Of a DNA stretch of 64,000 bases, positions 1-64,000 are shown in pieces. The notes below the pieces were generated by a model. That model was not told where the DNA came from. It ran no database searches and saw nothing but the letters and a program-made list of their open reading frames with translations. Origin of the DNA: Opisthocomus hoazin (Eukaryota; Chordata; Aves; Opisthocomiformes; Opisthocomidae); NCBI RefSeq assembly GCF_030867145.1, contig NC_134419.1, forward strand, positions 77,935,403 to 77,999,402. The letters are read 5' to 3'. Position 1 is the first letter of the stretch, and each line of letters opens with the position of its first letter. The position numbers and the translations under genes were made by a program.

Positions 1-1374
1 CACCATGGCATGTCAGGAAGGATGCGAAGTCGTTCACTTAATTAGAAGGCAATTGGTGCTGGCTGGAGTGCACCATCACGCGAAGCAGCAATGTGTCGGT
101 CGAGGGGAGAAGCTATTCGGCTGCTCGTTATTGACTCAGTTTCACCGTTTGGCATCAGAAGTCACGCCGAGTGTGGGCCAGCCCTGGGTGCTGGGCTCTG
201 GCTGCTATCGTACTGTCCGCACCCCAGATGTGCAAGAGAATTGCAAGTGCTATATTTCTATATCTTCTAATAAAATAGCACAACTGGTAGAAAGCAAACT
301 TTACTTAATATACTATTTATATTCTTTCCTATCTTTGGTTACATTTGGTTATGTGATCTAATCGTGTTCATTTATTAATGAGGTTCCTTACAGCCACTTG
401 AGGCAATGTAGGAAAACTGAGTAGAGGAGCTCACGGAGCAATTTCAGGCCAAACCCTGCTTGCTGAACGTAATGAAGTACGCTAACTGGTGCATGGAGAT
501 CCTGTTAATTACTTTAAACGACCTTAAATGAAAGAAGACAAATGACCCATGTGGGTGGAATTGATGTAATTGGTCTATGAAAAGATACTTATGAACCAAA
601 AAAATGGCTCTTTTCCCGCTTGCCAACGTGGATTGATAAGTATTGTTTCCTTTGCCTATCTGCAAATACATACAAGAACGTAACTGGCTTTCTCCTGGAT
701 GCTTCTAAGTGCCAGCGGCGGGGCAAGCCACCGTGTCAGAGCACCATCTCCATCTCAAATTGATGCAACTCAAGCATCAGGCCACTTAAAGCACTTTGAG
801 AAGCCCAGCCAGTTTCTCTGTTTTTGTATCAGGCTGGCATTTTTCTGAATTTCTGCCACCAAATTGTTGCTTTTGCTGCCCGAGTGCTTGGCGATGCCCT
901 GTTGTCTTTGCACAGCGCATTTCCCCAGCGTAGGAAAAGGGAGTGCATGAGAATGAGACACATAGCAGGTTGAAGTCTGCTCCGTGGCCGTTAGTTGAGA
1001 TCGTTTGCTCTTTTGCATGTAAAGCATTGCATCAATTTGCATGTTTGGGTATTTGAACTTTACAAATCACTCCCTGTGATCAACAGATAAGCTGTCATTT
1101 ACGTGCCTGTGTTAAGGAAATGAGTTACATTTATCTTCACTACGTTCTCAGAATGAAGTCAGAGGTTTTGGCACAGAGCGAGCTCTGGCTGCCCTGCTCG
1201 TGCTGTTCGCCCGTCACCCAGGCTGTACCTTGGAGCCTGTTTAATTAACACCACGATAGACGCTACAGCCTTAAAATGAAAACTGGATGTTTGGCTCACT
1301 AGCCTAATGTGGGTATTTTGTTAAGCCATACTCAATTATTTCGCTTTGTATTTATGTAAAATACATTGTGTTTT
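1..1374. other. Non-coding, no gene recognised
   Basis: A 118-codon open frame at 5-361 has no recognisable domain and low-complexity AT-rich 3' codons. It reads like chance. Confidence 0.6.
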
Positions 1375-2028
1375 ACAGAATCACAAAATCACAGAATGGT
1401 AGGGGTTGGAAGGGACCTCTGTGGGTCACCCAGTCCAACCCTCCTGCCGAAGCAGGGTCACCTACAGTAGGCTGCAGAGGACCTTGTCCAGGCAGATCTG
1501 GAATATCTCCAGAGAAGGAGACTCCACAGCCTCCCTGGGCAGCCTGGGCCAGGGCTCCGTTACCCTCAGAGGGAAGAAGTTCTTCCTCATGTTCAGCTGG
1601 AACTTCCTCTGCTTCAGTTTGTGCCCATTGCCCCTTGTCCTGTCGCTGGGCACCACTGAAAAGCGCTTGGCCCCGTCCTCCTGACACCCACCCTGCAGAT
1701 ATTTATAAGCATTTATTAGGTCCCCTCTCAGCCTTCTCTTCTCCAGGCTGAACAAGCCCAGCTCCCTCAGCCTCTCCTCGTAGGAGAGATGTTCCAGTCC
1801 CCTCATCATCCTCGTAGCCCTCCACTGGACTCTCTCCAGTAGCTCCTCATCTTTCTTGAACTGGGGAGCCCAGAACTGGACACAGCACTGCAGATGGGGC
1901 CTCACCAGGGCAGTGTAGAGGGGAAGGAGAACCTCCCTCGACCTGCTGGCCACACTCCTCCTAATGCACCCCAGGATGCCATTGGCCTTCTTGGCAAGCA
2001 GAGCACACTGCTGGCTCATGGTTAACCT
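1375..2028 (-). mobile_element. CR1 LINE fragment (3' end, reverse transcriptase remnant)
   Basis: The 3' tail on the left reads as inverted ATTCTGTGATT words followed by the CR1 3' UTR. The minus strand then encodes the C-terminal part of the ORF2 reverse transcriptase, including [11 protein letters not shown] and [16 protein letters not shown]. It is truncated at its 5' end after the region encoding [15 protein letters not shown]. An open minus-strand frame (1462-2325) fuses this to unrelated flanking sequence, which is fortuitous. Confidence 0.95.
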
Positions 2029-3781
2029 CAACTTTAGATGGATATAGTCATACTGCATTAAAACCCCCAGCATTGTTAAGGATCTCATGGCTGAGGACCA
2101 TTTCATTTGACACGTTAATCGGAAAGCGTTCGTCTCCGTGTTTGCAGAGTTAGTGGGGGAATGAATACATGATGAGGGTCTGCGTTGCCACCACACCGTT
2201 TGCACTGGGTCATCACGGCTCCTCCCCTGCAGCGCAGACAACAGGGTGGGGACGAGGTCCCGGCCGCTGGCACCTGCCTTTGTGCTGCTGCAGGACAGGA
2301 TTTCTCCCTGCAGGTTTGATGGCACAAACGCATGGCCTTTTCCAAGCGAACCAGCTTGATGCGGCTACGCCTGCGACAGGATCAGAACCTGCCTGTTCGG
2401 TTGATGCCAGTAGCTTTTCACTTGATGGCAGTACATTTTTTTTTTTAATGTGTTTCCAATAAATGCAGAAAATTTATTTTGTGCAAATCATGAAAAAAAA
2501 TCAGTCTTACTCGTTAGGTGTCCACAAGGGTCACACCGGTCACCATGAAAATACTGGCATTTTCCAATGGTCACAGAAAAAGATGTTTCAGTAGTTTTGC
2601 ATTACTTTTGTGTAGTGACCCCGAGGCAGTTGTATATTTTCCTCAATGCCTTGTTGAATCCAGTAATGGTCAGTAACAGCAGCAAGGTAAGTACTTGTTC
2701 ATGACTAACTGAACAAAACTGGGAAGAAAAAGCAAACACAACCGCTCTCCAGGGAATCCTGTCTCGGAGTGTATGAAAACTCTTATTTCTGAGAGTTGCT
2801 TTTAAAATTCTTGACCTTCAGGAAATGATTCAATCTTGCCATAAATAAACAATGACTTTCACATGCCAGCGAGGGAGAGTGAAGAGATTCTTCTCGTTCT
2901 GTTAATATTTTTATGCTGTGGAGTTGCAGAGGCACAAGTCCAGGACTGCCGAGCCTGGGCGGGAACGCAGTACGCCTGACGTGGAGCCGTGCAAAAAATC
3001 CATTAAAAAAATGGGGCCATTTCTCCTTTTCCTATAAGAAGCTTCCCCACATTCCCTATCTCACCTTGGGCAGGTTATTTACTACTTCTGCACTCGGGTC
3101 CTACATCCAGAAAATACGAATTTATCCTTTTTTTTATTCCTCTGTTCCATTGATGTGACTTTCTGCCAGCCTGGCTGGTACGGGCTCTCTATTTGGGATT
3201 TATACGGTGTCGAGCCGGTGCAAATTAATTTGGTGTGTCTGCGCTACTGTGGTGCAAACAATAACTAATCGTGGGAACGATGGATAACCAGCGTGTGATG
3301 GCACGAGGGTGGAGATTTGCAGAAGAGAAAGGACAGGCTAAAAGTGGATCTCTGAGCAATTTCCGTATTTTGGGGGTGTTTTTCTGCCCTGCCTTCTTGC
3401 ACAAGGAGAAAAGTTACCAGCGAGATAAAAGCCTCTGGCGTATATATATATTGCTCTGTCTTCTTTTTGATGATCACAAGCTTAGCTTTTTAAATTTGGT
3501 GAGGCTGGCGATGGGAGACGTGGTGCTTTTTTCTGCACGAGCTCAGAGTCGTTGCAGGTTAGCATTCCGTAATTATTTTTGTCATAAAGATGAATGCCAT
3601 CCTAAAAAAGTTGGAAGCTAACAGCACCTCGGCTTTGATATATGAATATTACCACTCTGAATGCTGGAATGGCATTATAGATGGTTTATGGTTTTATGAC
3701 TATGAGACATTTCTTAGTCTCTGATTCAGAAATACATTTCCTACACATTTTAAAGCAACTTCTAGTCTTTGACATCTTTTC

Positions 3782-3800
3782 TTTTTTTTTTTTTTTTTTT
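3782..3800. repeat. T19 homopolymer
   Basis: Nineteen consecutive T's. No SINE or LINE body is recognisable next to it. Confidence 0.9.
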
Positions 3801-6523
3801 GGCTTGTCATTGATTTCAAAATGCTTCTTGAAGTGAATTTAAGAGAACGTAGGATTTTAGAGATATTCATCACAAAACTTCGGTGCAGAGTAGTCACCTT
3901 TAGCCACCTCTAATTTAATACCCCGCAATGTCACGGAATGGCTGCATTGCATTAATTCGCTCCAGTTCCTGCTGGGAAATCACCGAGCCTTCGTAGATAG
4001 CTGTTGCAATGCGAAATAGTTAACGTCTCTTACATTTTCTAAATTGTATACCCTCCTAGCTATATCATGCAAATACGATATTTGAGAGAATATAGTCGCA
4101 GAATTGTAGTAGTTTTTAAAATGAAAATAGCATCATTTTGTTCTGAACGCGTTTCTCCCCTCACCCCTACCCTGCCAAAGCGCTGGCAGTTCTGCACATT
4201 GCAAGAAGCGTTATTTAAAATAGGTTGGAAAAAAAGCAGGCAAATGGAAGACTGCCCTCTAACGTCAACAGAGCCAGCCGAAGGGGGCTGAAGGGGCAGC
4301 GAAAGGCTGCGGAGGGCAAGAAGGACTGGCCATAACCGCTCTGGAAGAACAGTGTTTTGGGTAGCAAAGCAGACAGAGGAACATTTGAAAATTTGGGGAT
4401 TTCAAAAGCGTCAAATGGAGACGAGACGCCAGGACCTGGTAAAAGCCCAATCCGAGCCTCCAATTCTATTGCTTTGAAAATCCTCCTCAGATAAGGATTC
4501 GGCCGTTTCTTCACTGTCTTTTAGTGGCATGCACGTTTAGTAGTGATGGAGTCTGAACCAGGGGAGGGCTTGTGGGCAAGTAGGTCTGCAGGTTTATTTT
4601 AGCACCAAAAGTCAGCTGGCACGGAATGGCATGGAGCAAGAACTGAACCGCTCTGTATCCTCGTTGTTGTAGGGAAGAGTCTAGAAAAGAGGTCCCAAGG
4701 TCTTCTGGTGTTGAGCACGAGGATGCCTATGAAAACACACGGGTCCTTGAGGAATGTGCTAGTGCAAAGATCTCAGCAACGTCGTAACCTCACATTTACG
4801 GGACGGGAATTGTCACTCCGACTAGCCGGGGTCCAGCATGGACTTTGCAGAAGGTTTCTGACATTCCCAGCAGCTATGTTGAGTTCAGCCAACCCACTGC
4901 TGTCAGCTCCTCTAGCTACCTGTGTTCTTACAGAAGGTGCTTTAGGAGGCAAAATAAAGCAGTACCACTAGCAACAAGAAAAAACTCAGAAGCGTTTATT
5001 TGTGTTTGTCTGGAAAGCTGTTCTCCATGAAAAGGTAGACTCTAAATATAAAATATTTTGTATTATGATGCCAATTGTCAAAACACACAGATTAAGAAAA
5101 GTAAACATGTATTGGATCTGTTACAGCTTCCTATTGCAACCAGTGTGCTAGAAAATATTGAAGATACCAATAACAACTCCCAAAAAGGAAAAAATCAATG
5201 TTTGCATTAATATATGCTAGTGAATAAATAACGAAGATTAATGAACACAAGGCATGAGTCCCTCTCTGCTTGCATACACATCATCTTTTCTGCTTTTTTG
5301 TGATTTGCACGCCACCATATTTCTGGAGTTTGTTTTCCGTTGCTGACTGACAGCAGATTTCTGTGGATTTCACGCTGGGTCGCTTATGGTGTGCCTACCA
5401 GTTCACCGCCAGCTTCTCTTTCGCCCTGGGACCGTGGCTGCTTAACCACGGAGAAGTATTTGGGGAATAAAGATGAAATGTGCTTCCACAGACACTCCTG
5501 GCTGCAATGCTTAATTTTATGATCGTTCAGCCAGCTCATAGGAATATGCACAGGGAAGGAACACCAAGGTGGATGCAAATTCAGACATGATTGAAACATC
5601 AATCACTTATTCACTGAAAAATATTTACAGTATTTTCTAACTTGAGAAAGGAATAATGAAACATGCATCCTAGGGGGGTTTATGGGCAAATTTTACTCCA
5701 AACATTTGCAATCTATGCAGAAATTGTTCACTCATCAAGTATTGAAAAAGGCCAGGAATGAAACAAAACCCCGAAGGGACTGAAATCGGGCTGGCCAGAA
5801 ATCTCCTCCAAACAGTTTTCCGCTGGAAAATGCCAGGTCATAAAAAATGAAGTGATCTGCAAAAATCAGTCAATCCTGACCAAGTCACAGCAAGGAAGAT
5901 TTCCTGCCAGCTTGCCTGTCTGGCTCCCCGGTTCGCTCTCCGCTGGGTGTCAGATCGGTGATGTCGCCCACCCGAGCACCCGGACGGGCGGCCAGGGAGC
6001 TGCCACCGCTTGTGCCCCGCGTCCTCCCCAGCCCTGGAAGCCGCTGACAGCAAGTGTCACTTGGACCTCTCTGTTCAACGGAAGGACAGATGTCCTCTTT
6101 GGAAGTGACACATGCGTGCGGGTTTGGTTTTTCCCATTTAGTACTGTATTTTTTGAATCTCAGGATTCCTGGAGCTGGAGTTTCTGGTCTGCTGCACGAG
6201 GAGAAGGAAACCCAAGCTGAAAGCTAACAACCACGACCTACAGAAAAGATCTGCCCATTTAGCAAAGCACATAGCTGCCTGTCTCTGAGAGATTAGCACT
6301 TTTATTGAAGTTAGTAAGTGTTTATTCTTTGTTTTTCAGTGGTTCTCAGATAATCCAAAGCAAGCTGAGCAGTCGTGGTGTTAAAAAGAGAGACAAGTGC
6401 CCAGCCTTGGAGCGCTGCCATCTAAATTGGCCGTTCCCAAACTTCAGCGCAGGTATTTACAGTGGGTCATGAGTCTTTCCTAAACCTCATTATATCCTAC
6501 ACGGAGGCATTAGCCCTGCAGCT

Positions 6524-6551
6524 ACTGCACCTGCACTAATTTAGGTGCAGT
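6524..6551. other. Perfect 9-bp inverted repeat (hairpin)
   Basis: ACTGCACCT (6524-6532) and AGGTGCAGT (6543-6551) are separated by 10 bases. Each arm also contains a CACCT/AGGTG half E-box. Confidence 0.6.
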
Positions 6552-7770
6552 GGGGGGGATGTAGAGGGAGAGCACGAGCGCGGGGGTGCAGCGGTTGGGA
6601 TCCGCGGTTAATGGCCCTGCTGGCTCCGCACCCAAGTTGCTGAAGGTGTTTGTGCATTATAATGAGCATTTCTCTTTTTTTTTTACATCTTAGCTAGAGC
6701 ATGATGTGCTTCCCAGTCATAAAGGAGGTGTTCCGACATGTATTGGCATCAGTTTTGGGTACTTACGTGTCGGCTGAAGATGCCTGTTAGCAGACGGAGC
6801 TAGTGCAGATGGCATGGCTGTCACATATGGGGAGGAGTGTTGGATTCCTCCGAGCAGGAGTGCGATGCTATTCTCAGTCACAGGGGTCAGAATAGCTTTC
6901 ACTTAGCACTTCGTATTCTTGGTACCTGTTATTTCAGGATGGAGAAGTCTGTAAATACCGCATGTCAAGGCTCATTGCTGGAAGCTTGGGAGGGACGGGC
7001 GTGTGAGAGGCATTTCCAGATAAGGCCGTCTGCATTCTGCAAGTTATTTCTGATAAATGCTGATTTATTGTTGTTTCTTTTTAATAAATACCATGAGGAG
7101 AGATGAAGCTCTCCTCCACACAGCCATGGTCGGGTTTAAATTAAGATTCAGGAGAGGGATGGGAACACACCATTGCTGAGTGTGTGGGGAGGGCAAGGCA
7201 ATACTGCAGCGCTCTCATTTTCCAGGACCCATTTCTAACTCTGTCTTTCAAAACACAATGCCCAGTAGTAGGTAGAAACCAATATTAAATCTGTCATGTT
7301 TTTATTTTGTTCTGAACATCTCTGTTCGAAATCTAAGCTACCTCGCACAGACAAGCGAGGATCCCTCTTACAAAGCAGCATTCTGGCAGCATAAACAACA
7401 GCCAAGCTCGGCAGGGAAATAAAACATATCTGTGCTCTCCTGACGTTGTATAACCTGTTAAAAGCAGAGTATTCTGTGGCAGTGACTGAGGGGTTTTAGT
7501 TCTTGTATGGATTTTCTTAGAATTTTAATGGGGGAAACCAAGTAACAAGTAAGATTCTTTTAACAGCTGAAAGAGTGGATTTTGTGGAAAAGGAGTGCAA
7601 TGTCTTTTATCTTTTCCTAATGAAAACACTGCCACCAGCTGGTTAATAAATGCTTTCGACTAGGGTTTTACATAGCAAGAATTACACTTTTTTTTAAACC
7701 TGCAGCTAAGCTGGAAGTGAATATTTTAGGTCAATATATTTTCAGAATAGAGAGCTCTGATTATCTGTAG

Positions 7771-7782
7771 CCCCCCCCCCCC
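7771..7782. repeat. C12 homopolymer
   Basis: Twelve consecutive C's in AT-rich context. Confidence 0.9.
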
Positions 7783-8921
7783 ATAGTTTTTCAAATATAG
7801 GTACCTGATGATAATGCAATTAGTGCTTTTTACCTTAAACACGTTGTTAAATAAACCTTCAGGACAAAGCTCAGCTCAACAGAGGAAGGTGGCCGGTACC
7901 TGAGGTACTTTTACCATCTTCCACCTCCATGAACTGGTGCGAGCATCTCAGACTCCACCGTGGTTCAGACACCTCCAGGTTCTGTAACTGATTATTTTTA
8001 AATTCATAGTAACATTATTTGAATTGAGGCATTGAGATATGTTGACATTCATTTGCCTTTTCAGAGTCACATTTTTTTACTGATGCCCAGTGTTTCATCG
8101 AGTCACTGGTGATAGGGGCTGGAATAAAGCCTGGCAGCTCCGTGTTAGAACAGCTGTAGGCAGGGCAGTTATGGGTCTTGGTGCCAAGACTTTTGGATGG
8201 TGCCATAAATGTCACCACCTCTTCACTCGTGATTTTGCTAAAATATCAGCAGAGGCTAAGACACTTTGGCAGCCTTGACATTGCAATTGCCAGGACGGTT
8301 TTTACTCCTGTGCTTGAGACAGTTCATGCGCTTGAAATCATCATTCCAGGTTCTCTGCTGACCCAAGAAAAATGGAGTTCAGCTTTTTAAAGTTGCCATA
8401 ACAATCACAGGCAAAAGAAATCTTGTAAATGGGGGTTGAGGTTCAGAGGCATAATTCTGTGCTCAGGAGGGATTGACAATTGACCTTGTGTCTGAGAGAA
8501 AGTGGATATATTGCGGTCTCAGAAGTCACCAGTCCGATAGTAGATGTGTTTCACATCGTGGTACAAGATTTTCAGATTTTCGTTACAACTGACAATCTCC
8601 TTTGGCCCCAGACTCAGGCAGTGACTTTTGAGGTTGTTCTTGTTTTGCTTTTTTTTTTTTTTAAGCTCTTTCAGCAAGTTGAAGACATGGGGGAATTTCA
8701 GGGCCCCAAACCCTCCGCGGAGCATTGACCTGGAGAGAGTGTTTGCCACCTACAAGACCTGGGTCTGTCTTACGGCTACGTACAGCCTTTTTTCTGCACC
8801 ATGAGCAAAGGATGCTCGCAGGCTTTTGCCACAATACTCAGTTCAGGGCAAATCTAAACCTCAAAGGAGGGCTAGCAGGCAGCTGGTTTGGATGACAACA
8901 TCGCCTGCAGCTGAAGAGTTT

Positions 8922-8952
8922 GAAGCTGCAAGGGAGGGAAGCTGCAAGGGAG
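8922..8952. repeat. Two 15-base direct repeats
   Basis: GAAGCTGCAAGGGAG occurs at 8922-8936 and again at 8938-8952. Confidence 0.85.
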
Positions 8953-10604
8953 CTCCTGCCATCAGCTGTGCGATGTGCGAGTCCCTCTGCTGGGACACTG
9001 CAGCCATCCCACCTCCCACGCCAGCCTGGCTTGTCCTTTCCCCAGGCCTCCAAATCTCCAAATGGCTAGCTGCTTCCAGTCAGTTTTCTTACATTCCAAG
9101 CATTTTTCACTTAATTAGCGCTAAATCCCAATGATTGTTCTAATTTGTAATAGGAGGCATCAAATTTTCTTTTTAAAATTAAGAAGAAACTGCAAGTGCT
9201 TGCATCACTCCTATGTAAGAGCTGATTTTTCCATGGCACAGAACGGTTTCCCTAGGTTAATTTCCCATCTTAAATTAAATTAACCCTTTAATTTCTTCCT
9301 GTGTGTTTCAGCACTGTCACACAGGATAACCTCGTCCGTAATTAAGGCTGAATTAATATTCCCACCGACGCCAGCCTGAAGTCCCCACATCTCACATTTC
9401 AGCTGTGGATTCTGCTTCCAGCTTTAGCACAGGAAATATTTAAAGGACAATTGATTTTTCTTTGCAGATCTTTGGAAAAATGTTTGCTGCTTTGCTCGGA
9501 GTAGGTGTTTGAACACGGTCTTTCCTGGGGCTCGGTGGGAGTGATCACCTCCAGCACGGTGTGGGATGAGCAGTGGGACTGGCACCAGGGATCCGCAAAG
9601 GATTGCCGCGGGCTGCCCAGAGGTGGCTTTGGTCCTTGGTGCTTGGTGGACTCCTCTTTCCCCTACGTATCAGCAGACCAAGGGGACAGCGTGTACCTTG
9701 CAGAGCGTAGAGGGGTGGCTCTTCAAGCTGCTGTGTCACCTTCAGAAATGAAACAAAAATCCAGCTCCTGAAAACAGCAGCCTCCTTTCTTTTGTACAGC
9801 CAACAGTGGAAAAGCCTGTTATTGATTTCTTCTGAATGTCAATATCACAGTCGAAGCAACTTATTTTTTTTCTTAACACGCACGCAAGCATAGAAAAAAT
9901 TAAAAATAAAACCTCAGACCTCCCGGTTTGAAATATAACTTTCAGCAGTTTGTACCCAACAGAGAAAGGTGATCCGAACCTGAAAATATTCCTATAGATG
10001 AAGTAAAACTTTCTGCCCATGGATGAAAGCTCAGTTGTGGGTGAGATCTGTCTGACATTCAAAGCAAAGAGTCAAAGATCCAGAACAGCTGGGGTTCAGG
10101 TATTGCTGGGCTCCCTGAAGATAGTATCTTAAAATCTCTCAGGGTCAGTTCATCCGTCATTAAAATGTGGTTAATTGTTACTTCACATGGGTAGCCTTAA
10201 TGAGGAGCAGATTTCTGACTGCGATGTCTAAAAACAAGTTGGTGATAAGCACGTTGGTCTATACCAGAGCTCAGGTTTGATCTTCACGTATGAGATGTGC
10301 ATAATTGTCTGGAGAGCTCGTTAGGGCTAATCTAATACCACTTGCAGTCAGCAGAAAGCTGAATTAGCTAAGGGCTGGGTCAGGTGTGCACACCATGTAA
10401 GCATCTTCACTAAAGCCATTGCAGATACCTCCTTAACTTAAAAGTATTTCCAAGTTTGTATTAAAAATATTTACTGCTAGTACTCATAGAGTGGCATCTT
10501 TATGTTCTACTTGTACGTATTTTTTATTTTAGGTAAAATCTTCCATTAGCAAAGGTATGAACCAAGAAAAAAAACAATTTAAAACTCAAAACTTTTAAAA
10601 TTAA

Positions 10605-10971
10605 TGTCATGGGTTCAGCTGGGATAGGGTGAATTTTCACCAGAAGCCAGCTGGGTGGCCCCAAACCAGCCAATCAGCTGGGCTGTTCTATACCACGCGA
10701 TGCCTGCTTGCTATTTAAGCGGGGCAGCTGCCTGGAGGAGGGTGGTTTGCTGCTCAGGAGCTGACTGGGTGTTGGGAGGTGAGCTGTGCTCTGTATATTC
10801 TTTTTATCAGTATTGTTGTTATTTTCTTCTCCCTTTGCTGTTCTTTTGAACTGTTTCCATCCAAACCCATGAGTTTTGCCTTTTCCTTCTGATTCTCCTC
10901 CCCACCCTGCTGTGATGGGGATGAGGATGCCTGCGTGGTTTTTTGTTGCCAGCTGGGGCTAAACCATGGCA
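10605..10971 (+). mobile_element. Solo LTR of an avian ERVL-like endogenous retrovirus
   Basis: The 367-base element starts TGTCATGGGTTCAGCTGGGA and ends GGGCTAAACCATGGCA, matching my recollection of a common avian ERV LTR. It carries a CCAAT box (AGCCAATCAG near 10668) and a TATA-like TATTTAAG at 10712, followed by the T-rich region and the CCCACCCTGCTG-type end usual for that LTR. Flanking ATTAA (left) and ATGAA (right) may be a 5-base target duplication with one change. No internal retroviral sequence adjoins it, so it is a solo LTR left by recombination. Confidence 0.8.
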
Positions 10972-11523
10972 ATGAATTAGATACGTGAGCCATTACTGGG
11001 GGAAAATCTACATGCTGGATATTTTTCTGCACAGACTTATAAGTTTCTGCCAAGTTTTTCCTTTTACCTTAATACTACCAAGACTTAAAATAATTCATGT
11101 CATTGGTTTTAACAAGCGGTAGTGATAAAATTTTAAATGGTTCCAAGTCTTCTACAAGCATTACAGTTTCAAACCAGCAGCCCACAAGGCCTGCCTGGGG
11201 CTCCTGGTGATGCATTATTCTCCTCAAACAAGCATGTGCTGCAACCTTCCGTGATGTGAGACCAAATTAATTGCTCCTGTTGTTCCTTGGAAACTACCTT
11301 TTCTCTAATGATCCAATATCTCATTAGGCAGCACGAAAACACTGTTTTTGCCAAAGAGTGGTTTGCCCAGGGAGGACCTCCTTGGCACCTGATTTGTCGT
11401 GAGCTGACAGCAGGCATAGTACCTTAAAACATCAGAAAATTGGAACTATTTTGTCTATGCGCCTTCCACATGCTAAGTGTGTACTGTTCTTCATATCTAT
11501 TAAAATGCCCAAGTAGAATATCG
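10972..11523. other. Non-coding, nothing recognised
   Basis: Mixed-composition sequence between the solo LTR and a CR1 tail. No coding or structural signal seen. Confidence 0.6.
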
Positions 11524-11650
11524 AGATATTCAAGACCCGCCTGGACAAGGTCCTGTGCAGCCTGCTGTAGGTGACCCTGCTTCGGCAGGGGGGTTGGACT
11601 AGATGACCCACAGAGGTCCCTTCCAACCCCTACTATTCTGTGATTCTGTA
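11524..11650 (+). mobile_element. CR1 LINE fragment (extreme 3' end)
   Basis: About 127 bases cover GAGATATTCAAGACCCGCC, the conserved GGTTGGACTAGATGACC segment and the ATTCTGTGATTCTG tail. It is severely 5' truncated. Confidence 0.95.
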
Positions 11651-14600
11651 ATATTGCTGTTCAGCAATAACAAAATGAACACGTTCGAGTCCATTGGTAT
11701 GACTGGCTGTGAAAATTTTTCTCTGCGATGAAGTTCAGGACATATAACATTTGACAGTCTTGGTCTGGATTGTGCCATGTTCTCCCAATAGTCCCATGAT
11801 TTTCAGTAGACCCCTTGAAAAATAAGGTGGTGCCAGTGGGGAGAAGAGGGGAGCCAGCGCAGTGCCTTGCCAGGGGTGCTGCTGGGACAGGCAGCGGGGC
11901 TGTGCGGCACAGGGTGACTGCCGGAGAGTTACAACATCTTGAACTCCTGTATGGAAGCTCTCATCCAGGAGGAGAAATTTCTTAGTTCGCTGTACCGTAA
12001 TCCTGCCTCAGAGAGGAGGATTAGAGGAGGATTAAGCTACAGTGAACCAAGGTCACTCTATTCCCGACTGACAGACTTCACACAGAGATTTAGTATAATT
12101 TGGAAAATACCCATTGACCTCACGTGGCCCCGTGGTTTACCCTGCCTTTCCAGAGCCTGCCTGCGTAGACGTGACCTGAGGGCTGGGACTGTCAGATACA
12201 TGGCTTTGTGGGGAATGATCTTGAAGCTTTCCTATCTCTAAGGGTGCTGGACTTGGGATGGCTACAGGACAGGCAGCATCCACACTGGCTGCTGGGGAGG
12301 TTGACTCACCAGAGATGGCTGTTCCTCTACAGTGCAGCTAACCAGAGGTGGGCTGGAGCTGCAGGTGCAAATACAATGACCTGCAAAGGGGCATGGGTGA
12401 GGAGGAAGGGTAGTGCTATAGAAAACCAAAATAAAAAGATTTCATCTATTTTTTTCTAAGATGTTACTTGCGCTTTCTACTGTTGGGGTCTACTCTGGGA
12501 TCTGATACGTAAGTGAATATATACTGCTTGCAGCAAATACGGATTTCATCCTGAAATGAAAAGTTATTTCGTAATTAAAAAAAAAAAAATCAAGTATTTT
12601 TAATGTAAAAATCATTACAGGGAGATATTTAGACACCTACCTCTTTCCAGCATCCATAGAGGTCATTCTACATTCTGATGTTACTAATCAGAGGACTTCT
12701 TATCAACAAAAGATAATTGAATATTTGAAGTCAGTTCAGCTGAAGTCTAACTCAGGATATGAAATGGCCAAATCTAAACTAGAAACATGCACGTATGTAA
12801 CTAGCTATTATTTTTGGGCAGACATGCGTTTTGCTATTGTGAGTGCTTTATTTTTCTGGGCACTGGCAGCCGGGCTGGTTTGAGTTACCTGGTAGCTTGT
12901 GAAGTTTCTCAGGATAATTACACCTTTAAATTCACGCTTGTGTGTGTGTCTGTCTAGGTGTGTATATATACATATATATATGTATATATCTTCTAAACTA
13001 CAGATTACCCAGCGCATTTGAGAACTCTGTGTTACAAGACAGTTTGTTATGAGCTACACAGTAATACTAATTGCGCTTATAATTGCCGTGAGGTCTGGCA
13101 GAAGAAATAGAGCATTTAAGGGATGGATTGTGATTGTTTAGCAAAGACAGATAACGGGTGAGAAGGGCCAGATTTTGTGTTACAGCAGAGCTGATGTGTC
13201 CCAGGAGGATGCAGGCTGGGACTGGTGCCTCGGGGCTGGTGCAGCCATCTCCAGCCCTTCACTTTAATCATGGCTCTACCCACAAAGTACCTGCGTATGT
13301 GGGGCTGAACCAAACCCCGTTGGACTGAGCGTGCTGATCCTTCGATTGATTGCAGTGGACTTTGGATCAAATCCCGGGGCAGCAAGATGAGTTATGCAAT
13401 ACTGACTGTTTAATATTCATGTTTCTGTGCCGATCTCATTAACTGTCCTTGCATTAGCTCCCCAATGTACAGCGTAATTGGATACTTTTCATTTTACAAA
13501 GAGAATATGTTGACCTTCAGTCAAATTCAAACAGATACTTTAGGGTGAGATTTAGAAAGATCATGCTGGAAGAAAATGAAATCTGTAGTGTGTCAGGCAT
13601 TGCAGATATCTTTATTTTCTCTCTGTCTGTTTCTGTGGCTTTACTTCTGATTCAGCACATTAACACCTGCAAGAAAAGCTGTTTTCCCAATGTTCTTGGC
13701 AGATTTCTGCTTGGGATTATTTTAGATTGCAATGTTTTGCTTGCTGACAAGATGTAAATAAACCCGTAGGCTCCTATTCCCCTTTGATAAAGGAATTAAT
13801 AGAATAAAAGATGAAACAGTCGCTCTTAAAAAATGTTTACGTACATTACACAGTTGTGAAGCTTTCTGAAGGTTACTCATGTGAAAATGAAAGTAGTGTT
13901 CACTGAAGTTTTGTGATGTATTTCAGCAGATTACCAGCTAAGCATCAGGTTAAGTTGGCTTCCCAAGTCCTCCTTAGGGATACCCAGTCAATTTAAAAAG
14001 TGGAACAAGGCAACATCTCCGTACTTAGAAGAAATGATGGGCTAGAAGCACGTCTGATCAGGCAGTAGAAATGGTGGTAGTGTTTGGCAGGCACTTCTGC
14101 AAACAGAGCTGTTACCTCTACCATAGATTCCTGACAAGTCCAGAACAAATATTCTGACAGTGAATCGACTTCTGAATTGTGCGAGCCAAACACTTTGAAA
14201 AAGGCTCCGAGTTGACTCAGTCAAAGGTTTTCTACGTTGTTAAAAAACTCAGCTCTTTTAGTCTTCAAAAAAGCTATTTCTGTGTTCTGCAGTGTACCCT
14301 TTGTGTTCTCATTGCAGAAATTGTTAATGCAGTAAAAATCAGTTAACTCTTATGCATTTAACTCTGATGAAAAACCTTTTGTAGACTACAATGGGCTTTG
14401 GACCAGCACCTTAAAATTACACCTTAGGAATTAATATGTTTTCCCATAAGAAATTGTTCAAGATCTCCCAGGCTAACAATGCCTGCTGGTTTCTGTCATG
14501 TTTCCCATGGTAACATGAGCCTTTAGAAAAGAGGGAAAGAACTACCCTGAGGGGGGAAAATAACAAGAACAGTGGAAAATACAGGCTTATGAAACCACTT

Positions 14601-17600
14601 GTTTCCCAATGAGTAAACGGAGAGTGTGTATTTTCATTACATCTTTCTAATCCAGGCCATCGTTGGCAAGGGGATGGCTTCAGTCTTCCATGTGTCATCA
14701 TGCACGTTGTGCTTCAAAAGAGGTTTCTTCTCCCAAGTGGCTCTTGCCTGCCATCCAATGTAATATGTGAATAAATACGGGCGGTTTTGATGTTATGAGT
14801 CAGAAAAAGAAAAATCATCCTCCACAAGAAAAGCTGAAAGAGATTCAAAAGATGGTTCAGCCCCAGATCTTGTGTTGCCTCCAAGCAAAAACTCATTCTT
14901 CTAAATACCAAGTCAGGCAACTGTCCTGCTGTGACAACAACAAAAAGCAGCACTAGAGCCACTGGAAATGGGGAGGTCTTGTCTGTCGGGGAGGCTCCTG
15001 GAAGATTGATTAGGAATTCTTAGAATGTCTCGTGTTGCCATTGAGTTGATCTCATTTTTCTTCATTTTCAATAGACGAGAACAGCTGGCTGCTGGTTCCC
15101 CCATCCCTTAAACAGGCTTGCTTAGTCTTCTCTTGCTTATATTAGACAAAATCAAATCTTTCACATTTTTCAGCAAAGTCATATTTTTTTGAAAGTCCTT
15201 TAAGTCTCCCTTCTATCTTCCAGCCTCTACAGTTCATCTCTGACCTGTCTTAAATTATGTCATCTTTTGCAGCAGTCACAATACTGGCTCATATTCAATA
15301 TATCATCCTCCTGCTCCCAGTAAGTCTTGAAGTATCGCTGCACAGAAAGCTACTCCCCACCTGAATTTCACATTTCTGAATGCGTTCTGTTTCGTCACTT
15401 TACTATGGTAATTTTGAGTTCTAGTTGTTTGAGTTTTTTTCTATTTTGTGGCATTTTAATTTTTACAGAGTACTCTCTATTGCTGTATCCAAGTCATAAA
15501 TGAAAATACTGAGTAGAATTAGACCAAGGAGAGATTCCTGTGGATGCACATTGAATTATCTCCAAGTGTAAATGCAATTGATAAATTGGTTTCTGAGGGT
15601 AGAAAATACCTTTTTTTTTTTTTCCAACAAACATCCAAGTAATTGAAATCCTGCCATTCCTGCCAAAGCTCCTGTAGAGCTGGAGTTATTCACTATTCAC
15701 TCAATGCTTTATTTATGTGTACGCTGTGGTTCCACATCACTGACGCTGATCTGCTTGCAGAGTTCCCGTTGCCTTCATGAATGTTTGAAAACACATGGAA
15801 GTAGTGCCGTGCTGATCTCAGTGCTCGGACACCTCTGTCCGTGTAGAGGACTCCATAAGTGCCACATTTCGGTGAGCAGCCCGAGCGCAGCCCAAGGCAA
15901 GAGGCTAGCACAGATTTTCCCAGCTGTATTATAATCGATGAGTGGTGGAAGCTCCAGGCTTACTGACTCATGCACAAGTAGCGTTTGCCGTGGTAGCAAT
16001 CACTTGAATTGCTCTGTCATTCTGTTTGGAAAAGGATGAGACAGAGTACCTGTATGAACTGTAAGTTCAGGGTGGAATCCATCTCGTTTAACTCCAGGCA
16101 CTGAAGAGCTGGATGTCTGATTAAACAAATAATCTTGCTCCCTCTCTAGTTGAGAGAGGCTGACACTCCCAAAGGCGGTTCCACCCCATCTGAGTTAATG
16201 CCTCGAGAGCATGAATCATCCTCCTGAGTTGCATCTTATCAGTGTGTCATGTAAGAAAAGCCTAGGTGACAAATACGCTCGGTGTTTGGATTGTCAGCCT
16301 GGGGTGAGATGAGCCCAACCTTCATGGCTCACTCTTCAATCCCACGCAGCCCTTGCACAAGAGGCTCTTAGCCCAGACGTTGAATAATCCAACACATTTG
16401 CTCATGGATGGACGCAACATTTTTGTTTGGTTGGTTTATTAATTCCCGCAAGAGCTTATTACAAAGTTCAGTGCATGACTCTGAAGAAAAAACTTTCATT
16501 TCCAAATTTCTGTACTGCTTCAAAACAAGATGATGCGAACTGTGTCATTAGCTTTGTTTTTGTCGTCTTCTCTCTCTGGTTTTTTTAAAGCTTGGCACAT
16601 AAGGCAACTGGAATTGCTACCGTATTTTGAGGCAGGTGACATTTCTTTATCAGATGTACTAGACAGTTGATGACTCCAGTAATGCTCTAATTATGTGTAG
16701 TGAGTTTTCTCTAAGTGCTGTATGAAAATGCTTACTGCATCATTAGCTACCTTGTTGTTTACTAAATGTCTTTTATAATACCACAGGGGCCCAAATGAAG
16801 GTTGTGTCAGTGGTTGCATTCGGAATTTCTATTTTTAGGGATTTATAATTCAACCGTTTATTTTCACTTCAGGCTGAAATCTGGCATACTGATTCTCAGC
16901 TGAGACTAAACTTAATTACTAAATTTAAAAGAAAAGATCAGTGTGGATGGATTATACAGCTGGAGTGCGGGGGCTTTTTAACATTAAGGGAGGGAACATT
17001 TTCTTTTTACACAGAGGAGAAGACTTTTTTACAGGAAAGGTTTTAAAGCCTGGAGTGCAGACAGCATCTAGATGTGTGAATATTCCTAAGTGTTGGCAGG
17101 CATGGCTCGAGAGAGGGTGGCAAGGGGGTTTGGTTACAGCAAACTGCTCAAGGGCTGTGTCTGCAGCCCGTTGCTCAGTGGTGGAGAAGAGGGACGTTGG
17201 AGGTCCCCGAGGAGGTCGTGTTCAGGTTACCGTACAAATCACCCTCAGATGTTGCAGAGATGGAGACTTGGTCTCCGATGAAGATGATGCAAAAAACGAC
17301 AGCGGTTGTTGTAGCCCAGATGTTAATTCAAACAGTCCAGCTTCACTGGCTGCTGGACACAGTGTTGTGCCGTGAGAATTAGCAAATTGCCCCAAATCTG
17401 AAGTTCCCCCTAACGCTGCCGAATGGCTCCAATGTACACTCATTACGTTTTCAGCATTTCAAGGGTAATAACACAATGCTTCTTTGGATCCTCAGAAATT
17501 GTTTAATTTGTGGTACACGTTGCTGGGTTTTCCAGTGATAGCAATTTAAAAGTATTAAAGCCTTTAGTTGCTCAGAATGAGGTTTACTTTTGCTGTCTCT

Positions 17601-20600
17601 CACAGAGGTATAAAAGAAAGAAAAGAAAATTTCTAGAAAAGTGTTATTTTCATGCTATACATCCTAAGCACAGATCACAAGTTAAACTGTAAGACAAAAT
17701 GACTTTTTAAAAATGTGAATGTATTAAATTCTGGTTAAAAAAACCCCTCTTTTGAAAAGTCCCTAGATAGATGGAAATGTCAGTTAAATGTGTGCTGTGA
17801 TAAAAGGAATGGTTATTGCCCTGTGCTAGCTCTACAGCTGCCAGAAAATCTGAAATAAGATTACAACAATTTCAAAATAACATAAAGAAGTTATGGGTTT
17901 TTACAAACATACCCAAATGTGATTGGCTGCAAAAGGATTTGTGTTGCTGGTGGAGTAAGTAGAGCGGCAATTTGACTCATTTTTTGGCAATGTCTAATAT
18001 TAGTAATATTTTATCAAGTGTTATAAATATTCTAGAAATAGTCTGGAAGGATCGTTTAACAGCTGACTCAGCTGGTGCTTCCCAGAAAAATTTTCATCTG
18101 TACATGGCTACATAGCCATTTCTAAAAAAACTTGCTGTAATTTCTTATAATTTTACAAAGGAATTAATCCTTGTAAGGTGGAGAGCTTCCACTTCTAAAG
18201 CGCTGCTATGTTGACCTGGTGGGAGTCATTTCACGTGAGGAAGAACAACAGCATGAAGTATCTCACCCAAAGGAAGGTGCAGATGCATGGGCAATGCTCG
18301 GAGTTGATGAAGTCTCTCGTTAGAGACAGGTACTATAAAAACCTAATGTCTAGGGAGCTGTACAGCTCAGGAGCCGTCCTTCTCTCCAGCAGCAGATGTG
18401 TGGTGGTGTGGGACAGTGGCCTGGGTGGGAGGGTGGTCCAGGAGGTAGGAGACCTGATGCTGCTCTTGGTTTGCTTTGCTTGGCTGTGGGACTTGGGCCA
18501 TGTCCTTCAGCCCTATCCATCGACCTTATAAAGGCTCTTGCATTTGTCAGATCTTCTTATTCCCTTTGCATGGTCACACGGATGAAGGAGAAGAACAAAG
18601 TAAAGGCAGGGCTGCACGGGGCATAACTGCATCATGTTGCACGTGGCAACTCCAGGGCAGCTGGCAGCAGGGGAGCATGTCTGGTGGCAGCAGGACCTCT
18701 CTGTGACGGCTCAGCGGTCTTGTGAGTACATTCTGTGGTTCAAAAATGCTATGGCTGGTGATTTCAGGTGGGAAGAGATAGTGCGCAGAAGATCAAAAGA
18801 GAGACTATAGTTTTATTAAGAGCTTTCAGTAAGTCAGTTAAACTTAGATTACATACCAGATTGAATAACTTAATTAAGTTATTTAATTATCCTTCTAGAA
18901 TTCTGGACAGACCTTTCAGTCATAGTCCTCTATGGCTTAAAGCACTGCCCAACTCGTCCTCCGCCCCCCCCAAATTATGCAATTTTAGTTTTCTCCAGTG
19001 ACTTGAGTGATAACATAACAGTACATCTTATATCAAATCTTCCATTATCTTTTTTTTGTTTCAAAATAGATTTATAAAAAATGTTTTTCTTGGTGTTTTC
19101 AATTACAAGAGAAAGCTGTACATCATGTGGGTGCCTCATATCATTCAACCGATAATCTCAGCAGTCAATTAAATTTTAAATGCTTCTCCATTAAATACTT
19201 ATTTTACCACAGTAAATAATTTAATGTGTTTCCATTTAAGTGTCTCACATCACAGAGTTTTCAATCTTCTTTTTCAATAAAGTCACACCACTATTTATTG
19301 AAAGTGATATAAAAGAACTTTTATTTAAAGATTTTTTTTTTTTGGCTAGTGCATTCGCTGCTGGTAATTCTGCATACTATTCAACTTAACATCTTGGTAA
19401 TATGTAAAAATAAAAGTAAATTTAAAAAACAACCCCACAAACCTGAAATCAAGAGAGAAAATTGAAATGCGCTGACATTTTACCAAAACCTGGCATCAAT
19501 TTCTATCCTGAGTTCCTATCCAAAATGTGTATATAGTTATTGTAACAATTGGTAATGGCTGGTATAACTGAAGTCACAGAATTACTCTGATATACTTGGA
19601 TAACTTTCCAGAGCAATCTTCTTCAGTGTTGAATCTTTCCATGCTTGTTCTTACCCAAAAGCGCTCTTCATTTTCTGTTGCCTTTGAGCAAGGGAACCTT
19701 GATATAACATAAATATCATTAAAAAGTCAGTGTTCACTGGGAGTCACTTTTCATAAGCAGACTGAAAGCTGAGATTTCCCTCTGCGATCTGAAAGCTGCC
19801 AGGTGACTTTGGTGATAAACTGGATGTTGATTAAAAAAATATTTGGGGATGGCTAGGAAGAATAATTTTTGTCCTTTTTTTCTAGAGGGGATGAAATCAA
19901 AAGCAGCTTAAATTTTGCATCGAGTATCTAAAGTGTATAGTGAGTACTAATGACACGAGGAAGGACTCTAAAATATGAGAGTTTAGAATGAGAAGACTCT
20001 ACTGCATATATGATATCTTGAACAACACTCACTTAGAAAGGTTGGTCTTGAAGTGGTGCGTGTTTATGTGTGTGTGCGACAGGGCAGTGCCAGCACAGAG
20101 GGTTGTGCTGTGGCCAGAGCAGAACAGGATAACCAGTTTTTATTACCAGCACCTCTGCCTGTTGTGCGAATCAGACAAACATAAGCCTTTTCCTCTCCTT
20201 TTTCCTCACTTGTGCATCTGCACTAGGGCATCTGAAACCTGGACAACACAGCACTGCAAAAATTATAGCACGCAACGCTTGATTAGCTGGGAATTGATTG
20301 CAGCGTGTAGGACAGGACCGTGCCCATTAAGATGCCTGCTGCCACCCATGGGTCTTGGCCTGCCTAAAACTTAGCAGTCAGGCTGGGAGAGGTCAACGCC
20401 AACAAGTTGTTTTGTGCTGACTGTTAACAGACTAACAAGCCTTTACAATCATGTAAATGGGCTGGAAAATATTCTGTAGACAAAGATGTGCTGCGAACTC
20501 ATTTCATATACTTATCTCATTAATTTCATAGCATGAGTTATGTCTTCTGAGCATCGTGTGTGAACATAAACCGCTTATCCCTCCATCATTGTCATCTTGT

Positions 20601-20999
20601 CCCCTTTTTTGTCACAGGCTTCGCTGGCCTGAGATTATCATAAACTCTTTGGAGCAGGGATGTGTATTTGGACGGCATCCAGCATGGTGGGACCTGCTCT
20701 GGTTTGGAGCGTTGTCGCTGTGAAAAATAATACTCAATAGCAATCATATGCAACATATGGAAAACTATGATAAGAATGCCTTTAAAGCCTTTTACTTAGA
20801 TATGATTACGAGTATGCTGTTGTCCTGCAGAAAACATTACTGAAGCCCACGGAAACTTCATGGGTATTGGACCAGCTTAAAGGAAACCTGCTTATTTCTG
20901 ATTATTTTTAATTAATTGAAAGTTTTTAGTAAGTTAGTCCTACATTAAAAGAAAATCTTTATGCTAGCATTCATAGCTATTGTCCCTAAGCATTCTCTT
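11651..20999. other. Non-coding stretch without visible interspersed repeats
   Basis: Mostly AT-rich. It contains the TG/TA microsatellite at 12940 and open frames up to 144 codons (16941-17375, +) with no recognisable domain. No CR1 or LTR sequence found. Confidence 0.55.
12940..12989. repeat. Compound (TG)n / (TA)n microsatellite
   Basis: TGTGTGTGTC TGTCTAGGTG is followed by alternating TA with a palindromic ACATATATATATGT core. Confidence 0.9.
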
Positions 21000-21519
21000 G
21001 ATGGAATAATTGCAGATGTATAGAAATTAATGTTTTCCATACTTTGAAGCACATAATTTACATTTCTACTTAAAAACAAAACAATGGTCCATATAGATAA
21101 AGCAGAGGAATTGATTAGCAGGGATGAAAGGATGTTTTTGGCAAACGTCGTACTTCAGCACCCCGCTCCGTCGGCAGAAGGGGTGTTTGAAGACGGGATT
21201 GTGCCCCTGGCTGAACCAGAACAACGCTGCGGAGCAGAACCCGGGAATTCCAGGCACTTGATGTGCATCAACGGGCAGTGTGTTGCAGGAGCAGACTACT
21301 CCTCTTTTACACTTTCTACAGTTACTAAACTCTTTGCAGTAGTCCGGGTGGAAGGTCACAAAGACATCAGCAATATTATTGAAAAAATTAATTTTTTTCC
21401 TTCATATTTCACCAATGTTGGCCAAAGAAGCGTGTTAGAGATGAACAGGTTGGCTTACTGGATCATATCCTCTTGTGTTTGCTCTACAACCTACCACAGG
21501 TACCTCTTTAAAATGAGCA

Positions 21520-21564
21520 GCAAAGACCTTGGCATTGTCGTTGAAGATGCCAAGGTTTATTTGC
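21520..21564. other. 16-bp imperfect hairpin
   Basis: GCAA plus AGACCTTGGCAT (21520-21535) pairs with ATGCCAAGGTTT and TTGC (21547-21564), with one G-T pair, a 2-base bulge and an 11-base loop. It is shorter than a normal pre-miRNA stem. Confidence 0.5.
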
Positions 21565-24500
21565 ACTTGGCTGCACGGGTGTTAGCCCTTTGGTTCACCC
21601 CAAGGGTGCTTTTGGAGTCAAGGCCACGACTGGGCTTTTTTTTTAATATATATTTTCTGCTTTGCTCACTGTTTTGGTCAGCTGGGGGGGGAGAGTTTTG
21701 CACAAACAGGAAAAGGAAAGCTAATTTTTTTCTGGTTTCATGTGAATAAGAATATCTGCCTGAGAGAAAACGCAAGCTAAGGAGTATAAAAACAGCAGAC
21801 TGAGGAAGTAACTTGTGACAGATGTTGCTTCTGTAAAGACTGAAAAAAAGTGAGGTTGCTCAGAAAGTACAGCTGATAAGTAAACACTGCTAATAAGTAA
21901 AGCAAATAAGTATTTGGCCATATGGGAGTAAATAAGCCTTACAGGATAATCCAGGACAAGGTTTTAATAGTTTTTGTGTGCATTTTGGTATGCAAGAGGG
22001 AAACAGGCGAGAGCTGGCTTATGCCAGATCTAAATGTAGCTCGTGATCCACGCCACCATGTCCTTAGGGCTCCCAGGCATCCCCATTCTCAATGAAAGCT
22101 CTTGCACAGACCATGCCATATAGCATTGACATGGCTTCTTCAACCATTGCTTTTCATTCCTTCTGTGTCCTGGCTGAAACGCCTGCCCAGGCTTCCTCCA
22201 GATGTCACGATGGCATGGGACAGGGGAGAGATGCTGATGTCTGTCAGGGGCACGTAAAGAAAAAAGATGGAAACCTGGTGCCAGTTGTCTTGAGCATGCA
22301 CTTCTTGGCCGTGAACTTCCCAGTTCTGGTGAAGAGATGTATTGATGGGACAGGAGCAGGCTGTGGCCTTACTTATGGGTTAAGTCAGCGTACCAGGGCA
22401 ATAAATCTGTCGTGATGTATGAAAAATGTGTATAAACAGTTTATTGCTTGCTTTCAGCATCTCTGAACTCTAACTCTGCATTGCACCATATCCCGTGATT
22501 GACATCTGAGCAAGGGTGATGGCATCGCGTGCTGTCAGGAGTTTGTCCTCTCTACCCTCTTGCAGAGGTCCTCGAAGGAGGAGGACCCCAAGGCTCAAGC
22601 CCATGCCAGCAGCCAAAGCAGCTCCTTCCTTAGATAGGTCACCTTGCTGTTTCTCTTTTGCCTGCATCAGATCCTGAGTGCCAACACCAAATTTTGAAAG
22701 ATTTCCATCTTTCTAATTAATTAAAAAACAACTTCTGCAACACTGGCATGTTCCTGTTCGCTCATTAGAAAAGCCAGCCCTTCTCCCTCGAGCACTAGAA
22801 TGGAAAGTGTAGCTGTTCAGAAGAGCTTCCCTGCTCCAGTCTGTTCCTCCTGAGATGGCGAGGAGATCCCATGAAACAGGTCGCTTCCAGTGGTTTTTAA
22901 AATACGCTGAATATAAATGCAGAAGTATCACAGAGCACATCCAAACTAAATAAAACCTCAGAGAGGGTGTTAAATTAAAAACGAACAGATGAGATATAAG
23001 CCCTTTCGCCAAGCATGAAGCAGTGGAAGCTCCAGTTCTGTGTTGCAGCCAAGGGGCGCGAGTGGTGGCGTTTGAAGTAGCCGTAGGCGGATGCCCGATA
23101 CTTACAGCCTCCTGCGACCACCTGAGATGTACAGACACCCCTGCACTAATATGAAAACTCATGGGATCCTAAAAGTCGTCTCGATTCTGGGCTGTGATTG
23201 TCCATGTGCTGCCCACTGAACTGCACCACGTGCTACAGAGATACAATGGTTCAATGCGCTGAAGCGCGTCCATTTTATATGATTTTATTTCCGTGACTTC
23301 CTTCTGTTCAGCATTCACATAGAGCCCATTAAATGATGAAAATTATTAGGATTTAGGTGGTTTGGGTTCTCTTTTTTTAATATCCATTTTGCTTACACAT
23401 AAAATAATTGTAACAGTCCTTAAAAGCTGTTACTCCCCATGCTGGGAAAACGCTCTTTAGCCAGCCACTGTAAAGAGCACGTTTCAAATACAGCATTTTC
23501 TTCTCGCCCTCGCTGCTGGGTGCGTTTTGGCTGTGCGGCTGGAGCGCTGCACTGATGCTTCTGCTAACCCTCCATGGCTACCTGCCCTCGGATGCTCACC
23601 TTCCTCTGCAGCTGGAAATCCTCCGGCTCCCGCGGGCGGTGAGCATCGAGCCCTGCGCCTGGAGCAACCTTGGGCACGGTGGAAGCCTGGGGGAGCCTCC
23701 AGTCCCCAGCCTAACGAGGAATGCAACTTCAAGCCATTAGAAAATTCAGCCATAGCAGCATAATTATGGAGGTGGGGGGGGTTAACCTGCTCTGAGTTCA
23801 GATCCTGGTCCCTCGGGTGGTCTGAAGATCGACCTCTCCTGAGGGACTGTAAGTACAGTGGTCTCTGCTATGGCAGGTAAGCACTGGTTCTTATTGCAGA
23901 CTGCAGAGGGAGGACCAGGTGAGCAAACGCCTTTTGAAACTAATTTACTTTGTATGCAGAACTGCTGATTTTTAAATTTTAATATCTTAGCTATTTATTT
24001 ATTCAAATGCCCTGTGCACTTTGTTTAAAACTGTGTGACTTGTGAGATTTTATTTAATGCTTGTTCAGACAAGCGGAATGGAATGATCAACTCCAGCCTT
24101 ACAGTTTTTTCCCTTTGTTATCCCATACGTAAGGGAAAAAAACCCAAAACAATCAAGAGGCAAGAATTAAACTTTTTGGAGAACATAACTTCTCAGCAGA
24201 GACTTCATTCCTGTCTCACTCTAATTGCAGTGTTGTGATTTATATGAAGAAGTTATAAAGTCCTTAAATATTTAAATTTTTATATGACAGTCATATTACA
24301 AGCAAAAGGAATGGTTTAGTTATATTGCTACCACACGGATTCCCGGTGAAACAGGCTCTGAGGCTGTAGTTTGTACCAACAAGGAGTGAGCAAAGTGCTG
24401 AGCACTGTTCCATGTCACGTCCTTGCTGCAGGTGGCCACGTTCCTCTTCCTTCAGCGTTTCACAAAACAAAAGGGAATGCTGTGGAGACACGCTGGCTGG

Positions 24501-25778
24501 CTTCCAGTGCAGGAGATTTTGCACTGAATTTACCAAGAAGACTTTGGAGAGGATTTTGTGTTTGCTTTGAAAAACAAAAATAGAGAAATAGAAAACAGTA
24601 CGTTGTTACCATTCAAATCATTGCCATTTAAATCCCTTGCCTGACATTAAGAAATTATGTTTAGTTATTCTGCTGAAGTAAATCTTAGTTTTTTAAATTA
24701 CTGCTGGTCATCTCCCTACCTGTGAGCCCAGCAGGTCACGTCCCAGGTCAGAGGAGCAGAGGTGTGATCTCACCAGGGCATTTGCCTTATCAGTTGTTTT
24801 GTAACACCCTGTGCCCCGTTATCCTTACCGCCATTCGCGGGCACATTGCGATTCTCAGCAGTTACTCATTTTTATAGGAAGGAGAAATTGTGGAAGAAGG
24901 TCAAAGAAGATTAATAAGGGACAAACTTTCTAATAACTACACAATATTAGACAAAAATAGGGGAATGATTGCTGCTCAGGCTGTGCTGTTTGATCTTATT
25001 ACTCTGCATTAGCGGAATCCATAATTTACAACTTTAATAAACTCCCAGCCTCTTTGGGCCAAGATATACGTTGCTGTTGGTTTTATTAGCTACATAATAG
25101 GAAGATGCTTTATGCAACATAATTACCCTGCATAAGCAAACATCTAATCATTTCTAGGAAATTTTTTATGAGCAGTTAAAAGGGACAAAAATTGGACGAA
25201 CTGCAACCTTGAGAGGACGTGTTTTCACCTTCAAGTCTCCAGTGGCATGGAGACAGCTGTCGAGTAGGGGCCACTGTCTTGGAACAGATGTGTAAGAAAT
25301 GGAAGGCTGTAAGTATCAAAGTTCAAATATTATGCTCTGCAAGTGATATTAACTGCTTATTTGTTTTGAAACCCCAGAAGAATTTTGGAGGAAAAAAAAG
25401 ACATGCAGTGCGGTTCCTAAAGACAACACCAAAATGGGACTCGGAAAACGATGTGTAATGTTCCCAGCTCTGCCTGTCAATTCAGAGCATGATTTAAGTA
25501 CTCACAGAATTTGAGAGCTAAGCCTTTACCACACACTCCTGTAGGATAACTTAGAGAATCCCAACATAGGTGGAAGTTCATCACCTTACTCGGATTTCTA
25601 GGATGATTACATGGAACCTAATTACTGCTGTAACTCCTATTAAACTCTATGAAACTTTCCCTCTACAGTTGCTGCCTCCCTCAGGTGAATGTTTTCAATC
25701 AATCCCTTTTATGAAGTAAAATTTTCAGCTAGTCCAAGGCTCTTGTTTTGTTTCAGGTGAACGAAGCTAAACTGCATA

Positions 25779-25806
25779 TAAAATAATAAATAATAAATAA
25801 TAGATA
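25779..25806. repeat. AT-rich short tandem repeat
   Basis: Imperfect TAATAAA units within AAATAATAAATAATAAATAA. Confidence 0.85.
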
Positions 25807-27469
25807 AAATAAAACACACATGGACAGCTTTTGTACTCCCAACCTAATTGTGTGGATAACTTTCTTGGGGTAGGTACCTGACAGTTTTCTTTGTACCCCA
25901 AGTCAGCTGGACTAATACTAGGATTTTTGGCTCCTGTTTCAGCTGTTTTGATACGCTTGGACGCTGCTTTGTGAAGGCAGATCATATCCACAGTCATAAA
26001 CCAGCCATTCTATAGGAAATTCTGTGACTTTGTATTTTCAGCCTTCCTGGCTATTTGAAGCATCTGTAACCTGGTGCTGCTGCTGGCTGTTTTTGCAATT
26101 CTTAACTCATGTGAATGCTTAGCATTATAAAAAGTAATTATCAAATAGTATCACATTATTTGCATGAGCAGTGAGCCACTTACAACCCTACAGTTTCTCT
26201 TCATTCCCACACCTTATGTCTCAACTCAGCTGACCTTAGCACCTTTCTCTGGCAAATGTCAGTATGTTTCTTTTCTGAGATCAATATTAAAGAAGAAAGT
26301 AATGGGATGCTAACACATTGGGGAGATTTTTCCATGTTGTGCTGGGCTTTTCCAGTCCAATCTAGTCTTCCTTTCAGCCATTCAAACTCCTACTGCCTTT
26401 TCTTATTTTGCTGGAGAGCCTATGTCTCACCACCCTGAATATGTCTTGTATACATAGCAAGCTGGAATGATACATCTTCATTTGAAGGCCTTTCTGGCCT
26501 AATCCACCCACCTACCCATCATCTCCCTGGCAGTACGGAGCCGTAGCACCTCCACTCAGCCAGTGAACGGGGCTGACTGCTGCTGCTGGTGCTTAACGTA
26601 TTTAAACAAGCTTTCCTCTCTGCTGCAAAGTCACCTTGCCGACCTCTGTTTTTCCCCTTTCTATTTTATCTTCTGGGATGCCAATAAATAATTCCTGCTT
26701 TTTCATGTTGACCAGTATCATTTCACTCTTTTGTGCCTCTGTTTTCTATTATTCTTATGTTGTGTATTTTGAGGGGGTTAGCAGTCACTTGTGTGCATGG
26801 TTAGAGCCCTCTTCTTCAGCCAGCTGCACGACAAACGCTACTCCTACTGCTGCTACTAACAATAATTGCGTTAGAGAACTCCTGTTTCATATGCTAGATG
26901 GGGGGGGGATAAATGGGGGGATTTAGGAAATATGAACTGTCAGATTGTGACACACAGACACAACCCCCATGTATGTAACTCCATTTGAGCTCGTGTAAGT
27001 TCTGTAGGTGCTTTTGAATGTGTCTCCAACAACTGCTGACCAACGTTTTTGTGTCTGTGCGCTTTCAGCACGCGTGGTAGGGAGTGCATGGGAACTGCAT
27101 GGTTAACTTCAATAGACCTGAAATACTGGGCAGAGAGAAGACAGCCAAAAGCTGCAGAGCCAGGTTACACCTTGCTGAATTGCTCTTTTTCTTCTTTTAT
27201 GTTTCATACAGCTTATTAACTCCCAAATATTTCCTTAAGGTACACTGGGTGAAGTTATTAGTTAATCTAGAAATACCTGGCAGCTTTCTCTCCTTTTACA
27301 CAGCACATATGTTTCTTAATATCCCTCTCCCTCAAGCTGTAGCTCAGGTGTTGGGTGCATCAAACACCTCCTCCCCACACCTCGCCGGTGCTGGGTGGCT
27401 GGCAGAGTTACGGCATGTAGGGACCACGGCTGTAATGGGTTTTCTGCCTCTGGCACCGAAGGATGGCAT

Positions 27470-27800
27470 CTCCTTCCCTCTTTCCCCTCCTAGGTCGATG
27501 GGTTTGGGGGCTTTTTTGGCCGCGGGTCCTTCTCTGCCAGGCAGCGTGGCACGGAGCAGGCTAAGGGGTAAGTCTCGGGGCTGGAGCACCGTGCTCAGCG
27601 CCGGTTGTGAGATTGCTGGGGAAATCGGGACCAGCCTTGGAGCCCAGCGCCGGGGAGCAGGAGGCGAGCGGAGCTGCAGGCCTGGCAGCAGGAGAAGGAT
27701 GCGGTGGAGAAGCCAAAACCCCGATGGGCAGGCAGCGAGCAGCAGCAACCCGGCTGTCGGGAGGTAAAGCTGGGGCCGGCGGGCTTGGGGCCAGCAGGCA
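27470..27800. promoter_or_regulatory. GC-rich island with open reading frame, function unknown
   Basis: GC-rich sequence lies inside an AT-rich 20-kb stretch. A 227-codon open frame (27084-27767, +) crosses it, but its first half is ordinary AT-rich sequence and its second half is GC-rich with few stops, so it is not convincing as a gene. A splice-donor-like GGGAGGTAAAGC occurs near 27765. It could be a CpG promoter of a non-coding transcript. I recognise no protein domain. Confidence 0.3.
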
Positions 27801-30800
27801 CCTGCCCTGGAGGCAGAGGGTAGGAGGCACAGCACGATTTTATGTTAATTGTGCAAAGCCTCGGCAGGAAAAATCATTCCCTTGTTAGCAGTGGCTTGGG
27901 TTTGCATGCACGGCGTGATTTTTCCGTAGCCTTTGGTGCTGGGTGGTGAAGGCACCAGCTGGTTTGTGTTGGCTGACAAATCAGCCTGGATTTAAGGATA
28001 ACTAAGGAGGGTCAGCAAAGATTATAAAATGATCATATTATTCAGTCCATAAAAAGAAAAGTATGTGGCAGATGCTAGCCATGTCGCTTAATGCCGCCGC
28101 TCTGAGATGCACTGAGTAGCAGCTGAACAGATCAGCATAGAAAGGTTATGCATAATACGTATAGTTCAATTTCCATGCATTGTTTAACTTACTAGATCTA
28201 ATTCACTTTTCCACCCACTACTTAATTTAATTTCCATGCATATAATGACTGGAATACAGCATTATCATGCCGGAGGCTAACAGAAAGACCAGGTAGAGGT
28301 CAGGTGAATGTCTGCAAACCAAAACAAATCACACAGAACACAGATTGCTTTATTGGAAGTTTTATCTTGATTATAGAAAGAATAATGTATTGAATGATTG
28401 TTGATGATTTTAAACGTTTTCCCATTTTTGGAGTAACAGAGCTATCACGGCAGAAGAAAACCATCACCTCTGTGTGTCCTTGCAGAATTTCAGTGTTTTT
28501 TTAGTGACAAGCAGAGTAATTAAAACTGGGAAAAGAACTGCAGGTAAATCAATCGCACTGAGTCACATCATGCAAATATTTTCCTTTTTTGGGCTTGAGA
28601 TAGGGTGAATTTGGGCTCTGCCAGGAATCTGGTTGGCATGTTTTTGTTATGAGCGTTGAGCATTCAGTTTTGTGTGTGCGAGCAGGAAAGCTTAAGAGAA
28701 TCCAGGGTGGGTTGTGGTTGGGGTTTTTTTAGGAGTTGCTTTTGGTTTTGTAAACTTTGGGAAAAGTCTATTAAGGCATTTTTAGTTTTCTAGGTTTAAA
28801 AATATACATTGCCAAGCTCCAAAGTTAGCTGTCGCATTTCTGACCCTGAGGTATTCTGGCACAACCAGGAAAATGGAAGAGCAGTGAATACCACCATGGA
28901 CTTTTTAACAAACGAGTTCATGGTTGCTAATGCAAGTACTTTACATTGGTAATATTCGGTTAAACATTTGACATCCTTGGAGTGAATGGGCTTAGAAGGT
29001 CCAGAATACGTGCGATAAGAGATTGTAAAATAAGTGTTTGAAGATTTTGCTTTAGTTCCATATCCCCCATAAAATGAGAGTTTGGGGTTTTTTTAGCTAT
29101 GACTAGTGCTCTCATGTGTTTGTGTTAGTTCTGTGCGTGCATAGCAGAGTGTCTCTGAGTTTCTTGGTGCTGATGACAGCATGATACTGAAGGCAACCAA
29201 AGCCAGGAAGTTTTCCCCCTTTAGTTAGTTCTCTGCAGGCAGCCAGCCCCCGCCACGTGCCGTCCCTCGCTGCCAGAGCAGGTAGGTCCTGGGGGGACAC
29301 CAAGTCACCCAGAGCTCAGAGGCACCAGGGGCTGGCCGAGGACCCCGCGTGCTGCCCTTGTTGGGAGCGTAAAGCAGCCCATCAGCGTTCAAAGCAAAGA
29401 AGCATCATCCCAGGGTTGTCCATCGTAGGGCTGCGCTGTCTCTAGGGGAATGGATCACCCGAGAGGCTCCTCTCAGTGATACACCACCCCATACATCAGC
29501 GCAAGAGCAGCATACGTTACCCGAGTGGGCTGTAGCTCTCACGCTGCCTTACACCAATCCATCACCAAAGCAAGCTGTTGCTCTAATGATATATTAGTGT
29601 AATAATCTGAGCAGGGCAGAACCAATGACATATTACTCAAAAGATGGCACCATTTACGGAAGCAAGGTTCCAGGAAGATATTCAGTATAATTACAGGCTG
29701 CTGGCTGACTTTTACTGACAAGAAAGTCAGCCAATGTACCCAGTGTATAATGGGAGCCGCTTTCCTAGCTTGGGTTGGAAATGCCAGCATTGAAATAGGC
29801 TTTCTGTTAGTACAGAGGTAAATGTTCACGCTTCCTTAGCTGCAGTGGCCGGTTTTCAATGTGCTCTGGTCATTTGGTGAAAGAATCAATAGAACAGCCC
29901 CTCTAAGGACTGCCAGTGTACCTTCAAGTAGCTTATCTTCAGGGCCATGTTTCTCTTTCTGCTATTTTCTATATGGAGCTCCTCAGTTTTCTGATTTGCA
30001 GTATAATGATGACTATTACTTGTAGCCCATCCTCAGAAACAACCTTCATTCATTTCACTTTCACGCTGTGTGGCGGCACTTTGGTACCTCCCTGGTGCGA
30101 CGTCATTCAAGTCAGTAAATACGGGCACAGAGCAATTTTATTCTCTGAATTTTTCATTGGTTAGAAATCTTCTCTTTATGGGAAGAAAACTACTTGCCAA
30201 ATATTTCAGAATTATAACGAGCACTATACTTTTGCATAGTACAGTTTGCCCTGTTAAATCCCAACTTCCTGAATCCCTGCTCATCTTGACTTCTTACAGC
30301 AGCAAATTAATCGCATCTCATGAGAACAAAATTAAAGCATTCAAGTAAAGAGAAAATGTAGGTTGTAGAAAATTTAGAAATAGAAATTATCAAGTGAACA
30401 ATACTTCTTTTTATCTGTGACTTCTGTGAGTCAGTGAACCGCATTTCTGACGCGGACATGGGCTTACAGGGCTTGGCACAGTGCGGTGCGAGGAGAAAAA
30501 CAGAGCTGAGGCATCACCTTTCCGTTGAAGGGCAATAAAATAATTAAACAGCCTGGGGGCGGGTTTAGTTCCTTTGATTCTGAAAGTTTTTTCCAAATAA
30601 ATGTACGAGCTTATGTTTAACATTATAATATCTATAGCAATAATTAATATCACTAGCGCTTCTATCCAAGGTCTCCAAGTGACTTTACAGGCAATTAATC
30701 CCACGAGGTTGTGAGTATTAATGCCATCCTTTATACAGATGAGATCCAAAGGAGAAAGGGCCTAATTGGCTGAACCAAATCCATTAAAGTAAATGGCACG

Positions 30801-32882
30801 TAGGATGGGTGACTTGGAATCGGGGTTTTAGTGACTTGAGCTAGACTATGGAGCAAGACTATGGAGCAAGAGGTGCCCCACCACCCTGCGATGCTCCTCT
30901 CCGGGGTACACAGCCCTTCCTCCTGCCCGCCTCTCTGCTGGGCTCCGGTGCCGCACAACAAACCCCTCGGACGAGGATGGGTGGGAAGAGCATAAATTTG
31001 TCACTGTGGGGAAGGGAAGGTGGTGCTCTGAAGGAAAAAAATAGCCTTTGGGGAGCTTGGGAGTGAGAATTTGGGCTTTGTGTAACATCAGGAACGTATT
31101 GCACCTGATGCACGTTTTTCTCAGAGGTAACGTCCTTGACTCTTTCTCTGTGAAAAATGCTTCAGTGAGCAATTCATCTTGTAGTTTCTTGCCAGTTACA
31201 CTGTATACAGCAAAACACGATCTAAAATAAATAAATCTGATATGCTATAAAGCCCAGGTACAGTCGTCTTCCTTTTCAAAGTGAAATCACAGGCCTGGCG
31301 AAGCATGAATATGATTTCAAGTTGATTTTGTATCACTGGATTCTTTGCAGGAATTGCATATTACAACGTGCATCAAATTAACATGCTCTGCCCTCTGGGA
31401 TTATTTGTTATTCACTTTATTATTTTTATTTGTATCTTTGCACTGCAATGTATAATAAGGTGTCTACAAGAAAAGGCTGGAAAGAGAAAAGACTTTTTTT
31501 TGGTGGTGTTAGCAAATTCGGAGTTAGGATATAGTGTAATAATCTGTTAAAAGACTGTCAGTTTGGTCATTGTGGTTAAGCTGCTGAGCCTAGAGCATCA
31601 TTTATAATGCTAATATATGAGGAGCACATTAACAGTATATGAAACACCAGTGTTGGCTGCAAACCTCTTTTCTAGATCATTTTTCTGTGAGTACGATACA
31701 TCTCTGTACCGTAAGTACTTCTAGATGATTAGTTATATCAGTTGCCTGTTGTAGTTTTTTCTGCTTTCAGATTCCCACCCTGCGCATTGATTAGGCAGTT
31801 ATAGCTGTCATCAGTGCGCAAAATATTATGTCAAAAATCCTCCTTTCATTTAGGCTTTGTTCAGGGTCAAAGAGCTTTGCGGAGTAGCAAAGCCAATTTT
31901 GCAAGAAAGCAAATCCCCCTTACACCGTACTAAATAGAAGGCGGCCACTAGTAGAAGGTCATCAACTTACCAATATTAGCAGTACTCTGCGTCAGTGAAA
32001 TCAGGTTGGATTTTCTTTCAATTCTTCATTTGTTTTGTTGAAAAAATGAAGAGTTAAAGGTGAGTGGTTGAAAGTACAAACACTGTCAAGCAGATTTTTG
32101 TAAGATCTCAAGTGACCAGCAAAATCCTTGTGAAATTTGACTCAGTCTGGGGAAAACAGGTTAGTCTGCGCTTGAAACAATGCCAGAGCTAGTAAATCAA
32201 ATGCAACTGCTTGGTACTAATGAAAGTGGACTTCAAAGAACCATAAATAACCAGCAGAAAATGGAACTGTCTCTCCCATCTTATAGCTCAAGTTGCCCAA
32301 AAAGGAAGCCAAGAGCTTCCAGCGCTCAGCTGTTAACACCTTTTCCTCCAAGAGACCAGAGAGGTGTTTCCAAATGATGGCCAACAGCCCAAGGAGTGGT
32401 GGTAAGGAATAAGCTCTGCTGTTATTTACTTTATATCGTCCTTCAGCAGATTACGAAAACTACTGGACACATCCTGCTCTCTCAGGTGGTGAGCAGATCT
32501 CCAGGAAAAGAACGGAGAGCCAAGGATGCTCAAGCCTTATTTCACGGGGCTTTGGTTGCCACGTCCTTTTCCTCCAGGTACTCCCTGAGCACCAGCTGCA
32601 GGAATGAGGTAGGTATTGTACATATAAGACTACCAAAAAGAATTTTTCCATTATTTTGGGGTGGAAATCAGAATGGTGGACAAGCTGGCGTCCCTGGCTG
32701 AGCAGGCATCCAGCTCTCTGTGCTGCCCAGCTCACGGGCTCCTGACTGGCAGCGTACCTCCTTCTCCCACTCTTTGATAGATGGGCTTTCTGGCTGGAGA
32801 AACAAATGGGTTTTGTCCTTGGTCCAGCATAGCAAGCCTCAGCCAATCTGGACATCGATCACAGCATGATGTAAACACTCAC
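27801..32882. other. Non-coding stretch, candidate enhancer segment near 28.2 kb
   Basis: No gene recognised. A duplicated 13-base POU/homeodomain-like word lies at 28168 and 28229. A tandem 13-base duplication (AGACTATGGAGCA) lies near 30843. Confidence 0.5.
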
Positions 32883-33320
32883 AAGGATGATGAGAGGACT
32901 GGAACATCTCCCCTATGAGGAGAGGCTGAGGGAGCTGGGCTTGTTCAGCCTGAAGAAGAGAAGGCGGAGAGGGGACCTTAGAAATGCCTACAAATATCTG
33001 AAGGGTGGGTGTCAGGAGGATGGGGCCAAGCTCTTTTCAGTGGTGCCCAGTGACAGGACAAGGGGCAATGGGTACAAACTGAGGCACAGGAAGTTCCGTC
33101 TGAACATGAGGAAGAACTTCTTCCCTGTGAGGGTGATGGAGCACTGGAACAGGCTGCCCAGGGAGGTTGTGGAGTCTCCTTCTCTGGAGATATTCAAGAC
33201 CCGCCTGGACAAGGTCCTGTGCAGCCTGCTGTAGGTGACCCTGCTTCAGCAGGAGGGTTGGACTAGATGACCCACAGAGGTCCCTTCCAACCCCTACTAT
33301 TCTGTGGTTCTGTGATTCTG
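32883..33320 (+). mobile_element. CR1 LINE fragment (3' ORF2 and 3' UTR)
   Basis: It encodes [20 protein letters not shown] and the following ORF2 C-terminus without a stop until the normal end (33232-33234), then the 3' UTR and an ATTCTGTGGTTCTGTGATTCTG tail. It is 5' truncated. The frame is intact over this stretch, pointing to a fairly young copy. Confidence 0.95.
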
Positions 33321-33418
33321 ACTTTCAAAAACAAAGCAGGTCCTTGAGGAGACATTCTCTGCAATGTCTTTCCATTAAACATGCATTTGGCAGTAATGAA
33401 TAGCCTACTTAATAACGA

Positions 33419-33550
33419 ATGCAAAAAACCCAGCCCTCAATAATCAATAAGGGCTTCCTTTGCGATCTGTCGCGGCGGCACACGATGCTCCTCGAGCACT
33501 GCCCCTTCTGCGGTGAAACTGCTGCAGGACACCTGCCCTGTCTAGTCCAG
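33419..33550 (+). other. Candidate exon 1 of a speculative spliced frame
   Basis: An ATG-initiated 44-codon segment ends at a consensus donor, CAG|GTGAGC. The second half is CpG-rich in an AT-rich neighbourhood and encodes CPFCGETAAGHLPC, a Cys-rich stretch. It ends in phase 0, as required by the next candidate exon at 34679. I recognise no family, and chance is a serious alternative. Confidence 0.2.
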
Positions 33551-34678
33551 GTGAGCAGTGGAAAAGGAGATGCTCCTCGGGAAAAAAAGTCGTTAACTGG
33601 GTAATTTTTGTTGAGCACTGCTTGAAAAAAATGCCCGTAACCATTTCACTTTACAGTGTAAGTTTGTATATGAGCCTCTGTATAGGCGGCTATGTAGCTA
33701 TGTATAGTCACACACATATAGAAGCATCTTCAGTGCGATGCTGCGTTGTCCTGCATGGTGTGCAGTATTTCCCTCTGGGCAAAGCCACCAGGAGAGGGGC
33801 ACAGGGACACCAGCTCTTCAGGAGAGGTGGGTGGGAATTTTGCGACAAATGGGGTGGTGTTTTTTTTTTACAAACTATGGAGAAGAAATCCTTCAGCTTC
33901 TCCATTCTTCCACTCACGAACAGTGTCCTGCTGCTACAGCTGCACAAAACCTACCATGGCAATGAGTGTTGCATTTAGGTGCTAGCAGGTGATTTGTAGT
34001 ATTATTTGGGCCACACGTTCATAAACGAGCAGCTATACATGTAATTAATGAAATTATTTCCATAAAATTCATAAAATATTATTTCTTTAGATTTTTCCTC
34101 AGTAAAAAGCAGATGTTCCACCCCCAGAATTCAACAAACAAAAGACACTTCATATCAACAGGTATGAACACCAGCAAACTGAAAGGGCCTCTCTCACGCC
34201 AGATCTTTAATGAACTGAAATAAAATAGGACATATAATAGGAAATAGAAATACAATACACAGAACTTTAAAATATTTGTATGTCCTTTTTTATATAAGCT
34301 TTACTTGTATACCATATGTTTTCTAAGTCTGGCAGCTCAGGAAATATGAGAATTGAAAAATGGACTCCTGTTGTTTCTGAAAATATTATTTTAGGTCATT
34401 TTAGGTATTTCTGAAAGGCATTAATTATAATTTGGTTCTTTTTTTTTTTTTGAGGTCACAATATTAAAGCTGGCTACAGTTGTAGGTGGAAACAGGTGAA
34501 ACATAGTGCCATAACGTGTTAAAGCAGTCTAGAACGGACGGTCTGAAAAATATACTGCACAGACAGAATATATACCCACAGGAGATTTTACTAAAAAGCC
34601 CAGCGATTTAGGATGGAAGAAAAAGCATTTAATGGGCAAAAGAAGACGAATCAATGCATTTTCTACTTTTTTTTTTAG

Positions 34679-34786
34679 AGATTTTCCTGGCAGGCGCTTG
34701 ACGCACCCGTCGCAGGGGAAGGAGAGCGCCTGGCTGGAGCCTACGGAGAGGTGCCCACGGGAGCCGCGCTCACCTTCACGCTGCTG
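34679..34786 (+). other. Candidate internal exon (108 bases, phase 0) of a speculative spliced frame
   Basis: A GC-rich 108-base island lies in AT-rich DNA, preceded by a strong acceptor (a run of ten T's then AG at 34677-34678) and followed by a donor, CTG|GTGAGA. It is exactly 36 codons, open throughout in the frame set by the acceptor, and reads like ordinary protein (contains ERLAGAYGEVPTG). I recognise no homologue. It could equally be an exon of a non-coding RNA or a chance island. Confidence 0.3.
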
Positions 34787-35207
34787 GTGAGAACTTTGGT
34801 CACGTTTGCTCCTTCATGACGCTGCCGGGAATTTATTTCTCAATACAGCCTCTTCTGAATCTCAGGGCTTGATCTGAGATCCTTTTCATGAGAGGGGGGA
34901 AAAAAAAACTTTAAAAATTACCAAAATCTGAGTAGTGAGACTGAAGGAAAACTTCATGAAGAAATGTATGATCTTAGCACGTTGTGAGGATATTGATGCT
35001 ACTTTGTGCTTATGCTTGTTAAGCTACAATCTTTTACTCAGGAGCAAAACTGCGCTCTATTTTATATATAAAAGCAACAATTTATATATGCAATCTATAA
35101 ATTTATAAGGGACAATTCATATATGTCTTTGGTAAACTTCAGAAATGTTAAAACAAAATATTCTTGGTGCCTCATTTCCTTTTTCATTATGTCCTGGTTT
35201 TCTTTAG

Positions 35208-35291
35208 CAAAGATTAATCCTTTCTCAGCTTAGAAGAGAAGGAGCTGCTTACCGAGGAATTAACAAGAGTAATTTAAGAAGGCAGATGTGA
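35208..35291 (+). other. Candidate terminal exon of a speculative spliced frame
   Basis: This follows an acceptor, TGGTTTTCTTTAG. In phase 0 it gives 27 codons (begins QRLILSQLRREG, ends NLRRQM) and then TGA at 35289-35291. The joined product of the three candidate exons would be 107 residues. Phase agreement across three exons is suggestive but not strong evidence. Confidence 0.18.
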
Positions 35292-35628
35292 GTGTGTCAG
35301 GTGTGGGGTTTGTTGCTACAGGCCACGTCTTCTCTCTGCTGTACTCACCACAAGCCCACAGGTTAATTTTCTATTGTTGCGGCTATTTCGCTGTTTTCAA
35401 AACTAATTTCCACATCTGCTAGTTTCAGATGAAAATTTGACAAGTTTGATAGGTGTTCAATATGAACTTAAATATGAGAAATGCCCTGCAGACGGGCACT
35501 GAGCAGTGAGTTGACTTGCTGGAAGAGGTACGCGTCCGTCTCGCCTCCGCCTTCACGGCGCCTCTGGGTTTTGCATCCCCATCCATGATTAAGATCAGGA
35601 AAGTGGTGCCAGGAGGTACCAGCAGCGC

Positions 35629-36174
35629 AGAGAATCACAGAATCACAGAATAGTAGGGGTTGGAAGGGACCTCTGCGGGTCATCTAGTCCAACCCCCCTG
35701 CCGAAGCAGGGTCACCTACAGCAGGCTGCACAGGACCGCGTCCAGGCGGGTCTTGAATATCTCCAGAGAAGGAGACTCCACAACCTCCCTGGGCAGCCTG
35801 TTCCAGTGCTCCGTCACCCTCAGAGGGAAGAAGTTCTTCCTCATGTTCAGACGGAACTTCCTGTGCCTCAGTTTGTGCCCATTGCCCCTTGTCCTGTCAC
35901 TGGGCACCACTGAAAAGAGCTTGGCCCCATCCTCCTGACACCCACCCTTCAGATATTTGTAGGCATTTCTAAGGTCCCCTCGCAGCCTTCTCTTCTTCAG
36001 GCTGAACAAGCCCAGTTCCCTCAACCTCTCCTCACAGGGGAGATGCTCCAGTCCCCTCACCATCCTCGTAGCCCTCCACTGGACTCTCTCCAGTAGCTCT
36101 TCATCTTTCTTGAACTGGGGAGCCCAAAACTGGACACAGTACTCCAGATGAGGCCTCACCAGGGCAGTGTAGAA
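35629..36174 (-). mobile_element. CR1 LINE fragment (3' ORF2 and 3' UTR)
   Basis: The inverted tail AGAATCACAGAATCACAG at the left is followed by the 3' UTR and an open minus-strand frame encoding [20 protein letters not shown] and the rest of the ORF2 C-terminus. It breaks off near 36174, after which unique GC-rich DNA begins. It closely resembles the 32883 copy in inverted orientation. Confidence 0.95.
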
Positions 36175-36781
36175 GCTCCGTGCTTGAACCGCGTGAAGCC
36201 TTCCAGCCTGCTCAGCCCCAGCCCTTGTGCCACAGCGGCTCTGGTGAGACGGGGCGGGCAGGGTCTCGCCTTGGCCAAGCCGTGGCCGGCTGTGTGGAGC
36301 GGTGTTTGCCGCTTCGCCATTCAACGGCAGGACCCACAACGCTAGAACGGCCCGTCGGTGGGCCAGGCGACCTACTTGCGATGGTTGCTTCACGGAGAAA
36401 CTTGAAGCGCTTGCGTGTGGTAAAGAACTGAGCTGTTTTGCTGAGTTTTATCACTGGCCAGCTGCTGATGCTAAAACCTCGCGTATTTGAGAAGCCTTGG
36501 GTGAAAAAGGCTGCGAGAGGCCAGGGAGGAAGACTATTGCCTTCCTCACCTTAACTTCACATTAACTGCAGAGCATGGAGCAGGGCTACAGAGTTACCCT
36601 GTTACTGGAAGGTATTTTGTCCACTGGTACCATCATCCTCATGCCCTACTCACAGGAGCTGCCTGTACACCCTCGGCTGACATCCCACATCCTCCCTCCA
36701 GCTCTTTGCCAGCGTGGTCAGCAGTTTTACTCCTATTTTAATAAAGTAGGAATAGTTAAATACAGATACAACTATACACCT

Positions 36782-37111
36782 GCTCTCTGCAACTACCTGG
36801 AAGGCGGTTGTGGTGAGGCGGGTGTTGGTCTCTTCTCCCAAGTAACTAACGATAGGAGGAGAGGCAATGGCCTCAAAGTTCTTTCAGGGGAGGTTTAGAT
36901 TGGAAGTTAGGAGAAATTTCTTTACTGAGAGAGTGGTCAGGCCTTGGAAGAGGCTGCCCAGGGAGGTGGTGGTGTCACCATCCCTGGAGGGGTTCAAAAA
37001 ACGTGTGGCTGTGGCACTTCGGGACAGGGTTTAGCAGGCGTGGTGGTGCTGGGATGACGGTTGGACTTGATGATCTTAGAGGTCTTTCCCAACCTCAATG
37101 ATTCTGTGATT
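36782..37111 (+). mobile_element. CR1 LINE fragment, second subfamily
   Basis: It starts near CTCTCTGCAACTACCTGGAA and contains TCTTCTCCCAAGTAACTAACG and the GGTTGGACTTGATGATCTTAG 3' end with an ATTCTGTGATT tail. Wording differs from the 32883 group but matches the copy at 42425, so it is a distinct CR1 subfamily. Its reading frame is broken. Confidence 0.92.
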
Positions 37112-38562
37112 GCTACACCAGCAGCCAAGGGGGTGCTGGGGATGCTGAGCCCCTTTCACAGCAGAGACCTCACTTCGCATGCTATAGCATCTGTTCTCCG
37201 CCTGAGATATGCAAGCGCGTATGAACTTCAACTTACTTGTAGTTTTTTCAATCAATGAAAAAGCTTAGTTTTAATAAAACTTTTTTTAAATGCAGATTTT
37301 TTTTTTTAAAAGACAACATTCCAGGCTTTAAAAACCTTTTAATTAAGTAAACAATCACTATTACAATTTTTATTGATAGATGGGCAGGAATAAAATTAAC
37401 TGATTGAATTAAATATTGAAAGCCAACTCTGACTAAAGTAGAAAAAAAAATGGACTAAATCCAACCCATAAATTTTCATGAACAATCAGAAGTGCATATA
37501 AATGAAACGATTTAGCCATGTAAAGTATATAAATTCAAATAATCAGGATACGACACCTAAGGAGCTGGATTCTCTGCCAGAACCTTTGGTTTATGCAAAT
37601 TCTATTATTCTGAGGCACAAAAGATTGAAAAACACATATGGCACTTCTCTTGTATGAAGCCGTTCTTAAGACATGGTCATGAAAAAGGATTGCCTGATCT
37701 GTCGCAAGTCAGATATTAAAATAAATTAGAATATAGTGTGTAATTTAAATATGGCAGACTCTAGTGGGCTTGTCTGTCTTATTGGCTTCTTTTGAAGAGA
37801 CGCATTTCAGGATTAAACCATAATTGCTGACATTATTTGAGTTCTAATTTTAGAGTTAATTTAGTTAACTGCCACAGACTAATTGGCTCAAGCTTGATTG
37901 ACCTGAAAAACTTTCATTTGTTAGCTAATAATTGTCATGCCAAACGAGCATAGTTGTGTTGAATTCAAAATAATATTTGGATTGCTCTTCATGATGTTTG
38001 CTGTATTTCTTTCTGTTTGGATAAACTTTGGATACTGCACATTAGATTACTTCTTGTTTAATATTTCTCACCGTGTGTTTCTAGTTCACTTTCTACTGCT
38101 GCTTTTTATTTTAAACGAGGGGAGTTTGTTCTAATGTGTGGCATTTCAGGAGAAATCACAGACCGATGTTTTTGGTGCAAACCACCCCCATTTCAATCAG
38201 CTTTGCCAGAAAAGTAGTGAATGCTGTGTTCAAGCGAACGAATGTCTTTACATCTCCCAACCATCCCCTGCACACACCCCTCCTTCAGGTTTATTTTAGC
38301 TCTGCTGAGTAGAGGAATAAAAGGGGAATTTATTCCCCCTTGGTGCAGAGGAGCTAACCCCATTGCCACCACCAAAAGCCGTGGGGGAACAGCCGGTGCG
38401 ACGGGGAGGAACCGTATCGCCCCGAAGTCCTGACACCCCGGCTGCCAGCAGCAAGCTCTGCAGCTGGACACGTGCGGCCTTTGCTGTGACGTTCTCAGAA
38501 AATACAGGGGCTCGGTATTGACTGGTGGCGATAAATAATCGAGGACTGAATGTCACACCACA
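37112..38562. other. AT-rich non-coding segment between CR1 copies
   Basis: No gene. The part at about 37745-37960 is rich in ATTA/TAAT words and looks unlike the flanking repeats. A patch at 38330-38490 is moderately GC-rich. Confidence 0.5.
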
Positions 38563-39446
38563 GCCTTGTTGATGACACAGAACTGGGAGGAGTGGTGGAT
38601 ACACCATCAGGCTGTGCTGCCATTCAGCGAGACCTGGACAGGCTGGAGAGCTGGGCAGAGAGGAACCTGATGAGGTTCAACAAAGCCAAATGCAGGGTCC
38701 TGCACCTGGGGAGGAACAACCCCAGGCACCAGTACAGGCTGGGGCGGACCTGCTGGAGAGCAGATCTGCGGAGAGGGACCTGGGAGTGCTGGTGGACAAC
38801 AGGTTAACCATGAGCCAGCAGTGTGCCCTGGCTGCCAAGAAAGCCAGTGGCATCCTGGGGTGCATTAGGAGGAGTGTGGCCAGCAGGTCAAGGGATGTTC
38901 TTCTCCCCCTCTACTCTGCCCTGGTGAGGCCCCATCTGGAGTACTGTGTCCAGTTCTGGGCTCCCCAGTTCAAGAAAGATGAGGAGCTGCTGGAGAGAGT
39001 CCAATGGAGGGCTACGAGGATGATGAGGGGACTGGAGCATCTCTCCTAGGAGGAGAGGCTGAGGGAGCTGGGCTCGTTCAGCCTGAAGAAGAGAAGGCGG
39101 AGAGGGGACCTGATAAATGCTTATAAATATCTGCAGGGTGGGGGTCAGGAGGACGGGGCCAGACTCTTTTCAGTGGTGCCCAGCAACAGGACAAGGGGCA
39201 ATGGGCACAAACTGAAGCAGAGGAAGTTCCAGCTGAACATGAGGAAGAACTTCTTCCCTCTGAGGGTGACAGAGCCCTGGCCCAGGCTGCCCAGGGAGGC
39301 TGTGGAGTCTCCTTCTCTGGAGATATTCCAGCCCCGCCTGGACGCGGTGCTGTGCAGCCTGCTCTGGGTGACCCTGCTTGGGCAGGGAGTTGGACTGGGT
39401 GACCCACAGAGGTCCCTTCCAACCCCGACCATGCTGTGATTCTGTG
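38563..39446 (+). mobile_element. CR1 LINE fragment, longest copy (reverse transcriptase C-terminal half)
   Basis: About 880 bases cover the RT palm region (GATGACACAGAACTGGGAGG encodes a ...DDTELGG... segment), the [17 protein letters not shown] segment, the linker and the C-terminus to the 3' UTR and tail. The coding region is broken: there is a frame change near 38750 and a TAG at 39047-39049 where related copies have TAT in LSYEERL. It is 5' truncated and not capable of encoding a full protein. Confidence 0.95.
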
Positions 39447-39554
39447 CTGTGCGCATTGCCTTTAGCAAGCTGATCAAGCCTTGAACTCGGTGGGGGTTCA
39501 CTACACAACTTGCGAAGGTCACTGGCTGCAGAACAGAGTTGAAGAACACAGCAC

Positions 39555-39640
39555 AGCATGGAATGGAATCATTTCAGCTGGAAGAAGGCCACCTCGTCCA
39601 GCTGCCTGGTCCCTTCAGGGCTGACCTACAACAGTTCAAG
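39555..39640 (-). mobile_element. Possible degraded CR1 3' end
   Basis: GGAATCATTTCAGCTGGAAG followed by CTCGTCCAGCTGCC resembles the minus-strand start of older CR1 families (AATCATT...GGTTGGAA...TCCAACC). It is short and degraded. Confidence 0.35.
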
Positions 39641-39699
39641 CGTGCTATGGAGGGCGTTACAGAAATGCCTTGCTAAAGGACAGGCTTGGGGCACCGAGG

Positions 39700-40200
39700 A
39701 GGAGGGGGTTTCCTCCCGGCAGCCCGTAGCAGCGTTTGCCCACCCCCTCGGCACGGAAATGCTCCCCGAGGCCCAGCCCCGGGGAGCTGCCGGCCGCGGC
39801 GGGGCACCGGGACGGGGACTGGGACCGGGACGCAGCCGCCGGAGCCGCTTCCCCCGTCACCGCGACGCCGCTGCAGGGCCGGGAGACACCGCTAGATGGC
39901 GCCGCCGCCCCGCCAGGAGCGCAGCCCGGCCGGCGTGACGCGGCGGGCGGGTGTGGCGTCACCGGGCCGCGGCCGCCGGAGAGCGGGAGGGAAGCGGTGA
40001 AAAGCTCCCCGTTCCGTCACGAGAAGCGTGTTTCCCCCGGGCTGGGCTGTCGCAGAGGGGCTGAGCTGCGCTGGGGTGCTCCTACATTGGCCTTGCCGAG
40101 GAGCAGGAGCACCCGCGGTCAGCCTGGAGGTCGATGCGCTGCTGGGTGTCCGCGGGCGGTCGATAAGCGGGGGGGAACGGAATGGCTTCCAGTTTAGTGT
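39700..40200. promoter_or_regulatory. Orphan CpG island with CRE-like half-sites, 3 kb upstream of FOXI
   Basis: This is dense CpG sequence without a recognisable protein. It holds four TGACG/CGTCA half-sites (39855-39859, 39936-39940, 39957-39961, 40015-40019), a YY1-like AGATGGCG near 39893 and a GGGACN hexamer repeated four times (39809-39832). Open frames on both strands are long only because GC-rich DNA has few stops. It could be a distal promoter or upstream first exon of FOXI, a divergent non-coding RNA promoter, or an unmethylated regulatory island. Confidence 0.55.
39809..39832. repeat. GGGACN hexamer, four copies
   Basis: GGGACG, GGGACT, GGGACC and GGGACG lie in tandem inside the orphan CpG island. 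Confidence 0.85.
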
Positions 40201-40650
40201 GTGGGATCGGGGTGTTCCCCTGAACTGGTTTCACTGAAGTGGCAGGAACATCTCGCCTTGCGCTTCTGAGGTTTGAGGACAGATCTTCTCCAGATACGCC
40301 CGCAGCGACTGGTGTTCGGATGAACGCCCCGTCAGCCGTCTCAATCGGCCATTTCTAACGCTGCAGCGCGCACGTAGGAACATTCAGGGCAAACTTTACA
40401 TTGGCGGGACAACGGTTCTCAGCTCTTCAACTCTTTTTTTCCGCCAGTGAAGACGCGAATGCCTGCAATTCCAACAACTGGCTCATTTTTCCTTAGGCGG
40501 TTTCGAAAAGCACGGACAGGTGCCCCTCGCCGCACGGCCCGAAGCTCGGCGGACTAAACCTTTCCTGGCACGTTATCGCGATATGGCAGAGTGCCAGGGC
40601 AGGGGCCTGTGGCGAAGCTGGGCTGCCCACGTGCTGCTGCAGCCCTGCTT

Positions 40651-40965
40651 CACAGAATCACAGGATGGCAGGGATTGGAAGGGACCTCTGTGGGGTCACC
40701 CAGCCCAACCCCCTGCCCAAGCAGGGTCACCCAGAGCAGGCTGCACAGCACCGCGTCCAGGTGGGTCTGGAATATCTCCAGAGAAGGAGACTCCACAGCC
40801 TCCCTGGGCAGCCTGGGCCAGGGCTCCGTCACCCTCAGAGGGAAGAAGTTCTTCCTCGTGTTCAGCTGGAACTTCCTCTGCTTCAGTTTGTGCCCATTGT
40901 CCCTTGTCCTGTCACTGGGCACCACTGAAAAGAGTCTGGCCCCGTTCTCCTGACACCACCCTTGC
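40651..40965 (-). mobile_element. CR1 LINE fragment (3' end)
   Basis: The inverted tail CACAGAATCACAGGATGG leads into the 3' UTR and then an open minus-strand stretch encoding the last part of ORF2 ([15 protein letters not shown]). It is truncated at about the [10 protein letters not shown] segment. It is near-identical in type to the 39,173-39,446 part of the copy just upstream. Confidence 0.95.
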
Positions 40966-41046
40966 TTCCGCGACGGCTGTGGCCCGGGAGTCCTGGGATG
41001 GCTCCGACAGCGTGTAAGGACAAATCCTTGCCCTGGCGTAAGCCTC

Positions 41047-41061
41047 TGTGTGTGTGTGTGT
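41047..41061. repeat. (TG)7 microsatellite
   Basis: Uninterrupted TG dinucleotides just downstream of the CR1 copy at 40651. Confidence 0.9.
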
Positions 41062-41415
41062 CTAAATGGGTTATAACGCTCATGCTCCAGGGCAGAAGCT
41101 ATCCGCTAACCGCCTTCCATTAGGAAGAAACCCAATCCCCCAAGTGTTTCTCGCATCCCTGCAGCGTCTGCTCCGAGCCCCTCGCGGAGCGAGCGCCCTG
41201 GCTCAGCCAGACCTGTCGTGAGAACGCCCGCGCACGCGAACAGCAGGGCTGAGAAAGAAGCAGTCCAGACGTCAGAACGATACTGAAAATGTAAAGATCA
41301 GTTGACACAGATGTACTCGCACACCGGCATTCCCAGACCCAAAATACAGACCGACAGCTTAGGAACGGGAGATGGGTTTATTTGCACACGATGCCACCTG
41401 AAGTGTTTTAATTAA

Positions 41416-41482
41416 TGGGGGGTTGGACTAGATGACCCAGAGAGGTCCCTTCCAACCCCTACCATTCTGTGATTCTGTGAAT
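41416..41482 (+). mobile_element. CR1 LINE 3' tail remnant
   Basis: GGGGGTTGGACTAGATGACC through ATTCTGTGATTCTGTGA: only the last 65 or so bases are present. Confidence 0.9.
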
Positions 41483-41725
41483 TCCCTGCCACAGATCAGG
41501 ATCCCGTTTGTGTTCACCTGTATATAGCCATAGCTACTGACAAAGTCATGCCTTTTATCTCTGTTTCTGAGGAATGATCTCAAATTTCTAAAAGTCAGAC
41601 ATACTCTATAGCAAAAACCTGTACAGAAATGCAACTTAATATCAATTTTTCATCAAATCATGACAAGTCTTCTATGAAAGACGAAAAACTTTAGATTATT
41701 TTCTTCTATTTTAACATCAACAGGA

Positions 41726-41758
41726 GATCCAACCCAAACTGTTCTGTGATTCCATGAA
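41726..41758 (+). mobile_element. Possible CR1 3' tail remnant
   Basis: AGATCCAACCCAAACTGTTC followed by TGTGATTCCATGA matches the end of an older CR1 family (CCAACCCAAACCATTCTATGAT). Only about 30 bases, so chance is possible. Confidence 0.4.
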
Positions 41759-41984
41759 AACCTCACCCAAAACTCTGGCTTTACAGGGGAGTAAGAAATG
41801 CAGAAGAAAAGTTTTTTACAGGACCTCATGCATATGTCAAAAAAAAAAAAAAGTGAAAGTGGCTTTTTGTGGCTGCAATATTCCCCCAATATTGGTGGAA
41901 TGGTTCGCCACATGGTTTGCCACCGACCAAAGCATGGTGCAAACTTTACTTCACAGCCAATGCCAGCATCACCAAAAGAACAAA

Positions 41985-42175
41985 CTCCTTTCCGTCCCTT
42001 GCAACGCGGCGTGCGAGCGCGGGACTCCCTCGCGGGTTTCCTCGGCGTGCGAGGGCTCTGCCGGGGCTGTGAGCGCGGGCGAGCAGCACGGCTTTCGGTA
42101 AGCGGAGGGAGGAGGAGCTCCGTCCGAGTTACGGAGCTCAGGGTTAGGAGCTCGTATGCGCACGTAGGACCACCT
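41985..42175. promoter_or_regulatory. Small CpG-rich segment
   Basis: A short CpG-dense stretch (many GCG/CGCG words) sits in otherwise AT-rich DNA about 1.1 kb before FOXI. It contains a good splice-donor match, TTTCGGTAAGC, near 42095 on the + strand. It might be an alternative upstream non-coding exon of FOXI, or simply an isolated GC-rich spot. Confidence 0.3.
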
Positions 42176-42424
42176 TGAGGGGTTTTGCAGATGGGAAATT
42201 TGAATTTCCGGATGATGATAATTTTTGTTTCGGGCTTAAAGGAAATGTGGGAGGGCATGTTGATGATTTCCTGCAATGGTATTTATTTGCTGGAAACCAA
42301 TGCTTGCTGAACAAGGGCCAGCTGGACCTGCCAGGCTGCTGTACCTACAGCTCCTAACCAGAGGTGTCACGCAGGGAAGGGGCTGCTCAGGTCAGTTGGA
42401 ATCCAGAAATTGAAAGGACGGTCT

Positions 42425-42720
42425 AGTGAGGCGGGTGTTGGTCACTTCTCCCAATAACTAGTGACAGGACAAGAGGACATGGCCTCAAGCTGCGTCAGGG
42501 GAGGTTTAGATTAGATATTAGGAAAAATTTCTTTACTGAAAGAGTGGTCAGGGATTGGACCAGGCTGCCCAGGGAGGTGGTGGAGTCGCCATCCCTGGGG
42601 GTGTTCAAAACCGTGTGGATGTGGCACTTGGGGACATGGTTTAGCAGGCATGGTGGGGTTGGGGTGACAGCTGGACTTGATGATCTTGGAGATCTTTCCC
42701 AACCTTGAGGATTCTGTTCT
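42425..42720 (+). mobile_element. CR1 LINE fragment, second subfamily, next to FOXI promoter
   Basis: It shares GTGAGGCGGGTGTTGGTC, the GGGGAGGTTTAGATT segment and the CTGGACTTGATGATCTTGGA end with the copy at 36782. It ends in GAGGATTCTGTTCT about 540 bases before the FOXI start codon and directly borders the CpG island. Its frame is broken. Confidence 0.92.
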
Positions 42721-43192
42721 ATAAGCAGGGAGGTTTCGGCTTTGCTGCCGGAGCTCTGGTGTCTCCCACACGGTGGGCTCAGGTCACCCCACAACCGCCG
42801 CTGCAATCTGCACGTCAAACCCTGAAACCACCGAGCCCTGGACACCCCTGGTTCGCTCTCCGGGCTCGGCGGGACGCCGGCGGAGGGGGGGTTTAGCCAC
42901 CTTTTTCCCCCTTCTCCGGACTCGCTGGCGGTTTCCACGCTGCGGCTCTTGCGCTGGGGAGGGCGCAGCCGGCGCTGCCAGCCGGATTTATCCCAAAACC
43001 TCACTGTTTGCCCAGGAAATTTTTCAGCTTTTCCCGCGGGGGGGCTGTGGATGCCCGATGCGGGGGGTCCCGCACTTGCCAGGGATTCCCCAAGCCGGGC
43101 GGAGGGGGGGGGGGGAGGGGTTTCCCCGCGGGGCGCGGACACGCGTGGGGCGTGGGGGGGGGGGGGGGATGGGGGGAGGCCCGTGCGGGGTG

Positions 43193-43263
43193 GGAGCGGT
43201 GTTTAATTACCGGAGCGGTGTTTAAATAAATAGCGGAGCGGTGCTGAAGCGGCCGGCCGCACC
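43193..43263 (+). promoter_or_regulatory. FOXI core promoter candidate: TATA-like element within a triplicated GGAGCGGTG motif
   Basis: GGAGCGGTG occurs three times, at about 43193, 43212 and 43235. The first two copies continue as TTTAATTACC and TTTAAATAAATAG, and the third as CTGAAG. The second copy supplies the best TATA-like sequence, TTTAAATAAATAG at 43221-43233, about 30-40 bases before the ATG at 43264. If it is used, the 5' leader would be very short, so a start site further upstream in the CpG island is also possible. The TAG of this element is in frame with the ATG and blocks any N-terminal extension. Confidence 0.5.
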
Positions 43264-43693
43264 ATGCAGACCTTCGGGCCGCCCGCCGGGCCGCCCCCCC
43301 CGCTCCCTCCCCGCGCCCGGGACCTGCTGGACGTGGCGGTCCCCCCCGGCCCCTTCCCTCCGGGCCGGCCCCCGCCCGTCCCCAGCCCCTTCCCGTGGCT
43401 CGGCGGCCCCGCGGGACCCTGCCCGGTGCCTGCGGGGCGGGGGTGGCCGGCGCCGACCCCGCAGCCCGAGTGCCCGCGCCCGGCCCGGCCGCCCTACTCC
43501 TACTCGGCGCTGATCGCCATGGCCATCCACAGCGCGCCGGGCCGCCGGCGGACCCTCCGCCAGATCTACCAGTACGTGGCCGAGAACTTCCCCTTCTACC
43601 AGAAGAGCAAGGCGGGCTGGCAGAACTCCATCCGCCACAACCTCTCCCTCAACGACTGCTTCAAGAAGGTCCCGCGGGACGAGGACGACCCGG
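43264..43693 (+). CDS. FOXI2: FOXI-class forkhead transcription factor, exon 1 (FOXI2-like)
   Basis: This exon encodes residues 1-143 plus the first base of codon 144 of a nuclear, sequence-specific DNA-binding protein. Residues 1-74 are a Pro/Gly/Ala-rich low-complexity N-terminus. The forkhead domain starts at [14 protein letters not shown] (75-88), continues through [12 protein letters not shown] (101-112) and reaches recognition helix 3, [15 protein letters not shown] (119-133), followed by [11 protein letters not shown], which is typical of FOXI proteins. The start is well supported: the ATG has A at -3 in a GCCGCACC context, and an in-frame TAG lies at 43231-43233, 33 bases upstream. 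The exon ends at a GTAAGG donor (43694) in phase 1. FOXI proteins act in ectodermal placodes, ionocytes and the inner ear (family knowledge). The helix 1-2 loop is Arg-rich (GRRRTLRQ), which is unusual. FOXI class is near certain. The choice of FOXI2 over FOXI1/FOXI3 rests mainly on exon 2 and is moderate. Confidence 0.93.
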
Positions 43694-43768
43694 GTAAGGG
43701 GACCCCCCCCCCCCAGGCTGACCCTGCCGCGACGGGACGGCAGCATCCAACGCGGGGTGGGGATGTCC

Positions 43769-43780
43769 CTTCCTCCCTTC
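43769..43780 (+). repeat. Direct repeat CTTCCTCCCTTC, left copy (putative target-site duplication)
   Basis: This matches 45186-45197 exactly and lies immediately outside the left end of the intronic insertion. The sequence is pyrimidine-rich, so part of the match could be chance, but both copies abut the insertion boundaries precisely. Confidence 0.7.
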
Positions 43781-45185
43781 TGATAGAGGGGATTGTAAGA
43801 AACGTGAAACTATAACAAATAAGCCTTAATATTTTCTAGTTTTCAGTAGTCTTTAGTACTGTAACTTGTATTCCTGCATGCCTCGTGATCTAGCGATGTA
43901 ACCGTTACGCTAATCCCTGCTTTCTCGTTAAGGAATGTAGTGGAAGGTGATTCGAAGATCCGGTAAGAAAAACCTAACAGCACAATGTATACTGTTCAGC
44001 AGGGATTCTTTATTGCGGCGCCGGGCACACGGGGGATTTCTCCTCCAAACGTGCGCGCCAGACACCCTGTTACTTCAGGTTAAATACAATCACACAGGTA
44101 ATTATTCATTATATTTCTAGGAACTAATTAGCATATGTGAATATCTTTCACGCATGTCTGTTAGTATCTTTGGGTGGTCTTCGGGGGTCCCAAGATGAAG
44201 GCCCATCCTCTTCATCACGCTGTTCACTGATTGACATTTGTTTTCTGCGCAAACTCAGTTCTAGCATCACGTCCATCGTGTCCTTCAGGTTGTTTGGCTC
44301 TGGTCTTGTTGCTCTCTTGGTGCCTCCTTATCTCTGTAGCTTAGCGCATTTGCCCTCCCAAGGCTGAGCTGTCTGGAGTAGAGTTATTTAGGAGTCTCTT
44401 TTATCCCACAATTATCCCAATTATTTGCTGAGAATCAAGACCACTTTTGTTTCACTTAATTATTTTGTCTAACGACTAAGTGATAGCTTGTGCCCATGTC
44501 CTTCCACTACATTCCTTAATGAGAAAACAGGGATTAGTGTAACAGTTATATTGTTAGATCACTATGCATGCAGAAATACAAGTTACAGTACTAAAAACTA
44601 GAAAATATTAAGGCTTTTTGTTATAGTTTCACATTTCTTACAGTCCCCTCTATCAAAGGACATGGGCGCAAGCCATCACTTAGTCATTACACAAAATAAT
44701 TAAGTGACACAAAAGTGGTCTTGGTTCTCAGCAAATAATTGGGATAATTGTGGGATAAAAGAGACTCCTAAATAATTCTACTCCAGACAGCTCAGCCTTG
44801 GGGGGGCAAAGCTCCAGAGACAAGTAGGCACCAAGAGAGCAACAAGACCGGAGCCAAACCACCTGAAGGACATGATGGACACGATCCTAGAACTGAGTCT
44901 GCGCAGAAACAAACGTCAATCAGCGACCAGCGTGATGAAGAGGATGGGCCTTCATCTTGAGACCCCCGAAGACCACCCAAAGATGCTAACAGACATGCGG
45001 GAAAGATATTTACAGATTCTAATTAGTTCTTAGAAACATAACGAATATTTACATATGTGATTGTATTGAACCTGAAGTAACAGGTTTGGAGGAGAGCTCC
45101 CCCGTGTCCCGGCGCCGCGATACGGAATCCCTGCTGAACGGTGTGCGCTGTGCTGTCGGGTTTTTCCTACCGGATCCTCGAATCG
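43781..45185. mobile_element. 1.4-kb inverted-repeat insertion in the FOXI intron (A-B-A'-B'), unclassified, LTR-like
   Basis: The insertion has four blocks: A (43781-43947), B (43948-44499), A' (44500-44655, inverted A) and B' (44656-45185, inverted B). Arm similarity is high: 44157-44222 and the reverse complement of 44928-44993 differ at only 2 of 66 bases. B is about 20 bases longer than B' owing to small indels. The left end begins TGATAGAGGGG. The B block begins TGATTCG, and its inverted copy forms the right end (...CGAATCG), so the ends approximate the TG...CA of LTR elements. B' on the + strand carries a TATA-like GGGATAAAAGAGAC near 44752. A 12-base direct repeat flanks the whole block, as expected of a target-site duplication. 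No protein-coding region is visible inside. It could be two solo-LTR-like copies joined in inverted, circularly permuted order, or a foldback element. I do not recognise the family. Confidence 0.8.
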
Positions 45186-45197
45186 CTTCCTCCCTTC
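45186..45197 (+). repeat. Direct repeat CTTCCTCCCTTC, right copy (putative target-site duplication, part of exon 2 polypyrimidine tract)
   Basis: This is an exact copy of 43769-43780, immediately right of the insertion and continuous with CTCTCTCTCCGCAG at the exon 2 acceptor. This copy is therefore probably part of the original intron end. Confidence 0.7.
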
Positions 45198-45211
45198 CTC
45201 TCTCTCCGCAG

Positions 45212-45423
45212 GCAAAGGCAGCTACTGGACCCTCGACCCCAACTGCGAGAAGATGTTTGACAATGGCAATTTTAGGAGGAGGAGGAAGAGGAGGGCCGAG
45301 GCCAGCGCGCCCGAGGTGGCCAGGGGGAGTGGCGGGGACCCCCAGGCCTCCTGCCCGGCCGGGATGCGGGGTCCCCCCGGTGCCGGTGCCCCCCTCTACG
45401 GCCGTGCCGGGGCCCAGGCGTGA
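45212..45423 (+). CDS. FOXI2: FOXI-class forkhead transcription factor, exon 2 (short C-terminus)
   Basis: This exon completes codon 144 and encodes residues 145-213, ending at TGA 45421-45423. It begins after a pyrimidine-rich CTCTCTCTCCGCAG acceptor. [20 protein letters not shown] (145-164) is the wing 1-2 part of the forkhead domain, nearly identical to the FOXI pattern. The basic run RRRRKRR (165-171) is the likely nuclear localisation and DNA-backbone contact. AEAS after it is closer to my memory of FOXI2 than of FOXI1 or FOXI3. Only about 40 residues follow the basic run, whereas FOXI proteins usually have well over 100 there (usual total about 300-400). The final LYGRAGAQA before the stop resembles, weakly, the conserved FOXI end that I recall as LYSREGTEV. 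This suggests internal loss of the activation region rather than a simple premature stop. A frameshift or assembly error in this GC-rich exon is the main alternative. Confidence 0.88.
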
Positions 45424-45970
45424 GCGGAGCCCCTCTCCCTTTGATGCCCTCGGAGATGTGTTGCTGCAGCGCTCAATGTGCGTTGTCACCCATCCCTACG
45501 AACGCGGGGAGGGGTGCGGAGGTAGGGGGGTGCGGGGGTGGGGGTGCGCCAGCCGTCGGGGCTGCCCGCGGGCTCCGCTTCTCCCTCTGTCCCTTCCCAC
45601 TGACCCCTCGGCAAGGCTTCCCCCCCCCCCTCCCAACCCCCGGCTCTCCGGGCTGGCCCCCTCCCCTTTCCATGGCCGCGGGACAGAGCGGAGCCATCGC
45701 TGGGTGCAAGGGTCCTGCCACCCACCGCCCTCCTGGGTGGGCTTGGGGAGGTGAGTGAGTGCCGGGGGCCGCGGCCGGGGTGGCTCTGGGGGGGTGAGTG
45801 CCAGGGGTCGTGGCTTTGGACCCCCCGGAGATGCCGGGAGAGAGCCTGGAGTGCAGGGAGGGATGGAGGGATGCTCCCTGACCCCAGCGGGGACCGGGCT
45901 GGCGTGGGGGGCACCCAGTCCTGCCATCCCCCCACAGTGTTGCTAAATAAAACCCCTGTTATTTCTCCAA
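45424..45970 (+). other. Probable FOXI 3' UTR
   Basis: GC-rich sequence runs from the TGA to just beyond the poly(A) signal at 45946. It contains closely spaced G runs near 45501-45545 that could form a quadruplex in the RNA. Several long open frames cross it on both strands, but they reflect the high GC content, and I see no conserved protein in them. Confidence 0.55.
45946..45951 (+). terminator. Poly(A) signal AATAAA for FOXI
   Basis: A canonical AATAAA in CTAAATAAAACCCC lies about 520 bases after the FOXI stop, where GC-rich sequence gives way to ordinary composition. A T-rich stretch (TTATTTCTCC) follows as a possible downstream element. Confidence 0.6.
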
Positions 45971-46262
45971 ACGTGCAAGATCACCTTCGCCTCGGCCCAC
46001 CGAGCTGGGGATCATCTTTACGAAGAGCTTCAGGTTTAATCGGGCGTCTGAAATGAAGCTGGGTCCCTGCTGAGGGGTTCTCTAACGGCTCGTTTTCCCG
46101 CTAACCGCCTCGACGGTGGCGTGCGGGGAGCGGGGGGTCCCGGCACACGCAGCAGCCCCTCCACGCACCCACCGCTTCGTGATGTCACCTCTCGTTCCGC
46201 CGTGGCATCCACGCGGGCCGGCGGTTGCTGCGGGTTTTTCGTGAAGCTTTGGGAAAATGCAG

Positions 46263-46288
46263 TGTGGCTGCGGCGGACTGCAGCCACA
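46263..46288. other. Perfect 9-bp inverted repeat (hairpin)
   Basis: TGTGGCTGC at 46263-46271 pairs with GCAGCCACA at 46280-46288 across an 8-base loop. It lies in a CpG-rich stretch 300 bases beyond the FOXI poly(A) signal. Confidence 0.6.
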
Positions 46289-47890
46289 GCGGTTATTTTT
46301 TTATTAAATACCTGAGGTGGGACGGTTCTGGCCGCCCCTGCTCGCTTGTTAATGGCTGGTTCCCTGCTGCTGCTTTCTGGTCGTTCTGTGCAGGTCCTGG
46401 AGTTTGAAGGAAACGAAATTGTGAGCTGCATAAACTCTCGCCTTTCTTTTCTGACTCTCTGTCTCCTCCAGCCCGCTCTTCCTCGCTTGTGGCAAAAAAA
46501 TACAGCTTCCTTAAATAAAAAGCTGAAAATGTTGTTGTTGTTTACAAGAAAACAACCCCAAACAGAAGCCTGTATAGTGCAGACTTTTTGTGCATTATAA
46601 GGGCACCGTAAAGCTCCTCAAAGTTCCTTTAAAGCGAGCGGGACAGAAAACCCCATGAACAGAACAAGCTGTCTGAGAACCTAAAATGTGTCAGAGACAC
46701 CAGTCCCTGACAGAGGGGAGGAATCAGCTGTAGAAGCCATGTTTTTCCTGACCCAAAATGTCATAAATAGTGTTACAAAGTGTGTGGTTAACAAATATCC
46801 GACCTTAGCAGACCTGGAGTGAAGGACAGAGCAAACAGAGCTTGTCAGCCAATCTCCTGTCTAGGTTTGTGTAGCCAAATTTCTTTTTTATTACTCTCCT
46901 ATTTGAAAAAAATCTTCGTACAAGAAAAATCACTATTCTGAAATGGCGTTTAAAATATTTCAGACAGCATCTTTATGTTGTTATTTTCCAGGGCTATTGA
47001 GTAAGAAGATGCTTAAATCATGACCCCTGTTTCCTTTTTAAAGTGGGTGAATCCTGTTCAAGGCTTCAAGCTCCTGTTTCAGCTGGGCAACCTTGAGCTG
47101 CAACATTAAAGGGTGCGGGGAAAGTTATTTTTGCAACAAGTTGCGTTTTTAAGCTGCTGTTTTCCAGGTTGCTGAGGGCTGTGGTGAGCAGGTTGTGTGG
47201 AGAGTGAACAGGGGAGATGATGGCCTTGTATCTTAACCAAAAACAAACGAAAAAAGAAAGCCTGTTGATGGATTTCTTGGTGCAAATAGCTGTGTGTTTC
47301 ACTGGCATTCACCTTTCAAAAAGCTGCCCTTGGACTGTGCTTGCCGAGGAGCGGGCACACACCTTGAAATGGGAAGGATGGAGAAACTCTTGTCCTGGCA
47401 GAGCCTGAGGACCCTTCCTGAGACGCAGCGAAGACACTGACCTCAGAGCAGGGGAAGAAATGATAAATCATTTCAGCCAACCCACATTGTCTTCTGCTTC
47501 AGGATACAAAGTCCTGGATCCAAGCGCAGGGGCTGAACTGTGTGTTCTCACCTTGCGACTGTTGGCCCCAGGACGGCGTGCCATCGCGGGACCCTGAGAA
47601 ACGCAGCGAAACACAGGAGAATGCTGTGCTTCAGGCTTTCCCAGCATGGTCTTTGTCAGCAGCTCAGCTGGGCCCTGCGCTGGGGAAGTCCATGAGTAGC
47701 TCCGTGAAAGGACCATGCTGCATCGCCAGAACTTTGCTTCAGGGACCATTTAAGATGCTGATTCAATGTGTACATGGAGGTTATAATTTGTATTTCTTTG
47801 TGCTTCTGTTGTACTCTAATTCTATTTTTGTGTACTGGAAAGAAAGGGAGGATTTTTTAAAATAAATCAAACTGGAGCAGAGAAGTTGCA

Positions 47891-47926
47891 ATCCTTCTAG
47901 TGATCCTTCTAGCAATCCTTCTAAGC
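47891..47926. repeat. Three tandem copies of a 12-base unit
   Basis: ATCCTTCTAGTG, ATCCTTCTAGCA and ATCCTTCTAAGC lie end to end and share the first nine bases. No coding context is supported. Confidence 0.85.
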
Positions 47927-48477
47927 AAAAACATTGCTTGAAGGAAGAACTGCATCAGGTAACGAGTCTGTGGGTTAACTGGGCAGCTGCAGGCTTTAGT
48001 GAAAAGGGTGATGGGATGCTGGGGTCCATGCTTGCTTGGGCCAGACTCCCGTGGAAGCCCAGAAATAGTCTCATCTTGTTCTCGGAGAACAACTTCTCCA
48101 GACTGGCAGCCCACGGATGCTTTGCTGAGCCGTGGCAGCCCCAGCCCCACGCAGCGCGGTGGGACACATCGGGTGCAGCCTGGCCATTGCACTGCCCCGA
48201 GCTCCACGCTCGTCCTACCGGCCATGGCTGTGATGGGGTTTTGCTGGAGGTTTAGGGTGAGTTGTGGTGTAGAGAACTGGAGACCTCTGAGCAAATGACC
48301 TGGCTGCTGCCTTCCAACAGGTCCCTGCCCTTACTGCTGCCAGGAGGGACTGGCTGGAGGGCATCTCGCAGGGTATCCCAGGGCTCCTTGGGCGTCACTG
48401 GAGTTCTAGAAACTGAACCGCAGTAGGCTGATGGCTCCTTAGCCGTCTTTCCCAGGGCCTTGTATGAATCACTGCTG

Positions 48478-49276
48478 ATTGATAGACCTGGGCAAGCTGG
48501 AGAATTAGGCCCATGTGAACCTCATGAGGTTCAACAAGGCCAAACATAAGGTCCTGCACCTGGGTCAGGGCAGCCCCTGGTATTAATACAGGTTGGGGCA
48601 TGAAGGGATGGAGAGCAGCTCTGAGGAGAAGGACTTGGGGTTGCTGGGAAGCTCAACATGACCTGGCAGTGTGCACTGGCAGCCCAGAAGACCAACCATC
48701 TCCTGGGCTGCATCCCCAGCAGCGTGGGCACAGGGTGAGGGGGAGGATTCTGCCCCTCTGCTCCACTCTGCTGAGACCCCTTGGTAGTCCTGCGTCCAGC
48801 TCTGGAGCCCTCAGCACAGGACAGAGCTGGAGCTGTGGGAGTGGGGCCAGAGGAGGCCCCAGCAATGATACGAGGGCTGGAACCCCTCTGCTGAGAGGAA
48901 AGGCTGGGAGAGCTGGGGCTGCTCAGCCTTGGGAAGAGAAGGCTGCAGGGAGACCTTATTGAGACCTTCCAGTACTTAAAGGGGGCCCATAGGAGGGATG
49001 GGGACAAAATTTTTAGCAGGGCTTGTTTTGACAGGACAAGGAGTAATGGTTTTAAACTAAAAGAGGGGAGATTTAGATTAGATGTAAGAAAGACACTTTT
49101 TACTCTGAGGGTGGTGAGGCCCTGGCACAGGTTGCCCAGAGAGGTGGTCGATGCCCCATTCCTGGGAACGTTTCAGGCCAGGTTGGATGTGGCTCTGAGC
49201 AGCCTGGTCCAGCTGAAGATGTCCCTGCTCATGGTGGGGGGGGTGGCCTAGATGGCCTTTCAACTACACTGTTTCT
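48478..49276 (+). mobile_element. CR1 LINE fragment, third, more diverged subfamily
   Basis: It contains CATGAGGTTCAACAAGGCCA, GGTCCTGCACCTGGGTCAGG, CTCAACATGACCTGGCAGTG and later TGACAGGACAAGGAGTAATGG, the order expected in CR1 ORF2 and 3' UTR. It ends near GGCCTAGATGGCCTTTCAA without the repeated tail. Many small indels break the frame, so it is older than the 32-41 kb copies. Confidence 0.9.
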
Positions 49277-52200
49277 TTATTAGGATAGACTTCAATGTCA
49301 TAAAAAAGCCATGATTTCTTTAGAGCAATGTGTTGACCCTTGTAAGAAAGAGAATGGACTGTCATATAGTCATAAATCATGTTTTTGGGACCAGGCAGTG
49401 ATGTGTTGCTCACCAGGTTAAGCCATGGCGGGTGGGTTAGTAGCTAAGGGGCTGAACATTTAATTTTTGCACTGTGTTTTGAGCCAAGCTTCAGGTCTGA
49501 AGCCCAGCGGGTTTGGAGGTCTCGCCTCTACTCTTAGCAGACGATAGTTGTCTTCACAAAGAACAACCACACATCGCTGGCTTGTTGTCCCTGGCAGTTT
49601 TTCCTCATGAAACGGGTAGGACAAAGCTTGGGGAGTGCACGGTGGCCTCTGGCTCGTTGCGTGCACACCGTGCCTGTGAGGTGTCTGCTGAATTAACCCA
49701 GAGGAATGGGAAAGTCTGATGGCGAGTTCCCAAAACCACGTGCTGTCTGTCCCTGAAGTTCTCGCTGGCTAAGCAGGGAAAGACAGACAGTAGCTGAATA
49801 GGAGAGGCAGAATTTTCATTCCTTAAGAATGCTCCCAAATCTTCGTCTATGAATGATTTTACTGATCTTAATTCCTTACATTTTAATTTTAGTTATATTT
49901 TAATCTAATTGCAAAAGCAATTATTCTCTCTTTTTAGAGTGATTATTGCTTAGGAGAAGCCCAGAATAAATCCAAACCGAATGTGACAAATCAAATTTAT
50001 TTCTATTTTTTGATTCCATTTTCCATCATCTCTGATATTTCCATGCAATTCGTTCTTGCTAACCATTATGATTTCCCAGAGCTTTACTGTATTATGACAT
50101 TGCTTCCCAGGATTTCTTGTGGCAAAACAGAGTGGGGACTATCAGATTTTATACAGCTGTACAGTATGGGCAAAATCAATACCTAATCCAAGTTTCCACT
50201 TTCTAGTCACTGCCTCGGAGTCAATAGGGCAAGGGCTGAAGGGAAGCACGGCGTATGTACTCATTACATAAAAATAACAAAAAATTCATCTTTTTCAACA
50301 GGTTTCCTGTTGTATAGAAATTCACACTGCAGTGTCAGAGGAAAATACATGGGCAGATACACAGCAGCAGTAGGTTTGATGTGATTGACTGGTAACCCGT
50401 AGGAATTCATCTCTGCCCACCGTGCCTGCTGTCTCAGGCTGGTGCTGACTGAGCTGTGCCCAGGGGGCACCCAGGGACCAAACGCTGCTTCTGCGGGCAG
50501 GGATTCGCACGACATCGGCCCCTCTCGCTGTGCTCCCAGAGGACATCCCAGCGTCGCATCCCGGCCCCGAGCATCTCCCCGATGAGGGTCCCGGATTTTA
50601 CTGCTGGGGGGGAGAGGGTAAGACAGGGATGGAGAGAAATGGTACTCAGACAGTGCAAGAGTCCAACCCCCCACCCAGTGTGAGTTCAGGGTGCTCGTCC
50701 CTGTTGCGGACAGCCAGATCTGGGATTTTCATGGCACCCAAATTTGCTCGGAGCGGTGTGATGCTCTGAGTAACACCACGAGCTGACTCAAAGAGGGAGA
50801 CGCTGGTTGTGGAGGGGACCAGTTCCAGTCAGTGCTGAAGGAAGTATTGCAGAAGTGGGGGTGGTAGAGGGGAAATGATATAATGAAATAGTGCAAAAAC
50901 TGAAGTATAATAATCTTACTAGAAGTGTGACTGTCTCTCATTGGCTTTAAGGTCGTATTGCCCTAGTAGGGACCACAAACTCTCTAGTCCTGCCTGCAGC
51001 AGTAGCGTTTACACCGCCCAACTCGTATCTACCAAAAAGAATTAAGCTGTTCCTTTCACCAGATCAAACTGACTTTTTTTTTTCTTTCAGAATGACAATA
51101 CATGACTTGGCTATTTTTTCTTTTAAGGAAAACACTTCTTTATCACCAGATAGAGGAAGGGAAATTTTTTTTATTTTAGGATGATTCCTGCTGTGCTGGC
51201 CGAAAGATTTCATACTATTATTGCTGTTAACAGCTTTGTTCATTTATGACTGTCAGGTTTTGATAGAGCTGAACGATGTTATTTTTCATTGTGGGCTTAA
51301 CTTGCAAGGTGTTGCTGCTCATGCGGAGGCCAAAGACACTTTAGGCTTGTGAGTTTTCATTACTTTGTTAAGATGGAGTCACTAATTTTTCTTCAGACTA
51401 AGGAAAGCCAATGCAGAAAACGTTTCAGCTGCTGTACAGTCAGTCGCAGCACTGCTATCTGATCACTTCACAGCAGACGATCAGCACAGACTCTTTGCTG
51501 GGTTAGCCATGAGTTTTTAAAATCAGCTTTGTTCTTTGCTGTTCATATCTAGCTTTGTTTTTCCCTTGAAGTGTTTTGCAAAGGATCAGTAAATCTTACC
51601 AGGAATTTTATGAAATGTCTTATAACTCTACCCTGGAGCTTCTCATTTACATTAAGACAAATTTACTAAAGTCTGACTGTAATTAATATCTGTTTAAAAG
51701 TCCTTCACAGTGCCCAGTTGTGTAGGTGAGCATTCTGCAAGGGGGATTTGCTCAGATGCTGTCTCGTGGAACATAAAGCCAGGAGCAGGAGGAACTGACA
51801 GCTCAGCTCCATTCACTTTTTCCTCTGTATGGTTTCTGAAAGAAAAGCACCATTAAACAAGCAAACAAAAAAGTCCCACGATAAAGTTGTTTGGTGGAAA
51901 AAATATTCTTTCCCATAAGTGTCTCATCTGTCAGTAGAATAGCTGTGTTTGTACAAAAATGTGTGTATCCATACGGAGGTTCACCCACAGTTACTGACGA
52001 GGGGGCTTGCTTCCAGGGAGACCTCGCGATGAATTGATGCTTCAGCGCAGCCCCTGCTTATTTTTCTCTTAGACCCTATAGGTTTTGGCTCGCACTCAGT
52101 TTTTGTACAAAGCCATTTATCACGTCACGTTTGACTGCTGCCTGCTCTCTGCTGGAGTGGCCGGGGCTGCCCAAGGCGCCCATTAACTCCTGCCCCAAAG

Positions 52201-53977
52201 CTGCTCCGGCACTGGGACTTCGGCTGGAAGCCTTTGGCTCTGACAAGCCTTGGGGCAGATCGGTTCAGCTTGCGGTGGAGATGGAAACAGCCTCAAGAAT
52301 GAAGAGTTTTAATACTTTAATTGAAGGTTTCAGATTCATATGAGCAATTTTAAACTACAGGATTTTTTTTTTTTTTTTAAATTACACGGCCAGGCCCTTC
52401 AGGTTCCCCTGAAATCCTTCCCTTACATTTTTTTCACACTTTGGTTTCTATAATGAGATAATTAAGCATCTCAAGGTTTGTTAAGATACAATACACAAGA
52501 AAAAGGTTTTTAAAGCTGTTGATTCAGGAGGGGAAGCCAGGTAATCACACTTTCTTGCTACCTGTTACACACAAACTTACAGGAGAGATTTTGTCCTTTT
52601 TTAGAGGGAGAAATAGTTCAGAAAATCACGCCTATTAACGCCTTGCAGTTTAGAGTTGTAGTGCTCTTCTGGCACTGGACCTTTAGCCCAGGGACATGCA
52701 GACGGCTAATCCTGGTCCTCAGCTCATTAACATCCACCTTACAACCCGTTCCTTCCTTTCTCGCACCCAGCTGCGTTATTTCAGTCCTCTTGATAGTTAG
52801 AAGTATTCCTCCATTTTCTGATGCAAATTGAGTTGTAACTATATTGGAACATTTCTTTCTTCTGATAGGACAAAATCTTCCTTTCACTTACATAGTTCTT
52901 CTCCTCCTGCATTTCAGATTTCATCAAAATTACACAGTTTTTCTCTGAAAACAAGCTAAGAGCTGCTGGTGGCATTTTCTGTACGAGTTCATACCTCCCT
53001 TGAGCTCTGGTTACCAACATAATTGTGCTGTGCTGAATATGAAAACATTGACTTTGTAAAGTAACATTTTGGTGGCTGATGTTTGTCCCTTCTCCCTCCA
53101 GATAATGTGTGAAGAGCAAATGCAAACAACTCACCCTTACGCAGTGCCGTCCTGGGGGTCTCCTGGGATGCCTCCTCCTCCTCTCCTTCAGCGTGGCGTG
53201 GGCCTTGTCTCCCTTTCAGCCTCTTCTTGAAACGTCTTCTAATTCTTGTGCTCATTTCCCTTTTTCTCAAGTCATTTTTCATGTTACAACAGATCACGCT
53301 CTTTGATGAAGCGTAGGTAGAGCTATTGCATTTTTCTTGAAGGAAATAAGTTATCGAAGAAAAATAAATTAGTCTTGTATTATATCCCAGTTTCCATTTA
53401 CACTTATATGTTTACTGGAGCACTGGTTATATTCCCATCCTCATTGGTCTTCTGACTCACTGACTTTCATGTAATAACTCTTTTGCTTTTAAAATAATGC
53501 TTGCACTATCCAAATAATTTCGGAAATTAAGCAGATAGAACATGGAGCACATAATGACTATGTCTATGAAGTTAAATAGTGCCAGAGCATAGCCAGAGAC
53601 ATAGAGACTATACTGGTCTATACTGGCGCTTTGGTGGAGCAGTCCCTGGCACATCTTTGGCCCGTTGCACCAGGCCATTCTAGTTGGCAGGATAATATTG
53701 TGACTTGGAGTCCAGACACAGCCACCTGCAGCTTACCGGGATTTTATTTTACGTACAGATAGCAATTTGGGCTCATCCTGGTGAAAGCAATTGGTGTCAC
53801 AGCCCGAGAGCCAGAAAATGCAGCAAAAACGGAGTTAATTGGGAATTAGATCGTTCCTAACATTGCTCTATTTCAGACTGGTTGCTTGTCTAGAGATGGC
53901 AGGATCTGTCATGCTGGAAAGGGTAAACTGTACCTGCGGTGATTTGTGTTAAAAGCAGTGTCTTCAGCAGCAGCACA
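49277..53977. other. Non-coding stretch, nothing recognised
   Basis: Open frames up to 136 codons lack recognisable motifs. It has a T17-class run near 52361 and a moderately GC-rich patch at 50410-50600. No interspersed repeat that I can identify. Confidence 0.5.
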
Positions 53978-54282
53978 TCATAGAATCACAGAATGGTAGG
54001 TGTTGGAAGGGACCTTAAAGATCATCTGGTTCCAACCCCCCTGCCATGAGCAGGGACATCTTCCACCAGCCCAGGGTGCTCAGAGCTCCATCCAACCTGG
54101 CCTTGAACCCTGCCAGGGAGGGGGCAGCCACAGCTTCTCTGGGCAACCTGGGCCAGGGTCTCACCACCCTCATGGTGAAGAATTTCTTCGTAATATCTCA
54201 TCTAAATCTACTCTCTTTTAGTTTAGAGCTGTTCCCCCTTGTCCTGTCCCTACACACCCTTGTGAAAAGCCCCTCTCCATCC
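53978..54282 (-). mobile_element. CR1 LINE fragment (3' end)
   Basis: The inverted tail TCATAGAATCACAGAATGG and GGTTCCAACCCCCCTGCCAT are followed by minus-strand remnants of the ORF2 end up to about 54282. It resembles the subfamily at 48478 (matching TGGCCTTGAACC...CACCACCCTCA segments in reverse). Confidence 0.92.
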
Positions 54283-57200
54283 TTCTCAACGATAAGGAGA
54301 ATGTGAGATCTGGGGTGCTCCGCACTGACCTGCATGGATTCCCATGCCAGCCAGGGTGGACTTCCGACTCCTGGGAGAGCACACAAGGGTGGATGGGTGC
54401 TGTGTTGTAGATCCCACTCGTCATCGATGATCTCTGAGCAGAGCAGGCATTTCAGAAGTCTCTGTATCTCAGATTAAACTGATGAGTGAGACAGATGAGT
54501 GTGCAACTCCAGAAAAAAAGAGAGATGAGGGTAGGAAGGTGAAAGGGCTTAGGAGCAATGGCGTGACTAAAGAAGTGCAAATTGTAATCATGGACCGGTG
54601 CTCGAAATAGAGCACGAACCAAGGACCTCTTGAGGGTTTTGTGGTGGTCCATCTGAGAGGGGCAAACAGCCTTAAGACCCTAGACAGCAGGCATTTCAAG
54701 TTTGCCCAGACTGGGCAGTTATTTCCATGCTAGGAACCTACCAAGGGCAGTAACAGGCTCAGCCATCCCCTGTCCTCTTGGAGGCCTGATGGAGTGCAGC
54801 TCAGGATGATGGAGGTCTCCTCCACGCAGTGGAAGAGGTAGGAGATTTTTCACTTCACACTGGAGCTTGACACAGATTCTGTAGTTTGGAGTTTCCTTTT
54901 TTCCAAGCATAGGAAAAATAATTTGCTTTTTGAAAGTCTCCCACCTGTGTACTTTGGAAAGGTTGAAATGGTTTTGTAGTCTCAGAAATGCGTGGGCAGA
55001 CTGCAGAGCCCTAACGTCGTCCCCTCCAGCACGCATCGGGAGCACCACGCTGCTCTTCTTTCTGGTGCCGTCTCTGTCCAGGACACCCCACCGGGTCTCA
55101 TCGCTGGGGGATCATCTTACAGACGGATACTTTTGGAGTCAGAGGTTAGCTAAATGCATCACACGTCATTCCGGTTTGACACCTAGAGCGCTGTATTCTG
55201 GAAGCAGGTAATAGCCAAGAGTACAATGATGACTTCTATAATTCAAAGTGACCCAAATCATTACGATATCTTTTACCAGTAGTCATCAATTTTCTGAGTA
55301 AGTTCCAACAGTTTTCTCCTGCTGGCTATAAAATAACCGAACAAAAAGGGTTTGCTAAAGGGGTGAGATATTTCATGCTTCTGAAATTTTCTCACACTCT
55401 TGAGATCCTGAAAATAATACACACTCTCCATATTTCTCACTGCAAATGACAGCAGAAACTCATTAATTCATCTCATAAAGAAATACAGGTAAAAATTCTG
55501 TTCACTCCTCCTGCCTTCTGCTCAGCAAGACGATGTGATGTAGGAGGCTGGAATGACTCTTGAAATCCAAGATACATTTCACTGCGTTTATATTTTACAG
55601 ACGCAACTAAAGTTGCTTAAATGAATTTCCCCTGCTGCTATGCCCACAGCAGTGCCAAGCCGCTACCACTGAGATTTAGGTCTTCTGTGTCACATCTCTG
55701 AAGGCAAAGCAGTTCTTTTGAGAGAGCTGAATGATTACGTCTTGCCCAGAAGATATTCGTGGCAGGTATCACTCAAACCAAAATTCAGGAACCTGAAGGC
55801 AAAGGGTAAATTGGGTGTCCTGAAACTGAAGAAAAAAAAAAAAAAAGGAGGAGAACAGAGCACTGGGAGTAGAGAGGAGGCAATGAAAGAAAAAATTACC
55901 CCTGAAGCGTCTAGCTGTGAAAAAAAATCCCGTCAGCCAAAGGGTGATTAGTAGCTGTGGTACCAGGGTGATCCCACTAGGGATGTAACGTTGTTTTCAT
56001 CTTGATATATTTTTGTGGAAGAAAAATTATCCAGCAGCAAGGGTGGAATTCTTAATGGAAGAAGTATTTCATTAAATCCTCTTAATGAAAGAGCTTGGAA
56101 AACAACAGAGCAAGAAAAGCTCTGAAGAAATACAAATATGTAAGGAGGAGCTGACTCCTCCTGCCCTGAAAATGCAGGGAGGGGACAGCAGAGTGGAGAG
56201 GACTGTCAGTTTAAGTGAGGCAGTAATGGCTTTGCCTGGCACCTCCAGGGCTTCGCAGAGACACTCTTAAGATAATGCACTGTTAATTAACTTTCCCTTT
56301 CCCCAGAGGATCTTAACGTCCAGTTGTTCTTAGACCTACTGAGAAAATCGGTTTTAATTCTCTTTCCTGAGTTAGAATTTCTCAAGTGGGAGGTGAGGGA
56401 GAGACCCAGGGTTTGTCTCCGGCAATGCGAGCACATGTAGGGACTTTCTGGGAATAGAAACTCAGAAATTAACTATTTTATTTTTTTTTTAACCGCATGC
56501 CTTGCAATGTGGCGCCTTTAGGAAGTAAAGAATTACGGTGCGAGTGCTTCGCCCCGTGTGTGCCAGCTGCACAGCGCTGCTGCGCTGTGCTCGCTGCGGA
56601 CGCAGCGGTGGGAAACGTTCCCTGCAGGAGCTGCTGCCATTCTGCAGCAATTCAAATGAGAGTCAGGTAATGCCAAAGACTTCTTGCCCTCTTAACGTTA
56701 GCTTTTTCTTTTCCTCAGCTCTAACACTTTGTGGATTTTATATTTTTTTTTTTTAATTGATGCTAAAGGCTTGTTTGGGGAACAAACTTTCGGGAAGGTA
56801 ACTTTGTGAGAGGAGCGCTCAAGGCTGAGCCCATGTGGTTGGGGGGATTCACCGTTTCACATTTCTTTTTCTGCTAGAAATGGTTTTGTTTTTTTAAGTA
56901 CGCCACCAAAACAATGACAGATTTGACCTGGCTTTCAGGAAACACTCCCGCTCTGACCATGTGCTGGATAGGGTTCATCTCAACGGCTGAACTATGCCAG
57001 CTGCTGAGGCTGAGGCAAAATGCTTGGGGTTACCTCTGCCCTCTAAATGTCTTGTTCCTGCAGTTCAATGTATCTGCATGATGGGCAGTGTCAGAGGGGC
57101 TGAAATCTCAGACTTTCCTGGTACCTTGCTGAGGATGACAGACTGCTAAAGTGTAACTTCACGTGGCCTTCCAGAGGACAACACGCTTTCACCTTATTTT

Positions 57201-60200
57201 TGGAGATCGCTTACTGGCGCTCGCCTTTCAGGATCATTATTTTCTATCAAGGCAGCAGCTTCTCATTTTAAAACAAATATTGTCCTTGAAAGCATCCCAC
57301 TGCCACTGATAAAATGATGCTTCATTGAATTATCTCCATAAGCACATGTCAGAATTTGCTGTGGATAAATTACATACATCAGAGATTTCTAATGGCCATA
57401 CTTGGAGTAAAATTAGCTTCTTGCGTTTGCATCGTTAATTAATTCCAACACCACCCTTCCACATACGCTGCTTTCCCTAATAGCTTGTGCTCTCTATGAA
57501 GTATAAATTACTGCCCGTCTGCTCGGGTTCAGTTTTTCACACAGGGCACAGCAACACGACCTAGTTCGCATTTACTTGTTCTAGGAGAGATCTGAAGTTG
57601 CACATACCTTAAGCAAACACTGAAATATTAGAAAAGTTAAAGCTCAGTACAGCTCGCTGTACCTAGGTATTGGAAAACAGGCTTTAGCTACAAGGTGCAT
57701 TGTTTCTCACAGAATCTGATGCACCGGGGTGTATTTATTTGCCCAGTCTCGGCACGCATAGCTGCCTGCGTGACATTTTGTGCTCTTCAAGACATCTCAT
57801 CGCTGTTGCACCCAGGTGGTCTGGTCCATGTGCCTTTATTTAGACTCCAGGAGGGGAGCTCCCTTCAGGGAGTTAGATCTGGCACACTGTGGTGGGGATG
57901 AAGGAGGAGCAAGCCCCACGCAGGCATCCTGAGCACCCGGTGCACGCGGGACACTGGCTCATCCCCTGCTCCTTCCTCCAGAGATCATCTCGCCAACAGA
58001 GCACGCGGGTGGATTCAGATGGAGGAGAGTGGTGAAGAAGTCCCCATCACCCCCTGGGTAAAGACGAGTCACAGCCCGGGGCTACAGTTATGGCCATTTC
58101 CCTGCAAATAAGCAGTGGGATAAAAAAGCTGGGCTTGCAATAAATTAAAAAAAACAATAGGAGGAAATGAACTTTGCAGATCACAAGTTGAAAGTATATA
58201 CCTTGAAGTAAAATGATATTGCCTATTACAAATATCATACATCACACCTCATTACTACTTCTTTGCTCAGTGAATACCTTGCCCTCTAGGCTTAGACAAT
58301 CTACAGCACTTAAGTAGCAAAACATTTTTAATAACTTCACGCTCTTAAAATCTTGGCAGCAAAACCTACAACTGAAACCTCCTCAGCAAGGGGACAAGGC
58401 CCTGTGTCCTTGCGATCCAGCTGTCCTCCATCACCGCCCCACCACCCTGGTCCTCTCCAGCAGCACCTGCGAGCAGCCCGGCAGCTGGAGGTTTTCTTAC
58501 AAATAAATGCCTTGCTATGTGCAGCAAAGCCAGCTCTACTCCCAGAAGGGTATAACCAGAAAGTAAGAAGAGTCATTGGTTAGAAAGAAAAAAAGCAAGC
58601 AAATTAAAAAGCGAGTGGAAATTGGCAGGCATCAGCAAAAAGCCAAATTCTGAGCACATTAAAGTGGAGCAGAACAAAATATTTGTTCCTAATCCTTTTA
58701 GAGCAGGGGCCTGCACAAATTGTTATGCAGCATCCACCCAGGGAAAGATTTATCCTTCAAGCAATTGAACTCTGGAGTCAAATAGATTTAAACTACGTCG
58801 ACATCTTTTTGACACATACGTGACGTGCCACAGGTTTGACGAGGACCTGCCAGATCACCAGTCCAGTTACAGAGGTGTATTAAATCTCCTCAGATCTGGA
58901 CTGGTGCATCTCATTTGCCTTTCTGAAACACTGCTTCTATTTTTTAGGTTTCCAGCACCATGAGGATTCTGGAGTAAATGACCCAAAAGCCCTAAAAAGA
59001 GTGTCTCTGAGGTTGAACTTCAGCTGAGAACGTCCTCTCAAATATCTGCTAGCAGTGAATCCATCCATCCACTGGTAGCGGGGCATAAAGTTTGTGCTTC
59101 ATGTTTCTTTATTTGGAAAAATTAACAATGGCTTGGTTTTGAATTTTTTTTTTTTAATTATCTGGTAGAGCCCACAGGATTCACCTAAATATGTGTAAGG
59201 GCATGGCCTAACCACAGGGCCAGCTGCAATTCATTGTCATTTGGTTTCCTTCCTAATCTGTGCTCATCTAACCAGGAATTCTACGAGCCTGTTACCACCT
59301 GCTAGGAGAACAGTGCTAATTCCCACTTTTTTCCCCCCAAATCTGACTTTGGCAATCAATCAATAAGAGATGCTAAATAGGCAGCTTGTGCTTCTTGTTG
59401 CTCCATCAACTCCTCACTCGGAGCAACGTGAGCTATGGCACGTGTTTGGCTTCCAGCTCCTGAGCTCCCTGGGAAGCAGTGTTGTGATGATGCCAGCTTG
59501 TTTTAGGGTGGAGAACCTTGCTGTGGGAGCCAGAACTGGAAGTCTGCGGCAAAGGAAAGGTAAATGTATGTGTCTTGTATTTATATTGTCCTTCTTCCGT
59601 GTTTGAAAAGCTTTTAATTTGTGACTGAGGAGCAAAACAGTAACTGAGTCAATGTACTTTTCTGAATATTCCATGTATAATTCTTGGTACAGAATAAGTA
59701 ATGAATTATGCTTATTTCAACCTGCTGACCAGGACCAAGAATTTAAAATACTAAGTGGTGTCAGAGGTAGGTTTGCTGGTGCACTGTTTTATTGTGAATT
59801 TTTTATTTCTGTTGAACCTTGCCTTTGGGAATCATGTGATTGCACAAGTTTCTCTCCAACTCATTTTTACATTGCAGAAGTATTAGGATTACCAATAAAA
59901 GCTGCTATGAGGAATAAGGAAAAATAATGCTATGAACTTCTTATCAAAACCTCTCACTGTCTACAAATTAATCTTGTAATTTATGAAGGCTTTTGGATTA
60001 GAAACCCTGTAGAGGGTGGTTTAGAAACATATTCCTCCGACTCCCAGTTCTCTCTGTTTTTCCATCTAGTATAAATTTAATCTGTATTTCTGAGATGAAA
60101 ACCCACCAAAGATGCTGGACTTCTTCAGTGTCCAGCCCTCTTTACGCAGGTTTAACTTGTATTATTCTTGCACACATAAGCATTTTATTTTCTATAAATA

Positions 60201-63200
60201 TTTCAAAAGGCTCTAGAAGATGGTGGTTGTTTTAACAGCAGTTGAGAATTTTCCAGCTTTATTTCCTAAATAACTTGAAAGTAGGAGTAAAAAAAGATTA
60301 TCGACTTTAAAGAGCATCAAGAAAATGCGTTCTTCTTCTGCAGTACTTGCATCATCTCAAAACCTGAATGAAATGAGATAATGTGTATTGTTGGGGTTTT
60401 ACGTGGATAATTAGTCCTCCATTTCTGTTGGCTTTGCTGCAATAGCTGTGAGGGATGTCATGGAGAATTGAGATTTGAACCTGATTTCTGCTTCACAAAA
60501 GGTTTTAGGACATGTGGTCTGGATCCAAATCTGGGCTGTGCTCAGGTGTGAAGATCGTTGACTTGCTTGCAGCCCTGTGTATGTTCCCTTGCCTGTTGCA
60601 GGGGGACGATTCAGGGCTCGTGGACTCTTCAATAGTCACCAGCTCCTGGATCCCAGCACATTCCCCAGTATGCGTGCCACCAGGGCATGTTGGCCTCTGC
60701 CTTTTTGAGCTTTTGCCACACAACTCGGTAATTGCTGACGTGTTTTAGCTGTACCCCAAAGCTCACATCTCTAGTGCCGAGATGAGATTTTGTGTGTCGC
60801 TCAAAAAGCCTTATTCCTTGTGGGGAACCGAACAGCTCTCTGCATACAGCATATAATGTTTCTATGCAAGACATCAAGATCAGAGGGTTATGCCTTCACC
60901 CCAGTGTCCTCCTGAGCATTCTCATCCTCTTTGAGATGCAAAAATGGCTGTGTAGGTTTTGTCTGAAGAAAAAGCAGGTATGTGCTTGGTGCAGCCTCTC
61001 CACCTTGCTATCTGTCCTTCTCTTGCAAGAAGATAATGTGCCTGAAGACAAGTGCAAAGGCATCTTTGTGACACTTGAACACATTTTTGGCAAGACACAG
61101 TGATAAAATGTTAAATATTTAATGTTTTTCTGACTACCTGTGCTTTTTGTTGCATGTTTTATGGTTCTAATGTTGCTTATGAAATGCCTAGAATGTTATG
61201 GTAGCTCAGGGCCATAAAAAATTAATTTACTATGTTTTATTTATTATCATAAAACCTGTTTCCAGAACTTCTATAGCTGTCTCCAGAAAGAAGTTGAAAT
61301 ATATATTTTTTTCCACCTGTCAGCTCAGGAGCTCGCAGCTGGAGAACTGCGATGGGATGTTGTAGGAAGCTGCCTGCACATCTCCCAGCAAGGCACCCAG
61401 ACTGTTCGCCTGTGACTGGTTTTCAGGCTCTGAGTTCGCTCCACTCTACGGGGGCAGCTTAATTTTTTCCCTGGGCTTTTAACGAATTCTAATAATGCTG
61501 CAGCTTGCCTGTGAGTAATTCTGTAGGGTAATTTTCCACTGCCCTAGGAATAAATCAGGATTGTGGTCTTTCCCTGAAAAAGTACTTCTGGGAGGAAGGA
61601 TCTGAGTAGCATGTGTACAGAATAGTCAAATAATGTATAATATAGCACCCACTGGGCTGCTGGAGACTGGCTATAAAATGTTAAATTTCTTTAATTTTCA
61701 CTGTTTGCAAGGGATGCCAATCGTTCGGCAGCTTGGGGGGGGGGGGAAGAGATGTGGAAAGATTGCTCTTCTGGTTTGAAAGGCTGATGTTGCAAAGCAG
61801 CTGAGAACTTTCTCGTTTAAAATCTGTATGTGGCTTCCACCAGACTTCTTTCTGTTGGTCAGTCATGACTGGGCAACACTACTTTTTTCCAAAGAAATTC
61901 CCTGAATGATGTTGTTTTTGTGCTTTTATTGGGTGGAGGAGCCTTTTTAGGAGGGCGGGAGCTGGAGCTGTTGCTCCCCTCTCCCTGCACAGAAGGGATG
62001 CTCCTCTGATTGCACTCCAGAAAACCTCCAGCTTTGGAGGCTTGCCTTCAGTCCTTGTCGTACTGCTACAGTTGTCCAAGGAGCAGGTTAACTACAACCC
62101 CCTCCCGCTTTCCCAGTGATTCATCTCATTCTTGGATTGCTCTTTAAACTTGAGCAAGCTTTTAAAAACCGTTCAGAGAGACAGTCGGTAGCACCTCGTA
62201 TTTCAGACTTTGAAGGAAGGTGTTTGTGAGTCATCTTCGACCGCATCTACACCTTGGTCATCTAAACTGTGCACTGAACAAACACCAACTTACTGTCACT
62301 GTGAGAACAATATGTCAAGGTATACGTTGTCACAAATTGTACAGAAGAAAAGAAAGCCTTCGTAAGAGCCTGTGTGCCGCCCATTGCAGAGCCTCTGGCA
62401 AGGTCCAGGTTCCCTTCAAAATATCACATAGCTGGAAAATTTCAGGCAAAATCATGACAGCTTGTCTTACTGCTTGGTTCTCCGGAATGATTCAATGCTT
62501 GAAATCTGTCTCGCCTGATGTATACCAGTATTTGATTAAAAATGTCCTGCGGCACTATTTCATGACTGCTATTGAGTGCAATGTAAATAGTTCTTTGTTT
62601 TTTCCTCTCGTGAAAATAAGATGCCACGCTTAAATTTACTTTGGTGCCAAAAACCAAAGTGCTAACACTTATTCCTTATAGCTTTAAAAAAATTAGCTAG
62701 TAAAGAGCGCTTCGGGTAGTGTATATCCTTTCTGAAAGACCCTTGAAAGGTAAATTTGGTGCGAGATGTTCTTTTAGCACCATGATTTTTATTTCACTCT
62801 GGGTATCCAACCATAGGCTGCCGTGTCCGTACGGCGTGTCTTTAGCCAAACCGCACGCTGCGTCTTCGGCCTTGGCTCGCGCCCTCCCTCTCGTGTCCGT
62901 GCTGCTTGTACAGATTTAAATCTCGTGTCTTTTAATTTCTGGACTCTGTAAATCAATTCTAAGCTTGACTAACTAAAATCGGCTTTGGGGTGCCTTTGTG
63001 GAGAGATGCTGGAGCGTGACAGCCAGACACCATCCTGCCTTGGGTAGGGAGGAGGAGGAGGAGGGTAGAGCAGACCAATTTGAAGTCACCTCTTTTCACA
63101 GCGTGGCAGCAAGCGCAAGCTTGCTCTGGGAGGTGGAGGGGGGATTCGTTCCTGCCTCCTCTTCCAATACTGCTCTTACTACTTGAACTGATCACGTTAA

Positions 63201-64000
63201 CTGTAACTGGCAGACTGAAGGTTTAATGCGTACTTTTGTCTTGCCCATTCCAGAAGAGATTTTTGTCATTTTGGATGAGTTTTGTCCTGTGCCTTCTATT
63301 GCGACTGGCTGGCCATAGCAGAAAGCTGGTCCAAGGACCTGTAACTGCTGTCTGTGTTGTTCTCCTGCCATCCCCAAGCTTTTACAGTTTCAAATGCTCT
63401 GAAGGTATTGCTTGCTATAGACATTTAGACATAAAATTCTTGTTTGGGTTTTTTCCACGGTTGTAAATGCCATCAAGGCACTTGTCTTCTCTCCCTATGT
63501 AACAGCTGAGACAGCTTCAGACTGTTTACTGTCAATGTCATCCAAAGGAATAATGTCATGCTGCCTTTTCACCTCTGGCCCAGGCATCACAAGGCAGAAA
63601 CATTACAAATTGTAAAGGAGTTCGCAGTGCTGTGCCCTCCACCAAAATGTCACTTTCCTTCTCTTTCTGGGGGGTCTTGATTTCCAAAGCAAAACAGATC
63701 ACTGGCTGAGGGTAAGTGCTTGAGATGGAGAATTTGGTTTGCTTTGCTTTACTTCAGGCCAGGTGTGCTGTAAATCTGTGTGTGGGCTCCCAGGATTCAG
63801 CTCACTTGGCTGCACAGAGATGCCTGGTGGCATTTCACCATGACAGCCTCCAGCATCTACTAAACCTGTGGGTTTCCTTTATGTCCTACATCGCCTCCAC
63901 TACCCCTGGGTGGATGCCAGATACCCAGGCTAAATCAGATGCCATCAGACAGCTATATTTGGCCAACAGAATTGATCTTAATGAAGTTTAAGCAGGTAGC
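54283..64000. other. Non-coding stretch to window end, candidate enhancer segment near 57.4 kb
   Basis: The longest open frame is 137 codons (62220-62633, +), and another runs to the window edge (63716-63991, +). Neither shows a domain I recognise. Homopolymer runs occur near 55831 (A), 59144 (T) and 61735 (G). An 8-bp perfect hairpin (ACTTTGGT/ACCAAAGT) lies at 62638-62660. At 57300-57455 is an AT-rich segment with several homeodomain-type words. Confidence 0.5.
61735..61746. repeat. G12 homopolymer
   Basis: Twelve consecutive G's in otherwise mixed sequence. Confidence 0.9.

Follow-up and report, generated by a model that had tools for sequence, protein, structure and literature searches.

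Short FOXI2 tail in the hoatzin and other birds: probable internal deletion with a worn FOXI C-terminal end

FOXI forkhead factors have roles in the development of placodes, ear and pharynx. In mouse Foxi3, the forkhead domain alone gave no activation, deletion of residues 1–128 had no significant effect, and deletion of residues 350–399, which hold the 9aaTAD SMVNSLIYP, cut activation by more than half, according to the excerpt available of PMC6250667. Deletion of residues 207–399 abolished activation and also nuclear localisation, for which RRKRRRR is the signal (same excerpt of PMC6250667). This larger deletion overstates the part of the tail in activation, because nuclear localisation is lost as well. 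For Foxi2 itself, the accessible portions of two reports describe the chicken gene as restricted to non-otic ectoderm and up-regulated by FGF (PMC3552847) and the Xenopus protein as prebinding ectodermal regulatory sites before Ep300 (PMC12599972). At human 10q26.2, one SNP has both NPS and FOXI2 listed no more than 500 kb away (PMC5264598, in part). The surroundings of vertebrate GnRH3 include a block with DOCK1, FOXI2, CLRN3 and PTPRE (PMC6135963, in part).

In this study, a stretch of 64,000 nucleotides (the window) on contig C6 of the 1.48-Gb genome of Opisthocomus hoazin was analysed. The two-exon gene in the window is FOXI2 of this species. Its features are as follows.

43264..43693, forward strand: FOXI2 exon 1, coding for residues 1–143 and the first base of 144; N-terminal region and the larger part of the forkhead domain
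43694..45211, forward strand: FOXI2 intron, GT...AG, interrupting the forkhead domain
45212..45423, forward strand: FOXI2 exon 2, with the forkhead end, basic run, short tail and stop; the hoatzin NCBI record has the same protein end
45274..45294, forward strand: basic run RRRRKRR, residues 165–171, counterpart of the mouse Foxi3 nuclear localisation signal RRKRRRR
45295..45393, forward strand: 33-residue body of the short tail, of low complexity, varying with gaps among birds
45394..45420, forward strand: probable residual FOXI C-terminal motif LYGRAGAQA, residues 205–213
45946..45951, forward strand: AATAAA, candidate polyadenylation signal about 0.5 kb past the stop, a sequence match only

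The joined exons 43264–43693 and 45212–45423 were translated into 213 residues with zero internal stops. The GT donor of exon 1 lies at 43694 and the AG acceptor ends at 45211. An in-frame stop was listed ahead of exon 1 at 43231–43233 in the open reading frames, and the exon 1 start is comparable to MHAFGPP in other birds. The first-pass annotation had described a complete FOXI-like forkhead domain followed by about 40 residues after the basic run. Both statements held: Pfam PF00250 was matched at residues 75–159 over profile positions 2–87 of 88 (132.8 bits, cut-off 27), a complete winged-helix domain that places the protein in the forkhead family, and the tail beyond residues 165–171 counted 42 residues, the last nine being LYGRAGAQA. 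The long C-terminal activation region that characterises FOXI proteins was absent from these 42 residues. The NCBI hoatzin FOXI2 record (P0001) was 100% identical to the product over 69% of the product length, with the same C-terminus and 42 exon 1 residues missing. An in-frame GT...AG stretch of 126 nt in exon 1 (43339–43464) is omitted from that record, which may be an alternative splice or a prediction fault. In the AlphaFold model of P0001 (mean pLDDT 67.6), forkhead blocks reached 93 and tail blocks 34–50; model confidence in the tail was low, mostly below 50.

The intron consists almost entirely of two LTR-like elements of the same family in opposite orientation, an assignment read from their ends. 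One element is apparently nested in the other between 43776 and 45184, the outer at 43776–43947 and 44656–45184 and the inner at 43949–44659. Their arms are about 86% alike, and the intron transcript could form a long hairpin. Rfam gave zero matches within the window. Fragments of open reading frames resembling reverse transcriptase, which we take to be of CR1 type, were found elsewhere in the window.

1465-2364, reverse strand: CR1-type retroelement reverse transcriptase-like fragment
32875-33231, forward strand: the same
35719-36447, reverse strand: the same
38576-39436, forward strand: the same

Two FOXI paralogues were found in the hoatzin genome. The FOXI3-like gene (contig C5) codes for 431 residues with the end NSLIYTRDGTEV / FTVNSLIYTRDGTEV, and the FOXI1-like gene (contig C23) for 375 residues with the end NTLYSREGTEV; both have long tails ending in GTEV. 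The window gene and both paralogues are split within the forkhead domain at DPG/KG. The tree was built from 43 rows trimmed after the basic run, with 21 of 40 inner branches open and the bootstrap unsettled. The 11 neognath FOXI2 rows grouped as a clade (100/100) that contains neither FOXI1 nor FOXI3 rows, deeper forks being open. A single clade of 23 amniote FOXI2 rows was not rejected (p-AU 0.141), and the union of neognath FOXI2 rows with sauropsid FOXI3 was rejected (p-AU 0.009). The paleognath FOXI2 records of rhea (P0078, possibly an incomplete model) and tinamou (P0144, partial) have differing ends and clustered with a turtle row on long branches. The NPS mature peptide SFRNGVGSGIKKTSFRRAKS, searched by pattern, was located after a KR site about 50 kb upstream of FOXI2 on the same contig and strand. 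The NPS coding end is at C6:77928083, some 7.3 kb before the left edge of the window, so the hoatzin gene has the NPS neighbour of FOXI2 known from human 10q26.2. In the 104 kb examined, a search for PTPRE by its PTP signature was negative.

Tail length was compared among birds and other vertebrates. The tail beyond the basic run was 19–48 residues long in all 30 bird FOXI2 records among the best 120 matches listed (P0001-P0025, P0029, P0072, P0078, P0091 and P0144). This set includes a record named hypothetical (P0012), one named FOXI1 (P0091) and the partial tinamou record, and its gull and parrot tails contain apparent extra predicted exons. The first protein search accepted lengths up to 1.75 times the query; therefore, a full-tailed bird FOXI2 could have qualified. 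Duck and owl records named Forkhead box I2 in UniRef (P0124 and P0160, tails 55 and 70) were excluded because their forkhead and N-terminal sequences are of the FXI1C/FOXI3 type, as were P0038 and P0125, neither of which is named FOXI2. Non-bird records named FOXI2 had tails of at least 100 residues in 68 of 79 cases among the matches listed; 61 of these 68 had a FOXI-like end, with tails of 107–159, and an earlier hand-picked non-bird set (n = 11) had tails of 116–159. The 11 tails below 100 were those of alligator (95, including extra residues), caecilian (61), Chelydra (66), Thamnophis (59), hagfish, two fishes and four mammals, and look mostly like odd or partial models. The short FOXI2 tail is a variant common to the birds examined and not hoatzin-specific, so the earlier idea that shortness is peculiar to this protein was not borne out. 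A normal-length C-terminus in close relatives, named beforehand as evidence against a deletion, was found in none of the 30 bird records. Since all 30 are short, a gap or frameshift in the hoatzin assembly is not the explanation.

Internal deletion with retention of both ends, as proposed in the first-pass annotation, is the best reading of the short tail; a FOXI-like end in several bird orders and a short alligator tail with a near-normal end agree with it. We give a probability of about 0.75 to an internal FOXI2 deletion in the bird line, with both ends kept, the end motif worn and little or no activation left. An in-frame loss in the lineage leading to birds would have removed the central part of the C-terminal region from exon 2, with the basic run retained on one side and the last residues on the other. 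The terminal motif would then have worn from (V/L)Y(S/G)REGTEV to LYGRAGAQA.

Constraint was assessed by comparing the hoatzin protein with 12 other bird records, chosen largely for carrying the end, so that part of the agreement at the end follows from the choice. The forkhead domain was identical at 80–87 of 90 positions in the 11 records that were comparable. The 33-residue tail body had 12–26 identical residues and up to 15 gaps across the 12 records, and the last nine residues were identical at 6–9 positions in 11 of the 12 and at 3 in Melanerpes. These comparisons point to constraint on the forkhead domain in birds and perhaps on the FOXI2 end in the lineages carrying it. An alternative that is compatible with a deletion is decay, by which bird FOXI2 would be under relaxed constraint, with a functionless stub, and heading to loss. 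Foxi2-null mice were reported to develop normally, without apparent morphological phenotype, in the excerpt of PMC6250667; the end is altered in 19 of the 30 bird records; and the N-terminal region is shorter in the hoatzin than in condor or stork. However, the open reading frame and the forkhead domain have been kept, and the expression of chicken Foxi2 in non-otic ectoderm and its up-regulation by FGF (PMC3552847, in part) also argue against decay. We consider decay possible but doubtful.

A second alternative to the internal deletion is an unrelated new C-terminus, produced by a frameshift or early stop after the basic run, whose likeness to the FOXI end would come from GC-rich coding for glycine, arginine and alanine. 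The hoatzin tail is indeed GC-rich and low in complexity. The last nine residues share L, Y, R and G with LYSREGTEV directly before the stop, as previously noticed, and LYSREGTEV is a genuine FOXI end, present in 13 of 142 reference proteins. A profile was made from the last nine residues of these 142 other proteins, which all have tails of 100 residues or more, show 72 distinct ends and were taken without regard to the end. Equal scores against it were reached by 0.24% of 200,000 shuffles of the hoatzin tail (p 0.0024), and four identities to LYSREGTEV by 0.055% of tail shuffles. The nine residues are the top-scoring 9-mer of the tail and sit exactly at the stop, which argues against a new C-terminus. 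In a six-frame scan of the window, LYGRAGAQA was the sole match before a stop to a FOXI-end pattern that was kept loose so that it would qualify. Set against this, 10 of 1342 ends of open reading frames in the window scored as high, so the motif from the hoatzin alone is suggestive and not decisive.

The end was further compared among birds. The form [YF]GRxGxQx closes 11 of the 30 bird records and is absent from 19, a count in favour of a new C-terminus; three of the 19 end in a worn variant with YG. Neither form occurs in galliforms, hummingbird, owl, bustard, gulls, parrot, several passerines, rhea or tinamou. The shuffle p for the end was below 0.01 in 9 of the 30 records, and the last nine were the best 9-mer of the tail in 13, two of them gulls that end otherwise. 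Against a new C-terminus, condor, falcon, golden eagle, stork, pigeon and swan keep 7–9 of the nine residues. In a MAFFT alignment of 24 whole proteins, bird and FOXI ends fell into register, an outcome that end-to-end alignment favours in any case, and the alligator motif was not set at the end.

Crocodilian FOXI2 was represented among the best 120 matches listed by one record alone, that of Alligator mississippiensis (P0148). This record is one predicted model that begins inside exon 1, and its gap could be a mispredicted intron. Its tail is short, with CFSRFT joined to VSGRVYGREGTE; the record reads ...SPAGAERGPCFSRFTVSGRVYGREGTE, followed by another 39 residues. Tortoise FOXI2 reads ...ERSPCFSGF, about 80 residues and then NFSVNHLIYSRDGTEV, and in global alignment the alligator tail was without just this interval of about 80 residues. 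The alligator tail was trimmed after GTE by analogy before testing. Against tortoise, gibbon and snake, 0 of 3000 shuffles aligned as well. Equal scores against the alligator motif VYGREGTE were obtained in 1 of 200,000 shuffles for hoatzin, which speaks against a new C-terminus, and in 1 for condor, 8 for swan and 11 for sea eagle. For whole tails aligned globally to alligator, 2 (hoatzin), 5 (condor), 12 (swan) and 39 (sea eagle) of 3000 shuffles were as good; falcon and golden eagle (308 and 296 of 3000) were not significant. Without the last nine residues, the tails aligned only weakly with alligator (157 hoatzin, 241 condor and 51 swan of 3000 shuffles), a point in favour of a new C-terminus. 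Directly against the hoatzin tail, shuffles as good numbered 2 of 3000 for tortoise, 0 for gibbon and 26 for snake.

The alligator tail looks intermediate between the full and the bird forms, and the first deletion step perhaps preceded the bird-crocodile split; this date rests on one predicted alligator model, whose gap could be a mispredicted intron. The motif is convincing because other birds and the alligator record agree with it. LYGRAGAQA is probably homologous to the FOXI C-terminal end, YxR(E/D)GTEV, which is worn and not intact in the hoatzin. The first-pass annotation had allowed for a chance match through GC bias. For the hoatzin alone, the evidence against this is weak; with shuffles, ends of open reading frames and the six-frame pattern taken together with the other birds and the alligator, chance is unlikely. 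We judge an unrelated new C-terminus to be quite improbable.

A collapsed GC-rich segment in the hoatzin genome or a C-terminus in a missed exon is highly improbable: gull, parrot and alligator records contain residues resembling extra predicted exons and 42 exon 1 residues are missing from the NCBI hoatzin model, but all 30 bird records examined are short, which also makes a single-species annotation fault unlikely, the hoatzin tail and stop are contiguous, and no other FOXI-end-like match before a stop was found in the window. A hidden long tail was rejected, since tblastn of long FOXI tails against window positions 40001-50000 with filters off gave no in-frame FOXI tail among the matches listed. 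The best match listed (E about 3e-6) lay in exon 1 and its surroundings. Many of those listed were low-complexity, and they were taken for compositional ones in GC-rich stretches or wrong frames.

The internal deletion has consequences for function. Hoatzin FOXI2 is without nearly all of the region matching the C-terminal transactivation stretch of mouse Foxi3. The protein would enter the nucleus, bind forkhead sites through its intact domain and activate only weakly, if at all, since the part of mouse Foxi3 that activates falls in the lost tail. By analogy with Foxi3, the protein is probably produced and located in the nucleus, with little power to activate. A dominant-negative or purely DNA-binding action, as suggested in the first-pass annotation, is plausible in view of the Foxi3 deletions but hypothetical, and competition with FOXI1 and FOXI3 is speculative. 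In an extended form, which we regard as unlikely, the deletion would have turned archosaur FOXI2 from an activator into a compact DNA-binding-only restrainer of FOXI1/FOXI3 targets in non-otic cranial ectoderm, with the remade YGRAGAQA selected for a new contact in some birds. A binding-only FOXI2 would be informative because Xenopus Foxi2 prebinds its sites before Ep300. Birds with one FOXI member minus its activating region would offer a natural domain-deletion experiment. The chicken FOXI2 record is also short-tailed, and if the reading is true, chick Foxi2 results are not readable as those of a full activator. A literature search of titles and abstract openings, covering few subscription journals, found no description of the short bird tail.

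Compared with known systems, hoatzin FOXI2 shares its forkhead domain, basic run and intron position with the FOXI1- and FOXI3-like genes of the same genome, which differ in their full tails and GTEV end. FOXI2 of mammals, turtles, snakes and sharks has the same forkhead domain and basic run, and human FOXI2 also has NPS nearby; their tails, at least 100 residues in 68 of the 79 non-bird records, contrast with 42 in the hoatzin, and their ends take forms such as LYSREGTEV in place of LYGRAGAQA. The N-terminal ANPYLWL of the condor and Carettochelys FOXI2 records is worn in the hoatzin to SPFPWLGGP. Alligator FOXI2 resembles the hoatzin protein in its short tail and YGR-G motif; unlike it, the alligator record keeps PCFSRFTVSGRVYGREGTE and has 39 residues beyond, probably a misprediction. 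In mouse Foxi3, the last residues (IYP) of the 9aaTAD SMVNSLIYP would correspond to bird LYG, whereas the SMVNS part and the region before it are absent in hoatzin FOXI2.
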